NCBI RefSeq assembly: GCF_007923295.1
Contig: NZ_VOIR01000014.1
Location: forward strand, 225,825 to 289,824
From: Agrococcus sediminis
GTDB taxonomy: Bacteria > Actinomycetota > Actinomycetes > Actinomycetales > Microbacteriaceae
DNA: 64,000 nt
Reading direction: 5' to 3'
Under the pieces are notes generated by a model. It saw nothing but the letters and a program-made list of their open reading frames with translations. It was not told where the DNA came from and searched no databases. Numbering within the stretch: position 1 is the first letter of the stretch; the number at the start of each line of letters is the position of its first letter. Made by a program: the position numbers and the translations under genes. Below, piece after piece: positions 1-64,000 of the stretch.

Positions 1-237
1 TCGGCCGTCGCCGGGCGCCTCGCGGATGTCGGCGCCGAGCGCGCGCAGCCCCGCGGTCATGAGCTGCGCGTCGCGGCTGCGCAGCGGCCGGTGCAGCGTC
101 GAGGGCGCGTCGGCGAGGGCCGCCAGCAGCAGCGCGCGGTTCGTGAGGCTCTTCGAGCCGGGCAGCTGCACGCGGGCGTCGAGGCGCGCGGTCGCGGTCG
201 GCGCGGTCCAGGGGCGGGAATGCTCGAGCGGGCTCAT
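1..237 (-). CDS. aroA: 3-phosphoshikimate 1-carboxyvinyltransferase (EPSP synthase), N-terminal part only
   Basis: This partial gene runs off the left edge of the window; only the first 79 codons are visible. The enzyme transfers enolpyruvate from PEP to shikimate-3-phosphate in the aromatic amino acid (chorismate) pathway in the cytosol. The N-terminus carries the family hallmark [20 protein letters not shown] at about residues 23-42, which binds substrate phosphate through its Lys and Ser. The ATG at 237 is a reasonable start and gives a normal short N-terminal extension. The gene is divergent from sigR, and the SigR-type promoter of that gene overlaps the first aroA codons. aroA next to sigR/sigH is a common actinobacterial arrangement. 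Confidence 0.93.
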
Positions 238-243
238 CGGTTG
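216..243 (+). promoter_or_regulatory. SigR/SigH-type autoregulatory promoter of sigR
   Basis: GGGAAT (216-221) is followed after exactly 18 bases by GTTG (240-243). This matches the SigR/SigH consensus known from Streptomyces and mycobacteria (GGGAAT-N18-GTT). It lies about 40 bases before the sigR GTG start, so sigR is probably autoregulated under thiol-oxidative stress. The -35 element lies inside the first codons of the divergent aroA gene. Confidence 0.85.
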
Positions 244-281
244 CAATCTATCGGTCGGGCAGTACAGCGGAGGAGGGGCCG

Positions 282-935
282 GTGGCAGGGACGACGGTCA
301 TGGCGCCGACGGCGACACTAGACTCGCCCGCGATGGACGAGCAGCGTGACGAGGCCAAGCGCGACGACTTCGTGGAGCAGGCGATGCAGTACGCCGACCA
401 GCTCTACGCGGCCGCCATGCGCATGACGCGCAACCCGGCCGACGCCGCCGACCTCGTGCAGGAGACCCTGCTCAAGGCCTACGCCGCGTACGACTCGTTC
501 CAGCAGGGCACGAACCTGCGGGCGTGGCTGTACCGCATCCAGACCAACACCTACATCAACACCTACCGCAAGCAGCAGCGCAGGCCGTTCGAGGCGCCCC
601 TCGACGACCTGGAGGAGTGGCAGATCGGCGACGCCGAGTCGTTCACCGCCATGTCGTCGCGCAGCGCCGAGGCCGAGGCGATCCACCGGATGCCCTCCGG
701 GATCGTGAAGGACGCACTGCAGCAGGTGCCCGTCGACTTCCGCATGGCGGTCTACTGGGTCGACGTCGAAGGGCTCAGCTACGCCGAGACCGCCGAGGTC
801 ATGGAGACCCCCGTCGGCACCGTCATGAGCCGCCTGCACCGCGGCCGCAAGCTGCTGCGAGGCCTGCTGGCCGACTACGCCCGGGAGCAGGGCATCGCCG
901 TGCAGGACACCATCGTGAAGGAGAAGAAGCCGTGA
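282..935 (+). CDS. sigR: ECF RNA polymerase sigma factor SigR/SigH family
   Basis: This is a group-IV (ECF) sigma factor of the thiol-oxidative-stress SigR/SigH family, 217 residues from the GTG at 282. Region 2 includes [14 protein letters not shown] (about 54-67). Region 4, with its helix-turn-helix, includes [20 protein letters not shown] (about 165-184) and is followed by a basic tail. An AGGAGG Shine-Dalgarno at 271-276 supports the GTG start. An in-frame ATG at 333, nine bases after the end of a TAGACT -10-like hexamer (319-324), could give a form 17 residues shorter. The stop overlaps the rsrA start by four bases, so the anti-sigma factor is translationally coupled. Neighbours aroA and rsrA fit the usual actinobacterial context. 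Confidence 0.93.
319..324 (+). promoter_or_regulatory. Possible second (housekeeping) -10 element inside the sigR 5' end
   Basis: TAGACT lies eight bases before the in-frame ATG at 333, so transcription from here would give a leaderless or nearly leaderless mRNA for a shorter SigR. The matching -35 region is weak, so this is inference. Confidence 0.4.
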
Positions 936-1192
936 GCGAGACGCCCCAGGCCACGAAGGACTGCACCGAGGCCCGTGCCGCCCTCGAGGAGTACCTGCAC
1001 CACGAGCTCTGCGCCGAGGACGCCGCGGATGTGCGTGCGCACCTGGCGGAGTGCGAGGAGTGCTCGGCCGAGCACCACGTCGGCGAGATGCTGACCGCCG
1101 CCCTGCAGGGCGCCTGCAAGGACCGCGCCCCCGAGGAGCTGCGAGCGAAGCTGCTCGAGAGCCTCCGGGCCGCGAAGGCGAGCCACGCCTGA
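932..1192 (+). CDS. rsrA: Zinc-binding anti-sigma factor RsrA/RshA family
   Basis: This 86-residue redox-sensitive anti-sigma factor holds SigR inactive until disulfide formation releases zinc. It has the ZAS signature: C11, then HLAECEEC giving H37-x3-C41-x2-C44. The spacing and even the numbering match the zinc ligands described for Streptomyces RsrA (C11, H37, C41, C44). An extra Cys27 and a Cys near residue 62 could take part in the thiol switch. The GTG start overlaps the sigR stop (GTGA, 932-935), as expected for a stoichiometric sigma/anti-sigma pair. A strong hairpin terminator follows. Confidence 0.92.
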
Positions 1193-1205
1193 CACGAAAC
1201 GCGAC

Positions 1206-1232
1206 GGGGCGGGATCCCTCGGACCCCGCCCC
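1206..1232. terminator. Bidirectional hairpin terminator between rsrA and aceB
   Basis: GGGGCGGG (1206-1213) pairs with CCCGCCCC (1225-1232). Beyond one mismatch the stem is extended by TCC/GGA around a CTC loop. It sits between two convergent genes, so it can serve both strands; there is no U-tract. Confidence 0.7.
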
Positions 1233-1264
1233 GCGCATCCGTCGCCGGTCTGCACCCGCGCCGC

Positions 1265-2905
1265 TCAGGCCGCGACGCGCTCCTGCACCGGGATGGGGCC
1301 GGTGATCGGCCGCTCGGCGCCGTCGCCCAGGTAGCGCTCGGTGCCGGCGAGCGTGAGGAAGGCCGGATAGGTCTCCTCGAGCGCGATCTCGCGGAACAGC
1401 GCGATGGCCTCGCGGTAGCGGTTGCCCGGGTTCCGGTCGAAGCCCGCGGCCAGCTCGTCGACGATGGCCTCGCAGCGCTCGCGCGTGATCGTGCGGCCGT
1501 CGGCGGTGGCCGACTCGTTGTGGATCCACTGCCAGACCTGCGAGCGCGAGATCTCGGCGGTCGCGGCGTCCTCCATGAGCGAGTGGATCGCGACGGCGCC
1601 GTGGCCGCGCAGCCACGCCTCCATGTAGCGGATGCCGATCTCGATGTTCGAGCGGAGCCCCGCCTCGGTGATGTCGCCCTCGGTGGTCGAGAGGTCGATG
1701 AGCGCCGCGCCGTCGACCGGCACGTCCTCGCGGGTGCGCTCGAGCTGGTTGGGGCGGTCGCCGAGCACCGCGTCGAACGCGCTCCGGCAGGTCTCGACGA
1801 GGCCGGGGTGCGCGACCCACGAGCCGTCGAAGCCGTCGCCCGCCTCGCGCGCCTTGTCGCTCGCGACCGCCGCGAGCGCGCGCTCGGTCGCCTCTGGGTC
1901 CTTCGCGCTCGGCACGAAGGCCGCCATGCCGCCGATCGCGTGCGCGCCGCGGCGGTGGCATGCGCGCACCAGCTGCTCGGTGTAGGCGCGCATGAACGGC
2001 GCCGTCATCGTGAGCCGTGCGCGGTCGGGGAGCACGAACTCCGGCCCGCGGAGCCGGAACGCCTTGATCATCGAGAACAGGTAGTCCCAGCGGCCGGCGT
2101 TGAGGCCCGCCGAGTGCTCGCGCAGCTCGAAGAGGATCTCCTCCATCTCGAACGCCGCCGTGATCGTCTCGATGAGCACGGTGGCCCGGATCGTGCCCTG
2201 CGGCAGCACGAGCAGCTGCTGCGCCATGACGAACACGTCGTTCCAGAGCCGCGCCTCGTGGTGGCTCTCGAGCTTCGGCAGGTAGAAGTACGGGCCCCGG
2301 CCGGCGGCGATGAGGTCGTCGGCGTTGTGGAGGACGTGGAGCCCGAAGTCGACGAGCGATCCCGACATGGGCCTGCCGTCGACGAGGATGCGGTGCTCGT
2401 CGAGGTGCCAGCCCCGCGGCCGCACGACGATCGTCGGCGTCTCGGGGGCCGTCACCTTGTACTCCTTGCCCTCGGGGCTCGTGAAGGCGATGCTGCCGCG
2501 GATCGCGTCCTGCAGGTTCACCTGGCTCGCGATGACGTTGCGCCACAGGGGGCTCGAGGCGTCCTCGCAGTCGGCGAGCCACACCTTCGCGCCCGAGTTG
2601 AGCGCGTTGATGGTCATCTTGCGCTCGATGGGGCCGGTGATCTCGACGCGGCGGTCCTCGAGGCCGGGAGCGGGCGGGGCGACCCGCCAGCTCGCGTCCT
2701 CGCGTATGCGCCGCGTCGACTCGAGGAAGCGGGGGCTGTCGCCGTCGGCGAACGCGGCGCGGCGCCGGCGGCGGTCCTGCAGCAGCTGCTGGCGCGTGCA
2801 CTCGAACGCGTCGTGCAGCTGCAGCAGGAAGCCGAGCGCCTCGTCGGTGAGCACCCGGTCCTGACCGGGGGCGTGGGCGGTGATGCGGATGCGCGTGATG
2901 TCCAT
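1265..2905 (-). CDS. aceB: Malate synthase A
   Basis: The enzyme condenses glyoxylate with acetyl-CoA to malate, the second step of the glyoxylate shunt. The 546-residue length is typical of form A. Visible motifs are LADCEDASSP (about 110-119), VVRPRGWHLDEHR (about 160-172, containing the catalytic Arg region) and the PROSITE-like signature LREHSAGLNAGRWDYLFS (near residues 260-275). The ATG at 2905 follows a GGAGCC Shine-Dalgarno. The gene lies 26 bases downstream of aceA on the same strand, so the two form an aceA-aceB operon for growth on acetate or fatty acids, probably controlled by the divergent RamB-like regulator. Confidence 0.95.
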   Translation of the reverse strand: MDITRIRITAHAPGQDRVLTDEALGFLLQLHDAFECTRQQLLQDRRRRRAAFADGDSPRFLESTRRIREDASWRVAPPAPGLEDRRVEITGPIERKMTINALNSGAKVWLADCEDASSPLWRNVIASQVNLQDAIRGSIAFTSPEGKEYKVTAPETPTIVVRPRGWHLDEHRILVDGRPMSGSLVDFGLHVLHNADDLIAAGRGPYFYLPKLESHHEARLWNDVFVMAQQLLVLPQGTIRATVLIETITAAFEMEEILFELREHSAGLNAGRWDYLFSMIKAFRLRGPEFVLPDRARLTMTAPFMRAYTEQLVRACHRRGAHAIGGMAAFVPSAKDPEATERALAAVASDKAREAGDGFDGSWVAHPGLVETCRSAFDAVLGDRPNQLERTREDVPVDGAALIDLSTTEGDITEAGLRSNIEIGIRYMEAWLRGHGAVAIHSLMEDAATAEISRSQVWQWIHNESATADGRTITRERCEAIVDELAAGFDRNPGNRYREAIALFREIALEETYPAFLTLAGTERYLGDGAERPITGPIPVQERVAA

Positions 2906-2931
2906 GGTCTGGCTCCTGACGTGGGTGCGGA

Positions 2932-4230
2932 TCAGTGGAACTGCTCGGACTCGGTCGAGCCGGCGAGCGCGAGCGTGCCGGAGCTCGGGTTGAGAGCGGT
3001 GGCGACGAGGTCGAACCACCCGGTGCCGACCTCGCGCTGGTGCTTCGTAGCGGTGTAGCCGTCTGCCTCCGCAGCGAACTCGCGCTCCTGCAGGTCGACG
3101 TAGGCCGTCATGTGCCGCTCGGCGTAGCCCTTCGCCAGGTCGAACATGGAGTGGTTGAGGGCGTGGAAGCCCGCGAGGGTGATGAACTGGAAGCGGAACC
3201 CCATGGCGCCGAGCTCGCGCTGGAACGCGGCGATCTGGTCGTCGTCGAGGTGCTTGCGCCAGTTGAACGACGGCGAGCAGTTGTAGGCGAGCAGCTGGTC
3301 GGGGAACTCGGCCTTGATGCCCTCCGCGAAGCGGCGGGCGACCTCGAGGTCGGGCTTGCCCGTCTCCATCCAGAGCAGGTCGGCGTACTCGGCGTAGGCG
3401 CGGCCGCGGGCGATGCACGGCTCGATGCCGTTCCGCACCTCGTAGAAGCCCTCGCTCGTGCGCTCGCCGGTGAGGAACGGGCGGTCGCGCTCGTCGACGT
3501 CGCTCGTCAGGAGCGTCGCCGCCTCGGCGTCGGTGCGGGCGATGATGACGGTCGGCACGTCCTCGACGTCGGCCGCGAGGCGCGCGGCGTTGAGCGTGCG
3601 CACGTGCTGCTGGGTGGGGATGAGCACCTTGCCGCCGAGGTGCCCGCACTTCTTCTCGCTCGCGAGCTGGTCCTCCCAGTGCACGCCCGCGGCGCCGGCG
3701 GTGATCATCGAGCGCATGAGCTCGAAGGCGTTGAGCGGTCCGCCGAAGCCGGCCTCCGCGTCGGCGACGATCGGCACGAGCCAGTCGTCGACGGCCCGGC
3801 GGCCCTCGCTGCGCTCGATCTGGTCGGCGCGCTGCAGCGCGTTGTTGATGCGGCGCACCACCGCGGGCACAGAGTTGGCGGGGTAGAGCGACTGGTCGGG
3901 GTAGGTCTGGCCCGACAGGTTGGCGTCGGCCGCGACCTGCCAGCCCGAGAGGTAGATGGCCTCGAGGCCCGCGCGCACCTGCTGCACCGCCTGGTTGCCG
4001 GTGAGGGCGCCGAGCGCGCGCACCGGCTGCTCGTCGGCGTGCAGCCGGTCGAAGAGGCGCTCCGCGCCGCGGCGGGCGAGCGTGTGCTCCTCGACGACGG
4101 AGCCCCGGAGGCGGATGACGTCGGCGGCGCTGTAGTCGCGGGCGATGCCGCTCCAGCGGGCGTCCGCCGCCCACTCGAGCTCGAGCTCGGCCGCCTCGGT
4201 GGCCATCGTCGTGTCGTGCTGCTCGGTCAT
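2932..4230 (-). CDS. aceA: Isocitrate lyase
   Basis: The enzyme cleaves isocitrate into succinate and glyoxylate, the entry step of the glyoxylate shunt. The protein has 432 residues, the usual length for the short actinobacterial form. The catalytic loop KKCGH is at residues 193-197, with Cys195 as the catalytic base. The Mg-binding region WEDQ and the C-terminal NCSPSFNW motif are also present. The ATG at 4230 has a strong GGAGG Shine-Dalgarno seven bases upstream. It is the promoter-proximal gene of aceA-aceB. The 151-bp region to the divergent ramB-like gene holds inverted repeats that are candidate operators. Confidence 0.96.
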
Positions 4231-4296
4231 GGTGTCCTCCTGCTGTCGCGCCGGGGCTCCTGCGCCCTCGGCGTCCGGTCGTGCCACCACTGTGCG

Positions 4297-4308
4297 TGCA
4301 GAACTGCA
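4297..4308. promoter_or_regulatory. Perfect inverted repeat in the aceA/ramB intergenic region
   Basis: TGCAG-AA-CTGCA has two perfect 5-bp arms. The core GCAGAACTG recurs at 4358-4366. It is a candidate operator for the adjacent RamB-like protein, although the sequence is not an exact match to the Corynebacterium RamB consensus as I recall it. Confidence 0.45.
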
Positions 4309-4343
4309 CTGCGAGCGGCGATTTGCACGGTGAAGATCATCAC

Positions 4344-4363
4344 TTCTGCCAGATCCCGCAGAA
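4344..4363. promoter_or_regulatory. Second inverted repeat before ramB, next to its -10
   Basis: TTCTGC (4344-4349) and GCAGAA (4358-4363) form an inverted repeat with an eight-base spacer. The right arm shares GCAGAACTG with the site at 4298-4306. It ends seven bases before the ramB -10 hexamer, where binding would block that promoter. Confidence 0.4.
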
Positions 4364-4369
4364 CTGGCG

Positions 4370-4375
4370 TATGGT
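4370..4375 (+). promoter_or_regulatory. -10 element of leaderless ramB-like gene
   Basis: TATGGT is followed by six bases and then the ATG at 4382, placing the transcription start at the start codon. Confidence 0.55.
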
Positions 4376-4381
4376 GCTCGC

Positions 4382-5869
4382 ATGACCGAGCGAGGCACCG
4401 CATCCGCCACCTGGGACCGACCCGCGCGCTCGGCGCCCGCGCCGACGCAGGTCGACGCGCTGCAGCTCGGCAAGGCGCTGCGGCACGCGCGCAAGCAGGC
4501 CGGGCTCACGCTCGACGCCGTGCACGACGCCATCGGCCTCGCGCCGTCGCAGCTGTCGGGCTTCGAGACGGGCAAGCGCGAGGCGCGCTTCTCGCAGCTG
4601 CAGCAGCTTGCGGCCCTCTACGGCGTCAGCCTCGAGCAGCTCACGGGCACCGAACCGCCGTCGCGGCGCGCCGAGCTCGAGCTGCGGCTCGAGCGCGCCA
4701 TGCAGTCGTCGACCTGGCAGCAGAAGCGGCTGCCGACGATGCGCATCGGCCCGCGCACGCCCGACGACGTGCTCGAGACGATGCTCGCGCTCGTCGACGA
4801 GCTCGACCGGGTCGCCGAGGAGCGGGTCGCGACGCCCGAGGAGGCGCGGCGCGCCAACACGCAGCTGCGGGCCGAGATGCGCGCGCGCGACAACCACTTC
4901 CCCGAGATCGAGGCTGCGGCGGCGCGCATGCTGGAGAAGGTCGGCTACCAGTCGGGGCCGCTCTCGCAGCACCTCATCGCGGCGATCGTCGAGCGGCTCG
5001 GCTTCACCGTGCACCACGTCGGCGACCTGCCGCACTCGACGCGCTCGGTGACCGACCTCAAGCGCCGGCGCATCTACCTCTCGCGCTCCTCCCGCATCGG
5101 CCACGACCCGCGGTCGGTGCTGCTGCAGGCGCTCGGGCACCACGTGCTCGGGCACTCGGTGCCCGCCGACTACGGCGCCTTCCTGCGGCAGCGCATCGAG
5201 ACGAACTACTTCGCGGCGGCCCTGCTCATGCCCGAGCGCACCGCCGTCGAGTTCCTGCGCGCCGCGAAGGAGGAGCGGCAGCTCGCGGTCGAGGACCTGC
5301 GCGACGCCTTCGCCGTCTCGTACGAGACCGCCGCGCACCGGCTGACGAACCTCGCGACCGTGCACCTCGGGATCCCGCTGCACTTCCAGAAGGTGCACGA
5401 GTCGGGGATCATCTACAAGGCCTACGAGAACGACGGCGTGACCTTCCCCTCCGATCACACCGGCGCCATCGAGGGGCAGCCGGTCTGCAAGCGCTGGACG
5501 AGCCGCGAGGTGTTCGACGTCGCCGACAAGGTCAACGCCTTCGAGCAGTACACCGAGACGCCGGCGGGCACCTTCTGGTGCACGGCGATGACCGAGCGCA
5601 GCCCGTCGGGGGAGTTCTCGCTCTCGATCGGCGTGCCGTTCGCGCAGGCGAAGTGGTTCCGGGGGAGGGGCACGAAGGAGCGGTCGATCTCGGGCTGCCC
5701 CGACCCCTCGTGCTGCCGCACGCCGCCTGCCGATCTCGCCGAGGCCTGGGCCGGGCAGGCGTGGCCGAGCGCGCGGGCGCACTCGCACCTGCTCGCCGCG
5801 CTGCCGCCGGGCGCCTTCCCGGGCGTCGACGAGACCGAGGTCTACAGCTTCCTCGCGTCGCGGGCGTAG
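4382..5869 (+). CDS. ramB: RamB-like XRE regulator with IrrE/ImmA-type metallopeptidase domain (ScfR family)
   Basis: This 495-residue regulator has an N-terminal XRE helix-turn-helix at about residues 26-86. A central IrrE/ImmA-like domain carries HHVLGH (253-258), a zinc-peptidase-like HxxxH. The C-terminal short-chain-fatty-acyl regulator domain includes a Cys cluster (CPDPSCC). This architecture is that of RamB, the regulator of acetate metabolism that controls aceA and aceB in Corynebacterium. Its divergent position next to aceA-aceB strongly supports that role here. There is no Shine-Dalgarno; a -10 six bases before the ATG indicates a leaderless mRNA. The gene ends nine bases before the stop of the convergent tagD-like gene, with no obvious terminator between. 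Confidence 0.85.
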
Positions 5870-5878
5870 CCCCCGGCG

Positions 5879-6337
5879 TCAGGAGTGCTGGGCGAGGGCG
5901 GGCGACGCATCCGCCGTGCCCTCGAGCAGGCTGAGCGCGCGCCGCAGGGCCGTGCTCGACGTGTGCGCCGTGTAAGGGAAGTAGACGACCTCGACGCCCA
6001 CCGCGCCGAGCTCGCGCTCGAGCCGCAGGCCCCGCTCGGTGCCCCGCCAGTCGTCGCCCTTGAAGTAGTGCGTGAACCCGACCTCGCGCCACGTGTCGAG
6101 CTTGTCGGGCACCGTCTCGACGTGCACGCGGTCCACGAAGCGGATGGAGCGCACGATCTCGACGCGCTCGAGCGTGGGGATCACGGGCTCGACGCCCTTG
6201 ACCTGCAGCAGCATCTCGTCGCTCACGACGCCGGCGATGAGCACGTCGCAGTGCTCGCGCGCGTGCCGCAGCACGTTGAGGTGGCCGACGTGGAACAGGT
6301 CGAAGGCGCCTGCGGCGTAGCCGATGCGCTGGCTCAT
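5879..6337 (-). CDS. TagD-like nucleotidyltransferase (glycerol-3-phosphate cytidylyltransferase type)
   Basis: This 152-residue single-domain cytidylyltransferase-fold protein has FDLFHVGH with the catalytic HxGH at 16-19. A Lys-Gly-Asp-Asp-Trp segment and the C-terminal TSSTALRR correspond to the (R)TxGISTT/ISST motif. TagD-type enzymes activate a polyol phosphate (such as glycerol-3-phosphate) with CTP; the substrate here is not certain. A GGAGGAGC Shine-Dalgarno supports the ATG at 6337. It is the leftmost gene of the polysaccharide locus and has its own copy of the shared inverted-repeat operator about 25 bases upstream. Together with the CDP-alcohol phosphatidyltransferase at 10493 it suggests a polyol-phosphate group on the polymer. 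Confidence 0.8.
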   Translation of the reverse strand: MSQRIGYAAGAFDLFHVGHLNVLRHAREHCDVLIAGVVSDEMLLQVKGVEPVIPTLERVEIVRSIRFVDRVHVETVPDKLDTWREVGFTHYFKGDDWRGTERGLRLERELGAVGVEVVYFPYTAHTSSTALRRALSLLEGTADASPALAQHS

Positions 6338-6360
6338 CCGCTCCTCCGATCCCCGTTTGC

Positions 6361-6373
6361 AAACAGTGTTACA
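6361..6373. promoter_or_regulatory. Polysaccharide-locus operator, copy 1 (before tagD-like gene)
   Basis: AAACAGTGTTACA matches 10 of 13 bases of the best copy (TAACATCGTTACA). It lies 24 bases upstream of the minus-strand tagD-like start. It abuts a 10-bp perfect palindrome GTTTGCAAAC at 6355-6364. This is the weakest of the four copies. Confidence 0.45.
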
Positions 6374-6409
6374 TCAGCGTAGGGCACGCACGGGCGGGAC
6401 GCGAGCGCC

Positions 6410-7126
6410 TCACGCGAACCACGCCCCGAGCCGAGGCCGGCCGCGCTCGAGCGCGCGCTCGAGGGACGTGCCCGACAGCCCGCGCTCGGCGAAGCCCGCC
6501 AGCAGCCGAGCGGTGAGCGCGCCTCGGTCGAACGCCGGGATGTCGCCGTCGTCGACGCCGTCCTCCGCGCCGGCCCGGCCGTCGTGCCCGAGCAGGATGA
6601 GACCCGGTCGGGCGTTGCGCATGGCGCTCGCGACCCGCCCGTCGCTCGTGGTGTCGGCGCTGTCGAGGCTCGTGCCGCCCCAGAGCACGGGCATCACGCC
6701 CGCCCGCCGGATGGCGTGGTAGGCGCGCGGCGACTGCCGGCCGTACGGCGGTCGCATCCATCGCACGGGCGCGCCGGCGACGTCCTCGAGCTGGGCCTTG
6801 CCGTCGAGCGTCCGGCGCGTGATCTCCTCGGGGGTGAGCCCGCTGAGCGGCCGGTGGTCGATGCCGTGCAGCGCCACCTCGTGGCCCTCCGCGATCACCG
6901 CCCGCGCGAGCCACGGCAGGCGCCGCGCCCTCGCGCTCAGCATGAAGAAGGTCGCGTGCGCGCCGCGCTCGGCCAGGGCGTCGAGCACCCGCTCGGTCTG
7001 CGGCGGCTCCGGGCCGTCGTCGTAGGTCAGCACCACCACCGGCTGGTCGGTGTCGACGCCGACCACCGAGCCCATCGCCCGCACGTGGCGGCGCAGCACC
7101 CCGTGCACGGCAGCTCCCACGCTCAT
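6410..7126 (-). CDS. Polysaccharide deacetylase (NodB homology, CE4)
   Basis: This 238-residue carbohydrate esterase family 4 domain protein has motif 1 TYDDGP (34-39), the metal-binding HGIDH (87-91, HxxxH) and motif 3 RPPYGR (near 122-127). These enzymes remove N-acetyl groups from polysaccharide amino sugars. No signal peptide is evident, so the protein may act cytosolically or near the membrane; this is uncertain. Its ATG overlaps the stop of the upstream glycosyltransferase by four bases (7123-7126). It is the last gene of a three-gene minus-strand operon of the polysaccharide locus. Confidence 0.87.
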   Translation of the reverse strand: MSVGAAVHGVLRRHVRAMGSVVGVDTDQPVVVLTYDDGPEPPQTERVLDALAERGAHATFFMLSARARRLPWLARAVIAEGHEVALHGIDHRPLSGLTPEEITRRTLDGKAQLEDVAGAPVRWMRPPYGRQSPRAYHAIRRAGVMPVLWGGTSLDSADTTSDGRVASAMRNARPGLILLGHDGRAGAEDGVDDGDIPAFDRGALTARLLAGFAERGLSGTSLERALERGRPRLGAWFA

Positions 7127-8160
7127 CGCTCCGCCTCCCGCCTGCGGTACTCCTCGAACCGGTGGCCCATCGCCGCCGTCAGCACGCCCCACCCGCGGCG
7201 CACCTGGCTCTCGCCGCGCTGCTGCCGCACCGGGTCGCGCGTGCACACGCCCCAGGCGTGCCTGGCGGCGCCGAGCACGATGCGCGCGGGACCGCCGGCG
7301 AGGCCCCCGAGGCGCGCGCGCACGCGCAGCGCGGGCGTGGGGGCGAGTCGCTCCCGCGTGTGCTGCAGCGTGTTCCCGTGCGCGAACGCGCGCCGCCGCA
7401 CCCAGTCGCGCGTCGTGCGCTCCGGGACGACCGGGTCGAGGGTCACCGACTCCTGGCACCAGACGATCCGGCCGCCGGCGCGCACGAGCAAGCGGGTGAA
7501 GATGGTGTCCTCGCCGCCGGTGAGGCCGAGCGACTCGTCGAACCGCAGGCCCGCGCGCCGCACCGAGCGGAGGTCGAGGAGCAGGTTGCCGGTGGCGGCG
7601 GCGGGCAGCAGGGTGCCGGTCTCGCGGGAGGCGCGGTGGAAGAACTCGCTCGAGGCGACCCACGGCTCGACGCCCTCGGGCAGCTGCGCGACCACCCGGC
7701 CCATCACCGCATCCGCCTCCGACTCGCGCCAGACGTCGACGAGGGCCGTGAGCCAGCCCGGCTGGGGGATCTCGTCGTCGTCGATGAACGCGAGCAGCCG
7801 CGAGCCGGCGCTCTCGTCGAGCGCCCGGTTGCGGGCGGCGGGGATGCCCGGGCGCGGCTCGTGCGCGTAGGCGATGCGGATGCCGTGGGATGCCTCGGCG
7901 TCGCGCCGCACCGCGTCGACGACGGGCCGGGCCGAGCCCGCCGGGTCGTTGTCGACCACGAGGATGCGCGGCTCCACGGCCTCGAGCGCCTCCCGCACCC
8001 GCAGGCTCACCGCCTGCAGGTTGGCGCGCAGCTGCTCGGGTCGCCGGAAGGTCAGGATGGCGACGGTCAGCACGGGCCGGCCCAGGGGCGCGGCGTGCCG
8101 GGCGCGGGGCGCCGCCGCCTCGGCCTGCTCGAGGCGCCCGCGGACGCGCTGCACCGTCAT
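7123..8160 (-). CDS. Glycosyltransferase family 2
   Basis: This 345-residue GT-A-fold glycosyltransferase has LTVAILTFRRPEQLRANLQA at the start of the nucleotide-sugar-binding fold. VVDNDPAG follows, with the DxD-like FIDDDEIP near residue 130. Later GGEDTIFTRLL corresponds to the ED acceptor-base region of GT2. It probably transfers one sugar during polysaccharide repeat-unit assembly at the inner membrane face. The start overlaps the stop of the fused glycosyltransferase (ATGA) and its own stop overlaps the deacetylase start, so the three genes are translationally coupled. The specific sugar cannot be told from sequence. Confidence 0.86.
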   Translation of the reverse strand: MTVQRVRGRLEQAEAAAPRARHAAPLGRPVLTVAILTFRRPEQLRANLQAVSLRVREALEAVEPRILVVDNDPAGSARPVVDAVRRDAEASHGIRIAYAHEPRPGIPAARNRALDESAGSRLLAFIDDDEIPQPGWLTALVDVWRESEADAVMGRVVAQLPEGVEPWVASSEFFHRASRETGTLLPAAATGNLLLDLRSVRRAGLRFDESLGLTGGEDTIFTRLLVRAGGRIVWCQESVTLDPVVPERTTRDWVRRRAFAHGNTLQHTRERLAPTPALRVRARLGGLAGGPARIVLGAARHAWGVCTRDPVRQQRGESQVRRGWGVLTAAMGHRFEEYRRREAER

Positions 8161-10349
8161 CGGAGCCCCGCCGCGGTGCGGAAGGCCTCGACGTGCGCTT
8201 CGGCGCTCGACGACCAGGTGCGGGCCGCCAGCCGGGGCGGCTCCTCGGGCGGATGCGCGGCGAGCTCGGCGAGCGCGGCATCGATCGCGGCACCGGTCAG
8301 CGTGCCCTCGAAGCGGTGCACCCACCCCGGTCCTACCTCGTCGGCCAGCGCGCGGTTGACGGCGTTGTCGGGCACGAGCACCGGGCGGTCGAGCGAGAGG
8401 CCCGCGAGCGCCGCGCTGGAGTTGTGCATGTGCAGGTACGGCAGCACGACGAGGGATGCGCCGGTGATGGCGCGCACGAAGTCGGCGTCGTCGAGGAAGC
8501 GCAGCGAGAGCTCGATGCGGTCGTCGCCTGCGGCGAGCTCCTCGAGCGTGCGCGCGAGGTCGTCGGAGGTCGGCCTGCCGGCGATCGCCAGCGTCGCGCC
8601 GGGCGTGCGGCACTCGCGGAAGGCGCGGAGCAGCTGCTCGGTGCCCTTGTACCGGCGGATCAGCCCGACCGACACGAGCCGGCCCGGCGTCGCCGGCAGC
8701 GTCTCGTGCTCGCCGAACCAGTCCCGGAAGTGCGCGTGGGGGATGGTGTGGACGGGCACGCGCAGCGGCACCGCGGTCGTCTCGTTGAGCCGGATGACCC
8801 CGGTCGTGCGCTGGTCGACGGCGTCGAGCAGCGCGTGGTCCCAGCGCGACAGCTCCTGGGGGCGCTCGGTGTTGTGCCACGTGCGCACGATGGGCGTGCG
8901 CGTGAGCGTCAGGCGCGCGAGCAGCAGGGTCGTGAGGCTCCTGCGCGCGAGGCGGCCGGGGGTGCGATGGCCGCCGAACAGCACCTCGGGCCAGTGGACG
9001 TGGAAGACGTCGTAGCGGCCGAGGAGCGCGCGCGGGTAGCTGAAGGTCTCGACGGCCGCATCGGGGCGGCCGTCGAGCTCGGCGAGCAGCTGCGCGAGGT
9101 AGGGGTTGGTGGTGGGACGGATGGCCTTGACCGACTCGAGGACGCGGACCGGCCGGTGCCGGGCGGGGCTCGCGGCGCCGCGGTACCAGCCGTCGACGAG
9201 GGGCGCGAGCCGCTCCCGCGACCAGCGCTCGTGCGGGACGCCGGTGGCGTCGCCCGCGAGCGCGAGCTGCTCGACGACGCTCGCGACGACGTCGCCCTCG
9301 AGGCTCGCGACGAAGCCGTTGGGCTGGGCGAGCAGCGGTGGGCCGCCGAGCGGCAGGCAGACGACGGGCGTGCCCATCGAGCTCGCCTCCGCGACCGCCC
9401 AGCCCGCCTGGTCGTGCATCGAGGGGAAGAGCAGCGCGTCCGCGCGCGCCATCGCCTCGAGTGCCTCGCGGCGCGGCACGTGGCCGGCGAACCGCACCCG
9501 GTCGCCGAGGCCGAGGCGCTCCGCCTCCGCCTCGAGCGCGCGGCGCAGCGGCCCCTCGCCGTAGAGGGTGAGGCGCCAGTGCGAGGCCGCGGGCCTGGCG
9601 AGCGCGGCGAGCGCGATCGAGACGCCCTTGAGCGGGATGAGGCGTCCGACGGCGACGGCCTCGCGCATCCGCCCCTCCGGCTCGCGGCGTGCGCGTGCCG
9701 GCAGCGCCGTGAGGTCGAGCGCCGCGTTGGGCTCGACCACCACCCGCCGCGCGCGGCGGAACCGCCGCGCGACGTCGCCGTTCTGCGCGACCACGAGCGC
9801 CGCGCGTCGGGCGGTGCCGTCGCCGAAGACCGCCCGGGGCAGCGTGGTGGCGACGGTGCGGACGACCTCGGTGGCGACCCCTCTGGCGCCGAGCCAGCGG
9901 CGGAGCCGCCAGACCGGGATGCGGGTCGCGCCGCCGACCGGGCCCCACACGAGCGGCACGTCGCGCAGCGCGGTGAGCCCGCACGGCAGCCAGTCGTTCG
10001 CGAAGGTCACGTGGTGCGCGACGTCGAACCGGTGGCGGGCGTGGAGGCGCACCGCGGTGCGCGCGAGCTTCGCCTGCCAGAGCGCGTAGTACCAGTAGAG
10101 GTCGCGGGGGCGGCGCTTGCGCGCCATGACGCGCTCGGGCAGGTCGATCGCGACGACGTGCAGGTGGCGCGCGAGCTCCCGGTCGGCGGCGAGCGCCTCG
10201 GCGATGGCCGGCGCGAAGCGGCGGCGCGTGATGACCCAGACGTCGTGGGTCGCCGCGGCCGCGGTCGCGAACGCCCAGCCGGCGCTCGCCTCGGGCTCGT
10301 CGGACGGCCCGCAGGCGTACGCGCCGACGAGGATGCGGAGGCGGGTCAT
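8157..10349 (-). CDS. Fused tandem GT-B glycosyltransferases (two GT4-like domains)
   Basis: This 730-residue protein is about twice the length of a normal GT4 enzyme. The first unit (about 1-385) has the full GT-B pattern, with VAVGRLIPLKGVSIALAAL, a YGEGPLRRALE segment and EASSMGTPVV. A second, more divergent GT-B unit begins near residue 395 (VRVLESVKAIRPTTNPYLAQ) and has VSVGLIRRYKGTEQLLRAF and VLPYLHMHNSSAALAG. Two linkages could thus be made by one polypeptide. The ATG at 10349 is preferred because it starts directly with the Rossmann strand (MTRLRILVGAYACGP); an upstream in-frame ATG at 10442 would lie inside the operator. It is first in the operon with the GT2 and deacetylase genes. 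Confidence 0.82.
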   Translation of the reverse strand: MTRLRILVGAYACGPSDEPEASAGWAFATAAAATHDVWVITRRRFAPAIAEALAADRELARHLHVVAIDLPERVMARKRRPRDLYWYYALWQAKLARTAVRLHARHRFDVAHHVTFANDWLPCGLTALRDVPLVWGPVGGATRIPVWRLRRWLGARGVATEVVRTVATTLPRAVFGDGTARRAALVVAQNGDVARRFRRARRVVVEPNAALDLTALPARARREPEGRMREAVAVGRLIPLKGVSIALAALARPAASHWRLTLYGEGPLRRALEAEAERLGLGDRVRFAGHVPRREALEAMARADALLFPSMHDQAGWAVAEASSMGTPVVCLPLGGPPLLAQPNGFVASLEGDVVASVVEQLALAGDATGVPHERWSRERLAPLVDGWYRGAASPARHRPVRVLESVKAIRPTTNPYLAQLLAELDGRPDAAVETFSYPRALLGRYDVFHVHWPEVLFGGHRTPGRLARRSLTTLLLARLTLTRTPIVRTWHNTERPQELSRWDHALLDAVDQRTTGVIRLNETTAVPLRVPVHTIPHAHFRDWFGEHETLPATPGRLVSVGLIRRYKGTEQLLRAFRECRTPGATLAIAGRPTSDDLARTLEELAAGDDRIELSLRFLDDADFVRAITGASLVVLPYLHMHNSSAALAGLSLDRPVLVPDNAVNRALADEVGPGWVHRFEGTLTGAAIDAALAELAAHPPEEPPRLAARTWSSSAEAHVEAFRTAAGLR

Positions 10350-10436
10350 CTCCGGCCGCCGACCCTCGGCTGTGGGCATCTCGTGCTCCGCTCTCGTGAC
10401 CTGCGCGGCTTGCGAGTCCGACTCGCGGGAGTATCG

Positions 10437-10449
10437 TAACATCGTTACA
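10437..10449. promoter_or_regulatory. Polysaccharide-locus operator, copy 2 (divergent promoter region)
   Basis: TAACATCGTTACA is centred on the perfect inverted repeat GTAAC-ATC-GTTAC (10436-10448). It lies between the minus-strand fused glycosyltransferase operon and the plus-strand CDP-alcohol transferase gene. A TACGAT hexamer on the minus strand (10433-10438) resembles a -10, so a bound repressor could shut both directions. Confidence 0.6.
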
Positions 10450-10492
10450 TCAATTCGGGCAGACGCCCGGCGTCGAGGGTGGAGGGCGAGCC

Positions 10493-11224
10493 ATGACTGG
10501 AGCGACGCTCGGCATCCGCGCCGCGCACGCGCGCCTGTCCTCGGCGCAGAAGGGGCACGCCAGGGGAGCGCCCGCCTACTCGGTGTACGTCAACCGCCGG
10601 ATCGGCCGTGCGCTGGCCGCCGCGGCCCACGCCGCCGGCCTGACGCCGAACCAGGTCACCGCCATCAGCGCGGTGCACACCTTCGCCGCCATCGCGCTGC
10701 TCGCCGTCGCGCCCGTCGAGTCCTGGACCGGCATCGTCGCGGCGGTCCTGCTCGCCCTCGGATATGCGTGGGACTCCGCCGACGGCCAGGTGGCGCGCCT
10801 GCGCGGCGGCGGCTCGCTCGCGGGGGAGTGGCTCGACCACTTCGTGGACGCGCTCAAGATCGCCTCGCTGCACCTGGCGCTGCTCGTCGGGCTCTACCGA
10901 GGCGCGCCCGGGCTCCCGGAGCCGGTGCTGCTGCTGCCGATCGCGTTCTCGGTGGTCGCGACCGTCACCTTCTTCGGCATGATCCTCAACGACCTGCTGC
11001 GCGGTGCGAGGGGTGTGCCGTCGACCCACGCGCGCGGCGGAGGCTCGCTCGGGCGCTCGATGCTGCTGCTGCCGACCGACTTCGGCGTCGTGTGCTGGCT
11101 GATGGTGCTGTGGGGATGGCCCGCCCTCTTCCTCCCCGCGTACGCGCTGCTGCTCCTGCTGCAGACGGCCTTCCTGGCGCTGGCGGCGGTCAAGTGGTTC
11201 CGTGAGATGCGCCATGTCGGCTGA
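10493..11224 (+). CDS. CDP-alcohol phosphatidyltransferase family membrane protein
   Basis: This 243-residue integral membrane protein has the complete CDP-alcohol phosphotransferase signature, D-G-x2-A-R-x8-G-x3-D-x3-D. It is seen as DGQVAR, then GEWLD and HFVD, at about residues 100-123. Around it lie about six hydrophobic segments. Family members transfer a phospho-alcohol from a CDP-linked donor to a hydroxyl acceptor. In a polysaccharide locus with a TagD-like cytidylyltransferase, a non-phospholipid role is plausible, such as CDP-polyol use or a lipid anchor, but this is inference. The ATG at 10493 follows the operator by about 45 bases, and the gene overlaps the following GT2 gene by 11 bases. 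Confidence 0.85.
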   Translation: MTGATLGIRAAHARLSSAQKGHARGAPAYSVYVNRRIGRALAAAAHAAGLTPNQVTAISAVHTFAAIALLAVAPVESWTGIVAAVLLALGYAWDSADGQVARLRGGGSLAGEWLDHFVDALKIASLHLALLVGLYRGAPGLPEPVLLLPIAFSVVATVTFFGMILNDLLRGARGVPSTHARGGGSLGRSMLLLPTDFGVVCWLMVLWGWPALFLPAYALLLLLQTAFLALAAVKWFREMRHVG

Positions 11225-12140
11225 GCCTCGGCGTCCGCTCGCGATCGTCGTCGTCAGCTACGCGTCGTCCGAGCTGCTCTCCGAGCACCTGGTCGCCTCG
11301 GCCCGGAGCGTCGCGCCCGAGCTGGTGGTGGTCGTCGACAACCTCTCGTCCTCCGATGAGCGGGAGCGGGTCCTGGCGCTCGCGCAGCGGCACGGCTGGC
11401 AGGTCGTGACGCCGGAGCGCAACCTGGGCTTCGGCGGCGGCGTCAACTGCGGCGTCGCCAGGGCCCGCGCGCTCGGAGCCCGCGACCTGCTCGTGCTGAA
11501 CCCGGATGCGCAGATCGAGTCGGCCGCGGTCGCTGCGCTCCGCGCGGCCGCCGACGCGGACGGGCTCGCGGTGCTCGCGCCCGTGATCCGCGATCCGCAG
11601 GGCGGCACGTGGTCGGCCGGATCCGATCTCTATATCGCCGATGGTGCAACCCGGGGCCGCGCGCGCCGCGCCGCGCACGCCGACGCCGAGCGCTGGGAGT
11701 GGCTGAGCGGCGCGTGCCTGTGGATCCCGGAGGAGGCGTGGGAGCTCGTCGGCGGGTTCGACGAGGACTACTTCCTCTACTGGGAGGACGTGGACCTGTC
11801 GCGGCGCCTCGTGGAGCGCGGCGGCCGGCTCCGCGTCGTCGAGGACGCCGTCGCGGTGCACGACGAGGGCGGCACTCACCGCGAGCGTGGTCAGCTCGGG
11901 CGCGGCAAGTCGAGCGTCTACACGTACTACAACATCCGCAACCGCATGCTGTTCGCGGTCAAGCACCTGGATGCGCAGGGCGTGCGGCGATGGCGGCGCG
12001 GCGTGCTGGGCGCGGCATGGGAGGTGCTCGGCAGAAGCGGGCGCCGACAGCTGCTGCGGTCGCCGGCGCCGGTGCGCGCCGCGTTGCGAGGCGTGGTTGA
12101 TGCTCGGCGAATCGTGCGCGAATCGGCTGGCGTGCGCTGA
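11214..12140 (+). CDS. Glycosyltransferase family 2, rhamnosyltransferase-like
   Basis: This 308-residue GT2 enzyme has the nucleotide-binding start LAIVVVSYASSELL and the pattern ERNLGFGGGVNCGV common in WbbL/RfbF-like rhamnosyltransferases. NPDA serves as the DxD region, and GGFDEDYFLYWEDVDLSRR is the acceptor/base region. It probably adds a deoxy-sugar such as rhamnose, but the donor is not proven. The ATG at 11214 is inside the end of the upstream gene (11-base overlap); a GTG four codons earlier is also possible. It is co-transcribed with the CDP-alcohol transferase. Confidence 0.86.
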   Translation: MSAEPRRPLAIVVVSYASSELLSEHLVASARSVAPELVVVVDNLSSSDERERVLALAQRHGWQVVTPERNLGFGGGVNCGVARARALGARDLLVLNPDAQIESAAVAALRAAADADGLAVLAPVIRDPQGGTWSAGSDLYIADGATRGRARRAAHADAERWEWLSGACLWIPEEAWELVGGFDEDYFLYWEDVDLSRRLVERGGRLRVVEDAVAVHDEGGTHRERGQLGRGKSSVYTYYNIRNRMLFAVKHLDAQGVRRWRRGVLGAAWEVLGRSGRRQLLRSPAPVRAALRGVVDARRIVRESAGVR

Positions 12141-12152
12141 ACCCGCCGCACG

Positions 12153-12158
12153 TACAGT
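12153..12158 (+). promoter_or_regulatory. -10 element of leaderless gene at 12165
   Basis: TACAGT is followed by six bases and then the ATG at 12165. Confidence 0.55.
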
Positions 12159-12164
12159 GTGCCC

Positions 12165-12875
12165 ATGACGAGCGAGCAGCGGAGTGCGTCGACGCCTCGC
12201 GCCCGAGCCGCGCTCGTGCTGGGCGGGGTGACGGTCGTCGGGCTCGTGCTCTGGGGCGTCCTCAGCGCGAGCGGGGCGGGCGACGCCGAGCAGCCGGGCA
12301 CGGCGAGCGGCTCGCCGTCGTCGACGCCCGGCACCTCGACGTCGCTGCCGTCGACTGCGCCCACGTCGACACCGACGCCGTCGGGCTCCGCGGCACCGAG
12401 CGCGCTCCCGTCGGCGCCCGCGACCTCCGCGGGTGCGACGGCGCCCCCGGGGTCGCCTCCCGGATCCCTGCCGACCGAGACGCTCGCGCCGGTGCCGCTG
12501 GATGCGGTCGTCGAGCCTACCGCCGACGTCGAGCTGGAGCTGGCGTCGCTCGAGTCGGTCGACGGCGAGGCCAACATCGCCGGCGAGATCGCCGGACCGG
12601 CGATCCGAGTCACCGTCGAGGCGACGAACACGGGCGACGATCCGTTCCCGACGCCCGTCGTGGTGGTCAACCTCTACATCGGCGAGGACCGGCTGCCGGC
12701 GAACGAGATCCGGGAGCCCGGCGGCCGAGCGTTCCCCGCGTCGATACCGGCAGGCGGCTCGAGCTCGGGCGTCTACCTCTTCACGGTGCCGCACGACCAG
12801 CGCGGCCTCATCGGCATCGAGGTGGTGCTGCAGGCCGGTGAGCCCGTGGTGCTCTTCGAGGGCGCCGCGCGCTGA
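12165..12875 (+). CDS. Membrane-anchored Ser/Thr/Pro-linker protein, unknown function
   Basis: I do not recognise the family. The 236-residue protein has a short basic N-terminus and one transmembrane segment (about residues 17-37). A low-complexity Ser/Thr/Pro/Gly linker of about 65 residues follows. The C-terminal domain of about 120 residues is predicted to be extracellular and of beta type, with alternating hydrophobic residues and an immunoglobulin-like or DUF4352-like look (VRVTVEATNTGDDPFPTPVV region). It could be a surface stalk protein accompanying the polysaccharide machinery. A -10 six bases before the ATG indicates leaderless, separate transcription; it lacks the locus operator. 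Confidence 0.75.
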   Translation: MTSEQRSASTPRARAALVLGGVTVVGLVLWGVLSASGAGDAEQPGTASGSPSSTPGTSTSLPSTAPTSTPTPSGSAAPSALPSAPATSAGATAPPGSPPGSLPTETLAPVPLDAVVEPTADVELELASLESVDGEANIAGEIAGPAIRVTVEATNTGDDPFPTPVVVVNLYIGEDRLPANEIREPGGRAFPASIPAGGSSSGVYLFTVPHDQRGLIGIEVVLQAGEPVVLFEGAAR

Positions 12876-12948
12876 GCCGCGCGCGAGACCTCAGGATTCC
12901 CGCAGTCTCAGCGCGGAAGCCCTCGGCGGTCCGTGGCCGGGCGTACGA

Positions 12949-12961
12949 TAACGCCGTTACT
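12949..12961. promoter_or_regulatory. Polysaccharide-locus operator, copy 3 (before the large secreted protein)
   Basis: TAACGCCGTTACT, with arms ATAAC-GCC-GTTAC at 12948-12960. It overlaps a TACGAT -10-like hexamer at 12944-12949 and lies 50 bases before the ATG at 13012. It heads the unit secreted protein-GT4-wzx-wzy. Confidence 0.6.
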
Positions 12962-13011
12962 GGACGGTGTCATGGGATGCGGTCCGCTGGCACTGAGGAC
13001 AGGAACGTCAC

Positions 13012-16000
13012 ATGCGCACCTCGACACCGATCCGCACGCTGATCCGCACGCACGTCGCCGCCGTCGGAGCGATCGCGGTCGGCGCCGCGATCCTGGTCAG
13101 CGCACCGAGCGCGGCCGTGGCGGCCGATCCGGTCATCGAGCCTGCAGCGCTCGAGGCGTCGGCACTGCCCCACGAGGCGAGCATGTCCGCCGACGCGCTG
13201 CCGACGGTGCAGATCGACCAAGGCGTGGTGTGGGACGTGCACGTCGCGGGCAACATCGCCTACGCCGGAGGACAGTTCTCGAACGCCCGCCCGGCCGGCG
13301 CGGCCCCCGGCACCAATCTCATCCCCCGCAGCAACTTCCTCGCGTTCGACGTGCAGACCGGTCAGGTCACGTCCTTCGCGCCCTCCTTCAACGGACGGGT
13401 CAACGACATCGCGGTCTCCCCCGACGGCAGGCGGCTCTACGTCGTGGGCGCGTTCACCGCGGTCAACGGCCAGACGCGCAATCGCATCGCCGTCTTCGAC
13501 CTGCCCGGCCACACGCTCAGCACCACGGTGGTGCCGAACATCAACGGCACCACGCAGTCCGTGGCGGCGACCAACTCGACCGTCTACGTGGGCGGCTACT
13601 TCAGCGCCGTCAACGGCAGTGCCCGGGCGCGCATCGGCGCGGTCAACGCCTCCAACGGCGCGGTGCTGCCGTTCCGCCCCATCGTCGACAACGGCATGGT
13701 GCAGGCGCTCGCGGTCGGACCCGACGCGACGAAGGTGATGCTGTCGGGCAACTTCACCTCGGTCGCCGGCGGGCAGAGCGAGCCCGGGTACGGGCTGTCC
13801 ATGGTCGACGCCTCCACCGGCGCGCAGCTGCCGCTGCCCGTGAACTCGATCGTGCGCAACGCGGGCGACAACTCGGGCGTCACGAAGCTGAGCACCGACG
13901 GCGTCAACTTCTACGGCGTCGGCTGGCACTACGGCCGCGGCGGCAACATGGAGGGCGCGTTCCAGGCGCGCTGGTCGGACGGCGAGATGGTCTGGATCGA
14001 GGACTGCCACGGCGACACCTACGACGCGGCTGCGGTCGCCGGCCAGGTGTACATGGCCAGCCACAAGCACTACTGCGGCAACAGCGGCGGATTCCCGCAG
14101 TCCGATCCGTGGACCTTCTACCACTCGACCGCGGTCACCACCGAGGTCCACGGCGCCAACACGCCCGACATCTACGGCTACCCCGACCACCCTGGCCGCC
14201 CACGCCCGGAGATCCTCAACTGGTACCCGCAGACGGACATCGGCACGTTCACCGGCAAGAACCAGGCGGTCTGGGCCCTCGACGGCAACGACCAGTACCT
14301 GGTCTACGGCGGCGAGTTCCCCCGGGTGAACGGCGCTACGCAGCAGGGGCTCGTGCGCTACACCCTGCGCCAGAATGCGCCGGACGACCAGGGGCCGCGC
14401 CTCTCGCAGGATCAGGAGCGGCTCGCCATCGCGGCCGGCATCACTCCGAACGCCTGGTGGACGCCGTCTGTCAGCGCCGTCATCCCCGGCTCCCTCCGGG
14501 TCTCGTTCCCGACGATCTTCGATCGCGACGACCAGGCGCTGACCTACCGCGTGTACCTCGACTCGGAGACGACCGCCGGCCTCGTGGGCGAGCAGACCAT
14601 GTCGAACAAGTTCTGGGACGTCCAGACTGTGCGCACACTGATCTCCGGCCTCGAGCCGGGGTCGACGCATCAGGTGCGCGTCGTGGCGCGCGATCCGGGT
14701 GGGAATGTCTTCCGCTCGGAGTGGGCGACCGCGACGGTGTCGAGCGGAGCCATCTCCGCCTACCTCGAGAGCGTTGCGCAGGACGACGTCGTCAGCATGT
14801 GGCGCCTCGGCGAGGCGAGCGGCTCCTCCGTCGACCTCTTCGGCGGCTCCGACATGCAGCTGAGCGGCCGCATGACGTACGGCGAACCGGGTGCGCTGGC
14901 CTCCGACGCCGATGCCGCGATCCGCTTCAACACGGCGACCACGAACTCGCAGAACGATGGCAGCGGCGGGTCGACGACGCGCATCGCGGGCCCTCAGCGC
15001 TTCTCCATCGAGACATGGTTCCGCACCAGCACGACGAGCGGAGGAAAGCTCGTCGGATTCGGCAACGCGCGGACCGGCTCGTCCACCTCCTACGACCGGC
15101 ACCTCTACATGAACAACGCCGGTCAGCTGCTCTTCGGCGTGTACCCCGGGTCCGTGCAGGTCATCACCACACCGGGCACCTACCGGGACGGCGAGTGGCA
15201 CCACGCGGTGGCGACCCTCGGCAGCGAGGGCATGCGGCTGTACGTCGATGGGCAGCTGCGCGCGCAGCGGAACGACGTCACATCCGCGCAGGCGTACCAG
15301 GGCTACTGGCGCATCGCCAACGACAACCTGAACTCGTGGACCAGCGCGCCGGGATCGAGGCAGTTCGAAGGCCTGCTCGACGAGGTCGCGATCTACGACC
15401 GGCCGCTCTCCGCGGACCGCGTCCAGGCGCACTACGAGGCGGGCACGACGGGCGTCGCCCCCAACACGCCCCCGAGCGCCGCGATCGGCACGCCCTCGGT
15501 CGACGGGCTGCAGGTGGGCTTCAGCGGCTCCGCCACCGACGCCGACGGCACGGTGGTGTCCTACGCCTGGAGCTTCGGCGACGGCTCGACGGGCACCGGG
15601 GCGTCGGTGACGAAGACCTACTCGACGGCCGGCACGTACGACGTCACCCTGACGGTGACGGACGACGACGGCGCCACCGGCACCGCCACCACCCAGGTGA
15701 CGGTGGAGCCGGTGCCGAACGCGGCGCCGAGCGCGTCGTTCACCATCCAGTCGCAGGGCCTGGAGGTCTCGGTGGACGGCTCGTCCTCGTCCGACCCGGA
15801 CGGCTCGGTGGCATCGTACGAGTGGGACTTCGGCGCCGGCTTCGCCGCAGGCGCCGCGACCGCCTCGCATGAGTTCGGCTCGGCGGGGACCTATCCCGTG
15901 CGGCTGCGCGTCACCGATGACGACGGCGCGACGGACGTCGACGAGCAGAGCGTGACGGTCATCGAGCCGGGTGCGGGTGTGCTGGCGCAGGATGGGTTCG

Positions 16001-17493
16001 ACCGGACGGTGTCGAACGGCTGGGGCACTGCGGATGTCGGCGGGCCGTGGTCCCTGCGGGGGACGGCGAGCCGGTTCTCGGTGGCGGATGGCGAGGGTCG
16101 GATGACGATCCCGGCGTCGACGTCGCAGACGGTGTATGCGGATCTGAACGGGGTGTCGAGCGCGAGCACGCGGATCGATGCGGTGTTCAGCGTGGATTCG
16201 CTGGTTGAGGCGCAGTACGTCTCGCTGGTGGGTCGCCGGGTGGGCTCGACGAACTACATCGCGAGACTGCGGCTGCAGGCCGATGGCGGTGTGCGGCTGT
16301 ACCTGCTGCAGGACGGGGCGACGGCGATCGCGCCGATGCTGCAGGTGCCGATCACGATCGTGCCGGGGGAGCAGTACGCGTTCAGCATGGAGGTGACGGG
16401 CACGTCGCCGACGACGGTGCGGGCGAAGCTGTGGGAGGTCGGTCAGGCGGAGCCGGGCTGGATGCGCGAGGGCACGAACTCGCTCGCAGCGCTGCAGACG
16501 GCGGGTGCGGTGTCGGTGTTCACCTACGTGCCGAACAACCCAGGCGGCGGCGCAGTCGCCTTCGACAGCATCACCGTCTCCGACCCCGCCGGAGGCGCAC
16601 CGGCGCCGAACGTCGCGCCCACGGCGTCCTTCACGAGCTCGAGCTCGGGCCTGGTCGTGTCGGTGGACGCCTCCGGCTCCTCCGACCCCGACGGCTCCAT
16701 CGAGTCGTACGCGTGGGACTTCGGCAGCGGGTTCGTCGAGGGCGGCGCCACCGCGACGCACGAGTTCTCCGCCGTCGGCAGCTATCCCGTGCGGCTGCGC
16801 GTGACGGACGACGACGGCGCGACTGCGACCGCGGAACGGTCCATCACGGTCGCCGAGCCGGGTGCGGGTGTGCTGGCGCAGGATGGGTTCGACCGGACGG
16901 TGTCGAACGGCTGGGGCACTGCGGATGTCGGCGGGCCGTGGTCCCTGCGGGGGACGGCGAGCCGGTTCTCGGTGGCGGATGGCGAGGGTCGGATGACGAT
17001 CCCGGCGTCGACGTCGCAGACGGTGTATGCGGATCTGAACGGGGTGTCGAGCGCGAGCACGCGGATCGATGCGGTGTTCAGCGTGGATTCGCTGGTTGAG
17101 GCGCAGTACGTCTCGCTGGTGGGTCGCCGGGTGGGCTCGACGAACTACATCGCGAGACTGCGGCTGCAGGCCGATGGCGGTGTGCGGCTGTACCTGCTGC
17201 AGGACGGGGCGACGGCGATCGCGCCGATGCTGCAGGTGCCGATCACGATCGTGCCGGGGGAGCAGTACGCGTTCAGCATGGAGGTGACGGGCACGTCGCC
17301 GACGACGGTGCGGGCGAAGCTGTGGGAGGTCGGTCAGGCGGAGCCGGGCTGGATGCGCGAGGGCACGAACTCGCTCGCAGCGCTGCAGACGGCGGGTGCG
17401 GTGTCGGTGTTCACCTACGTGCCGAACAACCCAGGCGGCGGCGCAGTCGCCTTCGACAGCATCACCGTCTCCGACCCCGCCCTCGGGGGATGA
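13012..17493 (+). CDS. Large secreted beta-propeller/LamG/PKD protein with duplicated ConA-like module
   Basis: This 1,493-residue exported protein has a Sec signal peptide (basic start, hydrophobic core, AVA-A cleavage near residue 38). A beta-propeller-like region with repeated YVGG/VNG strands follows (about 55-465). Next come an Fn3-like domain (about 490-580), a LamG/concanavalin-type domain (about 590-815), two PKD domains (about 818-903 and 904-984), a ConA-like module of about 209 residues (985-1193), a third PKD (about 1198-1281) and a second copy of the module (1282-1490). The two module copies appear identical at nucleotide level. There is no LPXTG or C-terminal membrane segment. 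It probably binds cell-surface glycan; its function is unknown. The gene lies at the head of a polysaccharide operon. Confidence 0.85.
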   Translation: MRTSTPIRTLIRTHVAAVGAIAVGAAILVSAPSAAVAADPVIEPAALEASALPHEASMSADALPTVQIDQGVVWDVHVAGNIAYAGGQFSNARPAGAAPGTNLIPRSNFLAFDVQTGQVTSFAPSFNGRVNDIAVSPDGRRLYVVGAFTAVNGQTRNRIAVFDLPGHTLSTTVVPNINGTTQSVAATNSTVYVGGYFSAVNGSARARIGAVNASNGAVLPFRPIVDNGMVQALAVGPDATKVMLSGNFTSVAGGQSEPGYGLSMVDASTGAQLPLPVNSIVRNAGDNSGVTKLSTDGVNFYGVGWHYGRGGNMEGAFQARWSDGEMVWIEDCHGDTYDAAAVAGQVYMASHKHYCGNSGGFPQSDPWTFYHSTAVTTEVHGANTPDIYGYPDHPGRPRPEILNWYPQTDIGTFTGKNQAVWALDGNDQYLVYGGEFPRVNGATQQGLVRYTLRQNAPDDQGPRLSQDQERLAIAAGITPNAWWTPSVSAVIPGSLRVSFPTIFDRDDQALTYRVYLDSETTAGLVGEQTMSNKFWDVQTVRTLISGLEPGSTHQVRVVARDPGGNVFRSEWATATVSSGAISAYLESVAQDDVVSMWRLGEASGSSVDLFGGSDMQLSGRMTYGEPGALASDADAAIRFNTATTNSQNDGSGGSTTRIAGPQRFSIETWFRTSTTSGGKLVGFGNARTGSSTSYDRHLYMNNAGQLLFGVYPGSVQVITTPGTYRDGEWHHAVATLGSEGMRLYVDGQLRAQRNDVTSAQAYQGYWRIANDNLNSWTSAPGSRQFEGLLDEVAIYDRPLSADRVQAHYEAGTTGVAPNTPPSAAIGTPSVDGLQVGFSGSATDADGTVVSYAWSFGDGSTGTGASVTKTYSTAGTYDVTLTVTDDDGATGTATTQVTVEPVPNAAPSASFTIQSQGLEVSVDGSSSSDPDGSVASYEWDFGAGFAAGAATASHEFGSAGTYPVRLRVTDDDGATDVDEQSVTVIEPGAGVLAQDGFDRTVSNGWGTADVGGPWSLRGTASRFSVADGEGRMTIPASTSQTVYADLNGVSSASTRIDAVFSVDSLVEAQYVSLVGRRVGSTNYIARLRLQADGGVRLYLLQDGATAIAPMLQVPITIVPGEQYAFSMEVTGTSPTTVRAKLWEVGQAEPGWMREGTNSLAALQTAGAVSVFTYVPNNPGGGAVAFDSITVSDPAGGAPAPNVAPTASFTSSSSGLVVSVDASGSSDPDGSIESYAWDFGSGFVEGGATATHEFSAVGSYPVRLRVTDDDGATATAERSITVAEPGAGVLAQDGFDRTVSNGWGTADVGGPWSLRGTASRFSVADGEGRMTIPASTSQTVYADLNGVSSASTRIDAVFSVDSLVEAQYVSLVGRRVGSTNYIARLRLQADGGVRLYLLQDGATAIAPMLQVPITIVPGEQYAFSMEVTGTSPTTVRAKLWEVGQAEPGWMREGTNSLAALQTAGAVSVFTYVPNNPGGGAVAFDSITVSDPALGG
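15964..16590 (+). repeat. Perfect direct repeat, copy 1 (ConA-like module)
   Basis: A 627-bp segment with no difference seen by eye from 16855-17481, at an offset of 891 bp (297 codons). It uses many G- and T-ending codons, unlike the C-ending flanks. Confidence 0.9.
16855..17481 (+). repeat. Perfect direct repeat, copy 2 (ConA-like module)
   Basis: Second copy of the 627-bp segment; the gene ends four codons after it. The PKD domains in front of the two copies are only about two-thirds identical, so the module itself has been duplicated or converted recently. Confidence 0.9.
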
Positions 17494-17517
17494 GCCGGCC
17501 GTCACGAGGCCGATCCG

Positions 17518-18660
17518 ATGGCAGCGCACAGCGAGCACGCGGCGACGACCGGAGCCTTGTCGACGGCTGATGCGGTCGAGGCAGTCGCAGGTCGCGCACT
17601 GCAGCTGTACGACGAGGTGCGCACGGCGCACCTCGAGCGGCTCGCCGGCGACCGCCGGGTCACGATCCTGTTCCGCGCGCGGCGCTACGACTTCGACCGC
17701 GCGCTCGCCGCCGCGCTCGACGTGCAGCGGGCCGGCGCGCTCGGGACCCTGCGGTGGACGCTGTCGCACCCGGTGGCGGTCATCGAGGTGAGTGAGCCGC
17801 TCATGGCCGCCGCGTCGCTGCGCACGCTCAGCGCCGTGCTGGGGAACCGCATCCGCTCGCTCGTGCGCGGGGAGCGTCCGGCTCGCGTCGTGACGTACGC
17901 GATCGAGGCCATGCCGCTCGCGGAGGCAGTCGCCAACCTGCCGCGCAGGGCACGACTGCGGCATGCGCTGCTCGCGCCGCTGCAGCCGATCGTATGGCGC
18001 GTGCTCGACCGCATCGCGTTCGGCACAGCCCTCTCGGAGCAGGTGTACCGCTCGGCGTTCCCCGCGCGATGGCCGGAGCACCGCGTGATTCCCGCGCTGC
18101 CCGTGTCGAGGCTCGTCGCGCCGGCGTCGGTGCCGCGCCCGCCGCACCTGGTGTTCCTCGGCGACATGGCGGAGCGCAAGGGCTTCCCCGCAGTGCTCGA
18201 CGTCTGGCCTGCGGTCCGAGCCGCGCTGCCCGAGGCGCGGCTGACCATCCTCGGGCGCGGATCCGGGGCGGCAGCCGCCATGGCGCTGGCGGCGGCCGAC
18301 GACCGCGTCGTCGTGCGGCTCGACCCGCCCCGCGCCAGCATCTTCGAGACGCTCGAGCGCAGCAAGGTCCTGGTGCTGCCCTCTCGGCGCACGCCGCTCT
18401 GGCGAGAGCAGGTCGGGCTGCCGATCGTCGAGGCCCTCGCCTCCGGGTGCATCGTGGTGACGACGAGCGAGACCGGGCTCGCGAGCTGGCTGCAGCAGCA
18501 CGGGCACGAGATCGTGCCGGCAGACGCGCATGAGGCGCTGGCGGCGGCGCTCGTGCGTGCCCTCACGAGCGCTCGGACACCGGAGGGCGTGGTCACGGAC
18601 CTCCCGGCGGCGGACGGGAGACGAGCTGCGCAGGACTGGATGTACGAGGGCCTGCGATGA
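17518..18660 (+). CDS. Glycosyltransferase family 4 (GT-B)
   Basis: This 380-residue protein has a weakly conserved N-terminal acceptor domain and a typical C-terminal GT4 domain. HLVFLGDMAERKGFPAVLDV, LTILGRGSG and the donor-binding region VGLPIVEALASGCIVVTT are visible at about residues 205-325. It is expected to add a sugar to the lipid-linked repeat unit. The ATG at 17518 lies 24 bases after the secreted-protein stop, with a modest GAGG Shine-Dalgarno. It overlaps the wzx gene by four bases (ATGA). Confidence 0.83.
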   Translation: MAAHSEHAATTGALSTADAVEAVAGRALQLYDEVRTAHLERLAGDRRVTILFRARRYDFDRALAAALDVQRAGALGTLRWTLSHPVAVIEVSEPLMAAASLRTLSAVLGNRIRSLVRGERPARVVTYAIEAMPLAEAVANLPRRARLRHALLAPLQPIVWRVLDRIAFGTALSEQVYRSAFPARWPEHRVIPALPVSRLVAPASVPRPPHLVFLGDMAERKGFPAVLDVWPAVRAALPEARLTILGRGSGAAAAMALAAADDRVVVRLDPPRASIFETLERSKVLVLPSRRTPLWREQVGLPIVEALASGCIVVTTSETGLASWLQQHGHEIVPADAHEALAAALVRALTSARTPEGVVTDLPAADGRRAAQDWMYEGLR

Positions 18661-20006
18661 TCGGCGCGACTCGCGCGCGGCCGGCGCGGCGCACGCGGGG
18701 CCGGTGGCACCAGGTCGGCTCGGCGGCAGCCGCGAAGGTGGTCGTCATGGCGCTCACCGGCATCGTCGGCCTCGTCACCAGCCGCATCATCCTCGACGGA
18801 TTCGGCGTCGAGGCGTACGCGCAGTACGGACTGCTGGCGAGCCTCCCGGCGCTGCTGCCCTTCGCGGACCTCGGCATCGCCGCCGTGCTGATCAACGCGG
18901 CAGCCGAGTCGGAGGATCCGCGCCGGGACGCGCTGCTGCGGCGCACCATCACGAGCGCGCTGCGCATCCTGCTCGTCGCGGGCGGCATCATCGCGGCCGC
19001 CTCCTTGCTGCTGGGCGCGTTCGACGCGTGGCCCGCGATCCTCGGCCCCGGGCTCATGTCCGGCGGCGGCTGGGTGGCGGCCGCGTGCATGGCGATCTTC
19101 GGCCTGACGCTGCCGCTGACGATCGGCGCTCGCCTGCTGGTCGGGCTCGGGCGCAACACGACGCAGATCTTCACGCAGGCGCTGACCGCCCCGCTCATCC
19201 TGGTGCTCATCGGCGGGTGCGCGCTGCTCGGCGTCCCCGCCGGCCAGCAGCTGGCGGTCTTCGCCTACATGGCGAGCGCCGCGGTCGCCTCCACGAGCCT
19301 CGTGGTCGCGGCGCGCATCGTCTCGCCGCAGCTCGGCGCCGCCGCACGCGAGGTGCCGCATCTCCGCCAGGCCCCGAGCGTGCCGGTCATGCACCTCGCG
19401 CTCCCGATGCTCGTGCAGATGCTCGCGCTGCCGGCGACGATGCACACCGCGCGCATCCTCATCAGCCACCTCGACGGCGCCGAGGAGCTCGCGGACTACA
19501 ACCTCGCATCCCAGCTCTTCGGCATCGCCCTGCAGACCATCGCAGCCGCGGGGCTCGCCCTGTGGCCGATCTTCGCGCGCGCCCGCGCCGCGGATCGCGT
19601 GGACTCGCCGCGCAGCGTCGCGCTCTGGTTCCTCGGCGGAGGGCTGGTGCTCGGCGGCGGTGTCGCCGTGCTCGCGCCGTGGCTCGTCGAGCTCGTGTCT
19701 GCTGGGAAGCTGACGCTCGACCCGCTGCTGCTGGCGGCGTTCGTGCTGTTCGTCGCCGCGCAGGCGGCGAAGTATCCGCTGGGCATGTACATGACGGATG
19801 CGCGCGGTCTGCGGTTCCAGGTGGTGCCCACGCTGATGATGATCCCGATCGGGCTCGGGATGTCGCTCTGGCTCATCCCCGTGCTCGGCGCTGCGGGCAG
19901 CGTGATCGCGGTGACCGCGGCGGTCGTCGTCTGCCAGGTGCTGCCGAACGTCTCCTACGTGGCGCGCGACCTCCGAGACCGCCGCGCCGCCCAGGCGGCG
20001 CAGTGA
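18657..20006 (+). CDS. wzx: Wzx-type oligosaccharide flippase (MATE/MOP superfamily)
   Basis: This 449-residue polytopic protein has about 12-14 hydrophobic segments distributed along its whole length and a short basic N-terminus. Weak sequence conservation, the N-terminal GFGVEAYAQYGLLASLPALL (GLGPEAYG-like) motif and the context identify it as a lipid-linked oligosaccharide flippase. It would move the completed repeat unit from the inner to the outer membrane leaflet. The start overlaps the upstream glycosyltransferase stop and its own stop overlaps the wzy start (TGATG at 20004-20008), so expression of the three is coupled. Confidence 0.85.
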   Translation: MIGATRARPARRTRGRWHQVGSAAAAKVVVMALTGIVGLVTSRIILDGFGVEAYAQYGLLASLPALLPFADLGIAAVLINAAAESEDPRRDALLRRTITSALRILLVAGGIIAAASLLLGAFDAWPAILGPGLMSGGGWVAAACMAIFGLTLPLTIGARLLVGLGRNTTQIFTQALTAPLILVLIGGCALLGVPAGQQLAVFAYMASAAVASTSLVVAARIVSPQLGAAAREVPHLRQAPSVPVMHLALPMLVQMLALPATMHTARILISHLDGAEELADYNLASQLFGIALQTIAAAGLALWPIFARARAADRVDSPRSVALWFLGGGLVLGGGVAVLAPWLVELVSAGKLTLDPLLLAAFVLFVAAQAAKYPLGMYMTDARGLRFQVVPTLMMIPIGLGMSLWLIPVLGAAGSVIAVTAAVVVCQVLPNVSYVARDLRDRRAAQAAQ

Positions 20007-21319
20007 TGGCCCACGCCCTGGAGACGAGGACGCGCGTCGACGCGACCGACTCCCGACGGCGCGCGACCACCGAGCTCGCGGTCGCCGGGCTGGTGGTCTT
20101 CGCCATCGCGATCCGCTACAGGTTCTCGCCCGACGTGCCCATCAGCTTCCTCATCTCGATCGCGATCCTGCCGATGACGGCCGGACTCCTGCTGCGGCAC
20201 CGCGGAGCCGCCGTGCTCGCGGCGCTCGCCCTGCTCGCCGCCCTCAGCGGGGCGATCATCACCGAAGCGCGCTCCGGGACCGTGGCCGTGAGCGACGCGC
20301 TCCGGACCGTCCAGACCGTGCGCGTGCTGGCGCTGCCGCTCGTGCTCGCCAGCCTGCTCTGGGCGCGGTCGGTGCTCGGGCTGCAGCGGCTGGTGCTCGT
20401 CTTCGGGCTGGGCAGCCTCGCGTCGCTCGCGGTGACGGGGGTGAACCTCGACAACGTCTGGAAGTTCTCGTTCTCGGTGCCGGTGACGCTGATCGTCCTC
20501 AGCCTGCCATGGGTGTGGGCGAGTACGGGCCGGCAGCTCCTGAGCCTGGGCGCGCTGGCCGCCGTCTCCGCCCTCGCCGACTCGCGATCGCTCGCGGCGA
20601 TGCTCGTCATCGCGGCCGCCATCGTCCTGCTCGAGCGGCGCGGACGGGGCGGAGTGCTCCGGGCGCGGAGCGCGTGGGGCGCGATCGCGCGGCTCGGCGT
20701 CATCGCCATCGCGGGCTACTTCGCCGTGCAGGCCGCGATCCTCGAGGGGGTGCTGGGCGATGCGGCGCGCGCTCGCACCGAGCTGCAGATCGACCGATCC
20801 GGCACCGCGATCGTGGGAGGGCGCCCCGAGATGGGCGCCGCCGCGTCGCTCATCGCCGAACGGCCGCTCGGCTACGGCTCGGGAGCCCTCGTGACCTACG
20901 ACGAGCGTCGCCTGGGCGCGGAGGGCATGTGGGCGCTCGGCTACGACCCGGACAACGGCTACGTGCACAACTACATGTTCGGCAACGGGCTCGAGGTGCA
21001 TTCCGTGCTCGGCGACCTCTGGCTGATCTACGGCCTCGCCGGCGCGGCACTGGCGCTGTGCGTGCTGCTCGCGGTCGTGGCCTCGGCTGGCCACGGGATC
21101 GCGAGCGGCGCGATCTCGGCGGTCGCGCTGTTCCTGGCGATCAGGAGCGTGTGGGACGTGGCCTTCAGCCCGTTCGCAAGCGCGATGGTCACGCTCCCGC
21201 TCGCCCTCGCGGTGCTGCTGCCTGCGCTGCCGCGCGCAGTGCCTCGGAGACCGTCGCACGGTAGGCGGCAGGCGCATGGCGTCGCTGGGCCTGGGCCGCG
21301 CTCGCCGCGACGCCGCTGA
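20006..21319 (+). CDS. wzy: Wzy/O-antigen-ligase-like polysaccharide polymerase
   Basis: This 437-residue polytopic protein has about 10-12 transmembrane segments. A large extracytoplasmic loop near residues 260-330 contains RPEMGAAASLIAERPLGYGS and HNYMFGNGLEVHSVLGDLWL, typical of the Wzy_C/O-antigen ligase family loop with its His. It should polymerise flipped repeat units. The last 35-40 residues are Arg/Pro-rich and lie antisense to the 3' end of the convergent glycosyltransferase (131-bp overlap). They look like read-through into non-selected sequence rather than a real domain. Confidence 0.82.
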   Translation: MAHALETRTRVDATDSRRRATTELAVAGLVVFAIAIRYRFSPDVPISFLISIAILPMTAGLLLRHRGAAVLAALALLAALSGAIITEARSGTVAVSDALRTVQTVRVLALPLVLASLLWARSVLGLQRLVLVFGLGSLASLAVTGVNLDNVWKFSFSVPVTLIVLSLPWVWASTGRQLLSLGALAAVSALADSRSLAAMLVIAAAIVLLERRGRGGVLRARSAWGAIARLGVIAIAGYFAVQAAILEGVLGDAARARTELQIDRSGTAIVGGRPEMGAAASLIAERPLGYGSGALVTYDERRLGAEGMWALGYDPDNGYVHNYMFGNGLEVHSVLGDLWLIYGLAGAALALCVLLAVVASAGHGIASGAISAVALFLAIRSVWDVAFSPFASAMVTLPLALAVLLPALPRAVPRRPSHGRRQAHGVAGPGPRSPRRR

Positions 21320-22358
21320 CGACCTCGTCCCAGCGCTCGACGACCCGCGCGAGCGCGTCCGCGAGGGCCGTGGCGTCGCCCGGCGGCACGAGCGTCGCGG
21401 TCGGGTAGCCGCCGGCGGCCTCGCGCAGCCCGCTCGTGTCGCTCGCGACCACCGGCCGGAGCGCCAGGATCCCCTCGACCGCGGTGTTGCCGAACGGCTC
21501 GTCGATGGTGCTCGGCACGACGAGCACGTCGCAGGCGTCGACGAACGCCCAGACGTCATCGTGGAACCCGTGGAACGCGACGGCGTCGCCGAGCCCCGCC
21601 TCGCGCACGGAGGCGCGCAGCTCGTCCTCGAACCACTCGTAGCCGGCGAAGGGCGAGCCGAGCAGTCCCACGTGCGCGGCGACGCCGCGCTCGCGCAGGA
21701 GCCGTGCGGCGGCGACGAGCACCTGCGGCCCCTTGCGCGGCGAGAGCCGGCCGAGGTAGAGCACGCGCAGCGGGCCGTCGAGGCGGGCGCGCGGGGGAGC
21801 GGGGTCGGCCGGGGCGGCGACGCCGTTCGCGACGACGACGGCCCTGCGGGCGAGCGCGGGCAGGCTCGCGGCGATCGTCCGCAGGCTGAACGCGCTGTTC
21901 GCGAGCACGCCGCGCGACAGCAGGTGCGGCGCGTAGAGCAGCGCGTTCACCAGCCGCGAGCCCGACGCCTCCGCCTCGTGCACGTGGCTGATCGAGGGCA
22001 CGCCCCGCAGGCGGGCGACCACGGGCCAGAGGGGGATCGTGATGGTGTTGACGTACACGGCGTCCGGCCGAGCGCGAGCGACGATCCGCCATGCCGCCGC
22101 GGTGCCGCGGAGGGTCGAGCGCACGAGCGCCGGCCATCCGCTCGGCCGCAGCAGCGCCTTCCGCAGCACGAGCGAGGGCGCGATCACGATCGTCGCCCCC
22201 GCCCCGCGGAGCGCATCGACGAGCGGGCCGTGCTCGGGGAGCGCGACCACGCACCGCCAGCCCTGCTCGCGGGCGGCGACGACGCTCTCGAGCAGCATCC
22301 GGTCGGAGCCGAACAGCTCGGCCCCCGGATGCGCGAACAGGCAGGTGGGCATGCTCAC
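21189..22358 (-). CDS. Glycosyltransferase family 4 (GT-B)
   Basis: This 389-residue GT4 enzyme has an N-terminal LFAHPGAELFGSDRMLLESV and a C-terminal donor domain with VLYLGRLSPRKGPQVLVAAA, FHGFHDDVWAFVDACDV and EPFGNTAVEGILALRPVVAS, containing the family E-x7-E-like pattern. The GTG at 22358 is chosen because it overlaps the BY-kinase stop by four bases; an ATG two codons later (22352) is an alternative. It is the last gene of the minus-strand initiation operon. Its 3' end overlaps the convergent wzy 3' end by 131 bp. Confidence 0.85.
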   Translation of the reverse strand: MSMPTCLFAHPGAELFGSDRMLLESVVAAREQGWRCVVALPEHGPLVDALRGAGATIVIAPSLVLRKALLRPSGWPALVRSTLRGTAAAWRIVARARPDAVYVNTITIPLWPVVARLRGVPSISHVHEAEASGSRLVNALLYAPHLLSRGVLANSAFSLRTIAASLPALARRAVVVANGVAAPADPAPPRARLDGPLRVLYLGRLSPRKGPQVLVAAARLLRERGVAAHVGLLGSPFAGYEWFEDELRASVREAGLGDAVAFHGFHDDVWAFVDACDVLVVPSTIDEPFGNTAVEGILALRPVVASDTSGLREAAGGYPTATLVPPGDATALADALARVVERWDEVVSGVAASAAQAQRRHAPAAYRATVSEALRAAAQAAAPRGRAGA

Positions 22359-23689
22359 GACGTGCTGTCGTACGGGCTCCGCGAGAGCGTGACGGCGTTC
22401 AGGACCACGCCGAGCACCGTCGCCGGTGTCGCGTCGAGCGCCGCGATCGCGCGCAGCAGGGTCGCGCGCTTGGTGCGGTCGGCGCGCGCGACGAGGATGG
22501 AGGCGTCCGCGGCGGGCGCGAGCCAGAGCGCGTCGCTCACCGCGAGCACGGGCGGCGCGTCGATGATCACGTACTCGTAGGCGGCGCGCGCCTGCTCGAT
22601 GACGCCGCGCAGCCTGCCGCTCGTGAACAGCTGCCCGGGGTTCGGCGGCTTCGGACCGCTCGGCAGCACCGAGAGCCGGGCGTGGCCCCACTGCTGCGCG
22701 GCCTCGGCGAGCGTCGCGTCGCCGACGAGCACGGTCGTCAGTCCCACCGCGCCCTCGACGCCGGTCGTCTCGGCGAGCGTCGGCCGCCGCAGGTCGGCCT
22801 CGACCAGCAGCACCCGGTGCCCGACATCCGCGAGCGTGAGCGCGAGGCCGACGCTCAGCGACGACTTGCCCTCGCCGGCGGCGGCGCTCGAGACGAGCAG
22901 CACCCGCCGCGACTGATCCATGTCGACGAACTTCAAGGCGGCGGTCGTGTGCCGGAGCGTCTCGGCGACGCGCCCTCCGGGATGGTCGCGCAGCGACGCG
23001 GCGACGCCGCCCGCGCCGGCGCGGCCGACGGTGCCGAGCACCGGCGTCTCGCCCAGCACCTCCTGGAGCTCCTCGACCGTGCCCATCCGGCTGCCGAACA
23101 GGCGCAGCCCGAGCGCGGCGAGCACGCCGAGCACGAGGCCCGCGCCGCCGCCGAGCACGGTGTTGAGCCGCGTGTTGGGCGCGATCGCGGCGAGCGGCGT
23201 GCGCGCGGGGGCGATCACCGACACGCGCACGGCGGGCTCGCCGTCCGCGCCCTCCGGCGAGGTCGCGGCGACGGCGTCCGCGAACTCGACGGCGATCGCG
23301 TCGGCGACGTCCCTCGCGCGCTCGCCCGACGCATCCGACACCCCGATCTCGATCACGACGGTGTTGAGCGGCGCGTCGACGTCGGTGCGGGCGGCGAGCC
23401 GCGCGGCGGTCTCGTCGAGCCCCATCTGCTCGATGACGGGCTCGAGCACCACGGGGGAGCGCGCGAGCACGGTGTACGTCTCCACGAGGCTCTGCACGTA
23501 GTTCGAGCCCTGCACGAGCTCGGTCGTCGAGTCGCCGCGCGCCGGGATGATCATGACGGTCGTCTCGGCACGGAAGCGCTCAGGCATGAGCTGCGAGACG
23601 CCCCACCCGGCCCCGGCTCCGAGCGCCGCGAGCAGCACGATCACCAGCCAGTGCTTCCGCAGCGCTGCGGCGTACTCGTGGAGCGTCAA
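22355..23689 (-). CDS. Wzz/CpsCD-type fusion: chain-length regulator with BY-kinase domain
   Basis: This 444-residue protein fuses a Wzz-type chain-length domain to a P-loop tyrosine-kinase-like domain. Transmembrane segments lie at about 14-32 and 177-199. Walker A is AAAGEGKSS (about 269-277), Walker A' is VLLVEAD (about 293-299) and Walker B is VIIDAPP. The C-terminal Tyr-rich cluster of classical BY-kinases is missing: the end SPYDSTS has one Tyr. Autophosphorylation may therefore be limited, or another site may be used. The protein controls polymer length and export with Wzx/Wzy. It stands between two glycosyltransferase genes in one operon. Confidence 0.88.
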   Translation of the reverse strand: MTLHEYAAALRKHWLVIVLLAALGAGAGWGVSQLMPERFRAETTVMIIPARGDSTTELVQGSNYVQSLVETYTVLARSPVVLEPVIEQMGLDETAARLAARTDVDAPLNTVVIEIGVSDASGERARDVADAIAVEFADAVAATSPEGADGEPAVRVSVIAPARTPLAAIAPNTRLNTVLGGGAGLVLGVLAALGLRLFGSRMGTVEELQEVLGETPVLGTVGRAGAGGVAASLRDHPGGRVAETLRHTTAALKFVDMDQSRRVLLVSSAAAGEGKSSLSVGLALTLADVGHRVLLVEADLRRPTLAETTGVEGAVGLTTVLVGDATLAEAAQQWGHARLSVLPSGPKPPNPGQLFTSGRLRGVIEQARAAYEYVIIDAPPVLAVSDALWLAPAADASILVARADRTKRATLLRAIAALDATPATVLGVVLNAVTLSRSPYDSTS

Positions 23690-23709
23690 CGCGACCCCCT
23701 CTCAGAGCC

Positions 23710-24861
23710 TCACCTCGCATTCTGCACCGTCCTCCTGGCTGTCCGGCCCAAGCCGTGCATCGACGCGCCCGTCGCGAGCTCCTCGGCGAGCCGCTCGTAC
23801 TCGTCGGCGACGTCCTCCCAGCGGAAGACGCGGGCCGCGCGCTCGCGGGCGCGGAGGCCCCGCGCGATGACGAGCGGCTCGTCGGCCTCCGCCCGCGCGA
23901 GCGCCGTGGCCAGCTGCTCGGCGTCGCGGAAGGTCCACGCGTCGTCGGCGAGCACCTCGCGGTTGAAGTCGACGTCGAAGGCGATCGTGGCGGTGCCGGC
24001 GCCCATGGCGCGCAGCAGCGACGGGTTCGTGCCGCCGACCGAGTGCCCGTGCACGTAGGTGTAGGCGTGGGCGTAGAGCGCGTCGAGCAGCTCCTGGTCC
24101 CAGACGCCGCCGAGGAGCCGGATGCGGTCGTCACCGGCGGCCGCGTCGCGCACCGCGCGCGTGTAGTCGGCGCTGTAGGGCGCCGATCCCACCACCGCGA
24201 GCGGCAGCCGCGCGCTGCTTCGCCGGTAGCCCTCGACGATCTCGAGCACGTGGTTCTCGGGCTCGAAGCGCGCGACGGCGAGGTGGAAGCGCTCGGCATC
24301 GAGCCCCAGTGCCCGCAGCGGCGCCGTCGAGCAGCGGTGCAGCACGGGCGCGCCGTAGCGGATGAGCTCGGTCGGCACCCGGAACTCGCGGAGGTAGTAG
24401 TCGGCGATGCCCGGCGCGTCGGCGATGAGCGCGTCGGCGGTGCGCACCGAGCGGGCCTCGGCCCAGCGGTAGTAGGCGCGGCCCGCGCCGCCCCACTTCG
24501 CGCGCCGCCACTCGAGCCCGTCGACGTGCACCGCGACGGGGATGCCGCGGGCGCGCAGGAGCGAGACGTACGGCGCGTTCGCGGCGTTGAAGACGAACGC
24601 GGCGTCGGGCGGCGGGCCGGCGATCGCGTGCAGCGTCGCGATCCCGGTGCGGCTGAGGGTCTCGAGCTGCTTCACCGGCAGCGACGGCACGTGCACGAGG
24701 CGCATGCCGAGGTGCTCGTCGAGGCGCGGATGCGCGCGGTCGCCGTAGACGGTCACCTCGTGCCCGCGCGCGGCCAGCCGCGAGCCGATCTCCTCGACGG
24801 CCGTCTCGAAGCCGCCGTAGGCGGCGGGGACGCCCCGGGTGCCGAGCATCGCGATGCGCAT
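23710..24861 (-). CDS. Glycosyltransferase, DUF1972/Cps2T-like (putative rhamnosyl/galactosyl transferase)
   Basis: This 383-residue GT-B enzyme has the characteristic N-terminus MRIAMLGTRGVPAAYGGFET, typical of DUF1972-containing transferases that act early in capsule and rhamnan assembly. HVDGLEWRRAKWG follows, and the C-terminal domain has VGGTNPSLLRAMGAGTATIA. These enzymes often add the second sugar after the initiating sugar-phosphate transferase, which fits the position directly downstream of that gene. The start ATG at 24861 lies 11 bases after the upstream stop. The donor sugar is unknown. Confidence 0.87.
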   Translation of the reverse strand: MRIAMLGTRGVPAAYGGFETAVEEIGSRLAARGHEVTVYGDRAHPRLDEHLGMRLVHVPSLPVKQLETLSRTGIATLHAIAGPPPDAAFVFNAANAPYVSLLRARGIPVAVHVDGLEWRRAKWGGAGRAYYRWAEARSVRTADALIADAPGIADYYLREFRVPTELIRYGAPVLHRCSTAPLRALGLDAERFHLAVARFEPENHVLEIVEGYRRSSARLPLAVVGSAPYSADYTRAVRDAAAGDDRIRLLGGVWDQELLDALYAHAYTYVHGHSVGGTNPSLLRAMGAGTATIAFDVDFNREVLADDAWTFRDAEQLATALARAEADEPLVIARGLRARERAARVFRWEDVADEYERLAEELATGASMHGLGRTARRTVQNAR

Positions 24862-24872
24862 CGGGGGCCGCC

Positions 24873-26408
24873 TCAGTACGCGCCGGCCGGGCGCACCATC
24901 ACCCGGGCGGTCTTGACCATGATCATGAGGTCCTGCATGACCGACCAGTTCTCGACGTAGCGCAGGTCGAGCCGCACGCTCTCGTCCCACGAGAGGTCGC
25001 TGCGCCCGCTGATCTGCCAGAGGCCGGTGATGCCGGGCTTGAGGTACAGCCGGCGCATGACGGTGCCGTCGTAGGCGGTGACCTCGCCGGGCAGCGGCGG
25101 CCGCGGCCCGACGACGCTCATGTCGCCCTTCAGCGCGTTCCAGAACTGCGGCAGCTCGTCGAGGGAGTACTTGCGCAGCACGGCGCCCACACGCGTGACT
25201 CGGGGGTCGCTGCGCAGCTTGAACAGCGGCCCGGCGCCCTCGTTCTGCGCCCGGAGGGCCTCGAGCTGCTGCTCGGCGTCGATGTGCATGGTGCGGAACT
25301 TCAGCATGCCGAACGTGCGGCCGTCGCGGCCCACCCGCTGCTGGCGGAACAGCACCGGGCCGGGGGAGTCGAGCCGGATGGCGATCGCGATCGGCACCGC
25401 GAGCACTGCGATCGCGAGCAGCGCGCAGGTCGCCACGACGATGTCGAGCGCGCGCTTCAGCACGTGGCGGCCGCCGTCGAACGTGGGGATGCGCACCTGG
25501 ATGAGCGGCAGGCCGTCGACGGGCCGGAACGAGATCCGGGGGCCGGCGACGTCGGTGAGCCTGCTGAAGAGCACGAGTTCGGCGCACGTTCCCTCCAGCT
25601 GCCTGCTGACGCGCGTCAGGTACTCGGGATCGGCGTCCGGCTTCGCCGCGAGGATGACGGTGTCGGCGCCCATCCGCTCCGCGCTCTCGGCGAGCGAGGC
25701 CTTCGAGGTGAGCACCGGCACCGGCCGGCCGTCGAGCTCGAGCGGGTCGCCGGGGTCGCCCGTGACCGCGGCGCCCACCACCCGGTACGCGAGGTCGCGG
25801 GTGCCGCCGAGCCGCTCGAGCACGTACTGGACCTCGTCGCGGTCGCCGATGATGATGGTGCGCGACGCCCACTCGCCCTCGCGGCGCCGGGCGAGCAGCC
25901 AGCGCCGCCACTGCCAGCGGCTGATGAGCAGGCCGACGAGGCCGATCGGCAGCGCGAGCAGCAGCTGCAGCCGCAGCTCCGGCCACTCGACGACGAGCGC
26001 AGCGGCCGCGAGCACGGCGAACGCGATGCCGGTCGCGTGGGCGACGCGGCGGTACTCGGTCGCGCCGCCGCCGAGGATCGCGGAGTCGCGGGAGTGGAAG
26101 GCCGCGAGTGCGACGAGCCACGCGACCATGGTCGCGAGGGGCGCCGCGAGGGCCGGCTCCACGGGCCAGGCGGCGACCTCGATGGCGGCGGTGTCGAGGC
26201 CGCCGAGCGCGACGAGCAGGCTCGCGGCGAGCACGATCGCGGTGTCGGCGATCACGAGGCGGGTGCGGCTGCGCCGCTCCCACCGCAGCCGGCGGGTCAG
26301 GGTGCTGGTCGCCCGGGGCGACTGCGCCCCGGGGAGCGTGATCCCGACCGCTCGCGCGCGGGCTCCGAGCGGAGCGGCCGCTCCCTGCACCTGCACCACC
26401 TGCACCAC
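24873..26408 (-). CDS. Polyprenyl glycosylphosphotransferase (WbaP/CpsE-type initiating sugar transferase)
   Basis: This 511-residue enzyme transfers a sugar-1-phosphate from a nucleotide sugar to undecaprenyl phosphate, the first committed step of repeat-unit synthesis. It has four to five N-terminal transmembrane segments, then a CoA-binding-like domain (TIIIGDRDEVQYVLERLGG). After a further transmembrane segment (near 310-330) comes the catalytic bacterial sugar transferase domain, with LDSPGPVLFRQQRVGRDGR, KFRTM, LDELPQFWNALKGDMSVVGP and PGITGLWQISGRS. The GTG at 26408 is the assigned start; the repetitive Val/Gln N-terminus (VVQVVQVQ) makes it uncertain. An operator copy lies 15 bases upstream. 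Confidence 0.93.
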   Translation of the reverse strand: MVQVVQVQGAAAPLGARARAVGITLPGAQSPRATSTLTRRLRWERRSRTRLVIADTAIVLAASLLVALGGLDTAAIEVAAWPVEPALAAPLATMVAWLVALAAFHSRDSAILGGGATEYRRVAHATGIAFAVLAAAALVVEWPELRLQLLLALPIGLVGLLISRWQWRRWLLARRREGEWASRTIIIGDRDEVQYVLERLGGTRDLAYRVVGAAVTGDPGDPLELDGRPVPVLTSKASLAESAERMGADTVILAAKPDADPEYLTRVSRQLEGTCAELVLFSRLTDVAGPRISFRPVDGLPLIQVRIPTFDGGRHVLKRALDIVVATCALLAIAVLAVPIAIAIRLDSPGPVLFRQQRVGRDGRTFGMLKFRTMHIDAEQQLEALRAQNEGAGPLFKLRSDPRVTRVGAVLRKYSLDELPQFWNALKGDMSVVGPRPPLPGEVTAYDGTVMRRLYLKPGITGLWQISGRSDLSWDESVRLDLRYVENWSVMQDLMIMVKTARVMVRPAGAY

Positions 26409-26422
26409 CCGCTCGATTGCAA

Positions 26423-26435
26423 TAACAGCGTTCTA
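26423..26435. promoter_or_regulatory. Polysaccharide-locus operator, copy 4 (before the initiating transferase)
   Basis: TAACAGCGTTCTA resembles the other copies. It overlaps the 10-bp palindrome GTTCTAGAAC at 26430-26439 and, on the minus strand, is followed by TTGCAA, as copy 1 is. Confidence 0.5.
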
Positions 26436-26471
26436 GAACACAGTATGCGCGGCGTCGAGGGGGCGGCAAGC

Positions 26472-26509
26472 GACGATCCCCGCATGAGCGGACTCATGCG
26501 GGGATCGTC
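26472..26509. terminator. Strong 17-bp hairpin downstream of kgd
   Basis: A perfect inverted repeat, GACGATCCCCGCATGAG (26472-26488) with its complement at 26493-26509 around a CGGA loop. It lies 35 bases past the kgd stop on the minus strand. There is no T-tract in either direction, so it would be a U-less actinobacterial-type terminator or 3' stabiliser. It insulates kgd from the polysaccharide locus. Confidence 0.75.
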
Positions 26510-26544
26510 AGGCGGCGCTGAGGCGTTGCTCAGCCGAAGGATGC

Positions 26545-29500
26545 TCAGCCGAGCGAGGACTCCAGGATCGCCTGCAGCTCCTGCGACGAGCGCTTCGCGG
26601 AGCCCGTCGCGGGGCTCGCGGATGCGGCGCGGCCGACCACCTTGAGCGTGCGGCCGTGCAGGTGGCGGGGGAGCGCGAGGTGCACGAACGGCCACGCGCC
26701 CTGGTTGAGCGGCTCCTCCTGCACCCAGACGAGCTGCGCGTTCGGGTAGCGGTCGACGGCGGCGTTGATCTCGTCCACCGGCAGCGGGTAGAGCTGCTCG
26801 ACCCGCACGAGCGCGATGTCGCTGCGGCCGCGCTTGGCGAGCTCGGCCTTCAGGTCGTAGTGGATCTTGCCCGAGTGCAGCAGCACGCGCGTGACAGCGC
26901 CCGCGTCCTGCACCTGCTGGTCGTCGATCACCGGCTGGAAGCGGCCGCTCGTGAAGTCCTCGACCGCGCTCGTCGCGTCGCGCAGGCGCAGCATGGCCTT
27001 CGGCGTGAAGACCACGAGCGGGCGGCGCGGACGCGCGTACGCCTGGCGGCGCAGCAGGTGGAAGTGGTTCGCGGGCGTCGACGGCCGGGCGATCGTCATG
27101 TTGTTCTCGGCCGACAGCTGCAGGAACCGCTCGATGCGGGCCGAGGAGTGGTCGGGGCCGGCGCCCTCGTAGCCGTGCGGCAGCAGCAGCACGAGCGACG
27201 ACTGCTGGTTCCACTTCTGCTCGGCCGAGGCGAGGAACTCGTCGATCACGATCTGCGCGCCGTTGGCGAAGTCGCCGAACTGCGCCTCCCACAGCACGAG
27301 CGCATCGGGCCGCTCGACCGAGTAGCCGTACTCGAACGCCATCGCCGCGTACTCGCTCAGCAGCGAGTCGTAGATCGACAGGCGCCCCTGCTGCTCGCCG
27401 AGGTTCGCGAGCGGCAGCCACTCCTGGCCGTTGTGCCGGTCGTGCATGACCGCGTGCCGCTGCACGAAGGTGCCGCGACGCGTGTCCTGGCCCGACATGC
27501 GCACCGGCGTGCCCTCGAGCAGCAGCGAGCCGAGCGCGAGCAGCTCGCCGAACGCCCAGTCGACGCCGCCCTCGCGGCTCGCCTTGACGCGCTTGTCGAG
27601 CACCTGCTTGACCTTCGGGTGCACCGTGAACGACTCGGGCGCGTTGCCGTGCGCGTCGCCGATGGCGGCGATGACGGATGCGTCGACACCGGTCGTCTCG
27701 GGCTCGCCCGCGACCGCCTGCTCGGCGTGCGGCGTGACGATGGGCATCGAGCCGGTTGCCGCGGCGTGCGTCTCCATGAACGCCTGCTCGAGCTTGCCCT
27801 GGAAGTCGGCCTGCGCCGCCTCGTACTCGTCCTTCGTGATGTCGCCACGGCCGACGAGGTTCTCGGCGTAGAGCGTGCGCACCGAGCGCTTGGCCTCGAT
27901 GAGCGAGTACATGAGCGGCTGCGTCATCGTGGGGTCGTCGCCCTCGTTGTGCCCGCGGCGGCGGTAGCAGATGAGGTCGACGACGATGTCGCGCTTGAAC
28001 TCCTGGCGGTACTGGAACGCGAGCTCGGCGACCCGCACGACGGCCTCGGGGTCGTCGCCGTTCACGTGCAGCACGGGCGCGTGGATCGACTTCGCGATGT
28101 CGGTCGCGTAGGTCGACGAGCGCGACTCGCTCGGCGGCGTCGTGAAGCCGAGCTGGTTGTTGACGACCAGGTGGATGGTGCCGCCGGTCTGGTAGGCCCG
28201 CAGCTGCGAGAGCTGGTGCGTCTCGAAGACCACGCCCTGGCCGGCGTTCGCCGCGTCGCCGTGCACGAGGATCGGGAGCACGGAGTGCTCGCCGTCGCCG
28301 ATGCGGTCCTGCTTGGCGCGGACGATGCCCTCGAGCACGCCGTTGACCGCCTCGAGGTGCGAGGGGTTCGCGGCGAGGTAGACCGGCACGGTCGAGCCGT
28401 CGGCGGCGGTGAACTCTCCCTGGTTGCCCAGGTGGTACTTCACGTCGCCGGAGCCCTGGAAGACGGCGGCGCCCTCGAACTCCTGGAAGACCTGCCCGTA
28501 GGTCTTGCCGGCGATCGAGGTCAGCACGTTGAGGCGGCCGCGGTGCGGCATGCCGATCGCGACCTCGTCGAGGCCCGCCTCGGCGCTGCCGGCGAGGACG
28601 GCGTCGAGGAACGCGATCATCGACTCGGCGCCCTCGAGCGAGAAGCGCTTCTGGCCGACGTACTTCGTCTGCAGGAACGTCTCGAACGCCTCGGCCTCGT
28701 TGAGCTTGCGCAGGATGCGCATCTGCTCGTCGTGCGTGGGCTTGACGTACGGCACCTCGAGGTGGCTCTGGAACCACTGGCGCTGCGCCGGGTCGGCGAT
28801 GTGCATGTACTCGATGCCGATGGTGCGGCAGTAGGTGTCGCGCAGCACGCCGAGGATGTCGCGCAGCAGCGCCGAGCGCTTGCCGCCGAAGCCGCCGGTG
28901 ACGAACTCGCGGTCGAGGTCCCAGAACGACAGGCCGTGCTGCTCGATCTCGAGGTCGGGGTGGGTGCGCTGCACGTACTCGAGCGGGTCGATGTCGGCCA
29001 TGAGGTGGCCGCGCACACGGAACGAGTTGATGAGCTGCGCGACGCGCGTCTGCTTCGAGAGCTCGTCGGCGGCGCGCACGGAGACGTCGGTCGACCACTT
29101 GATCGGCTCGTACGGGATGCGCAGGTCGGCGAAGATGCCGCGGTAGAAGTCCTGCTCGCCCACGAGCAGCCCGTGCACGATCTTCAGGAACTCGCCCGAG
29201 CCTGCGCCCTGGATCACGCGGTGGTCGTAGGTCGAGGTCATCGTGACCGTCTTGCCGATGCCCGCCTCGGCGAGCCGCTCCGGGCTCGAGCCCATGAACT
29301 CCGCCGGGTAGTCGAGCGCGCCCACGCCGATGATGGCGCCCTGGCCCTGCATGAGGCGCGGCACCGAGTGCACAGTGCCGATGCCGCCCGGGTTCGTGAG
29401 CGAGATGGTGGTGCCGGCGAAGTCGCCGGCCTCGAGCTTGTTGGCCCGCGCCTTCTTGACGAGCGCCTCGTACGCGGCCACGAACTCCGAGAAGTCCAGC

Positions 29501-30396
29501 GTCTCGCAGCTCTTGATGCTCGGCACGAGCAGCGCGCGCGAGCCGTCGGGCTTCGGCATGTCGATCGCGATGCCGAGGTTGATGTGCGGCGGGGCGACCA
29601 TCGCGGGCTTGCCGTCGATCTCGTCGTAGTAGACGTTCTGGCTCGGGAAGGCCTTGAGCGCCTGCACGAGGGCGTAGCCGATGATGTGCGTGAACGAGAC
29701 CTTGCCGCCGCGCGTGCGGCGCAGGTGGTTGTTGATGACGATGCGCTGGTCGATCATCAGCTTCGCCGGCACGGTGCGCACGCTCGTCGCGGTCGGCACC
29801 GACAGCGACTTGTCCATGTTGGCGGCGAGCGACTTCGGCATGCCGCGGAGGGTCGTGACGACCGGCTCCTCGGTCGGCTTCGCCTCCTTCGCCGCCTGCT
29901 TGTCGCTCGCGGTCGGCGCGTCGGCGGGCACGGGCTTCGGGCGCGCCGCCTGCCGGGTCGTGCGGGCGACGATGCCGCCGTCGGCCTTCGCGGGGGCGGG
30001 CGTGTCGGCCTGGCCCTCGGTGTTCTCCTGCGGCGCGTCCTGGTTGCGCTGGCCCTCGCCCGAGTCGACGGGCTGGTCGGGGCGCGACTCGGCGCGGACC
30101 GGCTTCCGCGGCGGCGCGGGCTGCTTGGGCGGAGCGGGCGTCGCGGCGGGAGCGGCGGGCGCCTCGGTCGCCGGCGCGGGCTTCGGCGGCTCTGCGGTGG
30201 CCGTCGCGGTCGCGGCCTTCGGCGCCTCGCTCATGCCGGTGGCGGCACCGCCGCCGTCACGCTGCGCGGCGTACCGCTCGAGGATGGGCCACCACGACTG
30301 GGCGACCGACCCCCTGTCCTTCACGAAGAGCTGGTACTGCTCCTCGACGAGCCACTCGTTCGCTCCGAAGTCACTGTCGTCCGCCGGGCTGGACAC
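26545..30396 (-). CDS. kgd: Multifunctional 2-oxoglutarate decarboxylase/dehydrogenase (E1 fused to succinyltransferase domain)
   Basis: This 1,283-residue Kgd/OdhA-type TCA-cycle enzyme starts with an OdhA N-terminal motif (ANEWLVEEQYQLFVKD). A Pro/Ala-rich linker (about 60-185) follows. The E2-like acyltransferase core ends in TYDHRVIQGAGSG, with the His/Asp catalytic pattern. Next comes the full thiamine-diphosphate E1 domain, with MPHRGRLN, a GDAANAGQGV metal/ThDP motif and YRRRGHNEGDDP. It converts 2-oxoglutarate to succinyl-CoA or succinic semialdehyde. The GTG at 30396 fits the conserved start (MSSPADDS). A TATGCT -10 lies 70 bases upstream. In actinobacteria this enzyme is regulated by an FHA protein (OdhI/GarA), which is not in the window. 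Confidence 0.96.
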   Translation of the reverse strand: MSSPADDSDFGANEWLVEEQYQLFVKDRGSVAQSWWPILERYAAQRDGGGAATGMSEAPKAATATATAEPPKPAPATEAPAAPAATPAPPKQPAPPRKPVRAESRPDQPVDSGEGQRNQDAPQENTEGQADTPAPAKADGGIVARTTRQAARPKPVPADAPTASDKQAAKEAKPTEEPVVTTLRGMPKSLAANMDKSLSVPTATSVRTVPAKLMIDQRIVINNHLRRTRGGKVSFTHIIGYALVQALKAFPSQNVYYDEIDGKPAMVAPPHINLGIAIDMPKPDGSRALLVPSIKSCETLDFSEFVAAYEALVKKARANKLEAGDFAGTTISLTNPGGIGTVHSVPRLMQGQGAIIGVGALDYPAEFMGSSPERLAEAGIGKTVTMTSTYDHRVIQGAGSGEFLKIVHGLLVGEQDFYRGIFADLRIPYEPIKWSTDVSVRAADELSKQTRVAQLINSFRVRGHLMADIDPLEYVQRTHPDLEIEQHGLSFWDLDREFVTGGFGGKRSALLRDILGVLRDTYCRTIGIEYMHIADPAQRQWFQSHLEVPYVKPTHDEQMRILRKLNEAEAFETFLQTKYVGQKRFSLEGAESMIAFLDAVLAGSAEAGLDEVAIGMPHRGRLNVLTSIAGKTYGQVFQEFEGAAVFQGSGDVKYHLGNQGEFTAADGSTVPVYLAANPSHLEAVNGVLEGIVRAKQDRIGDGEHSVLPILVHGDAANAGQGVVFETHQLSQLRAYQTGGTIHLVVNNQLGFTTPPSESRSSTYATDIAKSIHAPVLHVNGDDPEAVVRVAELAFQYRQEFKRDIVVDLICYRRRGHNEGDDPTMTQPLMYSLIEAKRSVRTLYAENLVGRGDITKDEYEAAQADFQGKLEQAFMETHAAATGSMPIVTPHAEQAVAGEPETTGVDASVIAAIGDAHGNAPESFTVHPKVKQVLDKRVKASREGGVDWAFGELLALGSLLLEGTPVRMSGQDTRRGTFVQRHAVMHDRHNGQEWLPLANLGEQQGRLSIYDSLLSEYAAMAFEYGYSVERPDALVLWEAQFGDFANGAQIVIDEFLASAEQKWNQQSSLVLLLPHGYEGAGPDHSSARIERFLQLSAENNMTIARPSTPANHFHLLRRQAYARPRRPLVVFTPKAMLRLRDATSAVEDFTSGRFQPVIDDQQVQDAGAVTRVLLHSGKIHYDLKAELAKRGRSDIALVRVEQLYPLPVDEINAAVDRYPNAQLVWVQEEPLNQGAWPFVHLALPRHLHGRTLKVVGRAASASPATGSAKRSSQELQAILESSLG

Positions 30397-30465
30397 GGTA
30401 TCGATCGCCTCTTCCGATGTTCTTCTCGGGCATGCCGCAGGCAGTCCGCGGCGACATCGCCCTCC

Positions 30466-30471
30466 AGCATA
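30466..30471 (-). promoter_or_regulatory. -10 element of kgd
   Basis: TATGCT on the minus strand, about 70 bases before the kgd GTG. It implies an untranslated leader of roughly 60 bases. Confidence 0.45.
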
Positions 30472-30489
30472 GTCGCGCCGCGGCCGCGC

Positions 30490-30996
30490 TCAGTGCCGCA
30501 GGCCGAGCTCCGCGAGGTCGACGCCGGCGGCCTCGACGGCGAGCAGCATGACCTCGCGTCGCCAGACGACGCGCGGCTCGAAGCGCAGCGGCATGCCGGC
30601 CTCGCTCGGCGTGCGGTCGCCCTTCGCGCCGTTGCACGCCACGCACGCCGTGATGGTGTTGAGCCACGTCGATGCGCCGCCGCGCGAGGCGGGGTGGATG
30701 TGGTCGATCGTCGCGCCCGGCCCCTCGCAGTAGGCGCAGCGGCGGCGGTCGCGGTCGAGCACGCCCCGCCTGCTCCACGGCATGCGGTCGTACAGCCGGG
30801 TGTGGGGGATCTGCACGTACTCGTTGAAGACCACGACGCGCGGCACGGGCAGCTCGAGGGAGTTCGACCGGATCGTGCCGTCGGCGGCGAGCATGATCTG
30901 CGCCCGCTCCTTGACGATGAACGCGACGGCGCGCTGCAGCGAGGCGACCCCGATCGGCTCGAGCGTCGCGTTGAGCACCACCACCTGCGCGGTCAT
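30490..30996 (-). CDS. HNH endonuclease family protein
   Basis: This 168-residue protein has a classical HNH nuclease domain: CAYC (zinc pair), TIDHIHPASRGG (catalytic His) and CVACNGAKGDRTP (second zinc pair). The N-terminal 80 residues, starting VVVLNATLEPIGV, are the conserved extension of a widespread actinobacterial and cyanobacterial stand-alone HNH family whose function is unclear, probably DNA repair or nicking. A strong GGAGG Shine-Dalgarno supports the ATG at 30996 over an in-frame start ten codons earlier. No mobile-element features surround it. Confidence 0.88.
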   Translation of the reverse strand: MTAQVVVLNATLEPIGVASLQRAVAFIVKERAQIMLAADGTIRSNSLELPVPRVVVFNEYVQIPHTRLYDRMPWSRRGVLDRDRRRCAYCEGPGATIDHIHPASRGGASTWLNTITACVACNGAKGDRTPSEAGMPLRFEPRVVWRREVMLLAVEAAGVDLAELGLRH

Positions 30997-31074
30997 CGCA
31001 CTGCCTCCAGGGACATGGTGCACCACGCCGGTGAACGGGGGCTATGGGCGCGCGAGCGCGTGGGCGGCTCGGCG

Positions 31075-31080
31075 TAGCTT
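31075..31080 (+). promoter_or_regulatory. -10 element of leaderless PolA-like gene
   Basis: TAGCTT, six bases, then the ATG at 31087. Confidence 0.55.
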
Positions 31081-31086
31081 CGGGCC

Positions 31087-32664
31087 ATGGATGTCGCGGT
31101 CGTGCCGCTGGCGCACGGCGAGCGCATGGCGGTGGCGACGCTCGACGCCGAGCGGGCCGTCGACGTGCGCGTCCACGACGCGCAGCGCATCGCCGACGAC
31201 GAGCGCCTGACGCGGGCAGGCGTGCGCCTCGTCTGGCAGGACGCGCGCGCGGTCGTGCCGGCGCTGCTCGCGGCCGGGGTGCGCATCGAGCGCGCGCGCG
31301 ACGTGCGGCTCGTGCACCGCATCCTCGCCGACGCGCGCGGGCTCCCGCTCGAGGAGCGCTGGGCGCGCCCGCTGCGCCGCGACGCCGAGGGCCTCTTCTC
31401 GCTCGCGCCCGAGGCCGAGCCGCTCGACGAGCTCGCGCTGCAGCTCGGCGCCCAGGAGCGCGCGATCGGGGCCGACACGGGCCTCGCGATGCTGGCCGGG
31501 GCGGAGTCGATGGGGGCGGTGGTCGCGACCGAGCTCGGCCGCGAGGGCCTGCCGTTCGACCGCGCGAGGCACGATGCGCTGCTCGTCGAGGCGCTCGGCG
31601 AGCGCGGCGCCGGCGCCGGCGGCAGGCCGCGGCGCATGGAGCAGCTCGCCGGCGAGGTGCGCGCCGCGCTCGGCGAGCCCGGCCTCAACCCCGACTCGCC
31701 GCAGGAGGTGCTGCGGGCGCTGCGGCGCGCGGGCCTCGACGCGTCCTCGACGGCGCGATGGGAGCTGCGCGAGCTCGAGCACCCCGCGATCGCGCCGCTG
31801 CTGGCGTACAAGCGGCTCTCGCGGCTGCACACGGCCAACGGCTGGGCGTGGGCGCAGCGGTGGGCGCGGGTCGACGAGCGGGGCCGCTGCCGGCTCGCGA
31901 TCGAGTACGTGCCGGGAGGCGTCGTCACCGGCCGGTGGGCGACTGAGGGCTCGGGGGCGATGCAGATCGCGCGGCAGATCCGCGGCGCGGTCGCGGCCGA
32001 GCCCGGCATGCGCCTCGTGGTCGCCGACGCCGCGCAGCTCGAGCCGCGCGCGCTCGCCGCGCTCGCCCGCGACGAGGCGCTCGCGGAGGCGGGGCGCGGT
32101 GCCGACCTCTACCAGGGGCTCGTCGACCGGGGCGTGGTCGACAGCCGCCAGCACGGCAAGCTCGGCATGCTGGGCGCCCTCTACGGCGGCACGACCGGCG
32201 AGTCGGCGGTGGTGCTGCCGCGCCTCGCCCGCGCCTATCCGAAGGCGCTCGCGGCGGTCGAGCAGGCGGCGCGGGCCGGTGAGCGGCGCGAGCGCGTGCG
32301 CACGTGGCTCGGGCGCACGTCGCCGCTGCCGCCGCGCTGGCGCGACGACGAGCGCGGCGCCCGGCAGGCGCGGGCCTGGGGCCGGTTCACGCGCAACTTC
32401 GTCGTGCAGGGCACCGCCGCCGAGTGGGCGCTCGCCTGGATGGCCGGCGTGCGCCGCGCGATCCGCGACGTCGAGGGCGCGGCGCTCGTGTGCTTCCTGC
32501 ACGACGAGGTGATCGTGCAGGCGCCGGCGGAGCACGCGGATGCGGTGGCCGAGTCGGTGCGCGAGGCGGCGGCGCTCGCGGGCCGCGTGCTCTTCGGCGA
32601 CTTCCCGGTCGACTTCCCGGTGCAGACCGCGGTCGTCGACGACTGGGGTCAGGCGAAGGACTGA
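31087..32664 (+). CDS. Stand-alone family-A DNA polymerase-like protein (bifunctional exonuclease/polymerase type)
   Basis: This 525-residue protein is related to DNA polymerase I but lacks the 5'-3' exonuclease. Polymerase motif A is changed to DAAQLEPRALAAL (standard DYSQIELR). Motif B includes RQHGKLGMLGALYGGTTGE, and motif C is FLHDEVIVQ with the catalytic HDE. The N-terminal exonuclease-like domain lacks recognisable DxE residues. This paralog accompanies normal PolA in many actinobacteria; its role is unknown, probably repair synthesis. The gene is leaderless by its -10 spacing and ends 18 bases before guaB1. Confidence 0.85.
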   Translation: MDVAVVPLAHGERMAVATLDAERAVDVRVHDAQRIADDERLTRAGVRLVWQDARAVVPALLAAGVRIERARDVRLVHRILADARGLPLEERWARPLRRDAEGLFSLAPEAEPLDELALQLGAQERAIGADTGLAMLAGAESMGAVVATELGREGLPFDRARHDALLVEALGERGAGAGGRPRRMEQLAGEVRAALGEPGLNPDSPQEVLRALRRAGLDASSTARWELRELEHPAIAPLLAYKRLSRLHTANGWAWAQRWARVDERGRCRLAIEYVPGGVVTGRWATEGSGAMQIARQIRGAVAAEPGMRLVVADAAQLEPRALAALARDEALAEAGRGADLYQGLVDRGVVDSRQHGKLGMLGALYGGTTGESAVVLPRLARAYPKALAAVEQAARAGERRERVRTWLGRTSPLPPRWRDDERGARQARAWGRFTRNFVVQGTAAEWALAWMAGVRRAIRDVEGAALVCFLHDEVIVQAPAEHADAVAESVREAAALAGRVLFGDFPVDFPVQTAVVDDWGQAKD

Positions 32665-32670
32665 CCGCTC

Positions 32671-32676
32671 TACCCT
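32671..32676 (+). promoter_or_regulatory. -10 element of leaderless guaB1
   Basis: TACCCT, six bases, then the ATG at 32683. Confidence 0.5.
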
Positions 32677-32682
32677 GGTGGC

Positions 32683-34125
32683 ATGCGCTTCATCGACGAC
32701 CTGCCGGAGCACGACCTCACCTACTCCGACGTGTTCCTGGTCCCCAGCCGCAGCGACGTCGGCTCCCGCATGAGCGTCGACCTCTCGCCCGACGACGGCA
32801 CGGGCGCGTCGCTGCCGATCGTCGCCTCGAACATGAGCTCGGTCACCGGCCCGCGCATGGCGGCGACGCTCGCGCGGCGCGGCGGCATGGCGGTGCTCAC
32901 GCAGGATCCGCCGCTGGAGGAGACGGTCGCGTCGATCGACTGGGTGAAGGCGCAGCCGGTGCGGCTCGAGTCGCCGCACCGGGCGAGCGCCGACGACGTC
33001 GTGCAGGACGTGCTCGAGCGGGTGCCGGCGATGGCCGGGCACGCGGTGGTCGTCGAGGACGCCGACGGCACGCTGCTCGGCGCGATCCCGGCGGAGCGGC
33101 TCGGCTCGGCGCTCGGCGACGCGCGGCTCGGCGACCTGCTGCACTCGCACCTGTCGCACCTGTCGCCCTCGGACGCGGCCGACGGCCGCGCGATGTTCGC
33201 CGCGCTCGAGCGCGAGGGCGTCGACGTCGCGCCGGTCGTCGAGGAGGGCAGGGCGATCGGGATCGCCTCGCGCCTCGGCGCCATCCGCTCGGACATCTAC
33301 CGGCCCGCCCTCGACGCATCCGGCCGCTTGAGCGTCGCCGCCGCGGTCGGCATCAACGGCGACCCGGGAGCGAAGGCGAAGGCGCTCGTCGACGCAGGGG
33401 CAGACGTGATCGTCGTCGACACGGCGCACGGCCACCAGGAGGGGATGCTGCGGGCGCTCGAGGCCGTCCGCGCCGCGGTGGGCGACGACGTGCCGGTCGC
33501 CGCGGGCAACATCGTCTCGTCCGACGGCGTCCGCGACCTCGTCGCGGCGGGCGCGTCGATCCTGAAGGTGGGCGTCGGGCCCGGCGCCATGTGCACGACG
33601 CGCATGATGACGGCCGTCGGGCGGCCGCAGTTCTCGGCGGTGCTCGACACCTCGGCGACGGCCATCGAGCTCGGCGCGCGCGTGTGGGCCGACGGCGGCG
33701 TGCGCTACCCGCGCGACGTGGCGCTCGCGCTCGCGGCCGGCGCCTCGAGCGTCATGATCGGCTCGTGGTTCGCCGGCACGATCGAGGCGCCCGGGAGGCT
33801 GCAGCGCGACGGGCAGGGCCGCCTGTACAAGGAGTCGTGGGGCATGGCCTCGACGCGTGCGGTGCTGGGGCGCTTCGGGCAGCTCGACGCCTACGAGCTC
33901 GCGCGCAAGCGGCTCTTCGCCGAGGGCATCTCGTCGTCGACGATCCTGCTCGACCCGCAGCGGCCGAGCGTCGAGGACCTCGTCGACATGATCACCGCCG
34001 GCGTGCGGTCGTCCTTCACGTACGCGGGGGCCGACACGGTGCCCGCGTTCCGCGAGCGGGCGCGCGTCGGGGTGCAGTCGGCCGCCGGCTACGAGGAGGG
34101 CAAGGCGCTGCCGGTCTCGTGGTGA
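32683..34125 (+). CDS. guaB1: GuaB1-type IMP dehydrogenase-related protein (GMP reductase) with CBS insertion
   Basis: This 480-residue protein of the IMPDH/GMPR family has a TIM barrel interrupted by a CBS pair at about residues 95-205. The catalytic Cys304 lies in VGVGPGAMCTTRMM, preceded by VDTAHGH and followed by DGGVRYPRDVALALAAGAS. GuaB1 is known in mycobacteria as a GMP reductase that converts GMP to IMP in purine salvage, distinct from biosynthetic GuaB. The ATG at 32683 is supported by a -10 six bases upstream. The promoter and leader ORF of the next gene begin within 20 bases of its stop. Confidence 0.92.
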   Translation: MRFIDDLPEHDLTYSDVFLVPSRSDVGSRMSVDLSPDDGTGASLPIVASNMSSVTGPRMAATLARRGGMAVLTQDPPLEETVASIDWVKAQPVRLESPHRASADDVVQDVLERVPAMAGHAVVVEDADGTLLGAIPAERLGSALGDARLGDLLHSHLSHLSPSDAADGRAMFAALEREGVDVAPVVEEGRAIGIASRLGAIRSDIYRPALDASGRLSVAAAVGINGDPGAKAKALVDAGADVIVVDTAHGHQEGMLRALEAVRAAVGDDVPVAAGNIVSSDGVRDLVAAGASILKVGVGPGAMCTTRMMTAVGRPQFSAVLDTSATAIELGARVWADGGVRYPRDVALALAAGASSVMIGSWFAGTIEAPGRLQRDGQGRLYKESWGMASTRAVLGRFGQLDAYELARKRLFAEGISSSTILLDPQRPSVEDLVDMITAGVRSSFTYAGADTVPAFRERARVGVQSAAGYEEGKALPVSW

Positions 34126-34132
34126 GGCCGGG

Positions 34133-34138
34133 TAGGAT
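34133..34138 (+). promoter_or_regulatory. -10 element for the leader ORF and CNNM operon
   Basis: TAGGAT, six bases, then GTG at 34145. The mRNA would begin at the first codon of the leader ORF. Confidence 0.55.
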
Positions 34139-34144
34139 GCCCGG

Positions 34145-34189
34145 GTGAACGACGACAGTCATAGTCCCTCGCCGGACCCGATCCGCTGA
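34145..34189 (+). CDS. 14-codon leaderless Asp/Pro-rich leader peptide ORF
   Basis: GTG at 34145 opens a 14-codon ORF encoding MNDDSHSPSPDPIR. The TGA at 34187-34189 overlaps the ATG of the CNNM gene (TGATG). The GTG sits seven bases after the end of a TAGGAT -10, so it is probably the mRNA 5' end. The CNNM gene has no Shine-Dalgarno of its own, so its translation is likely coupled to this ORF. The peptide alternates Asp/Ser with Pro, resembling the EPDPTP stretch of enterobacterial MgtL, which destabilises ribosomes at low Mg2+. Three A/T-ending codons (AGT, CAT, AGT) are unusual for this genome. The regulatory role is inference. Confidence 0.6.
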   Translation: MNDDSHSPSPDPIR

Positions 34190-35502
34190 TGGATGCGATC
34201 CTCATCTCCATCGGCGTGGTGCTCACGATCGGGACCGGCCTCTTCGTGGCAAGCGAGTTCGCGCTCGTCAACCTCGACCGCTCCGAGCTCGAGGCGCGCC
34301 GCGCCCGCGGCGAGGGCCGGCTCGAGGGCACCATCAAGGCGCTGCGCCAGACGTCCACGCACCTCTCGAGCGCGCAGCTGGGCATCACGCTCACGACGCT
34401 GCTCACCGGCTACACGATGGAGCCGGCGATCTCGCGCCAGCTCACGCCCGTGCTGGTCTCGTGGGGGCTCGACGAGGGCTTCGCGGGGCCCCTCGCGAGC
34501 GTGATCGCCATGACCGGGGCCACGGTGCTCTCGATGATCGTCGGCGAGCTCGTGCCCAAGAACTTCGCGCTCGCGCGGCCGCTCGGCACCGCGATCGCCG
34601 TCACGCCCTTCCAGCGCGCCTTCACCGCGATCTTCAAGCCGGCCGTGCTGGCGCTCAACGGCTCCGCCAACGGCATCCTGCGCTCCATCGGCCTCGAGCC
34701 GAAGGAGGAGCTCTCGGGCGCCCGCACCGCCGAGGAGCTCTCGACGCTCGTGCGGCGCAGCGCCATGGAGGGCGCGCTCGACGCCGGGGCGGCCACGCTG
34801 CTCTCCCGCACGCTCCGCTTCTCCGAGCTGAGCGCCGGCGACGTCATGACGCCGCGCCCGCGCGTGCAGGCGATCGAGCGCTCCGAGTCGGTGGCCGACC
34901 TCGTCGCCCTCGCGCACGCGACCGGGCTGTCCCGGTTCCCCGTCATCGACGGCGACCTCGACGAGGTGCAGGGCATCGCCCACATCAAGCAGGCGATCGC
35001 CGTGCCGCGCGATCGCCGCGCCGACGTGCCGGTCGCCGCGATCGCCGAGGAGCCGCACCGCGTGCCGGAGTCGCTGCACCTCGATGCGCTGCTGTCGGAC
35101 CTCAAGGAGCGCGGCTACCAGATGGCGATCATCGTCGACGAGTACGGCGGCACCGCCGGCATCGCGACCCTCGAGGACCTCATCGAGGAGGTCGTCGGCG
35201 AGGTGGCCGACGAGCACGACCGCCACCTCGTCGAGGTCGTGCAGGGCCCCGGATGGGTGACGTTCCCGGGCTCGCTGCGCCCCGACGAGCTGCTCGAGCG
35301 CACGCGCGTCGCCGTGCCGCCCGACGGCCCCTACGAGACGATCGGCGGCTTCATCATGGCCGAGCTGGGCTCGCTGCCCGCCGTCGGCGACACGGTCGAC
35401 GTCGAGGGCGGCAGCCTGCGCGTCGAGCGCGTCGACGGCCGCCGCGTCGACCGCGTGCGGTTCACCGCGAGGCCCACCGCGACCGAGGAGGGGCACCGAT
35501 GA
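34189..35502 (+). CDS. CNNM/CorC (HCC)-family membrane protein, Mg2+ (or Co2+) transport
   Basis: This 437-residue member of the CNNM/CorB/HlyC-CorC family has an N-terminal DUF21 transmembrane domain (about 1-140, three to four helices). The [13 protein letters not shown] signature is at about 118-130. A cytosolic pair of CBS domains follows (about 215-335, including [25 protein letters not shown]). The C-terminal CorC_HlyC domain begins near [14 protein letters not shown]. Characterised relatives export or protect against excess Mg2+, or affect Co2+ resistance. Translation seems coupled to the preceding leader ORF (TGATG). It overlaps the second CNNM gene by four bases. Confidence 0.9.
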
Positions 35503-36542
35503 GCGAGGACTGGCTGGGCATCCTCTGGCTCGTGATCCTGCTGGTCGCGAACGCCTTCTTCGTCGGCGCCGAGTTCGCCGTCATCTCGGCGCGGCGCAGC
35601 CAGATCGAGCCGCTCGCCGACCGCGGCAACCGCGCCGCGAAGCTCGCGCTGTGGGCGATGGAGCACGTCTCGCTCATGCTGGCGATGTGCCAGCTCGGCA
35701 TCACGATCTGCTCGCTGCTCATCCTCAACGTCTCCGAGCCGGCGATCCACCACCTGCTCGAGGGGCCGCTCGCGTTCACGGGCCTCGCGCCCGAGGTCGT
35801 GTCGGTCGTGGCGTTCGTGATCGCGCTGCTGCTCGTCACGTACCTGCACGTCGTGCTCGGCGAGATGGTGCCGAAGAACGCCGCGTTCTCGGTGCCCGAC
35901 CGCGCGGTGCTGCTGCTCGCCCCGCCGCTCGTGCTCATCTCGCGCGTGTTCAAGCCCGTCATCTGGGTGATGAACGCGGTCGCGAACGGCATCCTGCGGC
36001 TCTTCCGCGTCGAGCCGGTCGACGAGGCGTCGAGCACCTTCACGATCGACGAGGTCGAGACGATCGTCGAGACCTCGAAGCGCGAGGGGCTGCTGTTCGA
36101 CCCGACGGGCGCCATCTCGCGCACGTTCGAGTTCACCGAGCGCCGGGTGCGCGACGTGGCGCTGCCGCTCGACGAGATCGTCACGCTGCCCGCGGGCGCG
36201 ACGCCCGGCGACGTCGAGGCGGCCGTGCGCGAGCGCGGCTTCTCGCGCTACGTGATCTCCGACGCCGAGGGCCACCCGACGGGCTACGTGCACATCAAGG
36301 ACGTGCTGGGCGCCGACGACGTGCAGGCCGACGAGCCCGTGCCGGCCAAGCGCATCCGCCAGCTCGCCTCGATCTACGAGGAGTCCGACGTCGAGGACGC
36401 GCTCGCGATCATGCGCTCGACGGGCGCGCACATCGCGCGGTCGTTCGACGCGGAGGGCGCGACGACCGGCCTGCTGTTCCTCGAGGACATCATCGAGGAG
36501 CTCGTCGGCGAGGTCCGCGACGCCACGAGGAGGCTCTTCTGA
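35499..36542 (+). CDS. Second CNNM/CorC-family membrane protein, without CorC_HlyC tail
   Basis: This 347-residue paralog has DUF21 (about 1-150) with GEMVPKNAAFSVPD. Two CBS domains follow (about 205-347), ending in TGLLFLEDIIEELVGEV. The C-terminal CorC_HlyC domain present in its partner is missing, so the two may work as a heteromeric transporter. The ATGA overlap (35499-35502) makes the pair co-translated. The gene ends in AGGAGG-containing sequence that serves as the Shine-Dalgarno of the following CTG-start gene. Confidence 0.9.
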   Translation: MSEDWLGILWLVILLVANAFFVGAEFAVISARRSQIEPLADRGNRAAKLALWAMEHVSLMLAMCQLGITICSLLILNVSEPAIHHLLEGPLAFTGLAPEVVSVVAFVIALLLVTYLHVVLGEMVPKNAAFSVPDRAVLLLAPPLVLISRVFKPVIWVMNAVANGILRLFRVEPVDEASSTFTIDEVETIVETSKREGLLFDPTGAISRTFEFTERRVRDVALPLDEIVTLPAGATPGDVEAAVRERGFSRYVISDAEGHPTGYVHIKDVLGADDVQADEPVPAKRIRQLASIYEESDVEDALAIMRSTGAHIARSFDAEGATTGLLFLEDIIEELVGEVRDATRRLF

Positions 36543-37906
36543 CGCGCGACCGGGCGTGGCTGTGGCTCGCGTTCGGGGGCGTGCACGCGCTCCTCGCGAT
36601 CCTCTCCATCCCGAGCGTCTCGGACGCCTACGGCGACGTGCTCTACGTCTACCCGTCGTGGGTGGAGCGCGGCGAGCAGGGGGAGTGGCTCGGGGTCGAC
36701 GTGCCGTGGGTGTACCCGCTGCTGGCGTGGGCGCCGATCCTCGTGGCCGACGTGCTGGGCCCGGATGCGCTGCCGCTCGTGTGGATGCTCATGGTGACGG
36801 CCCTCGACGCGGTCGCGCTGCGCATGCTGCTCGACGTGCCGCGCGGGCGCACGATGGCGTGGACGTGGCTCGGGCTGCAGCTCGCGCTCGGGCCCGTCGC
36901 GCTCGGCCGCATCGACACGGTCGCGGTCGCGGTCTGCATCATCGGCCTCGCGGTGCTGCGCGGGGGCCGTCCGGGCATCGCGGCGGCGGCGTTCACCGTC
37001 GCGGCGTGGATGAAGGTGTGGCCCGGCGTGCTCTACCTCGCGATGCTCATCGCGCGGCGGGAGCGGATGCGCGTGCTCGCCGCGGGCGCGCTCGTGTCGG
37101 CGGCGGTGCTGGGCGTCGCGCTGCTGCTGGGGTCGGAGCACTCGCTGTCGTTCCTGACGCAGCAGGAGGACCGCGGGCTGCAGATCGAGGCGATCGCGGC
37201 GACCCCGTACATGTGGGCCGCGACGGTCGACGAGGCGCTCGTGTTCTTCGACCGCCAGATCTGGACGTTCCAGGTGGGCGGCGACGGCGTGCGCACGGTC
37301 TCGGCGCTGGCGACGCCCGTGCTCGTGGCCGTCGTGGTGCTGCTGTGCGCGGTCGGCGCGATCGCGGTGCGGCGCTCGCACGGGCGCGAGGCGATCGTGT
37401 GGCTCGCGGTGGCGATGGTCGCGGCGCTCATCGTCACGAACAAGGTCGGCTCGCCGCAGTTCGTGCTGTGGCTCGTCGTGCCCGCGCTGCTGCTCGCCGA
37501 GGCGGGCGCGCGCCGGCACTGGCGGGGCGTCGGGGCGATCGCGCTCGTCGCGGTGCTCACCCAGGTGCAGTTCCCCTGGACCTACGACTGGCTCGTGGTC
37601 GCGCATCCGGCCGCCGTGCTGCTGCTCACGGTGCGGAACCTCGTGCACGTCGGCATCCTCGTCGGCGCGGTGTGGATGCTGCTGCGGGCCGCGCGGCGCG
37701 GGCCGTTCGCCGTCTCAGCCGAGGAGCGTCGTGAGCAGGTCGCCCACGCGGCGGGACTCGATGAGGAAGGCGTCGTGGCCGAAGCCGCTCTCGAGCACGA
37801 CGGGCTCGGGGCCCGAGACGCTCGTCGGGAGCCCGGCCGCGAGCCGCTGCTGATCGGCGACCGGGAAGAGCCGGTCGCTCGTGATGCCGACGACGAGCGC
37901 CAGTGA
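36539..37906 (+). CDS. GT87-like polytopic membrane glycosyltransferase, probable CTG start
   Basis: This polytopic protein has about 10 transmembrane segments (up to about residue 390). Its early extracytoplasmic Asp region, AAAFTVAAWMKVWPGVLYL (KxxP-type) and late NKVGSPQFVLWLVVPALLLA motif are typical of DUF2029/GT87 polyprenyl-phosphomannose-dependent mannosyltransferases. No ATG, GTG or TTG precedes the first helix. A CTG at 36539 has a perfect GAGGAGG (36527-36533) five bases upstream and overlaps the CNNM stop (CTGA); the next option is GTG 36581, inside the first helix. The last 64 codons lie antisense to the metX 3' end and look non-selected. Confidence 0.75.
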   Translation: MTRDRAWLWLAFGGVHALLAILSIPSVSDAYGDVLYVYPSWVERGEQGEWLGVDVPWVYPLLAWAPILVADVLGPDALPLVWMLMVTALDAVALRMLLDVPRGRTMAWTWLGLQLALGPVALGRIDTVAVAVCIIGLAVLRGGRPGIAAAAFTVAAWMKVWPGVLYLAMLIARRERMRVLAAGALVSAAVLGVALLLGSEHSLSFLTQQEDRGLQIEAIAATPYMWAATVDEALVFFDRQIWTFQVGGDGVRTVSALATPVLVAVVVLLCAVGAIAVRRSHGREAIVWLAVAMVAALIVTNKVGSPQFVLWLVVPALLLAEAGARRHWRGVGAIALVAVLTQVQFPWTYDWLVVAHPAAVLLLTVRNLVHVGILVGAVWMLLRAARRGPFAVSAEERREQVAHAAGLDEEGVVAEAALEHDGLGARDARREPGREPLLIGDREEPVARDADDERQ

Positions 37907-38941
37907 GGTGACGCGCTCGAGCGCAGCCTCGACGCCGCCGCGCCCGCGCCCGACGTCGTGCGTGCTCATCGCGTCGACGAGCCGCACGTAGGAGCCCGCG
38001 TCGAAGCGGCGCGTGAAGCGGTTGCCGTGCACGTCGAGGTACGACTCGACCTGGAAGCGGCCGCCGTGGAGCGGGTCGACGCTCGACTGCCACTCGCGCC
38101 GGAAGCGCTCGTTGAGCTCGTGCGGCGAGCGGTAGCCGAGCATGGCCATGCGGCGCGCGAGGGCGAGCCCGCGCGCGGGGCCCGCGTGGCCGGGCAGGTC
38201 GTAGAAGTCGCCGCCGAGCCAGCCCGGGTCGGTCGTGACGGCCTCGATCTGCAGCGTGTTCTGGGCGATCTGGTCGGCGCTCGTCGCCGCGTTCGAGGCG
38301 AGCAGCGCCGCGCTGCCGACGCGCTCGGGGTGCTCGATCGCCCACTCGAGCGCGTGCATGCCGCCCATCGAGCCGCCGACGACCGCGTGCCAGCGCTCGA
38401 TGCCGAGCGCGTCGGCGAGGCGGCGCTGCGCCTCCACCTGGTCGCGGATCGTCACGCGCGGGAAGCGGGAGCCCCACTCGACGCCGTCGTGGTCGAGGGA
38501 TGCGGGCCCGGTGGAGCCCTGGCAGCCGCCCAGCATGTTCGGGGCGACGACGAAGAACCGGTCGGTGTCGATCGCGAGCCCCGGGCCGACGACGTCCTCC
38601 CACCAGCCGGCGGTCGCGTGCCCGGGTCCCGCGGGGCCGCGGACGTGGCTGTCGCCCGTGAGCGCGTGGAGCACGAGCACGGCGTTGCCGCGCCGCTCGT
38701 CGAGGCGACCCCACGTCTCGTAGGCGAGCACCGCATCCGTCACCGTGCCGCCCGCCTCGACCGCGAGGTCGCCGATGCGGGCGAAGCGCCGGTCGCCGGG
38801 GTCGTCGCCGGGCCGCCAGGCGCCCGTGACCGGCACGGGGCGCGCGTCGGTCGCGGCGGCGTGGGTGGATGCGGGGTCGGCGAGCCGGGAGGCGGGCACC
38901 CTGGCGGCGGGCTGGGCGTCGTCGCTCAGCTGCCAGTCCAC
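37715..38941 (-). CDS. metX: Homoserine O-acetyltransferase
   Basis: This 408-residue alpha/beta-hydrolase-fold enzyme acetylates homoserine with acetyl-CoA in methionine synthesis. It has LHALTGDSHV, PNMLGGCQGSTGP and the nucleophile elbow VVGGSMGG with Ser191. The catalytic Asp is in TSDRLFP and the His in GFGHDAFLIES near the C-terminus. The GTG at 38941 is supported by a GGAGG sequence ten bases upstream. It is 22 bases downstream of metY, giving a metY-metX operon. Its 3' end overlaps the convergent membrane-protein ORF by 192 bp. Confidence 0.94.
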   Translation of the reverse strand: MDWQLSDDAQPAARVPASRLADPASTHAAATDARPVPVTGAWRPGDDPGDRRFARIGDLAVEAGGTVTDAVLAYETWGRLDERRGNAVLVLHALTGDSHVRGPAGPGHATAGWWEDVVGPGLAIDTDRFFVVAPNMLGGCQGSTGPASLDHDGVEWGSRFPRVTIRDQVEAQRRLADALGIERWHAVVGGSMGGMHALEWAIEHPERVGSAALLASNAATSADQIAQNTLQIEAVTTDPGWLGGDFYDLPGHAGPARGLALARRMAMLGYRSPHELNERFRREWQSSVDPLHGGRFQVESYLDVHGNRFTRRFDAGSYVRLVDAMSTHDVGRGRGGVEAALERVTSLALVVGITSDRLFPVADQQRLAAGLPTSVSGPEPVVLESGFGHDAFLIESRRVGDLLTTLLG

Positions 38942-38963
38942 GGGTGCCCGCCTCCGCCCGGTC

Positions 38964-40283
38964 TCAGGCCGCGGCCGCGTCGAGCTCCGCCGCCTTCGCG
39001 GCGGCCGCCTCGAGGCCGCGGCCGAGGTCGGCGATGAGGTCGTCGACGTGCTCGATGCCGACCGAGAGGCGCACGAGGCCCGGCGTAACGCCGGCGGTGA
39101 GCTGCTGCTCGGGCGTCAGCTGCGCGTGGGTCGTCGAGGCCGGGTGGATGACGAGCGAGCGCACGTCGCCGATGTTCGCCAGGTGGCTGAAGAGCTCGAG
39201 CGACTCGACGAGCGCCTTGCCCGCCTCGACGCCGCCGGCGAGCTCGAACGACAGCACCGCGCCGGTGCCGCGCGGCGCGATCTGCTGGCCGCGCTCGTGC
39301 CACGGGCTCGACGGGAGGCCCGCGTAGTGCACCTGCGTCACCTGCGGGTGCGCCTGCAGGAACTGCGCGACGGCGGTGGCGTTCGCGACGTGGCGGTCGA
39401 GGCGCAGCGAGAGCGTCTCGATGCCCTGCAGCAGCTGCCACGCGGTGTCGGGGGAGGAGGATGCGCCGACGTCGCGCAGCAGCGTCACGCGCGCCTTGAT
39501 GATGTAGGCGATCGCGTCCCCGAGCGCCTCGGTGAAGGTGACGCCGTGGTACGACTCGTCGGGCGTCGTGAGGCCCGGGAACTTGTCCGACGCCGACCAC
39601 GCGAAGCGCCCGCCGTCGACGATGGCGCCGGCGACGACGGAGCCGTGGCCGCCGAGGAACTTCGTCGCCGAGTGCACGACGATGTCGGCGCCGTGCTCGA
39701 GCGGGCGGATGAGGTACGGCGTCGCGATCGTGTTGTCGACGATGAGCGGCACCCCGGCGTCGTGGGCGACGCTCGAGACGCCCGCGATGTCGAGCAGGTT
39801 GATGCGCGGGTTGCCGATCGTCTCGGCGAACAGCGCCTTCGTGTTGGGGCGGATGGCGCGGCGCCACTCGTCGAGGTCGTCCTGGTCCTCGACGAAGGTC
39901 ACCTCGACGCCGAGCTTCCGCAGCGTGAAGTGGAAGAGGTTGTAGGTGCCGCCGTAGATCGACGACGACGAGACGATGTGGTCGCCGGCGTTCGCGATGT
40001 TGAGGATCGCGTAGGTGGTCGCGGCCTGGCCCGAGGCGAGGAGGAGGGCGGCGCTGCCCCCTTCGAGCGCGGCGATGCGCTGCTCGACGACCTCGTTGGT
40101 CGGGTTCATGATGCGCGAGTAGATGTTGCCGAACTCGGCGAGGCCGAAGAGGCGCGCGGCGTGGTCGGCGTTGTCGAACACGTAGGAGGTGGTGCGGTAG
40201 ACGGGCGTGATGCGCGCCTTGGTGGTGGGGTCGGGCTGCGCGCCCGCGTGCACCTGCAGGGTCTCGAACTTCCAGTCGCTCAT
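38964..40283 (-). CDS. metY: O-acetylhomoserine sulfhydrylase (aminocarboxypropyltransferase)
   Basis: This 439-residue PLP enzyme of the Cys/Met metabolism family makes homocysteine from O-acetylhomoserine and sulfide. The PLP lysine is K206 in SATKFLGGHG. FGNIYSRIMNPTNEV and the substrate-binding VDNTIATPYLIRP are also present. The length is typical. A GAGGAGA Shine-Dalgarno precedes the ATG at 40283. It is the first gene of metY-metX, together providing direct sulfhydrylation. The 170-bp upstream region has no recognisable SAM riboswitch. Confidence 0.95.
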   Translation of the reverse strand: MSDWKFETLQVHAGAQPDPTTKARITPVYRTTSYVFDNADHAARLFGLAEFGNIYSRIMNPTNEVVEQRIAALEGGSAALLLASGQAATTYAILNIANAGDHIVSSSSIYGGTYNLFHFTLRKLGVEVTFVEDQDDLDEWRRAIRPNTKALFAETIGNPRINLLDIAGVSSVAHDAGVPLIVDNTIATPYLIRPLEHGADIVVHSATKFLGGHGSVVAGAIVDGGRFAWSASDKFPGLTTPDESYHGVTFTEALGDAIAYIIKARVTLLRDVGASSSPDTAWQLLQGIETLSLRLDRHVANATAVAQFLQAHPQVTQVHYAGLPSSPWHERGQQIAPRGTGAVLSFELAGGVEAGKALVESLELFSHLANIGDVRSLVIHPASTTHAQLTPEQQLTAGVTPGLVRLSVGIEHVDDLIADLGRGLEAAAAKAAELDAAAA

Positions 40284-40453
40284 GGCGGTCTCCTCGGGTG
40301 GGCTGGGGCTCAGGTCGTGCTCCAGCGTGCGCCGTCCGGGCGCTGCGCGCCAGGAGGGTGCGACGCGCGGCGTAACACTCGGGCGCGGGCACCGGCTGCG
40401 CGGCAGGGCCCGCCGAGTGGCGCGGGGCGGTCGTCGGATGCTTGCATGGCGGC

Positions 40454-41227
40454 ATGAGCGAGAAGCGGCTGATCATCACGGGGGCGTCGAGCGGCATCGG
40501 GGAGGCGGTGGTGCGGCAGTCGGTCGCGCGCGGCTGGACGGTGCTCGCCGTCGCGCGCCGGGCGGAGCGGCTCGAGGCGCTCCGTGCGGAGACCGGCTGC
40601 GAGGTGCTCTCGGCCGACCTGACCGACGAGGCCGACATCGAGCGGCTCGCCCACGCGGCTGCCGCGTTCCGCCCCACCGGGCTCGTGCAGGTCGCGGGCG
40701 GGGCGAAGGGCGCCGCGCCGCTCGGCGAGACGACGATCGAGGACTGGCGGTGGATGTTCGAGGCGAACGTCATCGGCACGAAGCGCGTCATCGACGCGGT
40801 GCTGCCGCTGCTGCGCGCGTCGACGGCCGATGGCGGCTACGCCGAGATCATGGTCGTCACGTCGATCGCGGCGACCGTCGCGTACCAGAACGGCTCCGGC
40901 TACAACGCCGCGAAGTCGGCAGAGAAGCAGCTCGTCGACGTGCTGCGGCTCGAGCTGCACGGCGAGCCGATCCGGGTGATGGAGGTCGCGCCCGGGATGG
41001 TGTGGACCGAGGAGTTCAGCCTCGTGCGCTTCGGCGGCGACCGGGCGAAGGCCGACGCCGTCTACAAGGACGTGCAGGACCCGCTCTCGGCCGACGACGT
41101 CGCCAAGGTGATGACCGACATCCTCGCCCTGCCCGGGCACGTGTCGGTCGACGAGACGATCATCAAGCCCGTCGCGCAGACGCACCCGTGGATGGTGCAC
41201 AAGGGGCCGCTGCAGGCGAAGGCATGA
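40454..41227 (+). CDS. Short-chain dehydrogenase/reductase
   Basis: This 257-residue classical SDR has the NAD(P)-binding TGASSGIG (9-16), an acidic DL at about 56, catalytic S137, Y150 and K154 (YNAAK), and PGM after the active site. The Arg pair after the GxxxGxG region suggests NADP(H) preference. Its C-terminus (VSVDETIIKPVAQ) matches the YdfG/serine-3-dehydrogenase-like group acting on 3-hydroxy acids, although the substrate is uncertain. The start is the ATG at 40454, with TTGCAT six bases upstream as a possible leaderless -10. It stands alone between met genes and a broken YCII gene. Confidence 0.87.
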   Translation: MSEKRLIITGASSGIGEAVVRQSVARGWTVLAVARRAERLEALRAETGCEVLSADLTDEADIERLAHAAAAFRPTGLVQVAGGAKGAAPLGETTIEDWRWMFEANVIGTKRVIDAVLPLLRASTADGGYAEIMVVTSIAATVAYQNGSGYNAAKSAEKQLVDVLRLELHGEPIRVMEVAPGMVWTEEFSLVRFGGDRAKADAVYKDVQDPLSADDVAKVMTDILALPGHVSVDETIIKPVAQTHPWMVHKGPLQAKA

Positions 41228-41258
41228 GCGAACGCCCCTCGCGGTGCGGGGGCCGCGG

Positions 41259-41608
41259 CTACGGCTGCGGGATGGTGCCGCCGCTGTGCACGAGGCGCAC
41301 CTCGACGCCGCCGCTGCCGCGGATGACGGGGTTGGTGCCGGCGATCGCGAGCGCGGCAGCCTCGTCGGCCGCCTCGATCACGTACACGCCGGCGACCGCT
41401 TGGGTGCGTCGAGGAACGGGCCGTCGGCGACGCCGTCGGGGCGGATCGACTTGGCGAGCGCCCGCGGCGTGAAGGCGTAGGCCGCGCGCATGGCGCCGGA
41501 TGCGGCGAGCTCGTCGCCGTGCCCGTCGGGCTCGCCGAGGTCGGCCGCGGTCGCGTCGAGCGCGTGGGCGGAGTCGTCGGCGTAGATCAGCACTGCGTAG
41601 AGGGGCAT
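41259..41608 (-). pseudogene. YCII/DGPF-domain protein, disrupted by a one-base frameshift
   Basis: The intact reading frame begins at ATG 41608 (MPLYAVLIYADDS, with a GGAGG Shine-Dalgarno) and runs through SIRPDGVADGPFLDAP. It then goes out of frame at about 41398-41404 and stops after 76 residues. The other frame continues perfectly with AVAGVYVIEAADEAAALAIA and NPVIRGSGGVEVRLVHSGG to a TAG at 41259. This is what the YCII-related (DGPF) family has next. One missing base in the AAGCGG/CCC context explains it. It is either a recent pseudogene or a sequencing/assembly error. Confidence 0.85.
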
Positions 41609-41648
41609 GGGTCCTCCTCAGGTCGTCGGGGCGTCGGGGTCTCAGGTG

Positions 41649-43091
41649 TCACCGGGTGGATGCGGCGGGCGCGATCTCCGGCTCGGGATCGGGGTCGGCG
41701 AAGGCGAGGCGCGGCACGGCGACGAGTCCCGCGGCTGCGACGAGCGCGGTGACGCCGCACACGATCCAGACGACGATGTAGCCGCCGAGGCTCGCGGCCG
41801 TGCCGATCGCGCCGACTGCGAGCACGATCGCGAAGACCGACGACGCGAACGAGCCGCCGATCGTCTTCGTGGTGTTCGTCATGGCCGCCGCGACGCCGGT
41901 CTGCCCGCGCGGCGCTGCCGCCGCCGCGGCCGCCGGCAGCGCGCCGACGAGCGCGCCGGAGCCGACGCCGGCGATCGCCATGCAGGCGAAGACCTGCCAC
42001 ACCTCGCGGTGGAAGGGCACGAGCAGCAGGTAGCCGATGCCCACGAGCGCGGCCGCCACGACCAGCAGCAGGCGGGGGCGGATGCGCGCCGACAGCGCCG
42101 CGAGGAGGCCTGCGCCGACGATGAGCGAGAGCAGGTAGACGCCGATGAGGATCGAGCGGCCGGAGGCGTCGAGCCCGAGGCCGTAGCCGAGCGACGGGTC
42201 GGTGCCGGCGTAGGTGGCGAGCGGCGTCTGCGCGCCGAGCAGGCTGACGCCGACGAGCCCTGCGGTGAGCTGCACGGGCCACATCTCGGGCCGGCGCATG
42301 ACGCGCAGGTCGATCGCCGGGTCGTCGCGGCCGAGCACCCAGCGGCCGAACGGCAGCAGCAGCGCCACGCCGACGAGCATGACCGCCCAGCCCCACCACG
42401 CATCCGCCCCACCGATCTTGAGGAACGTGAGGCCGGAGGTGATGGTGAGGAGCGAGAGCGCGAGCAGCACGAAGCCGCCGGCGTCGAGGCTGCGGCCCGG
42501 GAGCGGCTCGGACTCCGGCACGCCCCAGAGGATCGCGAAGAACGTCAGCGTCACCATGGCCGCCGGCACCATGAGCGTCGGGCTCATCGCCTCGCCGAAG
42601 GCGCCGAGCGCGATCGCGGAGCCGAGGGCGCCGAGGATCGCGCCCGCCTGCAGCGCGATGACGAGCAGGCCCGCGGCACGGCGGGTGGTCGAGGCGGCGG
42701 CGCCGGTGCGACGGCCGCGGTCGAAGATGAGGGCGACCTCGAGCGGCAGCCACACGGAGTAGGCGCCCTGGAGCGAGAAGGCGATGAGGTAGCTCCAGAA
42801 GTCGCCCGAGAACGCCATCCACCAGCTCGCGGCGGCGGTGATGACGGTCGAGAGCAGCAGCATGCGCTTGTGGCCGTGCATGTCGCCGAGCTTGGCGAGC
42901 ACGGGCACCATGAGCGCCGACAGCAGCAGCTGCCCGGCCTCGAACCAGTTGACGTCGGCATCGGTGACCGACAGGTGGCGGGCGATGTCTGGGGTGAGGG
43001 TGACGTACCAGCCCTGCAGGACGCCGCTCGTGAGCTCGACGCACACGAGCCAGCCGATGAGCGCGAGGGGAACGGCGCGGGTCGCTGACAC
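41649..43091 (-). CDS. MFS transporter, DHA2 (EmrB/QacA-like) type
   Basis: This 480-residue polytopic protein has about 14 hydrophobic segments. It carries the loop 2-3 motif AKLGDMHGHKRMLLLST (MFS motif A, GxLaDrxGrkr type) and the ADVNWFEAGQLLLSALMVPV helix typical of drug-efflux DHA2 members. PAAAAAAAPRGQTGVAAAMTN precedes the last helices. It probably exports a small hydrophobic compound; the substrate is unknown. The GTG at 43091 is the first start in frame with the first helix; CATGAT lies six bases upstream and may be a leaderless -10. Confidence 0.85.
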   Translation of the reverse strand: MSATRAVPLALIGWLVCVELTSGVLQGWYVTLTPDIARHLSVTDADVNWFEAGQLLLSALMVPVLAKLGDMHGHKRMLLLSTVITAAASWWMAFSGDFWSYLIAFSLQGAYSVWLPLEVALIFDRGRRTGAAASTTRRAAGLLVIALQAGAILGALGSAIALGAFGEAMSPTLMVPAAMVTLTFFAILWGVPESEPLPGRSLDAGGFVLLALSLLTITSGLTFLKIGGADAWWGWAVMLVGVALLLPFGRWVLGRDDPAIDLRVMRRPEMWPVQLTAGLVGVSLLGAQTPLATYAGTDPSLGYGLGLDASGRSILIGVYLLSLIVGAGLLAALSARIRPRLLLVVAAALVGIGYLLLVPFHREVWQVFACMAIAGVGSGALVGALPAAAAAAAPRGQTGVAAAMTNTTKTIGGSFASSVFAIVLAVGAIGTAASLGGYIVVWIVCGVTALVAAAGLVAVPRLAFADPDPEPEIAPAASTR

Positions 43092-43164
43092 GTGAGCATC
43101 ATGGCACCGACACCCGCGCTCGAGCCGCGACGGGATCCGTCCCCCACGCCAGCCGCCTCGGTCG

Positions 43165-43170
43165 TACCCT
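43165..43170 (+). promoter_or_regulatory. -10 element of leaderless ZIP-like gene
   Basis: TACCCT, six bases, then the ATG at 43177. Confidence 0.5.
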
Positions 43171-43176
43171 GACCGC

Positions 43177-43965
43177 ATGGGGCAGTCTCTGCTGTTCGGC
43201 GCCATCGCCTCGAGCGCGCTGCTCATCGGCGCGCTGATCGGCGTGCGGTTCGAGCTGCCGAAGCGGCTGCTCGCCGTGCTGCTCTCGTTCGCGGCGGGCG
43301 CGCTGATCACGGCGCTCGCGTTCGAGCTCTTCGAGGACGCCTTCGAGAAGGGCGGCATCTGGCGCGCGGCGATCGGCCTGTTCGTCGGCGCGCTCGTCTT
43401 CACGCTGCTGAGTGCGCTGCTCGATCGGGCCGCGCAGCCGGGCAAGGGGAAGGCGGCGGACGAGCACCCGGGGAGCGCGAAGCTCGACACGGACGCGGCG
43501 GCGTCCGATCGCCCGGCGACGAAGGCGACGACGCGGGGTGCGGCGGGGCTGGCGCTGCTCGCTGCGGTCACGCTCGACGGCGTGCCGGAGAACGTCGCGA
43601 TGGGCGTCTCTCTGAGCGAGGGCTCCGGGGGGCTCGCGCTGCTCGCCGCCATCTTCGTCTCGAACCTGCCGGAAGCGCTCGTCGGTGCGTCGTCGATGCG
43701 CGCGCAGGGGTTGTCGAGGGGCAAGATCCTGGGGCTGTGGTCGGTCTGTGCGCTGCTGCTCGTGGGCGGGGTGGTGCTCGGCGCCGGCCCCCTCGCGGTG
43801 GTCGACGAGCAGACCATCTCGCTGCCGCTCGCCTTCGCGGCGGGCGCGGTCATCGCATCCCTGGCCGACACGCTGATGCCGGAGGCCTACGAGCACGGAG
43901 GGCCAGCCGTCGCTATGAGCACGGCAGCGGGCTTCGTGCTGTCGTTCGTGCTGTCGCTCGCCTGA
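43177..43965 (+). CDS. ZIP-family metal permease-like protein
   Basis: This 262-residue membrane protein has about eight hydrophobic segments and a polar cytosolic loop at about 90-118 in the usual ZIP position. The signature helices are degenerate: TM4 reads LDGVPENVAMG (usual HxxPEG/NIxxG) and TM5 reads SNLPEALVGA (HxxPEG-like). The canonical His ligands are thus replaced by Asp or Asn. It may carry a divalent metal with altered selectivity, or have another role. It is transcribed alone. Confidence 0.78.
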   Translation: MGQSLLFGAIASSALLIGALIGVRFELPKRLLAVLLSFAAGALITALAFELFEDAFEKGGIWRAAIGLFVGALVFTLLSALLDRAAQPGKGKAADEHPGSAKLDTDAAASDRPATKATTRGAAGLALLAAVTLDGVPENVAMGVSLSEGSGGLALLAAIFVSNLPEALVGASSMRAQGLSRGKILGLWSVCALLLVGGVVLGAGPLAVVDEQTISLPLAFAAGAVIASLADTLMPEAYEHGGPAVAMSTAAGFVLSFVLSLA

Positions 43966-44002
43966 TCTGCCGGGGCTGCCGCGCCCGCGCAACCCACGAG
44001 GC

Positions 44003-45511
44003 TCAGAAGGGTGGCGGGACGCCGGGTGGTGCGGTGCAGGCGGTGACGGGAAGTCCCCAGATGGGGTCGCGCTCGGCGAAGACCGGCCCCTGCGGTTCGG
44101 GTTCGTCGCGGAGGACGGCGCCGACCGGTGTCGTCCACTCGAGCACGCCGTCGGGCAGCTGCCGGACGCCCCACCGGGTCGAGTGCTTCATCACGTGGTG
44201 GCGCCTGCACAGGTGCGCCAGGTTCTCGATGCTCGTCGGTCCGCCCGATGCGTGGTCGAGCGTGTGGTCGAGGTCGGCTCGGTTGACGGGGTTGTCGCAG
44301 CCGGGCCAGCGGCAGCGGCCGTCGCGTGCGCGGAGCCAGCGGCGCTGGGCGCGGTTGGGCGTGTAGGTGTCGACTGTGACGGGCAGTCCCGTCACCGGAT
44401 GGGTGAAGAGCCGCTCCCAGGTGGCGGTGTCGGCGGCGAGCGTGCGCACCGTGGCGGGGTCGACCAGCACGCGGCCGTCGAGCAGCGCCGGGAACCGCAG
44501 CTGCGGCTCGTCCGCGTCGTCGGTGTCGCGCAGCAGCTCGGTCGCCGGGATGGTGATCGCGATGGTGGCCGTCAGCGCGTTGGTCGCGTGCAGGTCGTCG
44601 GGGGTCTGGCCGGTCAGGAGCAGCTCGCAGAGCGCGTCGGCGCGGAACTGGTCCCAGGTGCGCGGGTCGTCCTTCGGCTTCGATCGGGCGGCTTGCGTCA
44701 GCCGGTCGAAGATGCCGGCGCCGACGACCGCGGGCACGCGGGCGCCGATGTCGACCATCCCGTCGCCGGCGTCGACCATCCACACGTCGCGCCGCTCCAT
44801 CGCCACCCGGTGCCGCTGCTGCAGCGGCTGCGTGAGCACCCGGTCGACGACCCGCTTCGACCGCGACCGCAGGCGCGACGGCGTGGTCGTCTCGGCGATC
44901 GCGACGAGCTCCCGCTCGACGCGGGCGCGCTCGGCGGGGTCGGCGTCCACGTCGATGCGCAGCGGGTGGGTGGCCTGCTCGATGACCCGCAGGTGGCCGG
45001 CGCTGATGCGGCCGGTCTTGTGGGCTTCGTGCGCGGCGGGCAGCTCGGTGACGATCTGCCACGCGGTGGCCATCCGCTGCTCGATGCCGCGGTCGGACTG
45101 GCGCAGCTCGGCGGCGAGGATCGATGCGGCCTCCTTGAGCGCCGTCACGACTTCGCCGCCCTCGTCGCGGACGCGCTGGAAGCGGCCGGCGAGCAGCTCC
45201 CGCTCGCGCGCCTCGAGGCGCGCCCGCTGCGCCTGCAGCGCCTTGATCTGGCCGGTGAACTGCTCCTCGCGGCGCAGCCACGCCGCGCGCTCGGACTCGG
45301 CCGGGCCGGGCAACGGCGGGACCTGCATGCGCCCCTCGACGACCGCCTCCAGCTCGTCGGGCGTGAGCGCCGCGAGCCGCTCGCCCCAGTCCCGGTCGAA
45401 CGCGGCGAGCTCGTCCTCGAGCTCGGCCGCGCTGCGGCCATACGGGTCGATCGCGCCGGCGCGGATCGACGCGATGTAGTCCTCCGCGTCGAGGCCCCAG
45501 TCGCCGTCCAT
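44003..45511 (-). CDS. DUF222 (13E12 repeat family) HNH endonuclease
   Basis: This 502-residue protein has an N-terminal helical DUF222 domain (about 60-330). The C-terminal HNH motif is RARDGRCRWPGCDNPVNRADLDH followed by LAHLCRRHHVMKH, with zinc Cys and catalytic His residues. These multicopy 13E12 proteins are very common in actinobacteria; their role is unknown and possibly linked to mobile elements. The ATG at 45511 begins MDGDWGLDAEDYIASIRAGA, a typical start. Its upstream region is a repeat-filled 504-bp divergent intergenic stretch. Confidence 0.88.
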   Translation of the reverse strand: MDGDWGLDAEDYIASIRAGAIDPYGRSAAELEDELAAFDRDWGERLAALTPDELEAVVEGRMQVPPLPGPAESERAAWLRREEQFTGQIKALQAQRARLEARERELLAGRFQRVRDEGGEVVTALKEAASILAAELRQSDRGIEQRMATAWQIVTELPAAHEAHKTGRISAGHLRVIEQATHPLRIDVDADPAERARVERELVAIAETTTPSRLRSRSKRVVDRVLTQPLQQRHRVAMERRDVWMVDAGDGMVDIGARVPAVVGAGIFDRLTQAARSKPKDDPRTWDQFRADALCELLLTGQTPDDLHATNALTATIAITIPATELLRDTDDADEPQLRFPALLDGRVLVDPATVRTLAADTATWERLFTHPVTGLPVTVDTYTPNRAQRRWLRARDGRCRWPGCDNPVNRADLDHTLDHASGGPTSIENLAHLCRRHHVMKHSTRWGVRQLPDGVLEWTTPVGAVLRDEPEPQGPVFAERDPIWGLPVTACTAPPGVPPPF

Positions 45512-46015
45512 GCAGGCATGGAACCACGGGGCACTGACATCGCTTCCGCCTGGCCCCCGCCCGACCCCGCTGGTCGAGGAGGGCGGCGGAGCCGGCCGTC
45601 TCGAGACCACTCCGTCTCTAACCGCACGTGGTCTCGTGACGCGAGCGGGCTGCGCCCGCGCGCTCCTCGACCAAGCGGGAAGGGGAGCAAGCGGGCACGT
45701 CGCGGACCAAGCGGGATGGGGAGCGGGCGAGCACGTCGCGGAGTGGTCTCGACTCGCGGAGCCGCCTGCGGCGGCGCCGCGGCTCGACCAGCGGGAGGGG
45801 AGCGGCGGCCGCGCGGCTCGACCAGCGGAGCGGGAGCGGCGGCCGCGCGGCTCGACCCGCGGGAGGGGAGCGGCGGCCGCGCGGCTCGACCGGCGGAGCG
45901 GGAGCGACGGCGCGGCGGCTCGACCAGCGGGGTGGGGAGCGGGAGCGGGAGCGGCGGCCCCGAGCTGCGAGGCGGCGCGGCGGGAGCACCTCCGCGCCGC
46001 CCGTAGACTGGAGGC
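45512..46015. repeat. Gene-free 504-bp stretch filled with palindromic interspersed repeats
   Basis: No real gene is seen here. Three imperfect-palindrome elements with outer ends CTGGTCGAG and CTCGAGACCA are recognisable at about 45568-45612, 45628-45678 and 45743-45794. About four degenerate tandem units with the core GGCTCGACCAGCGG and spacer GGAGCGGCGGCCGCGC follow at 45779-45931. The same element family is found at 56.4 and 56.9-57.2 kb. Open frames through the region are spurious. Confidence 0.8.
46004..46009 (+). promoter_or_regulatory. -10 element of leaderless yceD
   Basis: TAGACT, six bases, then the ATG at 46016. Confidence 0.6.
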
Positions 46016-46576
46016 ATGGCCACCCCCCACCCGTTCGCGCTCAGCGTGCGCGACATCGTGCACAAGCCGGGCCGGATGCGCGAGGTCGAGGAGACCGCCC
46101 CTTTCGGGGAGAAGGTCGGCGAGGGCCTCGCCGCGGTGCTGCCCGACCAGCCGATCGACCTCGACGTGCGCCTCGAGAGCGTCCACGAGGGCATCCTCGC
46201 CACGGGCACGGCCTCCGTCACGGCCCTCGCGACCTGCGCGCGCTGCCTCGTGGAGTTCGACCTGGACGTCGATGTCGACTTCCTCGAGCTCTTCGCGTAT
46301 GATGGTGCGTCGGAATCCGACTATCTCGTGGTCGACGAAACTGTCGACCTCCTTCCGGTAGTCAGGGACGCGGTCGTGCTGGCGCTGCCGTTCCAGCCGG
46401 TCGACCGACCGGACTGCTCAGGGCTCGATCCTGAGACAGGGGAGCGGCTCGAGCCGGGCACCGATCTCGTGCCGGAGGAGACCATCGATCCGCGATGGGC
46501 AGCACTCCAGGGATTCGCACAAGACGTAGCCGACGAACCGTCGGATGATGACGCCCAGGCGTCGAAGAAGGAGTGA
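46016..46576 (+). CDS. yceD: YceD/DUF177 family protein (23S rRNA accumulation protein homolog)
   Basis: This 186-residue protein has the DUF177 core: ATCARCLVEFDLDVDVDFLELF (conserved CxRCL) at about 64-85, and the C-terminal PDCSGLDPETGERLEPGTD region, followed by DPRWAALQGF and an acidic-to-Lys tail. YceD is always found with rpmF and affects 23S rRNA and ribosome assembly. It is leaderless by its -10 spacing. rpmF follows after three bases. Confidence 0.92.
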   Translation: MATPHPFALSVRDIVHKPGRMREVEETAPFGEKVGEGLAAVLPDQPIDLDVRLESVHEGILATGTASVTALATCARCLVEFDLDVDVDFLELFAYDGASESDYLVVDETVDLLPVVRDAVVLALPFQPVDRPDCSGLDPETGERLEPGTDLVPEETIDPRWAALQGFAQDVADEPSDDDAQASKKE

Positions 46577-46579
46577 GCA

Positions 46580-46783
46580 ATGGCTGTTCCCAAGAGGAAG
46601 ATGTCGCGGTCGAACACCCGTGCGCGCCGTTCGCAGTGGAAGGCCGAGGCGCCCAAGCTGGTCAAGACCGTCGAGGGCGGCAAGACCGTCTACAGCCTCC
46701 CGCACCGCGCGAAGGTCGTCGAGGACTCGGCCGGCACGCCGCTGTACATGGAGTACAAGGGCCGCAGGGTCGCCGACGTCTGA
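46580..46783 (+). CDS. rpmF: 50S ribosomal protein L32
   Basis: This 67-residue basic ribosomal protein has the conserved start [20 protein letters not shown] and the typical C-terminal half. The zinc-binding Cys pairs found in other L32 proteins are absent, so this is a Cys-free (C-minus) version. It is co-transcribed with yceD, three bases downstream. rnc starts 23 bases later. Confidence 0.97.
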
Positions 46784-46805
46784 TCCCTCGCGGATCCTTC
46801 GTCGC

Positions 46806-47528
46806 ATGACGGACCACGCGGTTCCCGCGGGCCAGCGCCGACTGCTCGAGCAGCTCGGGGTCGACATCGACCCCGAGCTGCTGTCGTTGGCGCTCACGCA
46901 CCGCTCGTGGGCGTACGAGCACGGGGGTGTGCCGCACAACGAGCGCCTCGAGTTCCTCGGCGACTCGATCCTCGGCCAGGCGATCACGATCGAGCTGTAC
47001 CGCCGCTTCCCCGACTCGACCGAGGGCGAGCTCGCGAAGCGCCGCGCCGGCGTCGTGTCGACCGTCGCGCTCGCCGAGGTTGCGCGCGCGATCGGGCTCG
47101 GCGAGCACATCCTGCTCGGCAAGGGCGAGGCCGCGTCCGGCGGCGCCGGCAAGGCGTCGATCCTCGCCGACACCATGGAGGCGCTCTTCGGCGCCGCGTT
47201 CCTGAGCGCCGGCCACCGCGCATCCGCCGACCTCGTGCTGCGCCTGGTCGGCCCGCTGCTCGACGACCCCGGCCGCACGGGCGCCGCGCTCGACCCGAAG
47301 ACGGCGCTGCAGGAGGTCGCGGCCGCGCTCGGCATGGGCGCGCCCGCCTACGAGCTCGAGGCGACCGGGCCCGATCACGCCCGCACGTTCGCCGCGCGGG
47401 TGCGCATCGACGGCGAGGTCGTCGCCGAGGGCACGGGCACGAGCAAGAAGGTCGCCGAGATGGCGGCAGCCCTGGCCGCGCACGGCCGCCTCACCGCCGA
47501 GGCGGCTGCGGCCGCCCCGGGCGCCTGA
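46806..47528 (+). CDS. rnc: Ribonuclease III
   Basis: This 240-residue double-strand-specific RNase processes rRNA precursors and structured mRNAs. The catalytic signature NERLEFLGDSILG (about 41-53) and the second acidic site ADTMEALFGA are present. The C-terminal dsRNA-binding domain (about 160-232) contains DPKTALQEVAAALG and a TSKKVAEMAAALAA helix. The ATG at 46806 is close to the rpmF end, and mutM follows one base after the stop. The rpmF-rnc-mutM-smc order is conserved in actinobacteria. Confidence 0.95.
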   Translation: MTDHAVPAGQRRLLEQLGVDIDPELLSLALTHRSWAYEHGGVPHNERLEFLGDSILGQAITIELYRRFPDSTEGELAKRRAGVVSTVALAEVARAIGLGEHILLGKGEAASGGAGKASILADTMEALFGAAFLSAGHRASADLVLRLVGPLLDDPGRTGAALDPKTALQEVAAALGMGAPAYELEATGPDHARTFAARVRIDGEVVAEGTGTSKKVAEMAAALAAHGRLTAEAAAAAPGA

Positions 47529-47529
47529 C

Positions 47530-48462
47530 GTGCCGGAGCTGCCCGAGGTCGAGGTCGTGCGCGCGGGCCTCGCGCCCGCCGTCACCGGCGCCCGGGTCGA
47601 GGGCGTCGAGGTGCTCGACAGCCGCTCGATCGCGCGCCACCCCGGCGACGCCGCCGCCTTCGAGGCGGCCCTCGTCGGCCGCACGCTCGGCGCCCCCGCG
47701 CGGCGCGGCAAGTTCCTGTGGGTGCCGCTGCTCGGCGCCCCTGCCGACGGCCCGGCCGACGGGCCCGACGGCGGCCGGGAGCCGGGCATGACGGATGCGC
47801 TCCTCGCGCACCTGGGGATGTCCGGCCAGCTGCTCGTGCGGGAGGTCGGCGCACCCGCCGACCGCCACACGCGCATCCGCCTGCTCCTCGACCAGCCGTC
47901 GCTGCACGCGGCCGGTCGCGGCGCGCTCGAGGTGCGCTTCGCCGACCAGCGCATCTTCGGTGGCCTCGCCGTGCGCCCGCTCGTCGACGGCGTGCCCGAC
48001 CAGGCCGGGCACATCGCGCTCGATCCGGTCGACCCCGCCTTCGACGCATCCGCGGTCGCCCGGCGCCTCCGCCGCCGCAGGCAGGGCGTGAAGGCGGCGC
48101 TGCTCGACCAGACGCTCGTGTCGGGCATCGGCAACATCTACGCCGACGAGGCGCTGTGGCGCAGCCGACTGCACTACGCGACGCCGGGGGAGCGGCTGAC
48201 GCAGGCGCGGGCGCTCGCGCTGCTGGCCGACGTGCGCGACGTGCTCGAGCAGGCGCTCGCCGAAGGCGGCACGTCGTTCGACGCGCAGTACGTGAACGTC
48301 AACGGCCAGGCCGGCTACTTCGAGCACCGCCTGAACGCCTACGGCCGCGGCGGCCTGCCGTGCCCGCGCTGCGGGGCGACGATGGTGCGCGAGCCGTGGG
48401 CCAACCGCTCGTCGACGCGCTGCCCGCGCTGCCAGCGCAGGCCGCGCGGCGTCGGCGCCTGA
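47530..48462 (+). CDS. mutM: Formamidopyrimidine-DNA glycosylase (Fpg/MutM)
   Basis: This 310-residue base-excision-repair enzyme removes 8-oxoguanine and formamidopyrimidines. It starts with (M)PELPEVEVV, whose N-terminal Pro is the catalytic nucleophile. It has the H2TH domain (SGIGNIYADEALW region) and ends in a zinc finger, with CPRCG and CPRCQR pairs. An approximately 16-residue Asp/Gly/Pro insertion near residues 74-90 makes it slightly longer than usual. The GTG at 47530 lies one base after the rnc stop. Confidence 0.95.
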   Translation: MPELPEVEVVRAGLAPAVTGARVEGVEVLDSRSIARHPGDAAAFEAALVGRTLGAPARRGKFLWVPLLGAPADGPADGPDGGREPGMTDALLAHLGMSGQLLVREVGAPADRHTRIRLLLDQPSLHAAGRGALEVRFADQRIFGGLAVRPLVDGVPDQAGHIALDPVDPAFDASAVARRLRRRRQGVKAALLDQTLVSGIGNIYADEALWRSRLHYATPGERLTQARALALLADVRDVLEQALAEGGTSFDAQYVNVNGQAGYFEHRLNAYGRGGLPCPRCGATMVREPWANRSSTRCPRCQRRPRGVGA

Positions 48463-48487
48463 CGGCGCCGGCAGCGGCGGCCGCGCG

Positions 48488-48493
48488 TAGGCT
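48488..48493 (+). promoter_or_regulatory. -10 element of leaderless DUF2461 gene
   Basis: TAGGCT, six bases, then the ATG at 48500. Confidence 0.55.
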
Positions 48494-48499
48494 CGAGGG

Positions 48500-49132
48500 A
48501 TGGCCTTCGAAGGATTCACCCCCGACGCGTTCGCCTTCTACCGCGAGCTCGAGGCGCACAACGAGAAGCCGTGGTGGCAGGACAACAAGCCCCGCTACGA
48601 CGCGGCCGTGCGTGCGCCGTTCGAGGCGCTCGCCGAGGAGCTCGAGCCCATCGCGAGCGCCGTCAAGATCTACCGGCCGTACCGCGACGTGCGCTTCAGC
48701 CACGACAAGACGCCGTACAAGACGCGGCAGGGGCTCTTCGCGCAGCGCGCGCCCGGCATCGGCTGGTTCGTCAACCTCGACGCCTCGGGCGTCTCGCTCG
48801 GCGGAGGCTTCTTCGGCGACGCGACCTTCACGAAGGCCTACCGCGCGGCCGTCGAGGCGGCGGCGCACGGCACCGAGCTCGAGCGCATCGTCGCCGACCT
48901 CGAGCAGGCCGGGTACGACCTCGGCGGCGAGCAGCTGAAGACCGCGCCGCGCGGCGTCGACCCGGCGCACCCGCGCATCGCGCTGCTGCGCCGCAAGTGG
49001 CTCACGGCCAGGCGGCAGCTGTCGCCGGCGGACGCCTCGGGACCGGGGCTGCTCGACGCCCTCTTCGACACGGTCGACGACCTGCAGCCGCTCGTCGGCT
49101 GGGCCGCCGCGCACATCGCGCCCAAGCGCTGA
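48500..49132 (+). CDS. DUF2461 family protein
   Basis: This 210-residue conserved protein of unknown function has the typical DUF2461 blocks: FYRELEAHNEKPWWQDNKPRY at the start, then KIYRPYRDVRFSHDKTPYKT, and a LKTAPRGVDPAHPRIALLRRK region. The family is widespread, cytosolic and uncharacterised. It is transcribed alone as a leaderless mRNA. It converges on the aldehyde dehydrogenase gene with a 12-base gap. Confidence 0.9.
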   Translation: MAFEGFTPDAFAFYRELEAHNEKPWWQDNKPRYDAAVRAPFEALAEELEPIASAVKIYRPYRDVRFSHDKTPYKTRQGLFAQRAPGIGWFVNLDASGVSLGGGFFGDATFTKAYRAAVEAAAHGTELERIVADLEQAGYDLGGEQLKTAPRGVDPAHPRIALLRRKWLTARRQLSPADASGPGLLDALFDTVDDLQPLVGWAAAHIAPKR

Positions 49133-49144
49133 GGCGGCGGCGCG

Positions 49145-50548
49145 TCAGCCCATCAGCCGGCGCGTGATCCGCTCGCGCCAGGGCGTGAACGGCGGGTAGA
49201 CCATCCGCAGCGTGTCGACCGCTGTCGGCTTCGAGAACACGGGCTTGCGGTGGCTGAACGCCTCGAACGAGTGCCGCCCGTGGTACGCGCCCGAGCCGCT
49301 CTCGCCGACGCCGCCGAAGGGGATCGTGCGCGCGCCGTACTGGGCGAGCGCGACGTTGACTCCGACCGCGCCCGACGAGGTCTCGCGCTCGACGCGCCGC
49401 ACCACGTCGGCGTCGCGGGCGAAGACGTACAGCGCGAGCGGCTTGTCGGCGCCGCGCATCGTCTCGAGGAAGCCGTCGACGCCGTCGACGGGGAGCACGG
49501 GCAGGATCGGGCCGAAGATCTCCTCCTGCATCGCCGCCCCCGACTCGTCGACGTCGGTGAGGATCGTCGGCGCGACGTAGCGGGCCTCGGCGTCGACCTC
49601 GCCGCCGGTGACGACGGTGCCGTCGGCCAGCATCCCCTGCAGGCGCTCGGCGTGGGCGGCGCTGATGATGCGCGCGTAGTCGGGCGAGGTGCGCGCGTCG
49701 CCGAGCTGCTCGGCGGTCGCGCGGCGCAGCTCCTCGACGAGCTCGGCCTCGACCTCGCGGTCGACGCGGATGTGGTCGGGCGCGACGCACGTCTGGCCGG
49801 CGTTCAGCCACTTGCTCCAGGCGATCCGGCGGGCCGCCGCCGGGATGTCGGCGGAGCGGTGCACGTAGACGGGGCTCTTGCCGCCGAGCTCGAGCACCGT
49901 GGGCGTCAGGTGCTTCGCCGCGGCGGCCGCGACGATCCGTGCGACGCGGCCGTTGCCGGTGTAGAAGATGAGGTCCCAGCGCTGCTCGAGCAGCGCCGTC
50001 GTCTCGGGCACGCCGCCCTCGACGACGCGCACCGAGCGCGGGTCGAGGTACTGCGGCACGAGCGTCGCGAGCAGCCGCGACGTCGCCGGGGCGAGCTCGC
50101 TGGGCTTGATGACGACGGCGTTGCCGGCGGCGATCGCGCCGATGACGGGGCCGAGCGCGAGCTGCAGCGGGTAGTTCCACGGCGCGATGACGAGCGTCGC
50201 GCCGAGCGGCTCGGGCACGATCCGGGCGCTCGCCGGCTGCAGCGCGACCGGCACGGGCACGGGCGTCGCGGCCATCCACCGGCGCAGGCTCCGGCGCGCG
50301 TGGCGCGCCTCGGCGATCGTGAAGCCGATCTCGCTCAGGTGCGCCTCGATCGCGCTCTTGCCGAGGTCGTCGCGCAGCGCCGACTCCCACGCGCTCACGT
50401 GCTGCACGAGCATCCGCCTGAGCGCGTCGAGCTGCTGCTCGCGGTACGCGCGCGGGCGGGTCAGGCCCCCCACGACCGCCTTGCGCAGCTCGGCGGCGAT
50501 GCCGGTCGTGGATGCGTCGGGCTGGGCCTTCGGGGCGGCGTCGGTCAT
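49145..50548 (-). CDS. Aldehyde dehydrogenase (class-3/fatty-aldehyde type)
   Basis: This 467-residue NAD(P)-dependent aldehyde dehydrogenase has the substrate/cofactor [13 protein letters not shown], catalytic Glu220 in LELGGKSP and catalytic Cys254 in [20 protein letters not shown] and the [13 protein letters not shown]-terminal block are also present. The short length and PWNYP motif match class-3 or fatty-aldehyde dehydrogenases. The ATG at 50548 overlaps the stop of the upstream GNAT gene by four bases, so it is the third gene of a GNAT-GNAT-ALDH operon. Confidence 0.92.
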
Positions 50549-51678
50549 GCGCTCATCGTGCCAGGCGCGGCTGTGCCCTCCTCGTCGCCGGCGCGCAGCC
50601 GCCGCTGCCAGCCGCCCTCGACGCCGATCGGCGCGAACCCGAGCGCCTCGTTGACGGCGAGCATGGGCCGGTTCTCCTCGGCGTTCCAGGTGATGACGCG
50701 GGTGCGGTCGGGGTGGCGGCGGCCGAGCTGCAGCAGGTTCTCGGCCTTCACGAGCATGCCGAGGCGGTGCCCGCGGTGGTCGGCGTGCACGAGCGTGTCC
50801 TCCTGGAAGGCCGGCTTGCCGGGCTCCGGCAGCACCAGGATCGTGAACGCGACCGCCTCGCCCGTCGCGCGGTGGAGCGCGGCCGCCTGCAGCGGCGTCT
50901 GGCCGGCCTCGGCCATCTCGGCCTCGTAGCGCTGCAGCCGGGCTGCATTCCACGTCTCCTCGTCGACGTCGAGGCCCGCGGCCGGGGCGTCGGTCGCCAT
51001 GCGGGCGTGCAGGGCAGCCATCGCGTCGCGCAGCTCGGGCGGCGTCGCGCCCTCCCACGAGCGCACCTCGTAGGCCTCGCCCGCGCGCGCCGACGCATCC
51101 GCCCTGTGCCGTTCGAGCTCGTGCTGGGCCCGCTCGACGTCGAGCTCGGAGATGCGCTCGACCTGCTCGAGGCGGTAGCCGAGGGAGGTGAGCAGGTGGG
51201 CGGGCGCGTCGGCCGCGATCGCGCCGTGCCCGCTCTCGGGCGCGAGCCCCGCGTCGCCCTCGGCGGGCGGCCGGTGGTCGACCCACACCTGCAGGCTCGT
51301 TGCGCCGAGCTCGGCCCCGACCCGCTCGAGGCGCTCCATGAGCGACCGACCGATGCCGCGGCCGCGCGCCTCGGGCACGACCCACGCCGAGAGGTAGGCG
51401 GCTCGCGCGCCCTCCTCGCGGCCGATCGCGGCGACGCAGCGGGCCACGTCGACGCCGTCCTCGACGATGAGGAACCGGCGCGAGACCGAGTCCTCGTCGT
51501 GGCGCAGCTTCGCGACCAGCTCGTCGACGGTCGTGTCGAACGCCTCGTCGCCCCAGAAGTGCTGCGTCACGCGGTTGGCGGTGTCGGCGTAGCGCGCGAC
51601 GAGCGCGAGCGCCGGCTCGTCGAAGTCGTCGGCGGGGCGCTGCAGCTCGATCCACTCGAGCTCGCGGTGGCCGGTCAC
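50545..51678 (-). CDS. Tandem-domain GNAT acetyltransferase, paralog 1
   Basis: This 377-residue protein has two GNAT folds. The N-terminal domain has the acetyl-CoA loop [19 protein letters not shown] (about 105-123). The C-terminal domain has [19 protein letters not shown] (near 303-321), followed by [18 protein letters not shown]. The substrate is unknown; tandem GNAT proteins such as MshD exist in actinobacteria, but this is not clearly MshD. The GTG at 51678 overlaps the stop of the next GNAT gene (GTGA). It shares the C-terminal block with its neighbour, so the two arose by duplication. Confidence 0.85.
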
Positions 51679-52754
51679 GGCTGCGGCTCCTTCCACTGCC
51701 ACTGCGCCTCGTAGGCGACGGGCAGGAACCCGGATGCCTCGTTCACGGCGAGCATCGGACGGTTCTCCTCGGCGTTCCAGGTCACGACCCGCACGAGGTC
51801 GGGCCGCAGCTCGCGCAGCCGCAGCAGGTTGTCGAGCTTCATGAGCATGCCGAGGCCGTGGCCGCGGTGCGGCGTCGTGACGAGCGTGTCGTGCTGCCGG
51901 GCGGTCGCGCCGCTCGTGGGCAGGATGAGCGTGGTGAAGCCGGCGAGCTCGCCCGTCGCGCGCTCGCGGGCGGCGACGGTCAGCAGCGTGCGGCCGCCCT
52001 CCTGCTTCGACCGCTCGAACGCCGCGAGCCGCTCGTCGTCCCACGTCTCGGGCTCCAGGGCGAGCCCGGCGACCGGGGCGTCGATCGACATGCGCTCGTG
52101 CAGCGCGCGCATGCTCTCGCGGTGCTCGGCAGGCGTCTCGCCCTGCCAGCGCACGAGCTCGTACGCGCTCGCCCGTGCGAGCGCCGCCGCGTGCCGCTCG
52201 TCGAGGTCGGGCAGCGCCGCGAGCTCGGCGACCGAGACGCGGTAGACCTGCTCGAGCTCGTAGCCGCGCGCGACGAGCGGCGCGGTGCCGGGCTCCGCCG
52301 GGTCGCCGGCGCCGAAGCCGGTCCTGGCCGTCACGGGGCCGGTCGCCGCGCCGATCGCCGACACCACGATCGTCGTGCGGCCGTCGCGGGCCGCCTCCTC
52401 GTGCGCGCGGGCGACGAGCGCCTCCGCCACCTCGCGCTGCGCGTCGAGCGGCAGCCGGGGCTCGGGCTCGACGGTCACCTCGGTCATGTCGACCGAGTCG
52501 AGCAGCCGTGCGTACATCGTGAGGACCCCGACGAGGTCGTCGCCGTCCCAGGCCAGCAGGCGGTCGACGCGGCCGTCGTGGGTGGGCCGCAGCGACGCGA
52601 GGTGCTCGACGAGCGTGTTCACATAGACGCCCTCGGTGTAGCGCAGGGCGAGGCTGCGCTCGTTGAACTCGTGCGAGCGACGAAGCGCGTCGCCGGCCTC
52701 GCCGGGCTCGTCGGGGCTCGCGGGCAGCGGGAAGGGGCGGATGTCGATCTGCAT
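51675..52754 (-). CDS. Tandem-domain GNAT acetyltransferase, paralog 2
   Basis: This 359-residue paralog of the downstream gene begins [19 protein letters not shown]. Its N-terminal GNAT fold lacks the RxxGxG acetyl-CoA loop and may be structural only. The C-terminal fold keeps [18 protein letters not shown] and [18 protein letters not shown]. It is the first gene of a three-gene operon. The upstream 123 bases to the divergent smc gene have no clear operator. Confidence 0.83.
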
Positions 52755-52877
52755 GGGGTTCCGCCGCTCGCACCGGCACCGTGCCGGCGGGCAGCCTTGC
52801 AGACTAGCCGCGCGCGCGCCTGGCGCGCAACGGGCCGCCGCGCGGCTACGGTGGCCTGAGCACGACCCGGGAGCCGC

Positions 52878-55800
52878 ATGCACCTCAAGACCCTCACCGT
52901 CAAGGGCTTCAAGTCGTTCGCGCGCCCCACGACCTTCCAGTTCGAGCCGGGCGTCACGTGCGTCGTCGGCCCCAACGGCTCCGGCAAGTCCAACGTCGTC
53001 GACGCGCTCGCGTGGGTGATGGGCGAGCAGGGGGCGAAGACGCTCCGCGGCGGCAAGATGGAGGACGTCATCTTCGCCGGCACCGCGACCTCGGGCCCGC
53101 TGGGCCGCGCGCACGTCGAGCTCGTGATCGACAACGCCGACGGCGCGCTGCCGATCGAGTACGCCGAGGTGCAGATCTCGCGCACCCTGTTCCGCAACGG
53201 CGGCAGCGAGTACGCGATCAACGGCGAGTCGTGCCGGCTGCTCGACGTGCAGGAGCTGCTGAGCGACTCCGGCCTCGGCCGCGAGATGCACGTCATCGTC
53301 GGGCAGGGCCAGCTCGACAACGTGCTGCAGGCGACGCCGGCCGACCGCCGCGGCTACATCGAGGAGGCCGCCGGCATCCTCAAGCACCGTCGCCGCAAGG
53401 AGAAGACCCTCCGCAAGCTCGACGCAATGCAGGCCAACCTCACCCGCCTGCAGGACCTCGCGGGCGAGATCCGGCGGCAGCTGAAGCCGCTCGGCCAGCA
53501 GGCCGAGATCGCCAAGGAGGCGGCGACCATCCAGGCGACGGTGCGCGACGCGCGCGCCCGGCTCATCGCCGACGAGGTGCTGGGCCTGCGCGCCCAGCTC
53601 GAGTCGGCCGCCCGCTCCGAGTCGGAGCGGAAGTCCGAGCGCATCGTGCTGCAGGAGCAGCTCGAGCAGGCGCGGCTGCGCGCCGGCCGGATCGAGGAGT
53701 CGATGGTCGGCGACGACGTCGACCGCGCCCGCACCGTCGCGCACGGCCTCGAGCGCGAGCTGTCGCGCCTGCAGTCGCTGCACGCGCTCGCCGGCCAGCG
53801 CCTCGCGCTGCTCGAGGAGGCGCCCGACCTCGGCGACGCCGCACCGCTCGTGACGCCCGACATGGTGCAGGCCGCGCGCGACGAGGCCGCCGCGCTCGGC
53901 GACCGGGTGGCGGATGCGGAGGGCCGGCTGGGCAAGGCGGCGGCCGCGACCGCCCTCGCCCGCGCCGAGCTCGACTCGCTCGACGAGGAGATCGCCGCGC
54001 AGGCGGCGCTCGTGTCGAAGCACGACCTGGAGGCCGCGGGGCACCGCTCGAAGGTCGAGGTCGCGCAGTCGACGCTCGCCGCCCGGGAGGCGGAGGTCGC
54101 GCGGCGCGAGACCGCGCTCGCGAACGCCCGGCAGCGGCTCGCCGAGGCGACCGAGGCCGCGGGCGCGCTCGGCGACGAGCAGGAGGCGGGCGACGCGGAG
54201 TCGCTCGCGGGCGCCTACCGCGACGCCGACGAGGCGCAGGCCGCGCTCTCGGCGGCGCTCGACGAGCGGCGCGATGCGCTGCACGCGGTCGAGCGCGAGC
54301 GCGACGCCCTCGCCGCCCGCACGTCGGCCCTGACGTCCGCGCTCGAGACGGGCAACGCATCCGCCGGCCTGCTCGACGCCGGCATCGCCGGCGTCACCGG
54401 GCTCGTCGCCGAGCGCGTGAAAGTGCGCAAGGGCTTCGAGGCCGCCATCGCGGCGGCGCTCGGCACGCTCGGCGAGGCCGTGCTCGCCGAGACGCGCGAT
54501 GCCGCGGCCGCGGCGATCGAGCACGCGCACGACGCGGGCCTCGGCCGCATCGAGGCGGTCGTCGGCGACGCCGTGCCGATGCGCCCCGACGTGCCCGAGG
54601 TCGAGGGCGCCGTGCACGCGCCGACGGTGGTGGATGCGCCGGCCGGCGTGCTCGGCGTGCTCGCCTTCACGTTCGTGGTCGACACGATCGAGGCCGCGCG
54701 CGACGCCGGGCCCCGCATCGCGGCGCTCGAGCTCGGCGCGCCGGTGACGATCGTCACGCGGCGCGGCGACTACGTGAGCGAGTACCTCATGCGCGGCGGC
54801 TCCGACGACGCGCAGTCGCGGCTCGAGCTGCTCGCCGAGCGCGACGCAGCCATCGAGCGGCTCGACGAGCTCCGGGCCGCGATCGAGCGCGAGGCGGGCG
54901 CGCTCGAGGACGCCCGCCAGGCCCACCAGCAGGCGAAGCGCGCGGCGGCCGAGGCGCTCGAGACGCTCCGCGCCCACGATGCGGCGTCGGCGGCGCGGGG
55001 CGAGCAGCGCAGCCGGGCTCGCGCGCGCCTGGAGGCCGCGACCGGCGAGCACGACCGCGCGGCCGCGGCGCTCGCGGAGGCGCGCGGCGGCATCGACGAG
55101 GCCCGGCGGGCCGTCGAGGCGGCCGAGCTCGCCCTCGAGCGCTTCCAGGACAAGCCCCGACCGATGCTCGACGCATCCGCCCGTGACGGGCTGCTCGCCG
55201 AGCTCGAGGCGGCGCGGGGCGCCGAGACCGACCTGCGCGTCGAGCTCGAGACGGCGCGCGAGCGCGTGCGGGCCGAGCTCGCGCGCGCCGCCGCGCTCGA
55301 GCGCGACGTCGAGGCGCAGCGCGCCCGCGCCGAGGAGACCGCGCGACGCGCGGTGCTGCGCGAGCGGCAGCGGGAGCAGGCGTCGCGCGTGCTCGCGGCG
55401 ATCCCGCCGGTGCTCGGCGTGGCCGAGCGCTCGGTGCAGGAGGCGCGCGCGGTGCTCGCCGAGCGCGAGGCCGCCCGACGCGACCGCAACGAGGAGCTCG
55501 GGCGGCTGCGGCGCGACGAGGCAGTGCTGCGCGAGCGGCTGCAGGAGCTCACCGAGCACGTGCACGTCGCCGAGATGGAGACGTACGAGCAGCGGCTGCA
55601 CCTGTCGAACCTGCTCGAGCGCGCCGGCAGCGAGCTGGGGCTCGAGGAGGCCGTGCTCGTCGCCGAGCACGCGCCCGAGGAGGGCTGGGACCGCAAGGCC
55701 GAGCAGGCGCGGCTGCAGGACGCCGAGCGCAAGCTCGCACGGCTCGGCCGCGTCAACCCGCTCGCGCTCGAGGAGTTCGCGGCGCTCGAGCAGCGCCACA

Positions 55801-56360
55801 CGTTCCTCACCGAGCAGCTCTCCGACCTCGCGAAGACCCGCAAGGACCTCGAGCAGATCATCGCCGACCTCGACGTGACGATGGAGGCGATCTTCGCGGC
55901 GGCCTTCGAGGATACGAAGGCGGCGTTCACCGAGGTCTTCCCGATCCTGTTCCCTGGCGGCTCCGGCGCGCTCGCGCTCACCGACCCCGAGGACCTGCTG
56001 AACACCGGCGTCGAGGTGACGGTGCGGCCCGCCGGCAAGAAGATCGACCGCATCTCGCTGCTCTCGGGCGGCGAGCGGTCGCTCGCGGCCGTGGCGCTCA
56101 TGGTGGCGATCTTCAAGGCGCGGCCGAGCCCGTTCTACATCATGGACGAGGTCGAGGCGGCGCTCGACGACGCCAACCTGGGGCGCCTGCTGACGGTCTT
56201 CGAGCAGCTGCGCGAGAGCTCGCAGCTGATCATCATCACGCACCAGAAGCGCACGATGGAGATCGCGGATGCGCTCTACGGCGTCTCGATGCGGCAGGAC
56301 GGCGTCTCGGCGGTCGTCGGGCAGCGCACGACGCGCGAGCGCGAGCCCGTCGACGCGTAG
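52878..56360 (+). CDS. smc: Chromosome segregation protein SMC
   Basis: This 1,160-residue condensin ATPase has the N-terminal Walker A GPNGSGKSNVVDALAWV (about 32-48) and the FRNGGSEYAING and SGLGREMHVIVGQGQLDNVL blocks. Two long Ala/Glu/Arg-rich coiled coils (about 165-495 and 665-980) surround the hinge (about 500-640). The C-terminal signature LLSGGERSLAAVALMVAIF and Walker B FYIMDEVEAALDD complete the ATPase head. It compacts and resolves chromosomes with ScpA/ScpB, which are not in the window. A GGGAG Shine-Dalgarno precedes the ATG; a TACGGT -10 lies about 25 bases upstream. Confidence 0.96.
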   Translation: MHLKTLTVKGFKSFARPTTFQFEPGVTCVVGPNGSGKSNVVDALAWVMGEQGAKTLRGGKMEDVIFAGTATSGPLGRAHVELVIDNADGALPIEYAEVQISRTLFRNGGSEYAINGESCRLLDVQELLSDSGLGREMHVIVGQGQLDNVLQATPADRRGYIEEAAGILKHRRRKEKTLRKLDAMQANLTRLQDLAGEIRRQLKPLGQQAEIAKEAATIQATVRDARARLIADEVLGLRAQLESAARSESERKSERIVLQEQLEQARLRAGRIEESMVGDDVDRARTVAHGLERELSRLQSLHALAGQRLALLEEAPDLGDAAPLVTPDMVQAARDEAAALGDRVADAEGRLGKAAAATALARAELDSLDEEIAAQAALVSKHDLEAAGHRSKVEVAQSTLAAREAEVARRETALANARQRLAEATEAAGALGDEQEAGDAESLAGAYRDADEAQAALSAALDERRDALHAVERERDALAARTSALTSALETGNASAGLLDAGIAGVTGLVAERVKVRKGFEAAIAAALGTLGEAVLAETRDAAAAAIEHAHDAGLGRIEAVVGDAVPMRPDVPEVEGAVHAPTVVDAPAGVLGVLAFTFVVDTIEAARDAGPRIAALELGAPVTIVTRRGDYVSEYLMRGGSDDAQSRLELLAERDAAIERLDELRAAIEREAGALEDARQAHQQAKRAAAEALETLRAHDAASAARGEQRSRARARLEAATGEHDRAAAALAEARGGIDEARRAVEAAELALERFQDKPRPMLDASARDGLLAELEAARGAETDLRVELETARERVRAELARAAALERDVEAQRARAEETARRAVLRERQREQASRVLAAIPPVLGVAERSVQEARAVLAEREAARRDRNEELGRLRRDEAVLRERLQELTEHVHVAEMETYEQRLHLSNLLERAGSELGLEEAVLVAEHAPEEGWDRKAEQARLQDAERKLARLGRVNPLALEEFAALEQRHTFLTEQLSDLAKTRKDLEQIIADLDVTMEAIFAAAFEDTKAAFTEVFPILFPGGSGALALTDPEDLLNTGVEVTVRPAGKKIDRISLLSGGERSLAAVALMVAIFKARPSPFYIMDEVEAALDDANLGRLLTVFEQLRESSQLIIITHQKRTMEIADALYGVSMRQDGVSAVVGQRTTREREPVDA

Positions 56361-56530
56361 CCCCCTCGCCCCCGCTGGTCGAGCCTCCCCTCCGCTGGTC
56401 GAGCCGTCGGCCGAAGGCCGACGAGTCGAGACCACCGCAGCGGATGCCCCCCTCCGCTGGTCGAGCCGTCGGCCGCAGGCCGACGAGTCGAGACCACTCG
56501 CCGGGGGAGATCACCCGGGCGATCGCCCGC
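56361..56530. repeat. Two palindromic interspersed repeats between smc and the GIY-YIG gene
   Basis: Elements at about 56392-56436 and 56453-56497 each read CCGCTGGTCGAGCCG, an inner hairpin GTCGGCC-GMA-GGCCGAC, then GAGTCGAGACCAC. A partial end (CTGGTCGAG) lies at 56384. They lie between convergent genes, where they could act as terminators. Confidence 0.8.
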
Positions 56531-56827
56531 TCACTCCCGCGCCCTCCGCCCGCCCCGCACGTGCGCGAGCCGCGAGATCTCAGCGAAGTCGCCGCGGATC
56601 AGCGCTTCCCGCTTCGCCCTGCTCCAGCCCTGGATCCGCTTCTCCATCGCGAACGCGTCGGCGATGCTCTCGAGGCCCTCGCACCAGACCAGCTCCACCG
56701 GCGGGCGGTGCCGGGTGTACTGCGCCCCGAGAACGCGCCGGTGGAGATCGAGGCGCTCATCGAGATCGCGCGTGCTGCCGACGTAGTAGCTGCCGTCGCG
56801 GCAGCGGAGCATGTACACCCATCCCAT
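56531..56827 (-). CDS. GIY-YIG nuclease-like protein (UPF0213/YhbQ type)
   Basis: This 98-residue single-domain protein has WVYMLRCRDGSYYVGSTRDL, where GIY-YIG corresponds to VYM...YVG. The conserved Arg and a Glu near EKRIQGWSRAKREALI fit the UPF0213 family (YhbQ-like), a predicted endonuclease of unclear role. The ATG at 56827 gives the usual length. It is flanked on both sides by the palindromic repeat family. Confidence 0.9.
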   Translation of the reverse strand: MGWVYMLRCRDGSYYVGSTRDLDERLDLHRRVLGAQYTRHRPPVELVWCEGLESIADAFAMEKRIQGWSRAKREALIRGDFAEISRLAHVRGGRRARE

Positions 56828-57184
56828 GCGCTTGAGGCTGGCAGGTGGATGCGTGGGGCGGTGCGGGCGGTGCGGGTGCCTGTGGAGGGTGAGTCGGCGC
56901 GCCGGTAGCAGCGCGACCGATGGTCTCGACTCGCCGGCCTGCGGCCGGCGGCTCGACCAGCGGGAGGTGAGGCGCGGCGGGTGGTCTCGATTCGCCGGCC
57001 TGCGGCCGGCGGCTCGACCAGCGGAGGTGGAGTGGAGCCGGCGGCTCGACCAGCGGAGGTGGAGTGGAGCTGGCGGCTCGACCGGCTGAGGTGGTCTCGA
57101 CTCGCCGGCCTGCGGCCGGCGGCTCGACCAGCGGGAGGTGGGGCTCGACCAGCGGGAGGTGGGGCTCGACCAGGGGCAGCGGGG
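56828..57184. repeat. Gene-free 357-bp stretch with clustered palindromic repeats
   Basis: Full elements lie at about 56921-56963, 56981-57023 and 57091-57134. Each is GGTCTCGAYTCGCC, inner hairpin GGCCTGCGGCC, then GGCGGCTCGACCAGCGG. Between and after them are degenerate half-elements (GGCTCGACCAGCGGAGGT) at about 57040-57085 and 57140-57175. No real gene is seen. Confidence 0.82.
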
Positions 57185-57853
57185 TCAGCGGAGGGCCGAC
57201 TCCAGGGAGACGACGCCCTCGCCGTAGATGGCGTCGACGGCGGCCTGCATCGAGCCGTCGTCGTAGAGCACCTGCAGCACGACGATCCCGTCCAGCCCGA
57301 AGTGCCCCAGCACATCCTGCCGGTCGAGCGTCATGAGGTCCTCCTGCACCGCGGCGATCGTCGCCTCGTCGAGGTCGCCCGTCGGGTGCTCGATCGCCGG
57401 CAGCGTGATGGCGGCGAGGTCGAGCAGCTCGCCGACCTGCGTGACCGTCTGCGACTCGGCGTCGTAGGTCGCCTGCATCGCGACGCCCTGCACCCATCGC
57501 ACGCCCGACGTCTCCTGGTGCTCGACCGCCGCCCAGTCCCAGCCGGCGAGCGCCGGCCCGGCGCACTGGGGCGGTGCCGACTCCGCGACGGCGCCGAGGC
57601 ACAGCATCGGCGTGCCGTCGGCGCCCTCGAGCACGGTGCCGATCGCGATGCGCGGCTCGACGGCGCTCGGCATGGGCAGGGCGGCGAGGCGGGCCTGCGC
57701 CTCCTCGCCCGTCACGACCGGCGGCGCGGGCGCGGTGGGGGAGTCGGATGCGGTGGGCTCGGTGCCGGGGCTCGCCCCGGGGTTCGCCGCGCAGCCCGCG
57801 ACGGCGAAGACGACAGCGGCGGCGACGCAGCCGGCCAGCACGATGCTTCTCAT
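57185..57853 (-). CDS. Putative lipoprotein, unknown function
   Basis: This 222-residue exported protein has a lipobox FAVAGC at 16-21, so the mature N-terminal Cys21 should be lipid-anchored. A 25-residue Ser/Pro/Thr-rich linker follows. A domain of about 175 residues has two more Cys in the MLCLGAVAESAPPQCAG region that may form a disulfide. I do not recognise the family. TACCGT lies six bases before the ATG, so it is probably leaderless. Confidence 0.85.
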   Translation of the reverse strand: MRSIVLAGCVAAAVVFAVAGCAANPGASPGTEPTASDSPTAPAPPVVTGEEAQARLAALPMPSAVEPRIAIGTVLEGADGTPMLCLGAVAESAPPQCAGPALAGWDWAAVEHQETSGVRWVQGVAMQATYDAESQTVTQVGELLDLAAITLPAIEHPTGDLDEATIAAVQEDLMTLDRQDVLGHFGLDGIVVLQVLYDDGSMQAAVDAIYGEGVVSLESALR

Positions 57854-57859
57854 GGCATC

Positions 57860-57865
57860 ACGGTA
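57860..57865 (-). promoter_or_regulatory. -10 element of leaderless lipoprotein gene
   Basis: TACCGT on the minus strand, six bases, then the ATG at 57853. Confidence 0.5.
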
Positions 57866-57938
57866 GGTCTAGGGTGCCCGAACCACATCCCAACGTTCGG
57901 CGCGATTCGCGCGTCCGCGACCTGGGAGGATCGACGAC

Positions 57939-59054
57939 GTGACCGACCGCGACGCCCTCTTCGCCCGCCTGCGCCGCAGGCCCGACGTGGAGGATCCGAC
58001 GCTGCAGGCCCACGACGCATCCGACGCCCTCATCCTCGACGAGGCGATGCGCGGCGGCCGGCTGCCCGCGGACGTCGTCGTGATCGGCGACCGCCACGGG
58101 GCGCTCACGCTCGGCGCGCTGCAGGCGGGCGCCGAGCGCGTGCGCGTGCACCAGGACTCGATCGTGGGCGAGCGCGCGCTCGACGCCAACGCGGCCGAGC
58201 TCGGCATCGCCGGCTTCGCGCACCACGGCCTCGACGCATCCCTCGTCGAGGGCGCCCGGCTCGTGCTCCTGCAGCTGCCGCGCTCGCTCGACGCGCTCGA
58301 CGAGATCGCCGAGCTCGTCGCCACCCACGCCGACGAGCGGGTGCGGGTCGTCGCCGGCGGCCGCGTCAAGCACATGACGATGGGCATGAACGCGCTGCTG
58401 GGCCGCAGCTTCCGCAGCGTGCACGCGTCGCTCGGCCGCCGCAAGTCGCGCGTGCTGCATGCCGAGGACCCGACGCGTCCCGGCATCTCGTGGCCCCGCA
58501 CCAGGCGGCACGACCTCGACGGTCTGCCGCTCGCCGTGGTCGCGCACGGCGCGGCGTTCGCGGGCACCGGCATCGACATCGGCGCCCGCGCGCTGCTCGC
58601 GCACCTCGACGCGATGCCGGATGCGTCCCACGCGATCGACCTCGCGTGCGGCACGGGGGTGCTCGGCGTCGCGCTCGCGCTGCTCCGCCCGCACGTGCAG
58701 GTGCTCGCGCTCGACGCCTCCGAGGCGGCGATCGCCTCGACGCGCGCGACCGCCGAGGCGAACGGCGTCGCCGACCGCGTCGGCGCGCGCCGGGCAGACG
58801 GGCTCGAGGGCGTGCCCGACGCCTCGGCGCCGCTCATCCTGCTCAACCCGCCGTTCCACATCGGCGCCGCGGTGCACACGGGCGCGGCCGAGCGCCTCAT
58901 CGGCGACGCCGGCCGCGCCCTCGCGCCGGGCGGCGAGCTGTGGTGCGTCTGGAACAGCCACCTCGGCTACCGGCAGCAGCTCGACCGCATCGGCCCGACG
59001 CGGCAGGTGCACCGCGACCCGAAGTTCACCGTCACGGCCACGCGGCGCACCTGA
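57939..59054 (+). CDS. RsmC/RlmG-like class I SAM-dependent methyltransferase
   Basis: This 371-residue two-domain methyltransferase has an N-terminal half (about 1-185) that is a degenerate SAM-fold with no binding motif. The C-terminal half has AIDLACGTGVLGVALALL (motif I, about 230-247), ALDAS and the catalytic LLNPPFH motif (NPPF/Y, about 305). This architecture is that of RsmC and RlmG, which methylate guanines in 16S (m2G1207) or 23S (m2G1835) rRNA; which one is not decided. GTG at 57939 follows GGGAGGA at 57924-57930. It is convergent with alkA across a hairpin-rich gap. Confidence 0.88.
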   Translation: MTDRDALFARLRRRPDVEDPTLQAHDASDALILDEAMRGGRLPADVVVIGDRHGALTLGALQAGAERVRVHQDSIVGERALDANAAELGIAGFAHHGLDASLVEGARLVLLQLPRSLDALDEIAELVATHADERVRVVAGGRVKHMTMGMNALLGRSFRSVHASLGRRKSRVLHAEDPTRPGISWPRTRRHDLDGLPLAVVAHGAAFAGTGIDIGARALLAHLDAMPDASHAIDLACGTGVLGVALALLRPHVQVLALDASEAAIASTRATAEANGVADRVGARRADGLEGVPDASAPLILLNPPFHIGAAVHTGAAERLIGDAGRALAPGGELWCVWNSHLGYRQQLDRIGPTRQVHRDPKFTVTATRRT

Positions 59055-59344
59055 CCCCGGCCCGGTCCACCGCGCGTTCACCCGCCCGTCACCGACACGC
59101 CGACCGCGCTCCACCGCGCGGACGCGCACGTCTGCTCGGATGGATGCACAGGAACCCGGCCACGTATGAGGTGGCCGGGCTTCGTGCTTCCGGGGGCTGG
59201 TGGGGCGTCCCCGAACAGGCGGAGGCCCCGAGCAGTATGAGTGCTCGGGGCCTCCGATCCTCCGAAGAGGATCCCCTTCCGAAGAAGGTGGGATCATCAT
59301 GCGCCCGGCCGACCCGCGGCGCAAGTGGCCCCGTGGAAGTGGGT
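59055..59344. other. 290-bp convergent intergenic region with four tandem hairpins
   Basis: No convincing gene is present. Hairpins: 59155-59179 (9 bp, loop GTATGAG), 59221-59255 (14 bp, loop GTATGAG), 59256-59273 (7 bp, loop CGAA) and 59275-59288 (5 bp, loop CGAA). A 64-codon frame at 59200-59394 runs through the hairpins and is not supported. The first two hairpins may be paired terminators for the convergent genes. Confidence 0.65.
59221..59255. terminator. 14-bp perfect hairpin, candidate bidirectional terminator
   Basis: GGAGGCCCCGAGCA and its exact complement flank the loop GTATGAG. It lies between the convergent methyltransferase and alkA genes. There is no U-tract. Confidence 0.65.
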
Positions 59345-60169
59345 TCAACCTGCGGTCGAAGGTTTGGTGCTGGCCGCCCAGCAGCGCAGCATGAGCGCCG
59401 ACCGGTGGCCGGCGCAGTCGGCCGCGAGCGCGGGCAGGTCGGCGACCCCGAGCCGCCCGGCGCCCTTCCGCACGGCCACGTCGCCGAGCAGCAGCACATC
59501 CGGGTCGCCCAGCCGCAGCGACAGGTACCCGACCGTCCACGGGCCGATGCCCTTGAGCCCCAGCAGCTGCCGCCGCATGGCGTCGAGGTCGGATGCGGGG
59601 GAGACGTCGATCGCGCCGCTCGCGACCGCCTCGGCGGCCCGTCGCACGGCGGCCGTCTTCGCGGCCGGGCCGCGCAGCACGCCGGCCCCCGCCGCCACCT
59701 GCGCCATCGTCGGGAAGCAGCGGTCGACCCCCTCCTCGGCGAGCGCCGGCGGCAGCGGGTCGCCGAGCGCCGCCAGCAGCCCCAGCTGCAGCGTCGCCGC
59801 CGCGACGGTGATCTGCTGGCCGACGATCGCGCGCACGAGCATCTCGTGCGCGTCCGCGCAGCCGGGCTGCGCCAGCGCGGGGGCCGCCGCGATCGCGGCC
59901 GCCAGCGCCGGGACGCCGTGCCGCGCCGCGGCCCACGCGAGCCGCTCATCGGCCGCCCGTCGCGCATCCGCCCCGCCTGTGCCGTCGGCGCCCAGGTCGA
60001 ACACGCGCGCGAGGTCGGGATCGTCTGTGCGCGCGACCCCGTCGGCGACCTCGGCGCGCGCCACCCGCGGGCCGGGGAGCGCGCGGCGGTAGCCGTCGGG
60101 CGCCACGACCTCGACGCCCGGCACCGCGCGCGGCGCGAGCCACGCGAGGATGCCGGGCGCTCCGGTCAC
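59345..60169 (-). CDS. DNA-3-methyladenine glycosylase II-like (AlkA/HhH-GPD)
   Basis: This 274-residue protein has the HhH-GPD fold. AIVGQQITVAAA is the conserved QQI helix. LKGIGPWTVGYLSL is the helix-hairpin-helix, and the catalytic Asp is in LLLGDVAVRKG. These enzymes excise alkylated purines. The N-terminal AlkA subdomain is shortened. The GTG at 60169 lies seven bases downstream of the terC stop, so the two share a transcript. Confidence 0.87.
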   Translation of the reverse strand: MTGAPGILAWLAPRAVPGVEVVAPDGYRRALPGPRVARAEVADGVARTDDPDLARVFDLGADGTGGADARRAADERLAWAAARHGVPALAAAIAAAPALAQPGCADAHEMLVRAIVGQQITVAAATLQLGLLAALGDPLPPALAEEGVDRCFPTMAQVAAGAGVLRGPAAKTAAVRRAAEAVASGAIDVSPASDLDAMRRQLLGLKGIGPWTVGYLSLRLGDPDVLLLGDVAVRKGAGRLGVADLPALAADCAGHRSALMLRCWAASTKPSTAG

Positions 60170-60176
60170 GGTCGGT

Positions 60177-61463
60177 TCAGACGTTGCGGTCGTCGCGCTC
60201 GTCGAGCTCGCGCTCGCCGAGGATGTGGCCCTCCGCGAGGCGCCGGCGCACCTCGTCGATGGCCTCCGGCTCCATGTCCTCGTGCGCCGCCTCGCGGAGC
60301 ACGTCCTCGTGGAAGTCGGCGGCGGGCGCCTCCTTGCCCTTCGCGTCGACGACCTTGAGGCCGCCGGTGTGCGTCGACTCGACGCGCAGCGGGCGGTAGA
60401 ACGTCGTGCCCGTGGCGTCGACGATGTGGTAGTGCCCGTCGGCGCCGAGCTCGGCCTCGGAGAGGCCGAGGTGCAGCGACGCGTCGCCGGTCTCCTTGGC
60501 CGCCACGCGCATCCGCACGAGCGATGCGACGGTCGCGATGACCATCGACGCGAGGATGACGATGAGCGAGTGCCAGGTCTCGATGTGGGGCACCCACTCG
60601 ATCGGCTCGCCGTTGTTGAGGAACGGCAGCTCGTTGACCTCCATGGCGTGGAAGACGAGCTTCACGCCGATGAAGGCGAGGATCGCCGCGATGCCGTAGT
60701 GCAGGTAGACCAGGCGGTCGAGCAGGCCGCCGAGCAGGAAGTAGAGCTGGCGCAGGCCCATGAGGGCGAAGATGTTGCAGGCGAAGACCAGGAACGGGTC
60801 GGTCGTCACCGAGAAGATCGCCGGGATCGAGTCGATCGCGAACAGCAGGTCGGTCGTGCCGAGCGCGATGATCACCATCAGGAACGGGGTGAAGTACTTC
60901 ACGCCGTCGATCTGCATCGACGTCTTGCCGCCGTTCCACTGGTCGGTGAAGTTCACGCGGCGCTTCAGCAGCCGCACGATGAGGTTGTCCTTCTCGCCCG
61001 ACTCGTCCTCGTCGCCGAAGGCCTGCTTCCAGGCGACGTAGACCAGGTAGGCGCCGAAGATGTAGAACACCCACGAGAACGACTCGATGATCTGCACGCC
61101 GACGAGGATGAAGATGCCGCGCAGCACGATCGCGATCATGATGCCGATCATGAGCACGCGCTGCTGCATCTCCTTCGGCACCGTGAAGCGGCTCAGGATG
61201 ATGATGAAGACGAAGAGGTTGTCGATCGAGAGCGAGTACTCGAGCAGCCAGCCGGTGACGAACTCGCCGGCCTTGACGCCGTCGCCCATCACCCACAGCA
61301 CGCCGGCGAACACGAGCGCGAGGCCGACGTAGACGCCGACCCAGGTCGTCGCCTCCTTCATGGAGGGCACGTGCGGCCGCTTCACGACGATCAGCAGGTC
61401 GAAGATGAGGATGGCGACGAGGATCGCCATGGAGGCGATCTCGAAGATCTGGTACGGAGTCAA
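60177..61463 (-). CDS. TerC/Alx-family integral membrane protein (Mn2+ efflux)
   Basis: This 428-residue polytopic protein of the TerC family has 9 or so transmembrane segments. The acidic metal-binding helices EYSLSIDNLFVF (about 75-86) and TTDLLFAIDSIPAIFSV (about 205-221) are present. A cytosolic C-terminal tail of about 100 residues is rich in charged residues. Alx and TerC relatives export Mn2+ or metallate secreted enzymes. The start is taken as TTG at 61463, which gives the conserved MTPYQIFEI N-terminus. A yybP-ykoY riboswitch in the leader points to Mn2+ control. alkA follows in the same transcript. Confidence 0.92.
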   Translation of the reverse strand: MTPYQIFEIASMAILVAILIFDLLIVVKRPHVPSMKEATTWVGVYVGLALVFAGVLWVMGDGVKAGEFVTGWLLEYSLSIDNLFVFIIILSRFTVPKEMQQRVLMIGIMIAIVLRGIFILVGVQIIESFSWVFYIFGAYLVYVAWKQAFGDEDESGEKDNLIVRLLKRRVNFTDQWNGGKTSMQIDGVKYFTPFLMVIIALGTTDLLFAIDSIPAIFSVTTDPFLVFACNIFALMGLRQLYFLLGGLLDRLVYLHYGIAAILAFIGVKLVFHAMEVNELPFLNNGEPIEWVPHIETWHSLIVILASMVIATVASLVRMRVAAKETGDASLHLGLSEAELGADGHYHIVDATGTTFYRPLRVESTHTGGLKVVDAKGKEAPAADFHEDVLREAAHEDMEPEAIDEVRRRLAEGHILGERELDERDDRNV

Positions 61464-61498
61464 GCGGAACGCCTCTCGAGTGGGGTGCGCGAACGGAC

Positions 61499-61610
61499 GC
61501 GAACGTCTCTCCCGCGCAAGCTGCTGCGCCTCCGCGACCGGGAGCCCGAGGGCTCCGTGATGACGATCGCGGCGTGACGGGATACTCCCCTTCGCCAGGG
61601 GACGAGTCTA
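61499..61610 (-). ncRNA. yybP-ykoY (Mn2+) riboswitch and promoter in the terC leader
   Basis: On the minus strand, a TAGACT -10 (61605-61610) precedes a leader that begins CCCCTGGCGAAGGGGAGTAT. The conserved GGGGAGTA loop is followed by TCGTCATCACGG and, at the end, GAGACGTTCGC. The outer stem P1 pairs GCGAA with TTCGC (61591-61595 with 61499-61503). This matches the yybP-ykoY class found before alx, mntP and terC genes, which senses Mn2+. The aptamer spans about 61499-61595, and the gene starts 36 bases further on. Confidence 0.82.
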
Positions 61611-61624
61611 CCCGGCCCGCCGCC

Positions 61625-61630
61625 TAGCAT
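61625..61630 (+). promoter_or_regulatory. -10 element of leaderless ftsY
   Basis: TAGCAT, six bases, then the ATG at 61637. Confidence 0.6.
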
Positions 61631-61636
61631 GGAGCC

Positions 61637-62506
61637 ATGGCAGCGAAGTGGTCTCTCTCCGGCGCCCTGCGGGGCATGTTCCAGCGCGAGACCATCACGG
61701 AGGAGACCTGGGACGACCTCGAGACGGCCCTCATCACCGCCGACTTCGGCCCCGACATCACCGAGCAGCTCGTCGCCGCGCTGCGCGCCGACGTCGAGCG
61801 CCTCATGGTCGACGACCCGCAGGACCTCCGGCGCATGCTGCGGGAGCGGCTCGAGGAGCGGTTCGCCGCGTACGACCCGACGCTGTCGCTGCAGGAGCGG
61901 CCGGCGGTCATCCTCGTGGTGGGCGTCAACGGCGTCGGCAAGACCACCACGATCGGCAAGCTCGCCCGCTTCCTCGTCCGCAACGGCCAGTCGGTCGTCG
62001 TCGGCGCCGCGGACACCTTCCGCGCCGCCGCGGTCGAGCAGCTCGCCACGTGGGCGCAGCGCGCCGGCAGCGCGATCGTGCGCCCCGAGCGCGAGGGCCA
62101 GGACCCGGCATCCGTCGCCTTCCAGACGGTCGAGGCCGCGAAGGCGCACGGCCACGCGATGTGCATCGTCGACACCGCGGGCCGCCTGCACACCAAGGGC
62201 GGGCTCATGGACGAGCTCGGCAAGATCAAGCGCGTCATCGAGAAGCAATCGCCCATCTCGGAGGTGCTGCTCGTGCTCGACGCGACCACCGGCCAGAACG
62301 GCGTGAGCCAGGCGCAGGCCTTCATCGAGCACGCCGGCATCACGGGCCTCGTCATCACGAAGCTCGACGGCTCGGCCAAGGGCGGCTTCATCCTCGCCGT
62401 GCAGGAGCGCACCGGCATCCCCATCAAGCTCATCGGGCAGGGCGAGGGCATCGACGACCTGACGGGCTTCACGCCGCACGTGTTCGTCGAGCAGCTGGTC
62501 GGTTGA
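61637..62506 (+). CDS. ftsY: Signal recognition particle receptor FtsY
   Basis: This 289-residue SRP receptor GTPase docks SRP-ribosome complexes at the membrane. It consists of the N and G domains only: G1 GVNGVGKTTT (96-105), DTFRAAAVEQL, G3 DTAGRLHTK, and G4 TKLDGSAKGG. The long acidic A domain of many FtsY proteins is absent, as is common in actinobacteria. The promoter -10 sits six bases before the ATG, implying leaderless translation. ffh starts 1.25 kb downstream, separated by a minus-strand gene. Confidence 0.96.
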   Translation: MAAKWSLSGALRGMFQRETITEETWDDLETALITADFGPDITEQLVAALRADVERLMVDDPQDLRRMLRERLEERFAAYDPTLSLQERPAVILVVGVNGVGKTTTIGKLARFLVRNGQSVVVGAADTFRAAAVEQLATWAQRAGSAIVRPEREGQDPASVAFQTVEAAKAHGHAMCIVDTAGRLHTKGGLMDELGKIKRVIEKQSPISEVLLVLDATTGQNGVSQAQAFIEHAGITGLVITKLDGSAKGGFILAVQERTGIPIKLIGQGEGIDDLTGFTPHVFVEQLVG

Positions 62507-62510
62507 GCCT

Positions 62511-63674
62511 TCAGTCCGCCGTGTCCGGCCGCGTGAGCGGCCCCACGATCGTCAGCATGCCGTCCTCGATGCGCGCCTGGTCCTCCGTGATGACGGTCGC
62601 GTGCGCGCCCCGCACCCACAGCAGCCCCGTCGCGTCGCCGCGCCCCGCGTGCCCGACGATGCCGAAGTCGCTGCCCGGGAGGCGCCGGCCCGCGGTGCCC
62701 GGGTGCGACGAGAGCACCTCCGGCGTCGCGAGCGCGACCGTGCCGGTCTGCACCGACCCGTAGGCGGTGAGCACGATCGGCCCCCACACGGCGTGGAGGC
62801 GGCGCACGAGGTCGGCGTCGAGGTCCTGCCCGGCGACGAGGATGCGCCGCAGCCGCGGCGGCGCCTCGCCGGTGCGCTCGAGCTCGTCGAGGATGCCCGT
62901 GAGCTGCCCGGGCGACGCCGAGACGACCGAGACGAAGCGGTCGCGGATGATGCGGATGCGGTCGGCCGGCGGCGTGTGGGCGGCGCTCACGAGCGTCGCG
63001 CCGGTGAGCAGCGCCATGCCGAGCAGCTGCAGCCCCTTGCCGCGGTGGAGGGGAGCGCACGCGAGCATCACGTCGGTGCCCTCGACGCCCAGCCGGTCGT
63101 GGATGCCGGCGAGCTGGCGCAGGCCCTGCACGCCCATCGCCCCCTGCACGTGGGTCGTCACGGTGCCCGCGAGCGACCGCGACGGCAGCGCGATGCGCGC
63201 GCGGCGGCGCGTGCGCCCGAGCCCCGAGCCGTCGGCCGCCGACCACTCGAGGATCTGCGCGCCCGTGACCGTCGGCCCCCGGTGCCACTCGGGCGCGTCG
63301 CCGTCGTGCACGAGCAGTGCGTCGCGGGGGATCGCCGGGCGCAGCTCCTCGAGGGAGCCGGGGCTGATCGGCATGACGTCGAGGCCGAGCCGAGCCGCAC
63401 CGAGGAGCGCGACGGGCATCGCCGGTCCCGCGACGGCGACCACGACGGGCCGCGGGCGGCGCTCGAGCGGATCGAGGTACAGCACGGCGGCTGCGCCCTC
63501 GGCGGCCCGCCAGAGCTCGCCGAACGTGGCGCTCCAGCCGTCGACCACCAGCCCCAGCCGGTCGCCGTGCACCCGCGCGGCGTGCCGAGCCAGCGCGGTG
63601 ATCGTGAAGCCGTGGCGCCGCACGCTGCGCCACAGCGACCTCGCGTGCGTCGGCGGCATGCCTCTCAGGCGCAT
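62511..63674 (-). CDS. Degenerate AMP-binding (adenylate-forming) domain protein
   Basis: This 387-residue protein resembles the N-terminal domain of acyl-CoA synthetases. It has an A1/A2-like start (GFTITALARHAARVHGDRLG, TFGELW), VLLGA-type helices and an A5-like TAYGSVQTG, then GRRLPGSDFGIVG. The phosphate loop A3 (TSGTTGxPK) is replaced by THVQGAMGVQGL, and the C-terminal subdomain with the A10 Lys is absent. It probably cannot catalyse adenylation normally. ATG 63674 has a GAGGAGG Shine-Dalgarno. It lies between ftsY and ffh, converging with ftsY at a four-base gap. Confidence 0.72.
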   Translation of the reverse strand: MRLRGMPPTHARSLWRSVRRHGFTITALARHAARVHGDRLGLVVDGWSATFGELWRAAEGAAAVLYLDPLERRPRPVVVAVAGPAMPVALLGAARLGLDVMPISPGSLEELRPAIPRDALLVHDGDAPEWHRGPTVTGAQILEWSAADGSGLGRTRRRARIALPSRSLAGTVTTHVQGAMGVQGLRQLAGIHDRLGVEGTDVMLACAPLHRGKGLQLLGMALLTGATLVSAAHTPPADRIRIIRDRFVSVVSASPGQLTGILDELERTGEAPPRLRRILVAGQDLDADLVRRLHAVWGPIVLTAYGSVQTGTVALATPEVLSSHPGTAGRRLPGSDFGIVGHAGRGDATGLLWVRGAHATVITEDQARIEDGMLTIVGPLTRPDTAD

Positions 63675-63743
63675 CCCGTCCTCCTCGTGGTGACGCATCC
63701 AGCATGCCAGGCGGCCGCGCCCGAGGTCGGCGCGGCGCGGCGG

Positions 63744-63749
63744 TAGACT
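63744..63749 (+). promoter_or_regulatory. -10 element of ffh
   Basis: TAGACT, ten bases before the ATG at 63760. It implies a leader of only about four bases. Confidence 0.5.
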
Positions 63750-63759
63750 CGGGCCCACC

Positions 63760-64000
63760 ATGGCTGCGTTCGGTTCCCTCTCCACCCGCCTCACCGAGAC
63801 CCTCGCCAAGCTCCGCACGAAGGGCAAGCTCTCCGCCGCGGACGTCGACGGGACGGTGCGCGAGATCCGTCGCGCCCTGCTCGACGCCGACGTGGCGCTC
63901 GAGGTCGTCAAGTCCTTCACCGCCGCGGTGCGCGAGCGCGCGCTCGGCGCGGAGGTGTCGGAGGCGCTCAACCCCGCGCAGCAGGTCGTGAAGATCGTCA
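63760..64000 (+). CDS. ffh: Signal recognition particle protein Ffh, N-terminal part
   Basis: The gene runs off the right edge; 80 codons are visible. The N-terminal helical N domain reads MAAFGSLSTRLTETLAKLRT and then DVDGTVREIRRALLDADVAL, typical of Ffh/SRP54, up to the ALNPAQQVVKIV segment just before the GTPase domain. With 4.5S RNA it binds signal sequences and delivers ribosomes to FtsY. A near-leaderless start is predicted from the -10 spacing. Confidence 0.94.
   Translation, partial: MAAFGSLSTRLTETLAKLRTKGKLSAADVDGTVREIRRALLDADVALEVVKSFTAAVRERALGAEVSEALNPAQQVVKIV

Follow-up and report, generated by a model that had tools for sequence, protein, structure and literature searches.

The present study asks whether a short ORF rich in Asp and Pro, lying directly ahead of a probable Mg2+-exporter gene in the 64,000-nucleotide stretch of Agrococcus sediminis DNA analyzed here (the window), could meter production of that exporter according to Mg2+. 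Patterns at the locus and its relatives are consistent with this role, and we place a probability of roughly 0.55 on the reading that the leader is leaderless and coupled, and that ribosomes destabilized on its Asp/Pro stretch at low Mg2+ make less CNNM protein. The transcript is predicted to start at the leader start codon in the window's genus, or a few bases before it in other genera, so that ribosomes would initiate on the leader in leaderless fashion. The peptide opens with acidic residues and Pro (MDDPPS, or VNDDxSHSPxPEP in the window's genus), and this start, written partly in rare codons, would destabilize or stall the ribosome while the nascent chain is still young, and more strongly at low Mg2+. 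A ribosome completing the leader would end on the CNNM start codon and re-initiate, and one that had dropped off would not, so that exporter synthesis would rise with Mg2+ and fall when Mg2+ is scarce. We infer the sensing step by analogy with the MgtL leader and the N-terminus of E. coli CorC.

Table 1. Features of the leader locus and its neighbors (window coordinates)
Feature	Position	Strand	Support
guaB1-like upstream gene (IMPDH/GMP reductase family)	32683..34125	+	PF00478 E 4.6e-95
TAGGAT, predicted -10 element	34133..34138	+	TANNAT in 24/24 genus orthologues
Spacer of six bases, -10 to GTG	34139-34144		
Putative leaderless leader ORF, GTG start, VNDDSHSPSPDPIR	34145..34189	+	leader in 24/24 genus genomes
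Asn-Asp-Asp codons, acidic leader-peptide start	34148..34156	+	MDD/MDE in most other family leaders
CATAGTCC, Pro together with rare codons for His and Ser	34160..34167	+	in 24/24 genus leaders
TGATG stop/start overlap (translational coupling)	34187..34191	+	
CNNM/CorB-type gene, probable Mg2+ exporter	34189..35502	+	CNNM, CBS and CorC_HlyC domains
Second CNNM and CBS gene	35499..36542	+	ATGA overlap with first CNNM gene

The first-pass annotation had described a TAGGAT box, six bases, a 14-codon GTG ORF and a TGA overlapping the ATG of a CNNM/CorC Mg2+-transport-family gene, and each element is where it was placed. The GTG lies at 34145 and the stop at 34187-34189, sharing one A with the CNNM ATG (34189-34191), and seven bases separate the end of the guaB1-like gene from the -10 box. 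The family assignment is borne out by domain matches (PF01595, 3.6e-36; PF00571, 2.2e-9; PF03471, 1.9e-17), and the solved chains nearest to the protein include CorC 4hg0 and the CBS “hemolysins” 7m1t/7m1u, so named; the product probably exports Mg2+. Because of their ATGA overlap, the two CNNM genes belong to the same operon. A search of positions 33900-34400 returned no Rfam match, whether to the M-box or to another riboswitch, up to E 1, which rules out a known riboswitch there. In the genome of the window, the pattern written for the leader element has a single match.

By eye, there was no Shine-Dalgarno-like stretch in the 22 bases 5′ of the CNNM ATG in the window, and no -35 box was evident upstream of TAGGAT. 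The AGGA within TAGGAT could instead be a Shine-Dalgarno sequence, at 7-nt spacing, on a transcript reading through from guaB1, but the -10 reading is favored because nine of the 24 genus members have TAGAAT, TACGAT, TACAAT, TAAGAT or TATGAT in its place while TANNAT holds in all 24. The distance from box to start codon is 6–7 nt in all genus leaders; for the 82 family leaders it ranges from 6 to 11 nt and is mostly 9 or 10 nt (73 leaders), so that genus and family leaders alike have a -10 box shortly 5′ of the start with no room for a Shine-Dalgarno sequence. Among the 64 leaders that were folded (those of 85 with at least 60 nt from leader start to CNNM start), the first 15 nt were more open than shuffles in 50 (p 5.5e-5), which would suit a leaderless start, and part of the rare-codon preference may serve this open 5′ end. 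The suggestion that the CNNM gene lacks a Shine-Dalgarno sequence of its own applies to the window's genus but not to many relatives outside it, where one is seen by eye.

Conservation of the leader was complete in the genus. All 24 genomes searched, the window's own included, had a CNNM orthologue, and every one of these was preceded by TANNAT, 6–7 nt and a GTG ORF ending on the CNNM start. Eighteen leaders were of the type VNDDxSHSPxPEP, to which the window leader belongs without the x, three were VSDEHHSPWG, two VNDCHHSPWP and one VNDDDHSPSSSTA. The stretch CATAGTCC persists despite the rarity of its CAT and AGT codons; in the CNNM genes of the genus (n=24) Ser is written AGT in 1.0% of cases and His is written CAT in 9.1%, and the three codons that had been singled out (AGT, CAT, AGT) are indeed T-ending exceptions. 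A search of 150 family genomes gave 146 with a match at E <= 1e-100, and 87 family loci outside the genus were read (27 from that search and 60 further fetched, a few genomes contributing two). By a fixed rule, 82 of the 87 have a leader, 11–53 codons long; 73 start MDDPP and the other nine MDEPP, MDHPP, MDDHH, MDDPG, MDDPH, VDDPP or MDGSD. The five without one by this rule are L059, L061, L109, L113 and L114, among which L061 reads MDDPPS with TANNNT absent at the allowed distance, and L113 has no leader and a CNNM gene that itself looks leaderless (by eye). The first-pass annotation had held that a leader ORF not conserved in relatives would refute its reading; on the contrary, the leader is kept well beyond the genus (24/24; 82/87), together with its acidic/Pro beginning and the overlap of its stop with the CNNM start. 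What had been described as an Asp/Pro pattern survives as a conserved acidic/Pro start, but VNDDSHSPSPDP is the genus form, and elsewhere in the family the start is mostly MDDPPS.

The element is also specific to CNNM genes. The pattern TANNNT-N6..11-ATGGAYGAYCCNCC, which is exact and so passes over diverged leaders, those of the window's genus among them, gave 40 matches, with one or more in 37 of 60 family genomes, against 1 for a reversed-pattern control. All 40 of these promoter-plus-ATG-Asp-Asp-Pro-Pro matches lie at the 5′ end of a CNNM gene, and 38 are separate leaders ahead of one (29 of the 30 loci read from pattern matches, the rest of the 38 standing under other locus ids); of the second match in genome G058 only the position is known, 98 nt ahead of a CNNM match. 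In every one of 109 leaders the stop lies in the interval -20..+16 around the point where the CNNM match begins, as opposed to 7 and 6 of 109 for the other two frames, and the frequent overlaps are TGATG, ATGA or a TGA within the first CNNM codons. These 109 comprise 85 family and class leaders and 24 from the genus, leaving out L150, L152 and L153 (the same places as L068, L078 and L089), L155 (another family, leader MDDHPSS) and L173 (a chance match to the rule). The leader element is far from chance, because the pattern found 40 matches against 1, all 109 stops fall at the CNNM start and 82 of 87 family loci have a leader. That a fixed programmed frameshift joins the leader to CNNM is ruled out, since leaders occur in the +1 or +2 frame relative to CNNM; in L141 the leader is in frame with CNNM with a stop between. 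The window's genome also has CorA and a third CNNM gene, both without such a leader, and no MgtE match, so the leader is not common to the genome's other Mg2+ genes. That third CNNM gene (L284, contig C13), with no leader ORF, comes after an ORF resembling YbeY by eye, an arrangement reminiscent of E. coli ybeY-ybeX.

One pattern match, in genome G063 (L285, G063:C3:394300-394800; also L137), has MDDPPS fused in frame to CNNM (MDDPPSAELLLLIAGLLLTVG...), with TAGAAT, ten bases and then the CNNM protein's own MDDPPS start. Since the leader rule requires a stop codon inside the stretch, this start cannot count among the 109. Judged from the reading frame, the leader start has here been turned into the exporter's own N-terminus, and coupling through a separate ORF would be dispensable in this lineage. 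MDDPPS thereby stands at the position of the acidic start of CorC, which suggests that the functional core is the peptide and not a separate ORF.

An alternative explanation could be coupling without sensing, in which the leader only feeds ribosomes to a poorly initiating CNNM gene and DDPP sets a constant low yield. We regard this as unlikely. Leaderless coupled small ORFs are described as common in mycobacteria, one with a non-conserved peptide (PMC4633059), and the 109 of 109 leaders ending at the CNNM start are what such delivery would predict, but it would not account for the amino-acid conservation of DDPP or the restriction to CNNM genes, both of which exceed what delivery needs, nor for G063, which keeps MDDPPS on CNNM itself where nothing is delivered. 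As to how coupling would work, a comparison for leader structure that masks the CNNM start put 43 of 64 leaders below dinucleotide shuffles (p 0.026) and 34 of 64 below synonymous permutations (p 0.38). The case for a hairpin that masks the Shine-Dalgarno sequence and hides the CNNM start is weak, and because masking is not well supported, coupling is more likely to proceed by re-initiation at the overlap.

The stability of 70S ribosomes depends on Mg2+. Leaderless initiation could therefore itself be the Mg2+ sensor, acting through the intact 70S ribosomes that leaderless mRNA is reported to bind (PMC5124965, PMC9031893), with the peptide secondary. The CNNM gene itself looks leaderless in L113, L157, L162 and the fused G063, in keeping with this, but the peptide start is conserved, and the leaders of family f17 and those ahead of a CNNM paralogue (L026, L028-L030) have Shine-Dalgarno-like stretches and no nearby -10 box; we consider this explanation distinctly unlikely.

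In favor of destabilization by the peptide, the reading that we prefer, at codons 2–5 there were 5595 synonymous differing pairs against 903 that were not, compared with 1257 and 8781 at codons 7–9, in both cases counting pairs that share ancestry and are not independent. Changes at codons 2–5 being mostly synonymous, it is the peptide that is conserved. Codon choice is nevertheless biased. At codon 4, Pro (n=83) is written CCT 60 times, CCC 21 times and CCG twice, as against 2.7%, 40% and 55% in CNNM genes (n=26), giving CCY in 81 of 83 (p 2e-27). This could indicate a codon-specific mechanism, in which CCU and CCC need m1G37 tRNA made by the Mg2+-dependent TrmD and low Mg2+ stalls ribosomes at Pro4/Pro5; mgtL uses CC[C/U] and its response needs TrmD (PMC6335274). 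Codon 5, however, is CCG in 19 of 81, the Ser, His and Arg codons of the leaders are likewise rare (TCT, CAT, AGA), so that the bias is not special to Pro, and Pro in the window leader is always written CCC or CCG, the two codons that are common for it. This mechanism we judge very unlikely. Beyond codon 7 the proportion of A/T third bases is 0.25–0.29, which may be mere absence of codon bias.

It is highly improbable that the 5′ bases act as a nucleotide element, whether operator, anti-Shine-Dalgarno sequence or RNA structure, with the ORF incidental. Such an element could explain the rare codons, the constancy of CATAGTCC in the 24 genus leaders and the anti-Shine-Dalgarno-like CCTCC, but not the mostly synonymous changes at codons 2–5, the position of DPPS farther from the start in Leucobacter and in family f25, or the fusion in G063, which keeps the sequence as coding; the folding signal is weak, and the Rfam search described above found nothing at 33900-34400. 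An anti-Shine-Dalgarno role for CCTCC was considered and is not separable from codon choice in the present data. Direct binding of a divalent metal by an Asp/His-rich nascent peptide, to which DDxSHS in the genus and GHSPSPDSE-like repeats ahead of the CNNM paralogue might point, is scarcely credible when His is absent altogether from 17 of 82 family leaders and the H.P motif from 42 of 85. The remaining 43 of 85 do have H-x-P (x mostly R, K, S, H or M), often as CAT AGA CCC.

The leader extends beyond the family in diverged form. A search across the class gave matches at E <= 1e-70 in 78 of 118 genomes, which include some members of the family, and of 80 named loci (mostly Microbacteriaceae) 46 start [MV]D[DE]PP, 14 others have at least two acidic residues at positions 2–5, 11 have other kinds of ORF and nine no ORF with a -10 box, although one of these nine (L226) does read MDDPPS. 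Leaders outside the family were partly read by eye, those of L159, L161, L163, L167, L170 and L176 being retranslated by script. The acidic start persists while the rest changes, as in MDSDSRRPSDPPS in Leucobacter, MEPDKHKN in Aquiluna, MDSDHPHP in Auritidibacter and MDDSCSHSPEP in Gulosibacter. Other class leaders are MDDPPSHMPWPL (Pseudarthrobacter), MDDSPSHKPWP (Glycomyces), MSTPPDDPPSRR and VSCAPDEPPSRP (f25), MNDSGDTGCSPN behind a Shine-Dalgarno sequence (f17), MEPPSTG and MGEPPSTR (f18), MDESQSPR (f23) and, at L170, MPSPDIPSHSP, which carries CCCAGTCATAGTCC as genus leaders do. Cellulomonas and its relatives have Ser-rich leaders with no early acidic residues (MSSSSRCRRPSRAD), and the Terrabacter leader is MTSLRDQ. 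By eye, no leader was seen at the f6 loci L169, L171, L175 and L177, nor at the f4 loci L157 and L162, where the CNNM gene itself looks leaderless. From these readings, other Actinomycetes appear to have diverged leaders, and several groups have no leader or no acidic start. Where the leader is missing (L113, L157, L162 and L243), a -10-like box stands about 9–11 bases before the CNNM ATG, and leaderless initiation seems to be kept even there. The rare AGT Ser codon recurs across families (TGTAGTCC, CCCAGTACC, TCAAGT, CAAAGTCC), in f17, f18, f19, f23 and Cellulomonas-type loci, even without an acidic start.

Several known systems share parts with this leader. MgtL, ahead of mgtA in E. coli and Salmonella, is likewise a short ORF before a Mg2+-transport gene, with acidic and Pro residues at its N-terminus (EPDP) and CC[C/U] Pro codons (PMC11282234, PMC6335274); acidic residues early in a nascent chain can stall or dissociate ribosomes, notably on this EPDP at low Mg2+, an effect that EttA counters (PMC11282234). 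The CNNM leaders too are short, have an acidic/Pro N-terminus and precede a Mg2+-transport-type gene, but MgtL acts on an importer, by way of Rho and a conformational switch, whereas the CNNM leader has an exporter-type gene, a direct stop/start overlap, a leaderless start and the opposite expected sign. None of the 109 loci has a stretch between ORF and CNNM gene that could hold a leader RNA with alternative stems or a Rho site, since the leader ORF ends at the CNNM start in every case, and the CNNM leader is therefore not classed as MgtL. In mgtQ, before mgtB in Salmonella, acidic residues of a short ORF also affect the next Mg2+ transporter, Asp2 and Glu5 being needed for MgtB production (PMC8092293), but there aborted translation frees the mgtB site, whereas completion of the CNNM leader is expected to be necessary. 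CorC (YbeX) and YoaL-yoaE/mgpA resemble the present case in involving Mg2+-efflux-associated genes. PMC12421838 reports that corC expression is up at 10 mM Mg2+, cites an N-terminal destabilizing sequence in CorC, suggests for Salmonella and E. coli that an acidic N-terminus limits CorC at low Mg2+, and notes that MgpA is translated less when YoaL lacks its start codon. The YoaL leader overlaps yoaE/mgpA and has a putative signal (PMC12421838), and the destabilizing stretch of CorC, unlike the leader, belongs to the CorC protein, as does the acidic MDDPPS to its protein in G063. E. coli CorC (L178, ybeX) begins MSDDNSHSSD and leaders L007, L008 and L017 begin VNDDNSHSP, with DDNSHS identical and at the same distance from the start; the match was noticed after the fact and is offered as a lead. 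Mycobacterial leaderless coupled uORFs also have a -10 box by the start codon and end on the next start, but are Cys-rich (attenuation candidates) or have non-conserved peptides, with no Mg2+ gene named in the available part of the source (PMC4633059). The M-box riboswitch with uORFs in M. tuberculosis similarly joins Mg2+ and uORFs in an actinomycete (PMC12810186), a kind of element for which the window locus has no match.

The first-pass annotation had thought a leaderless, coupled version of this logic new. In line with that view, no paper listed in searches of the open-access literature (subscription papers and preprints lay outside the scope) was recognized as describing an Asp/Pro leader before CNNM genes in Actinomycetota, but CorC is a suggested precedent for part of the principle (PMC12421838). 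The kinds of parts are known and the combination appears to be new. Somewhat short of an even chance, in our estimation, is the broader proposal that a large part of the Actinomycetes meters Mg2+ export by a leaderless Asp/Asp-Pro-Pro or DDxSHSP leader with slow codons, whose completion, and with it coupled CNNM synthesis, would increase with Mg2+, the start having moved onto the exporter in one lineage and E. coli CorC having come independently to almost the same start (DDNSHS). If Mg2+ control is true, there are two key implications. First is that ribosome destabilization by acidic nascent chains would be a general, repeatedly evolved Mg2+ gauge. Secondly, on exporters the gauge would run in the reverse direction, and would do so in bacteria where leaderless messages abound. 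Being short and common to many genera, the leader is directly testable, and it is a clean case for separating three proposed Mg2+ inputs, namely acidic-chain destabilization, TrmD-dependent Pro codons and 70S-dependent leaderless starts.

A further arrangement occurs ahead of a CNNM paralogue in four members of the genus (L026, L028, L029 and L030), where a leader ORF led by a Shine-Dalgarno sequence spans about -165 to -17 relative to the start of the CNNM match and encodes four tandem GHSPSPDSE-like units (MSHRSPASDSECHSPSPDSEGHSPDSDSEGHRPS...). In a fifth paralogue (L027) the leader is shorter than in these four.
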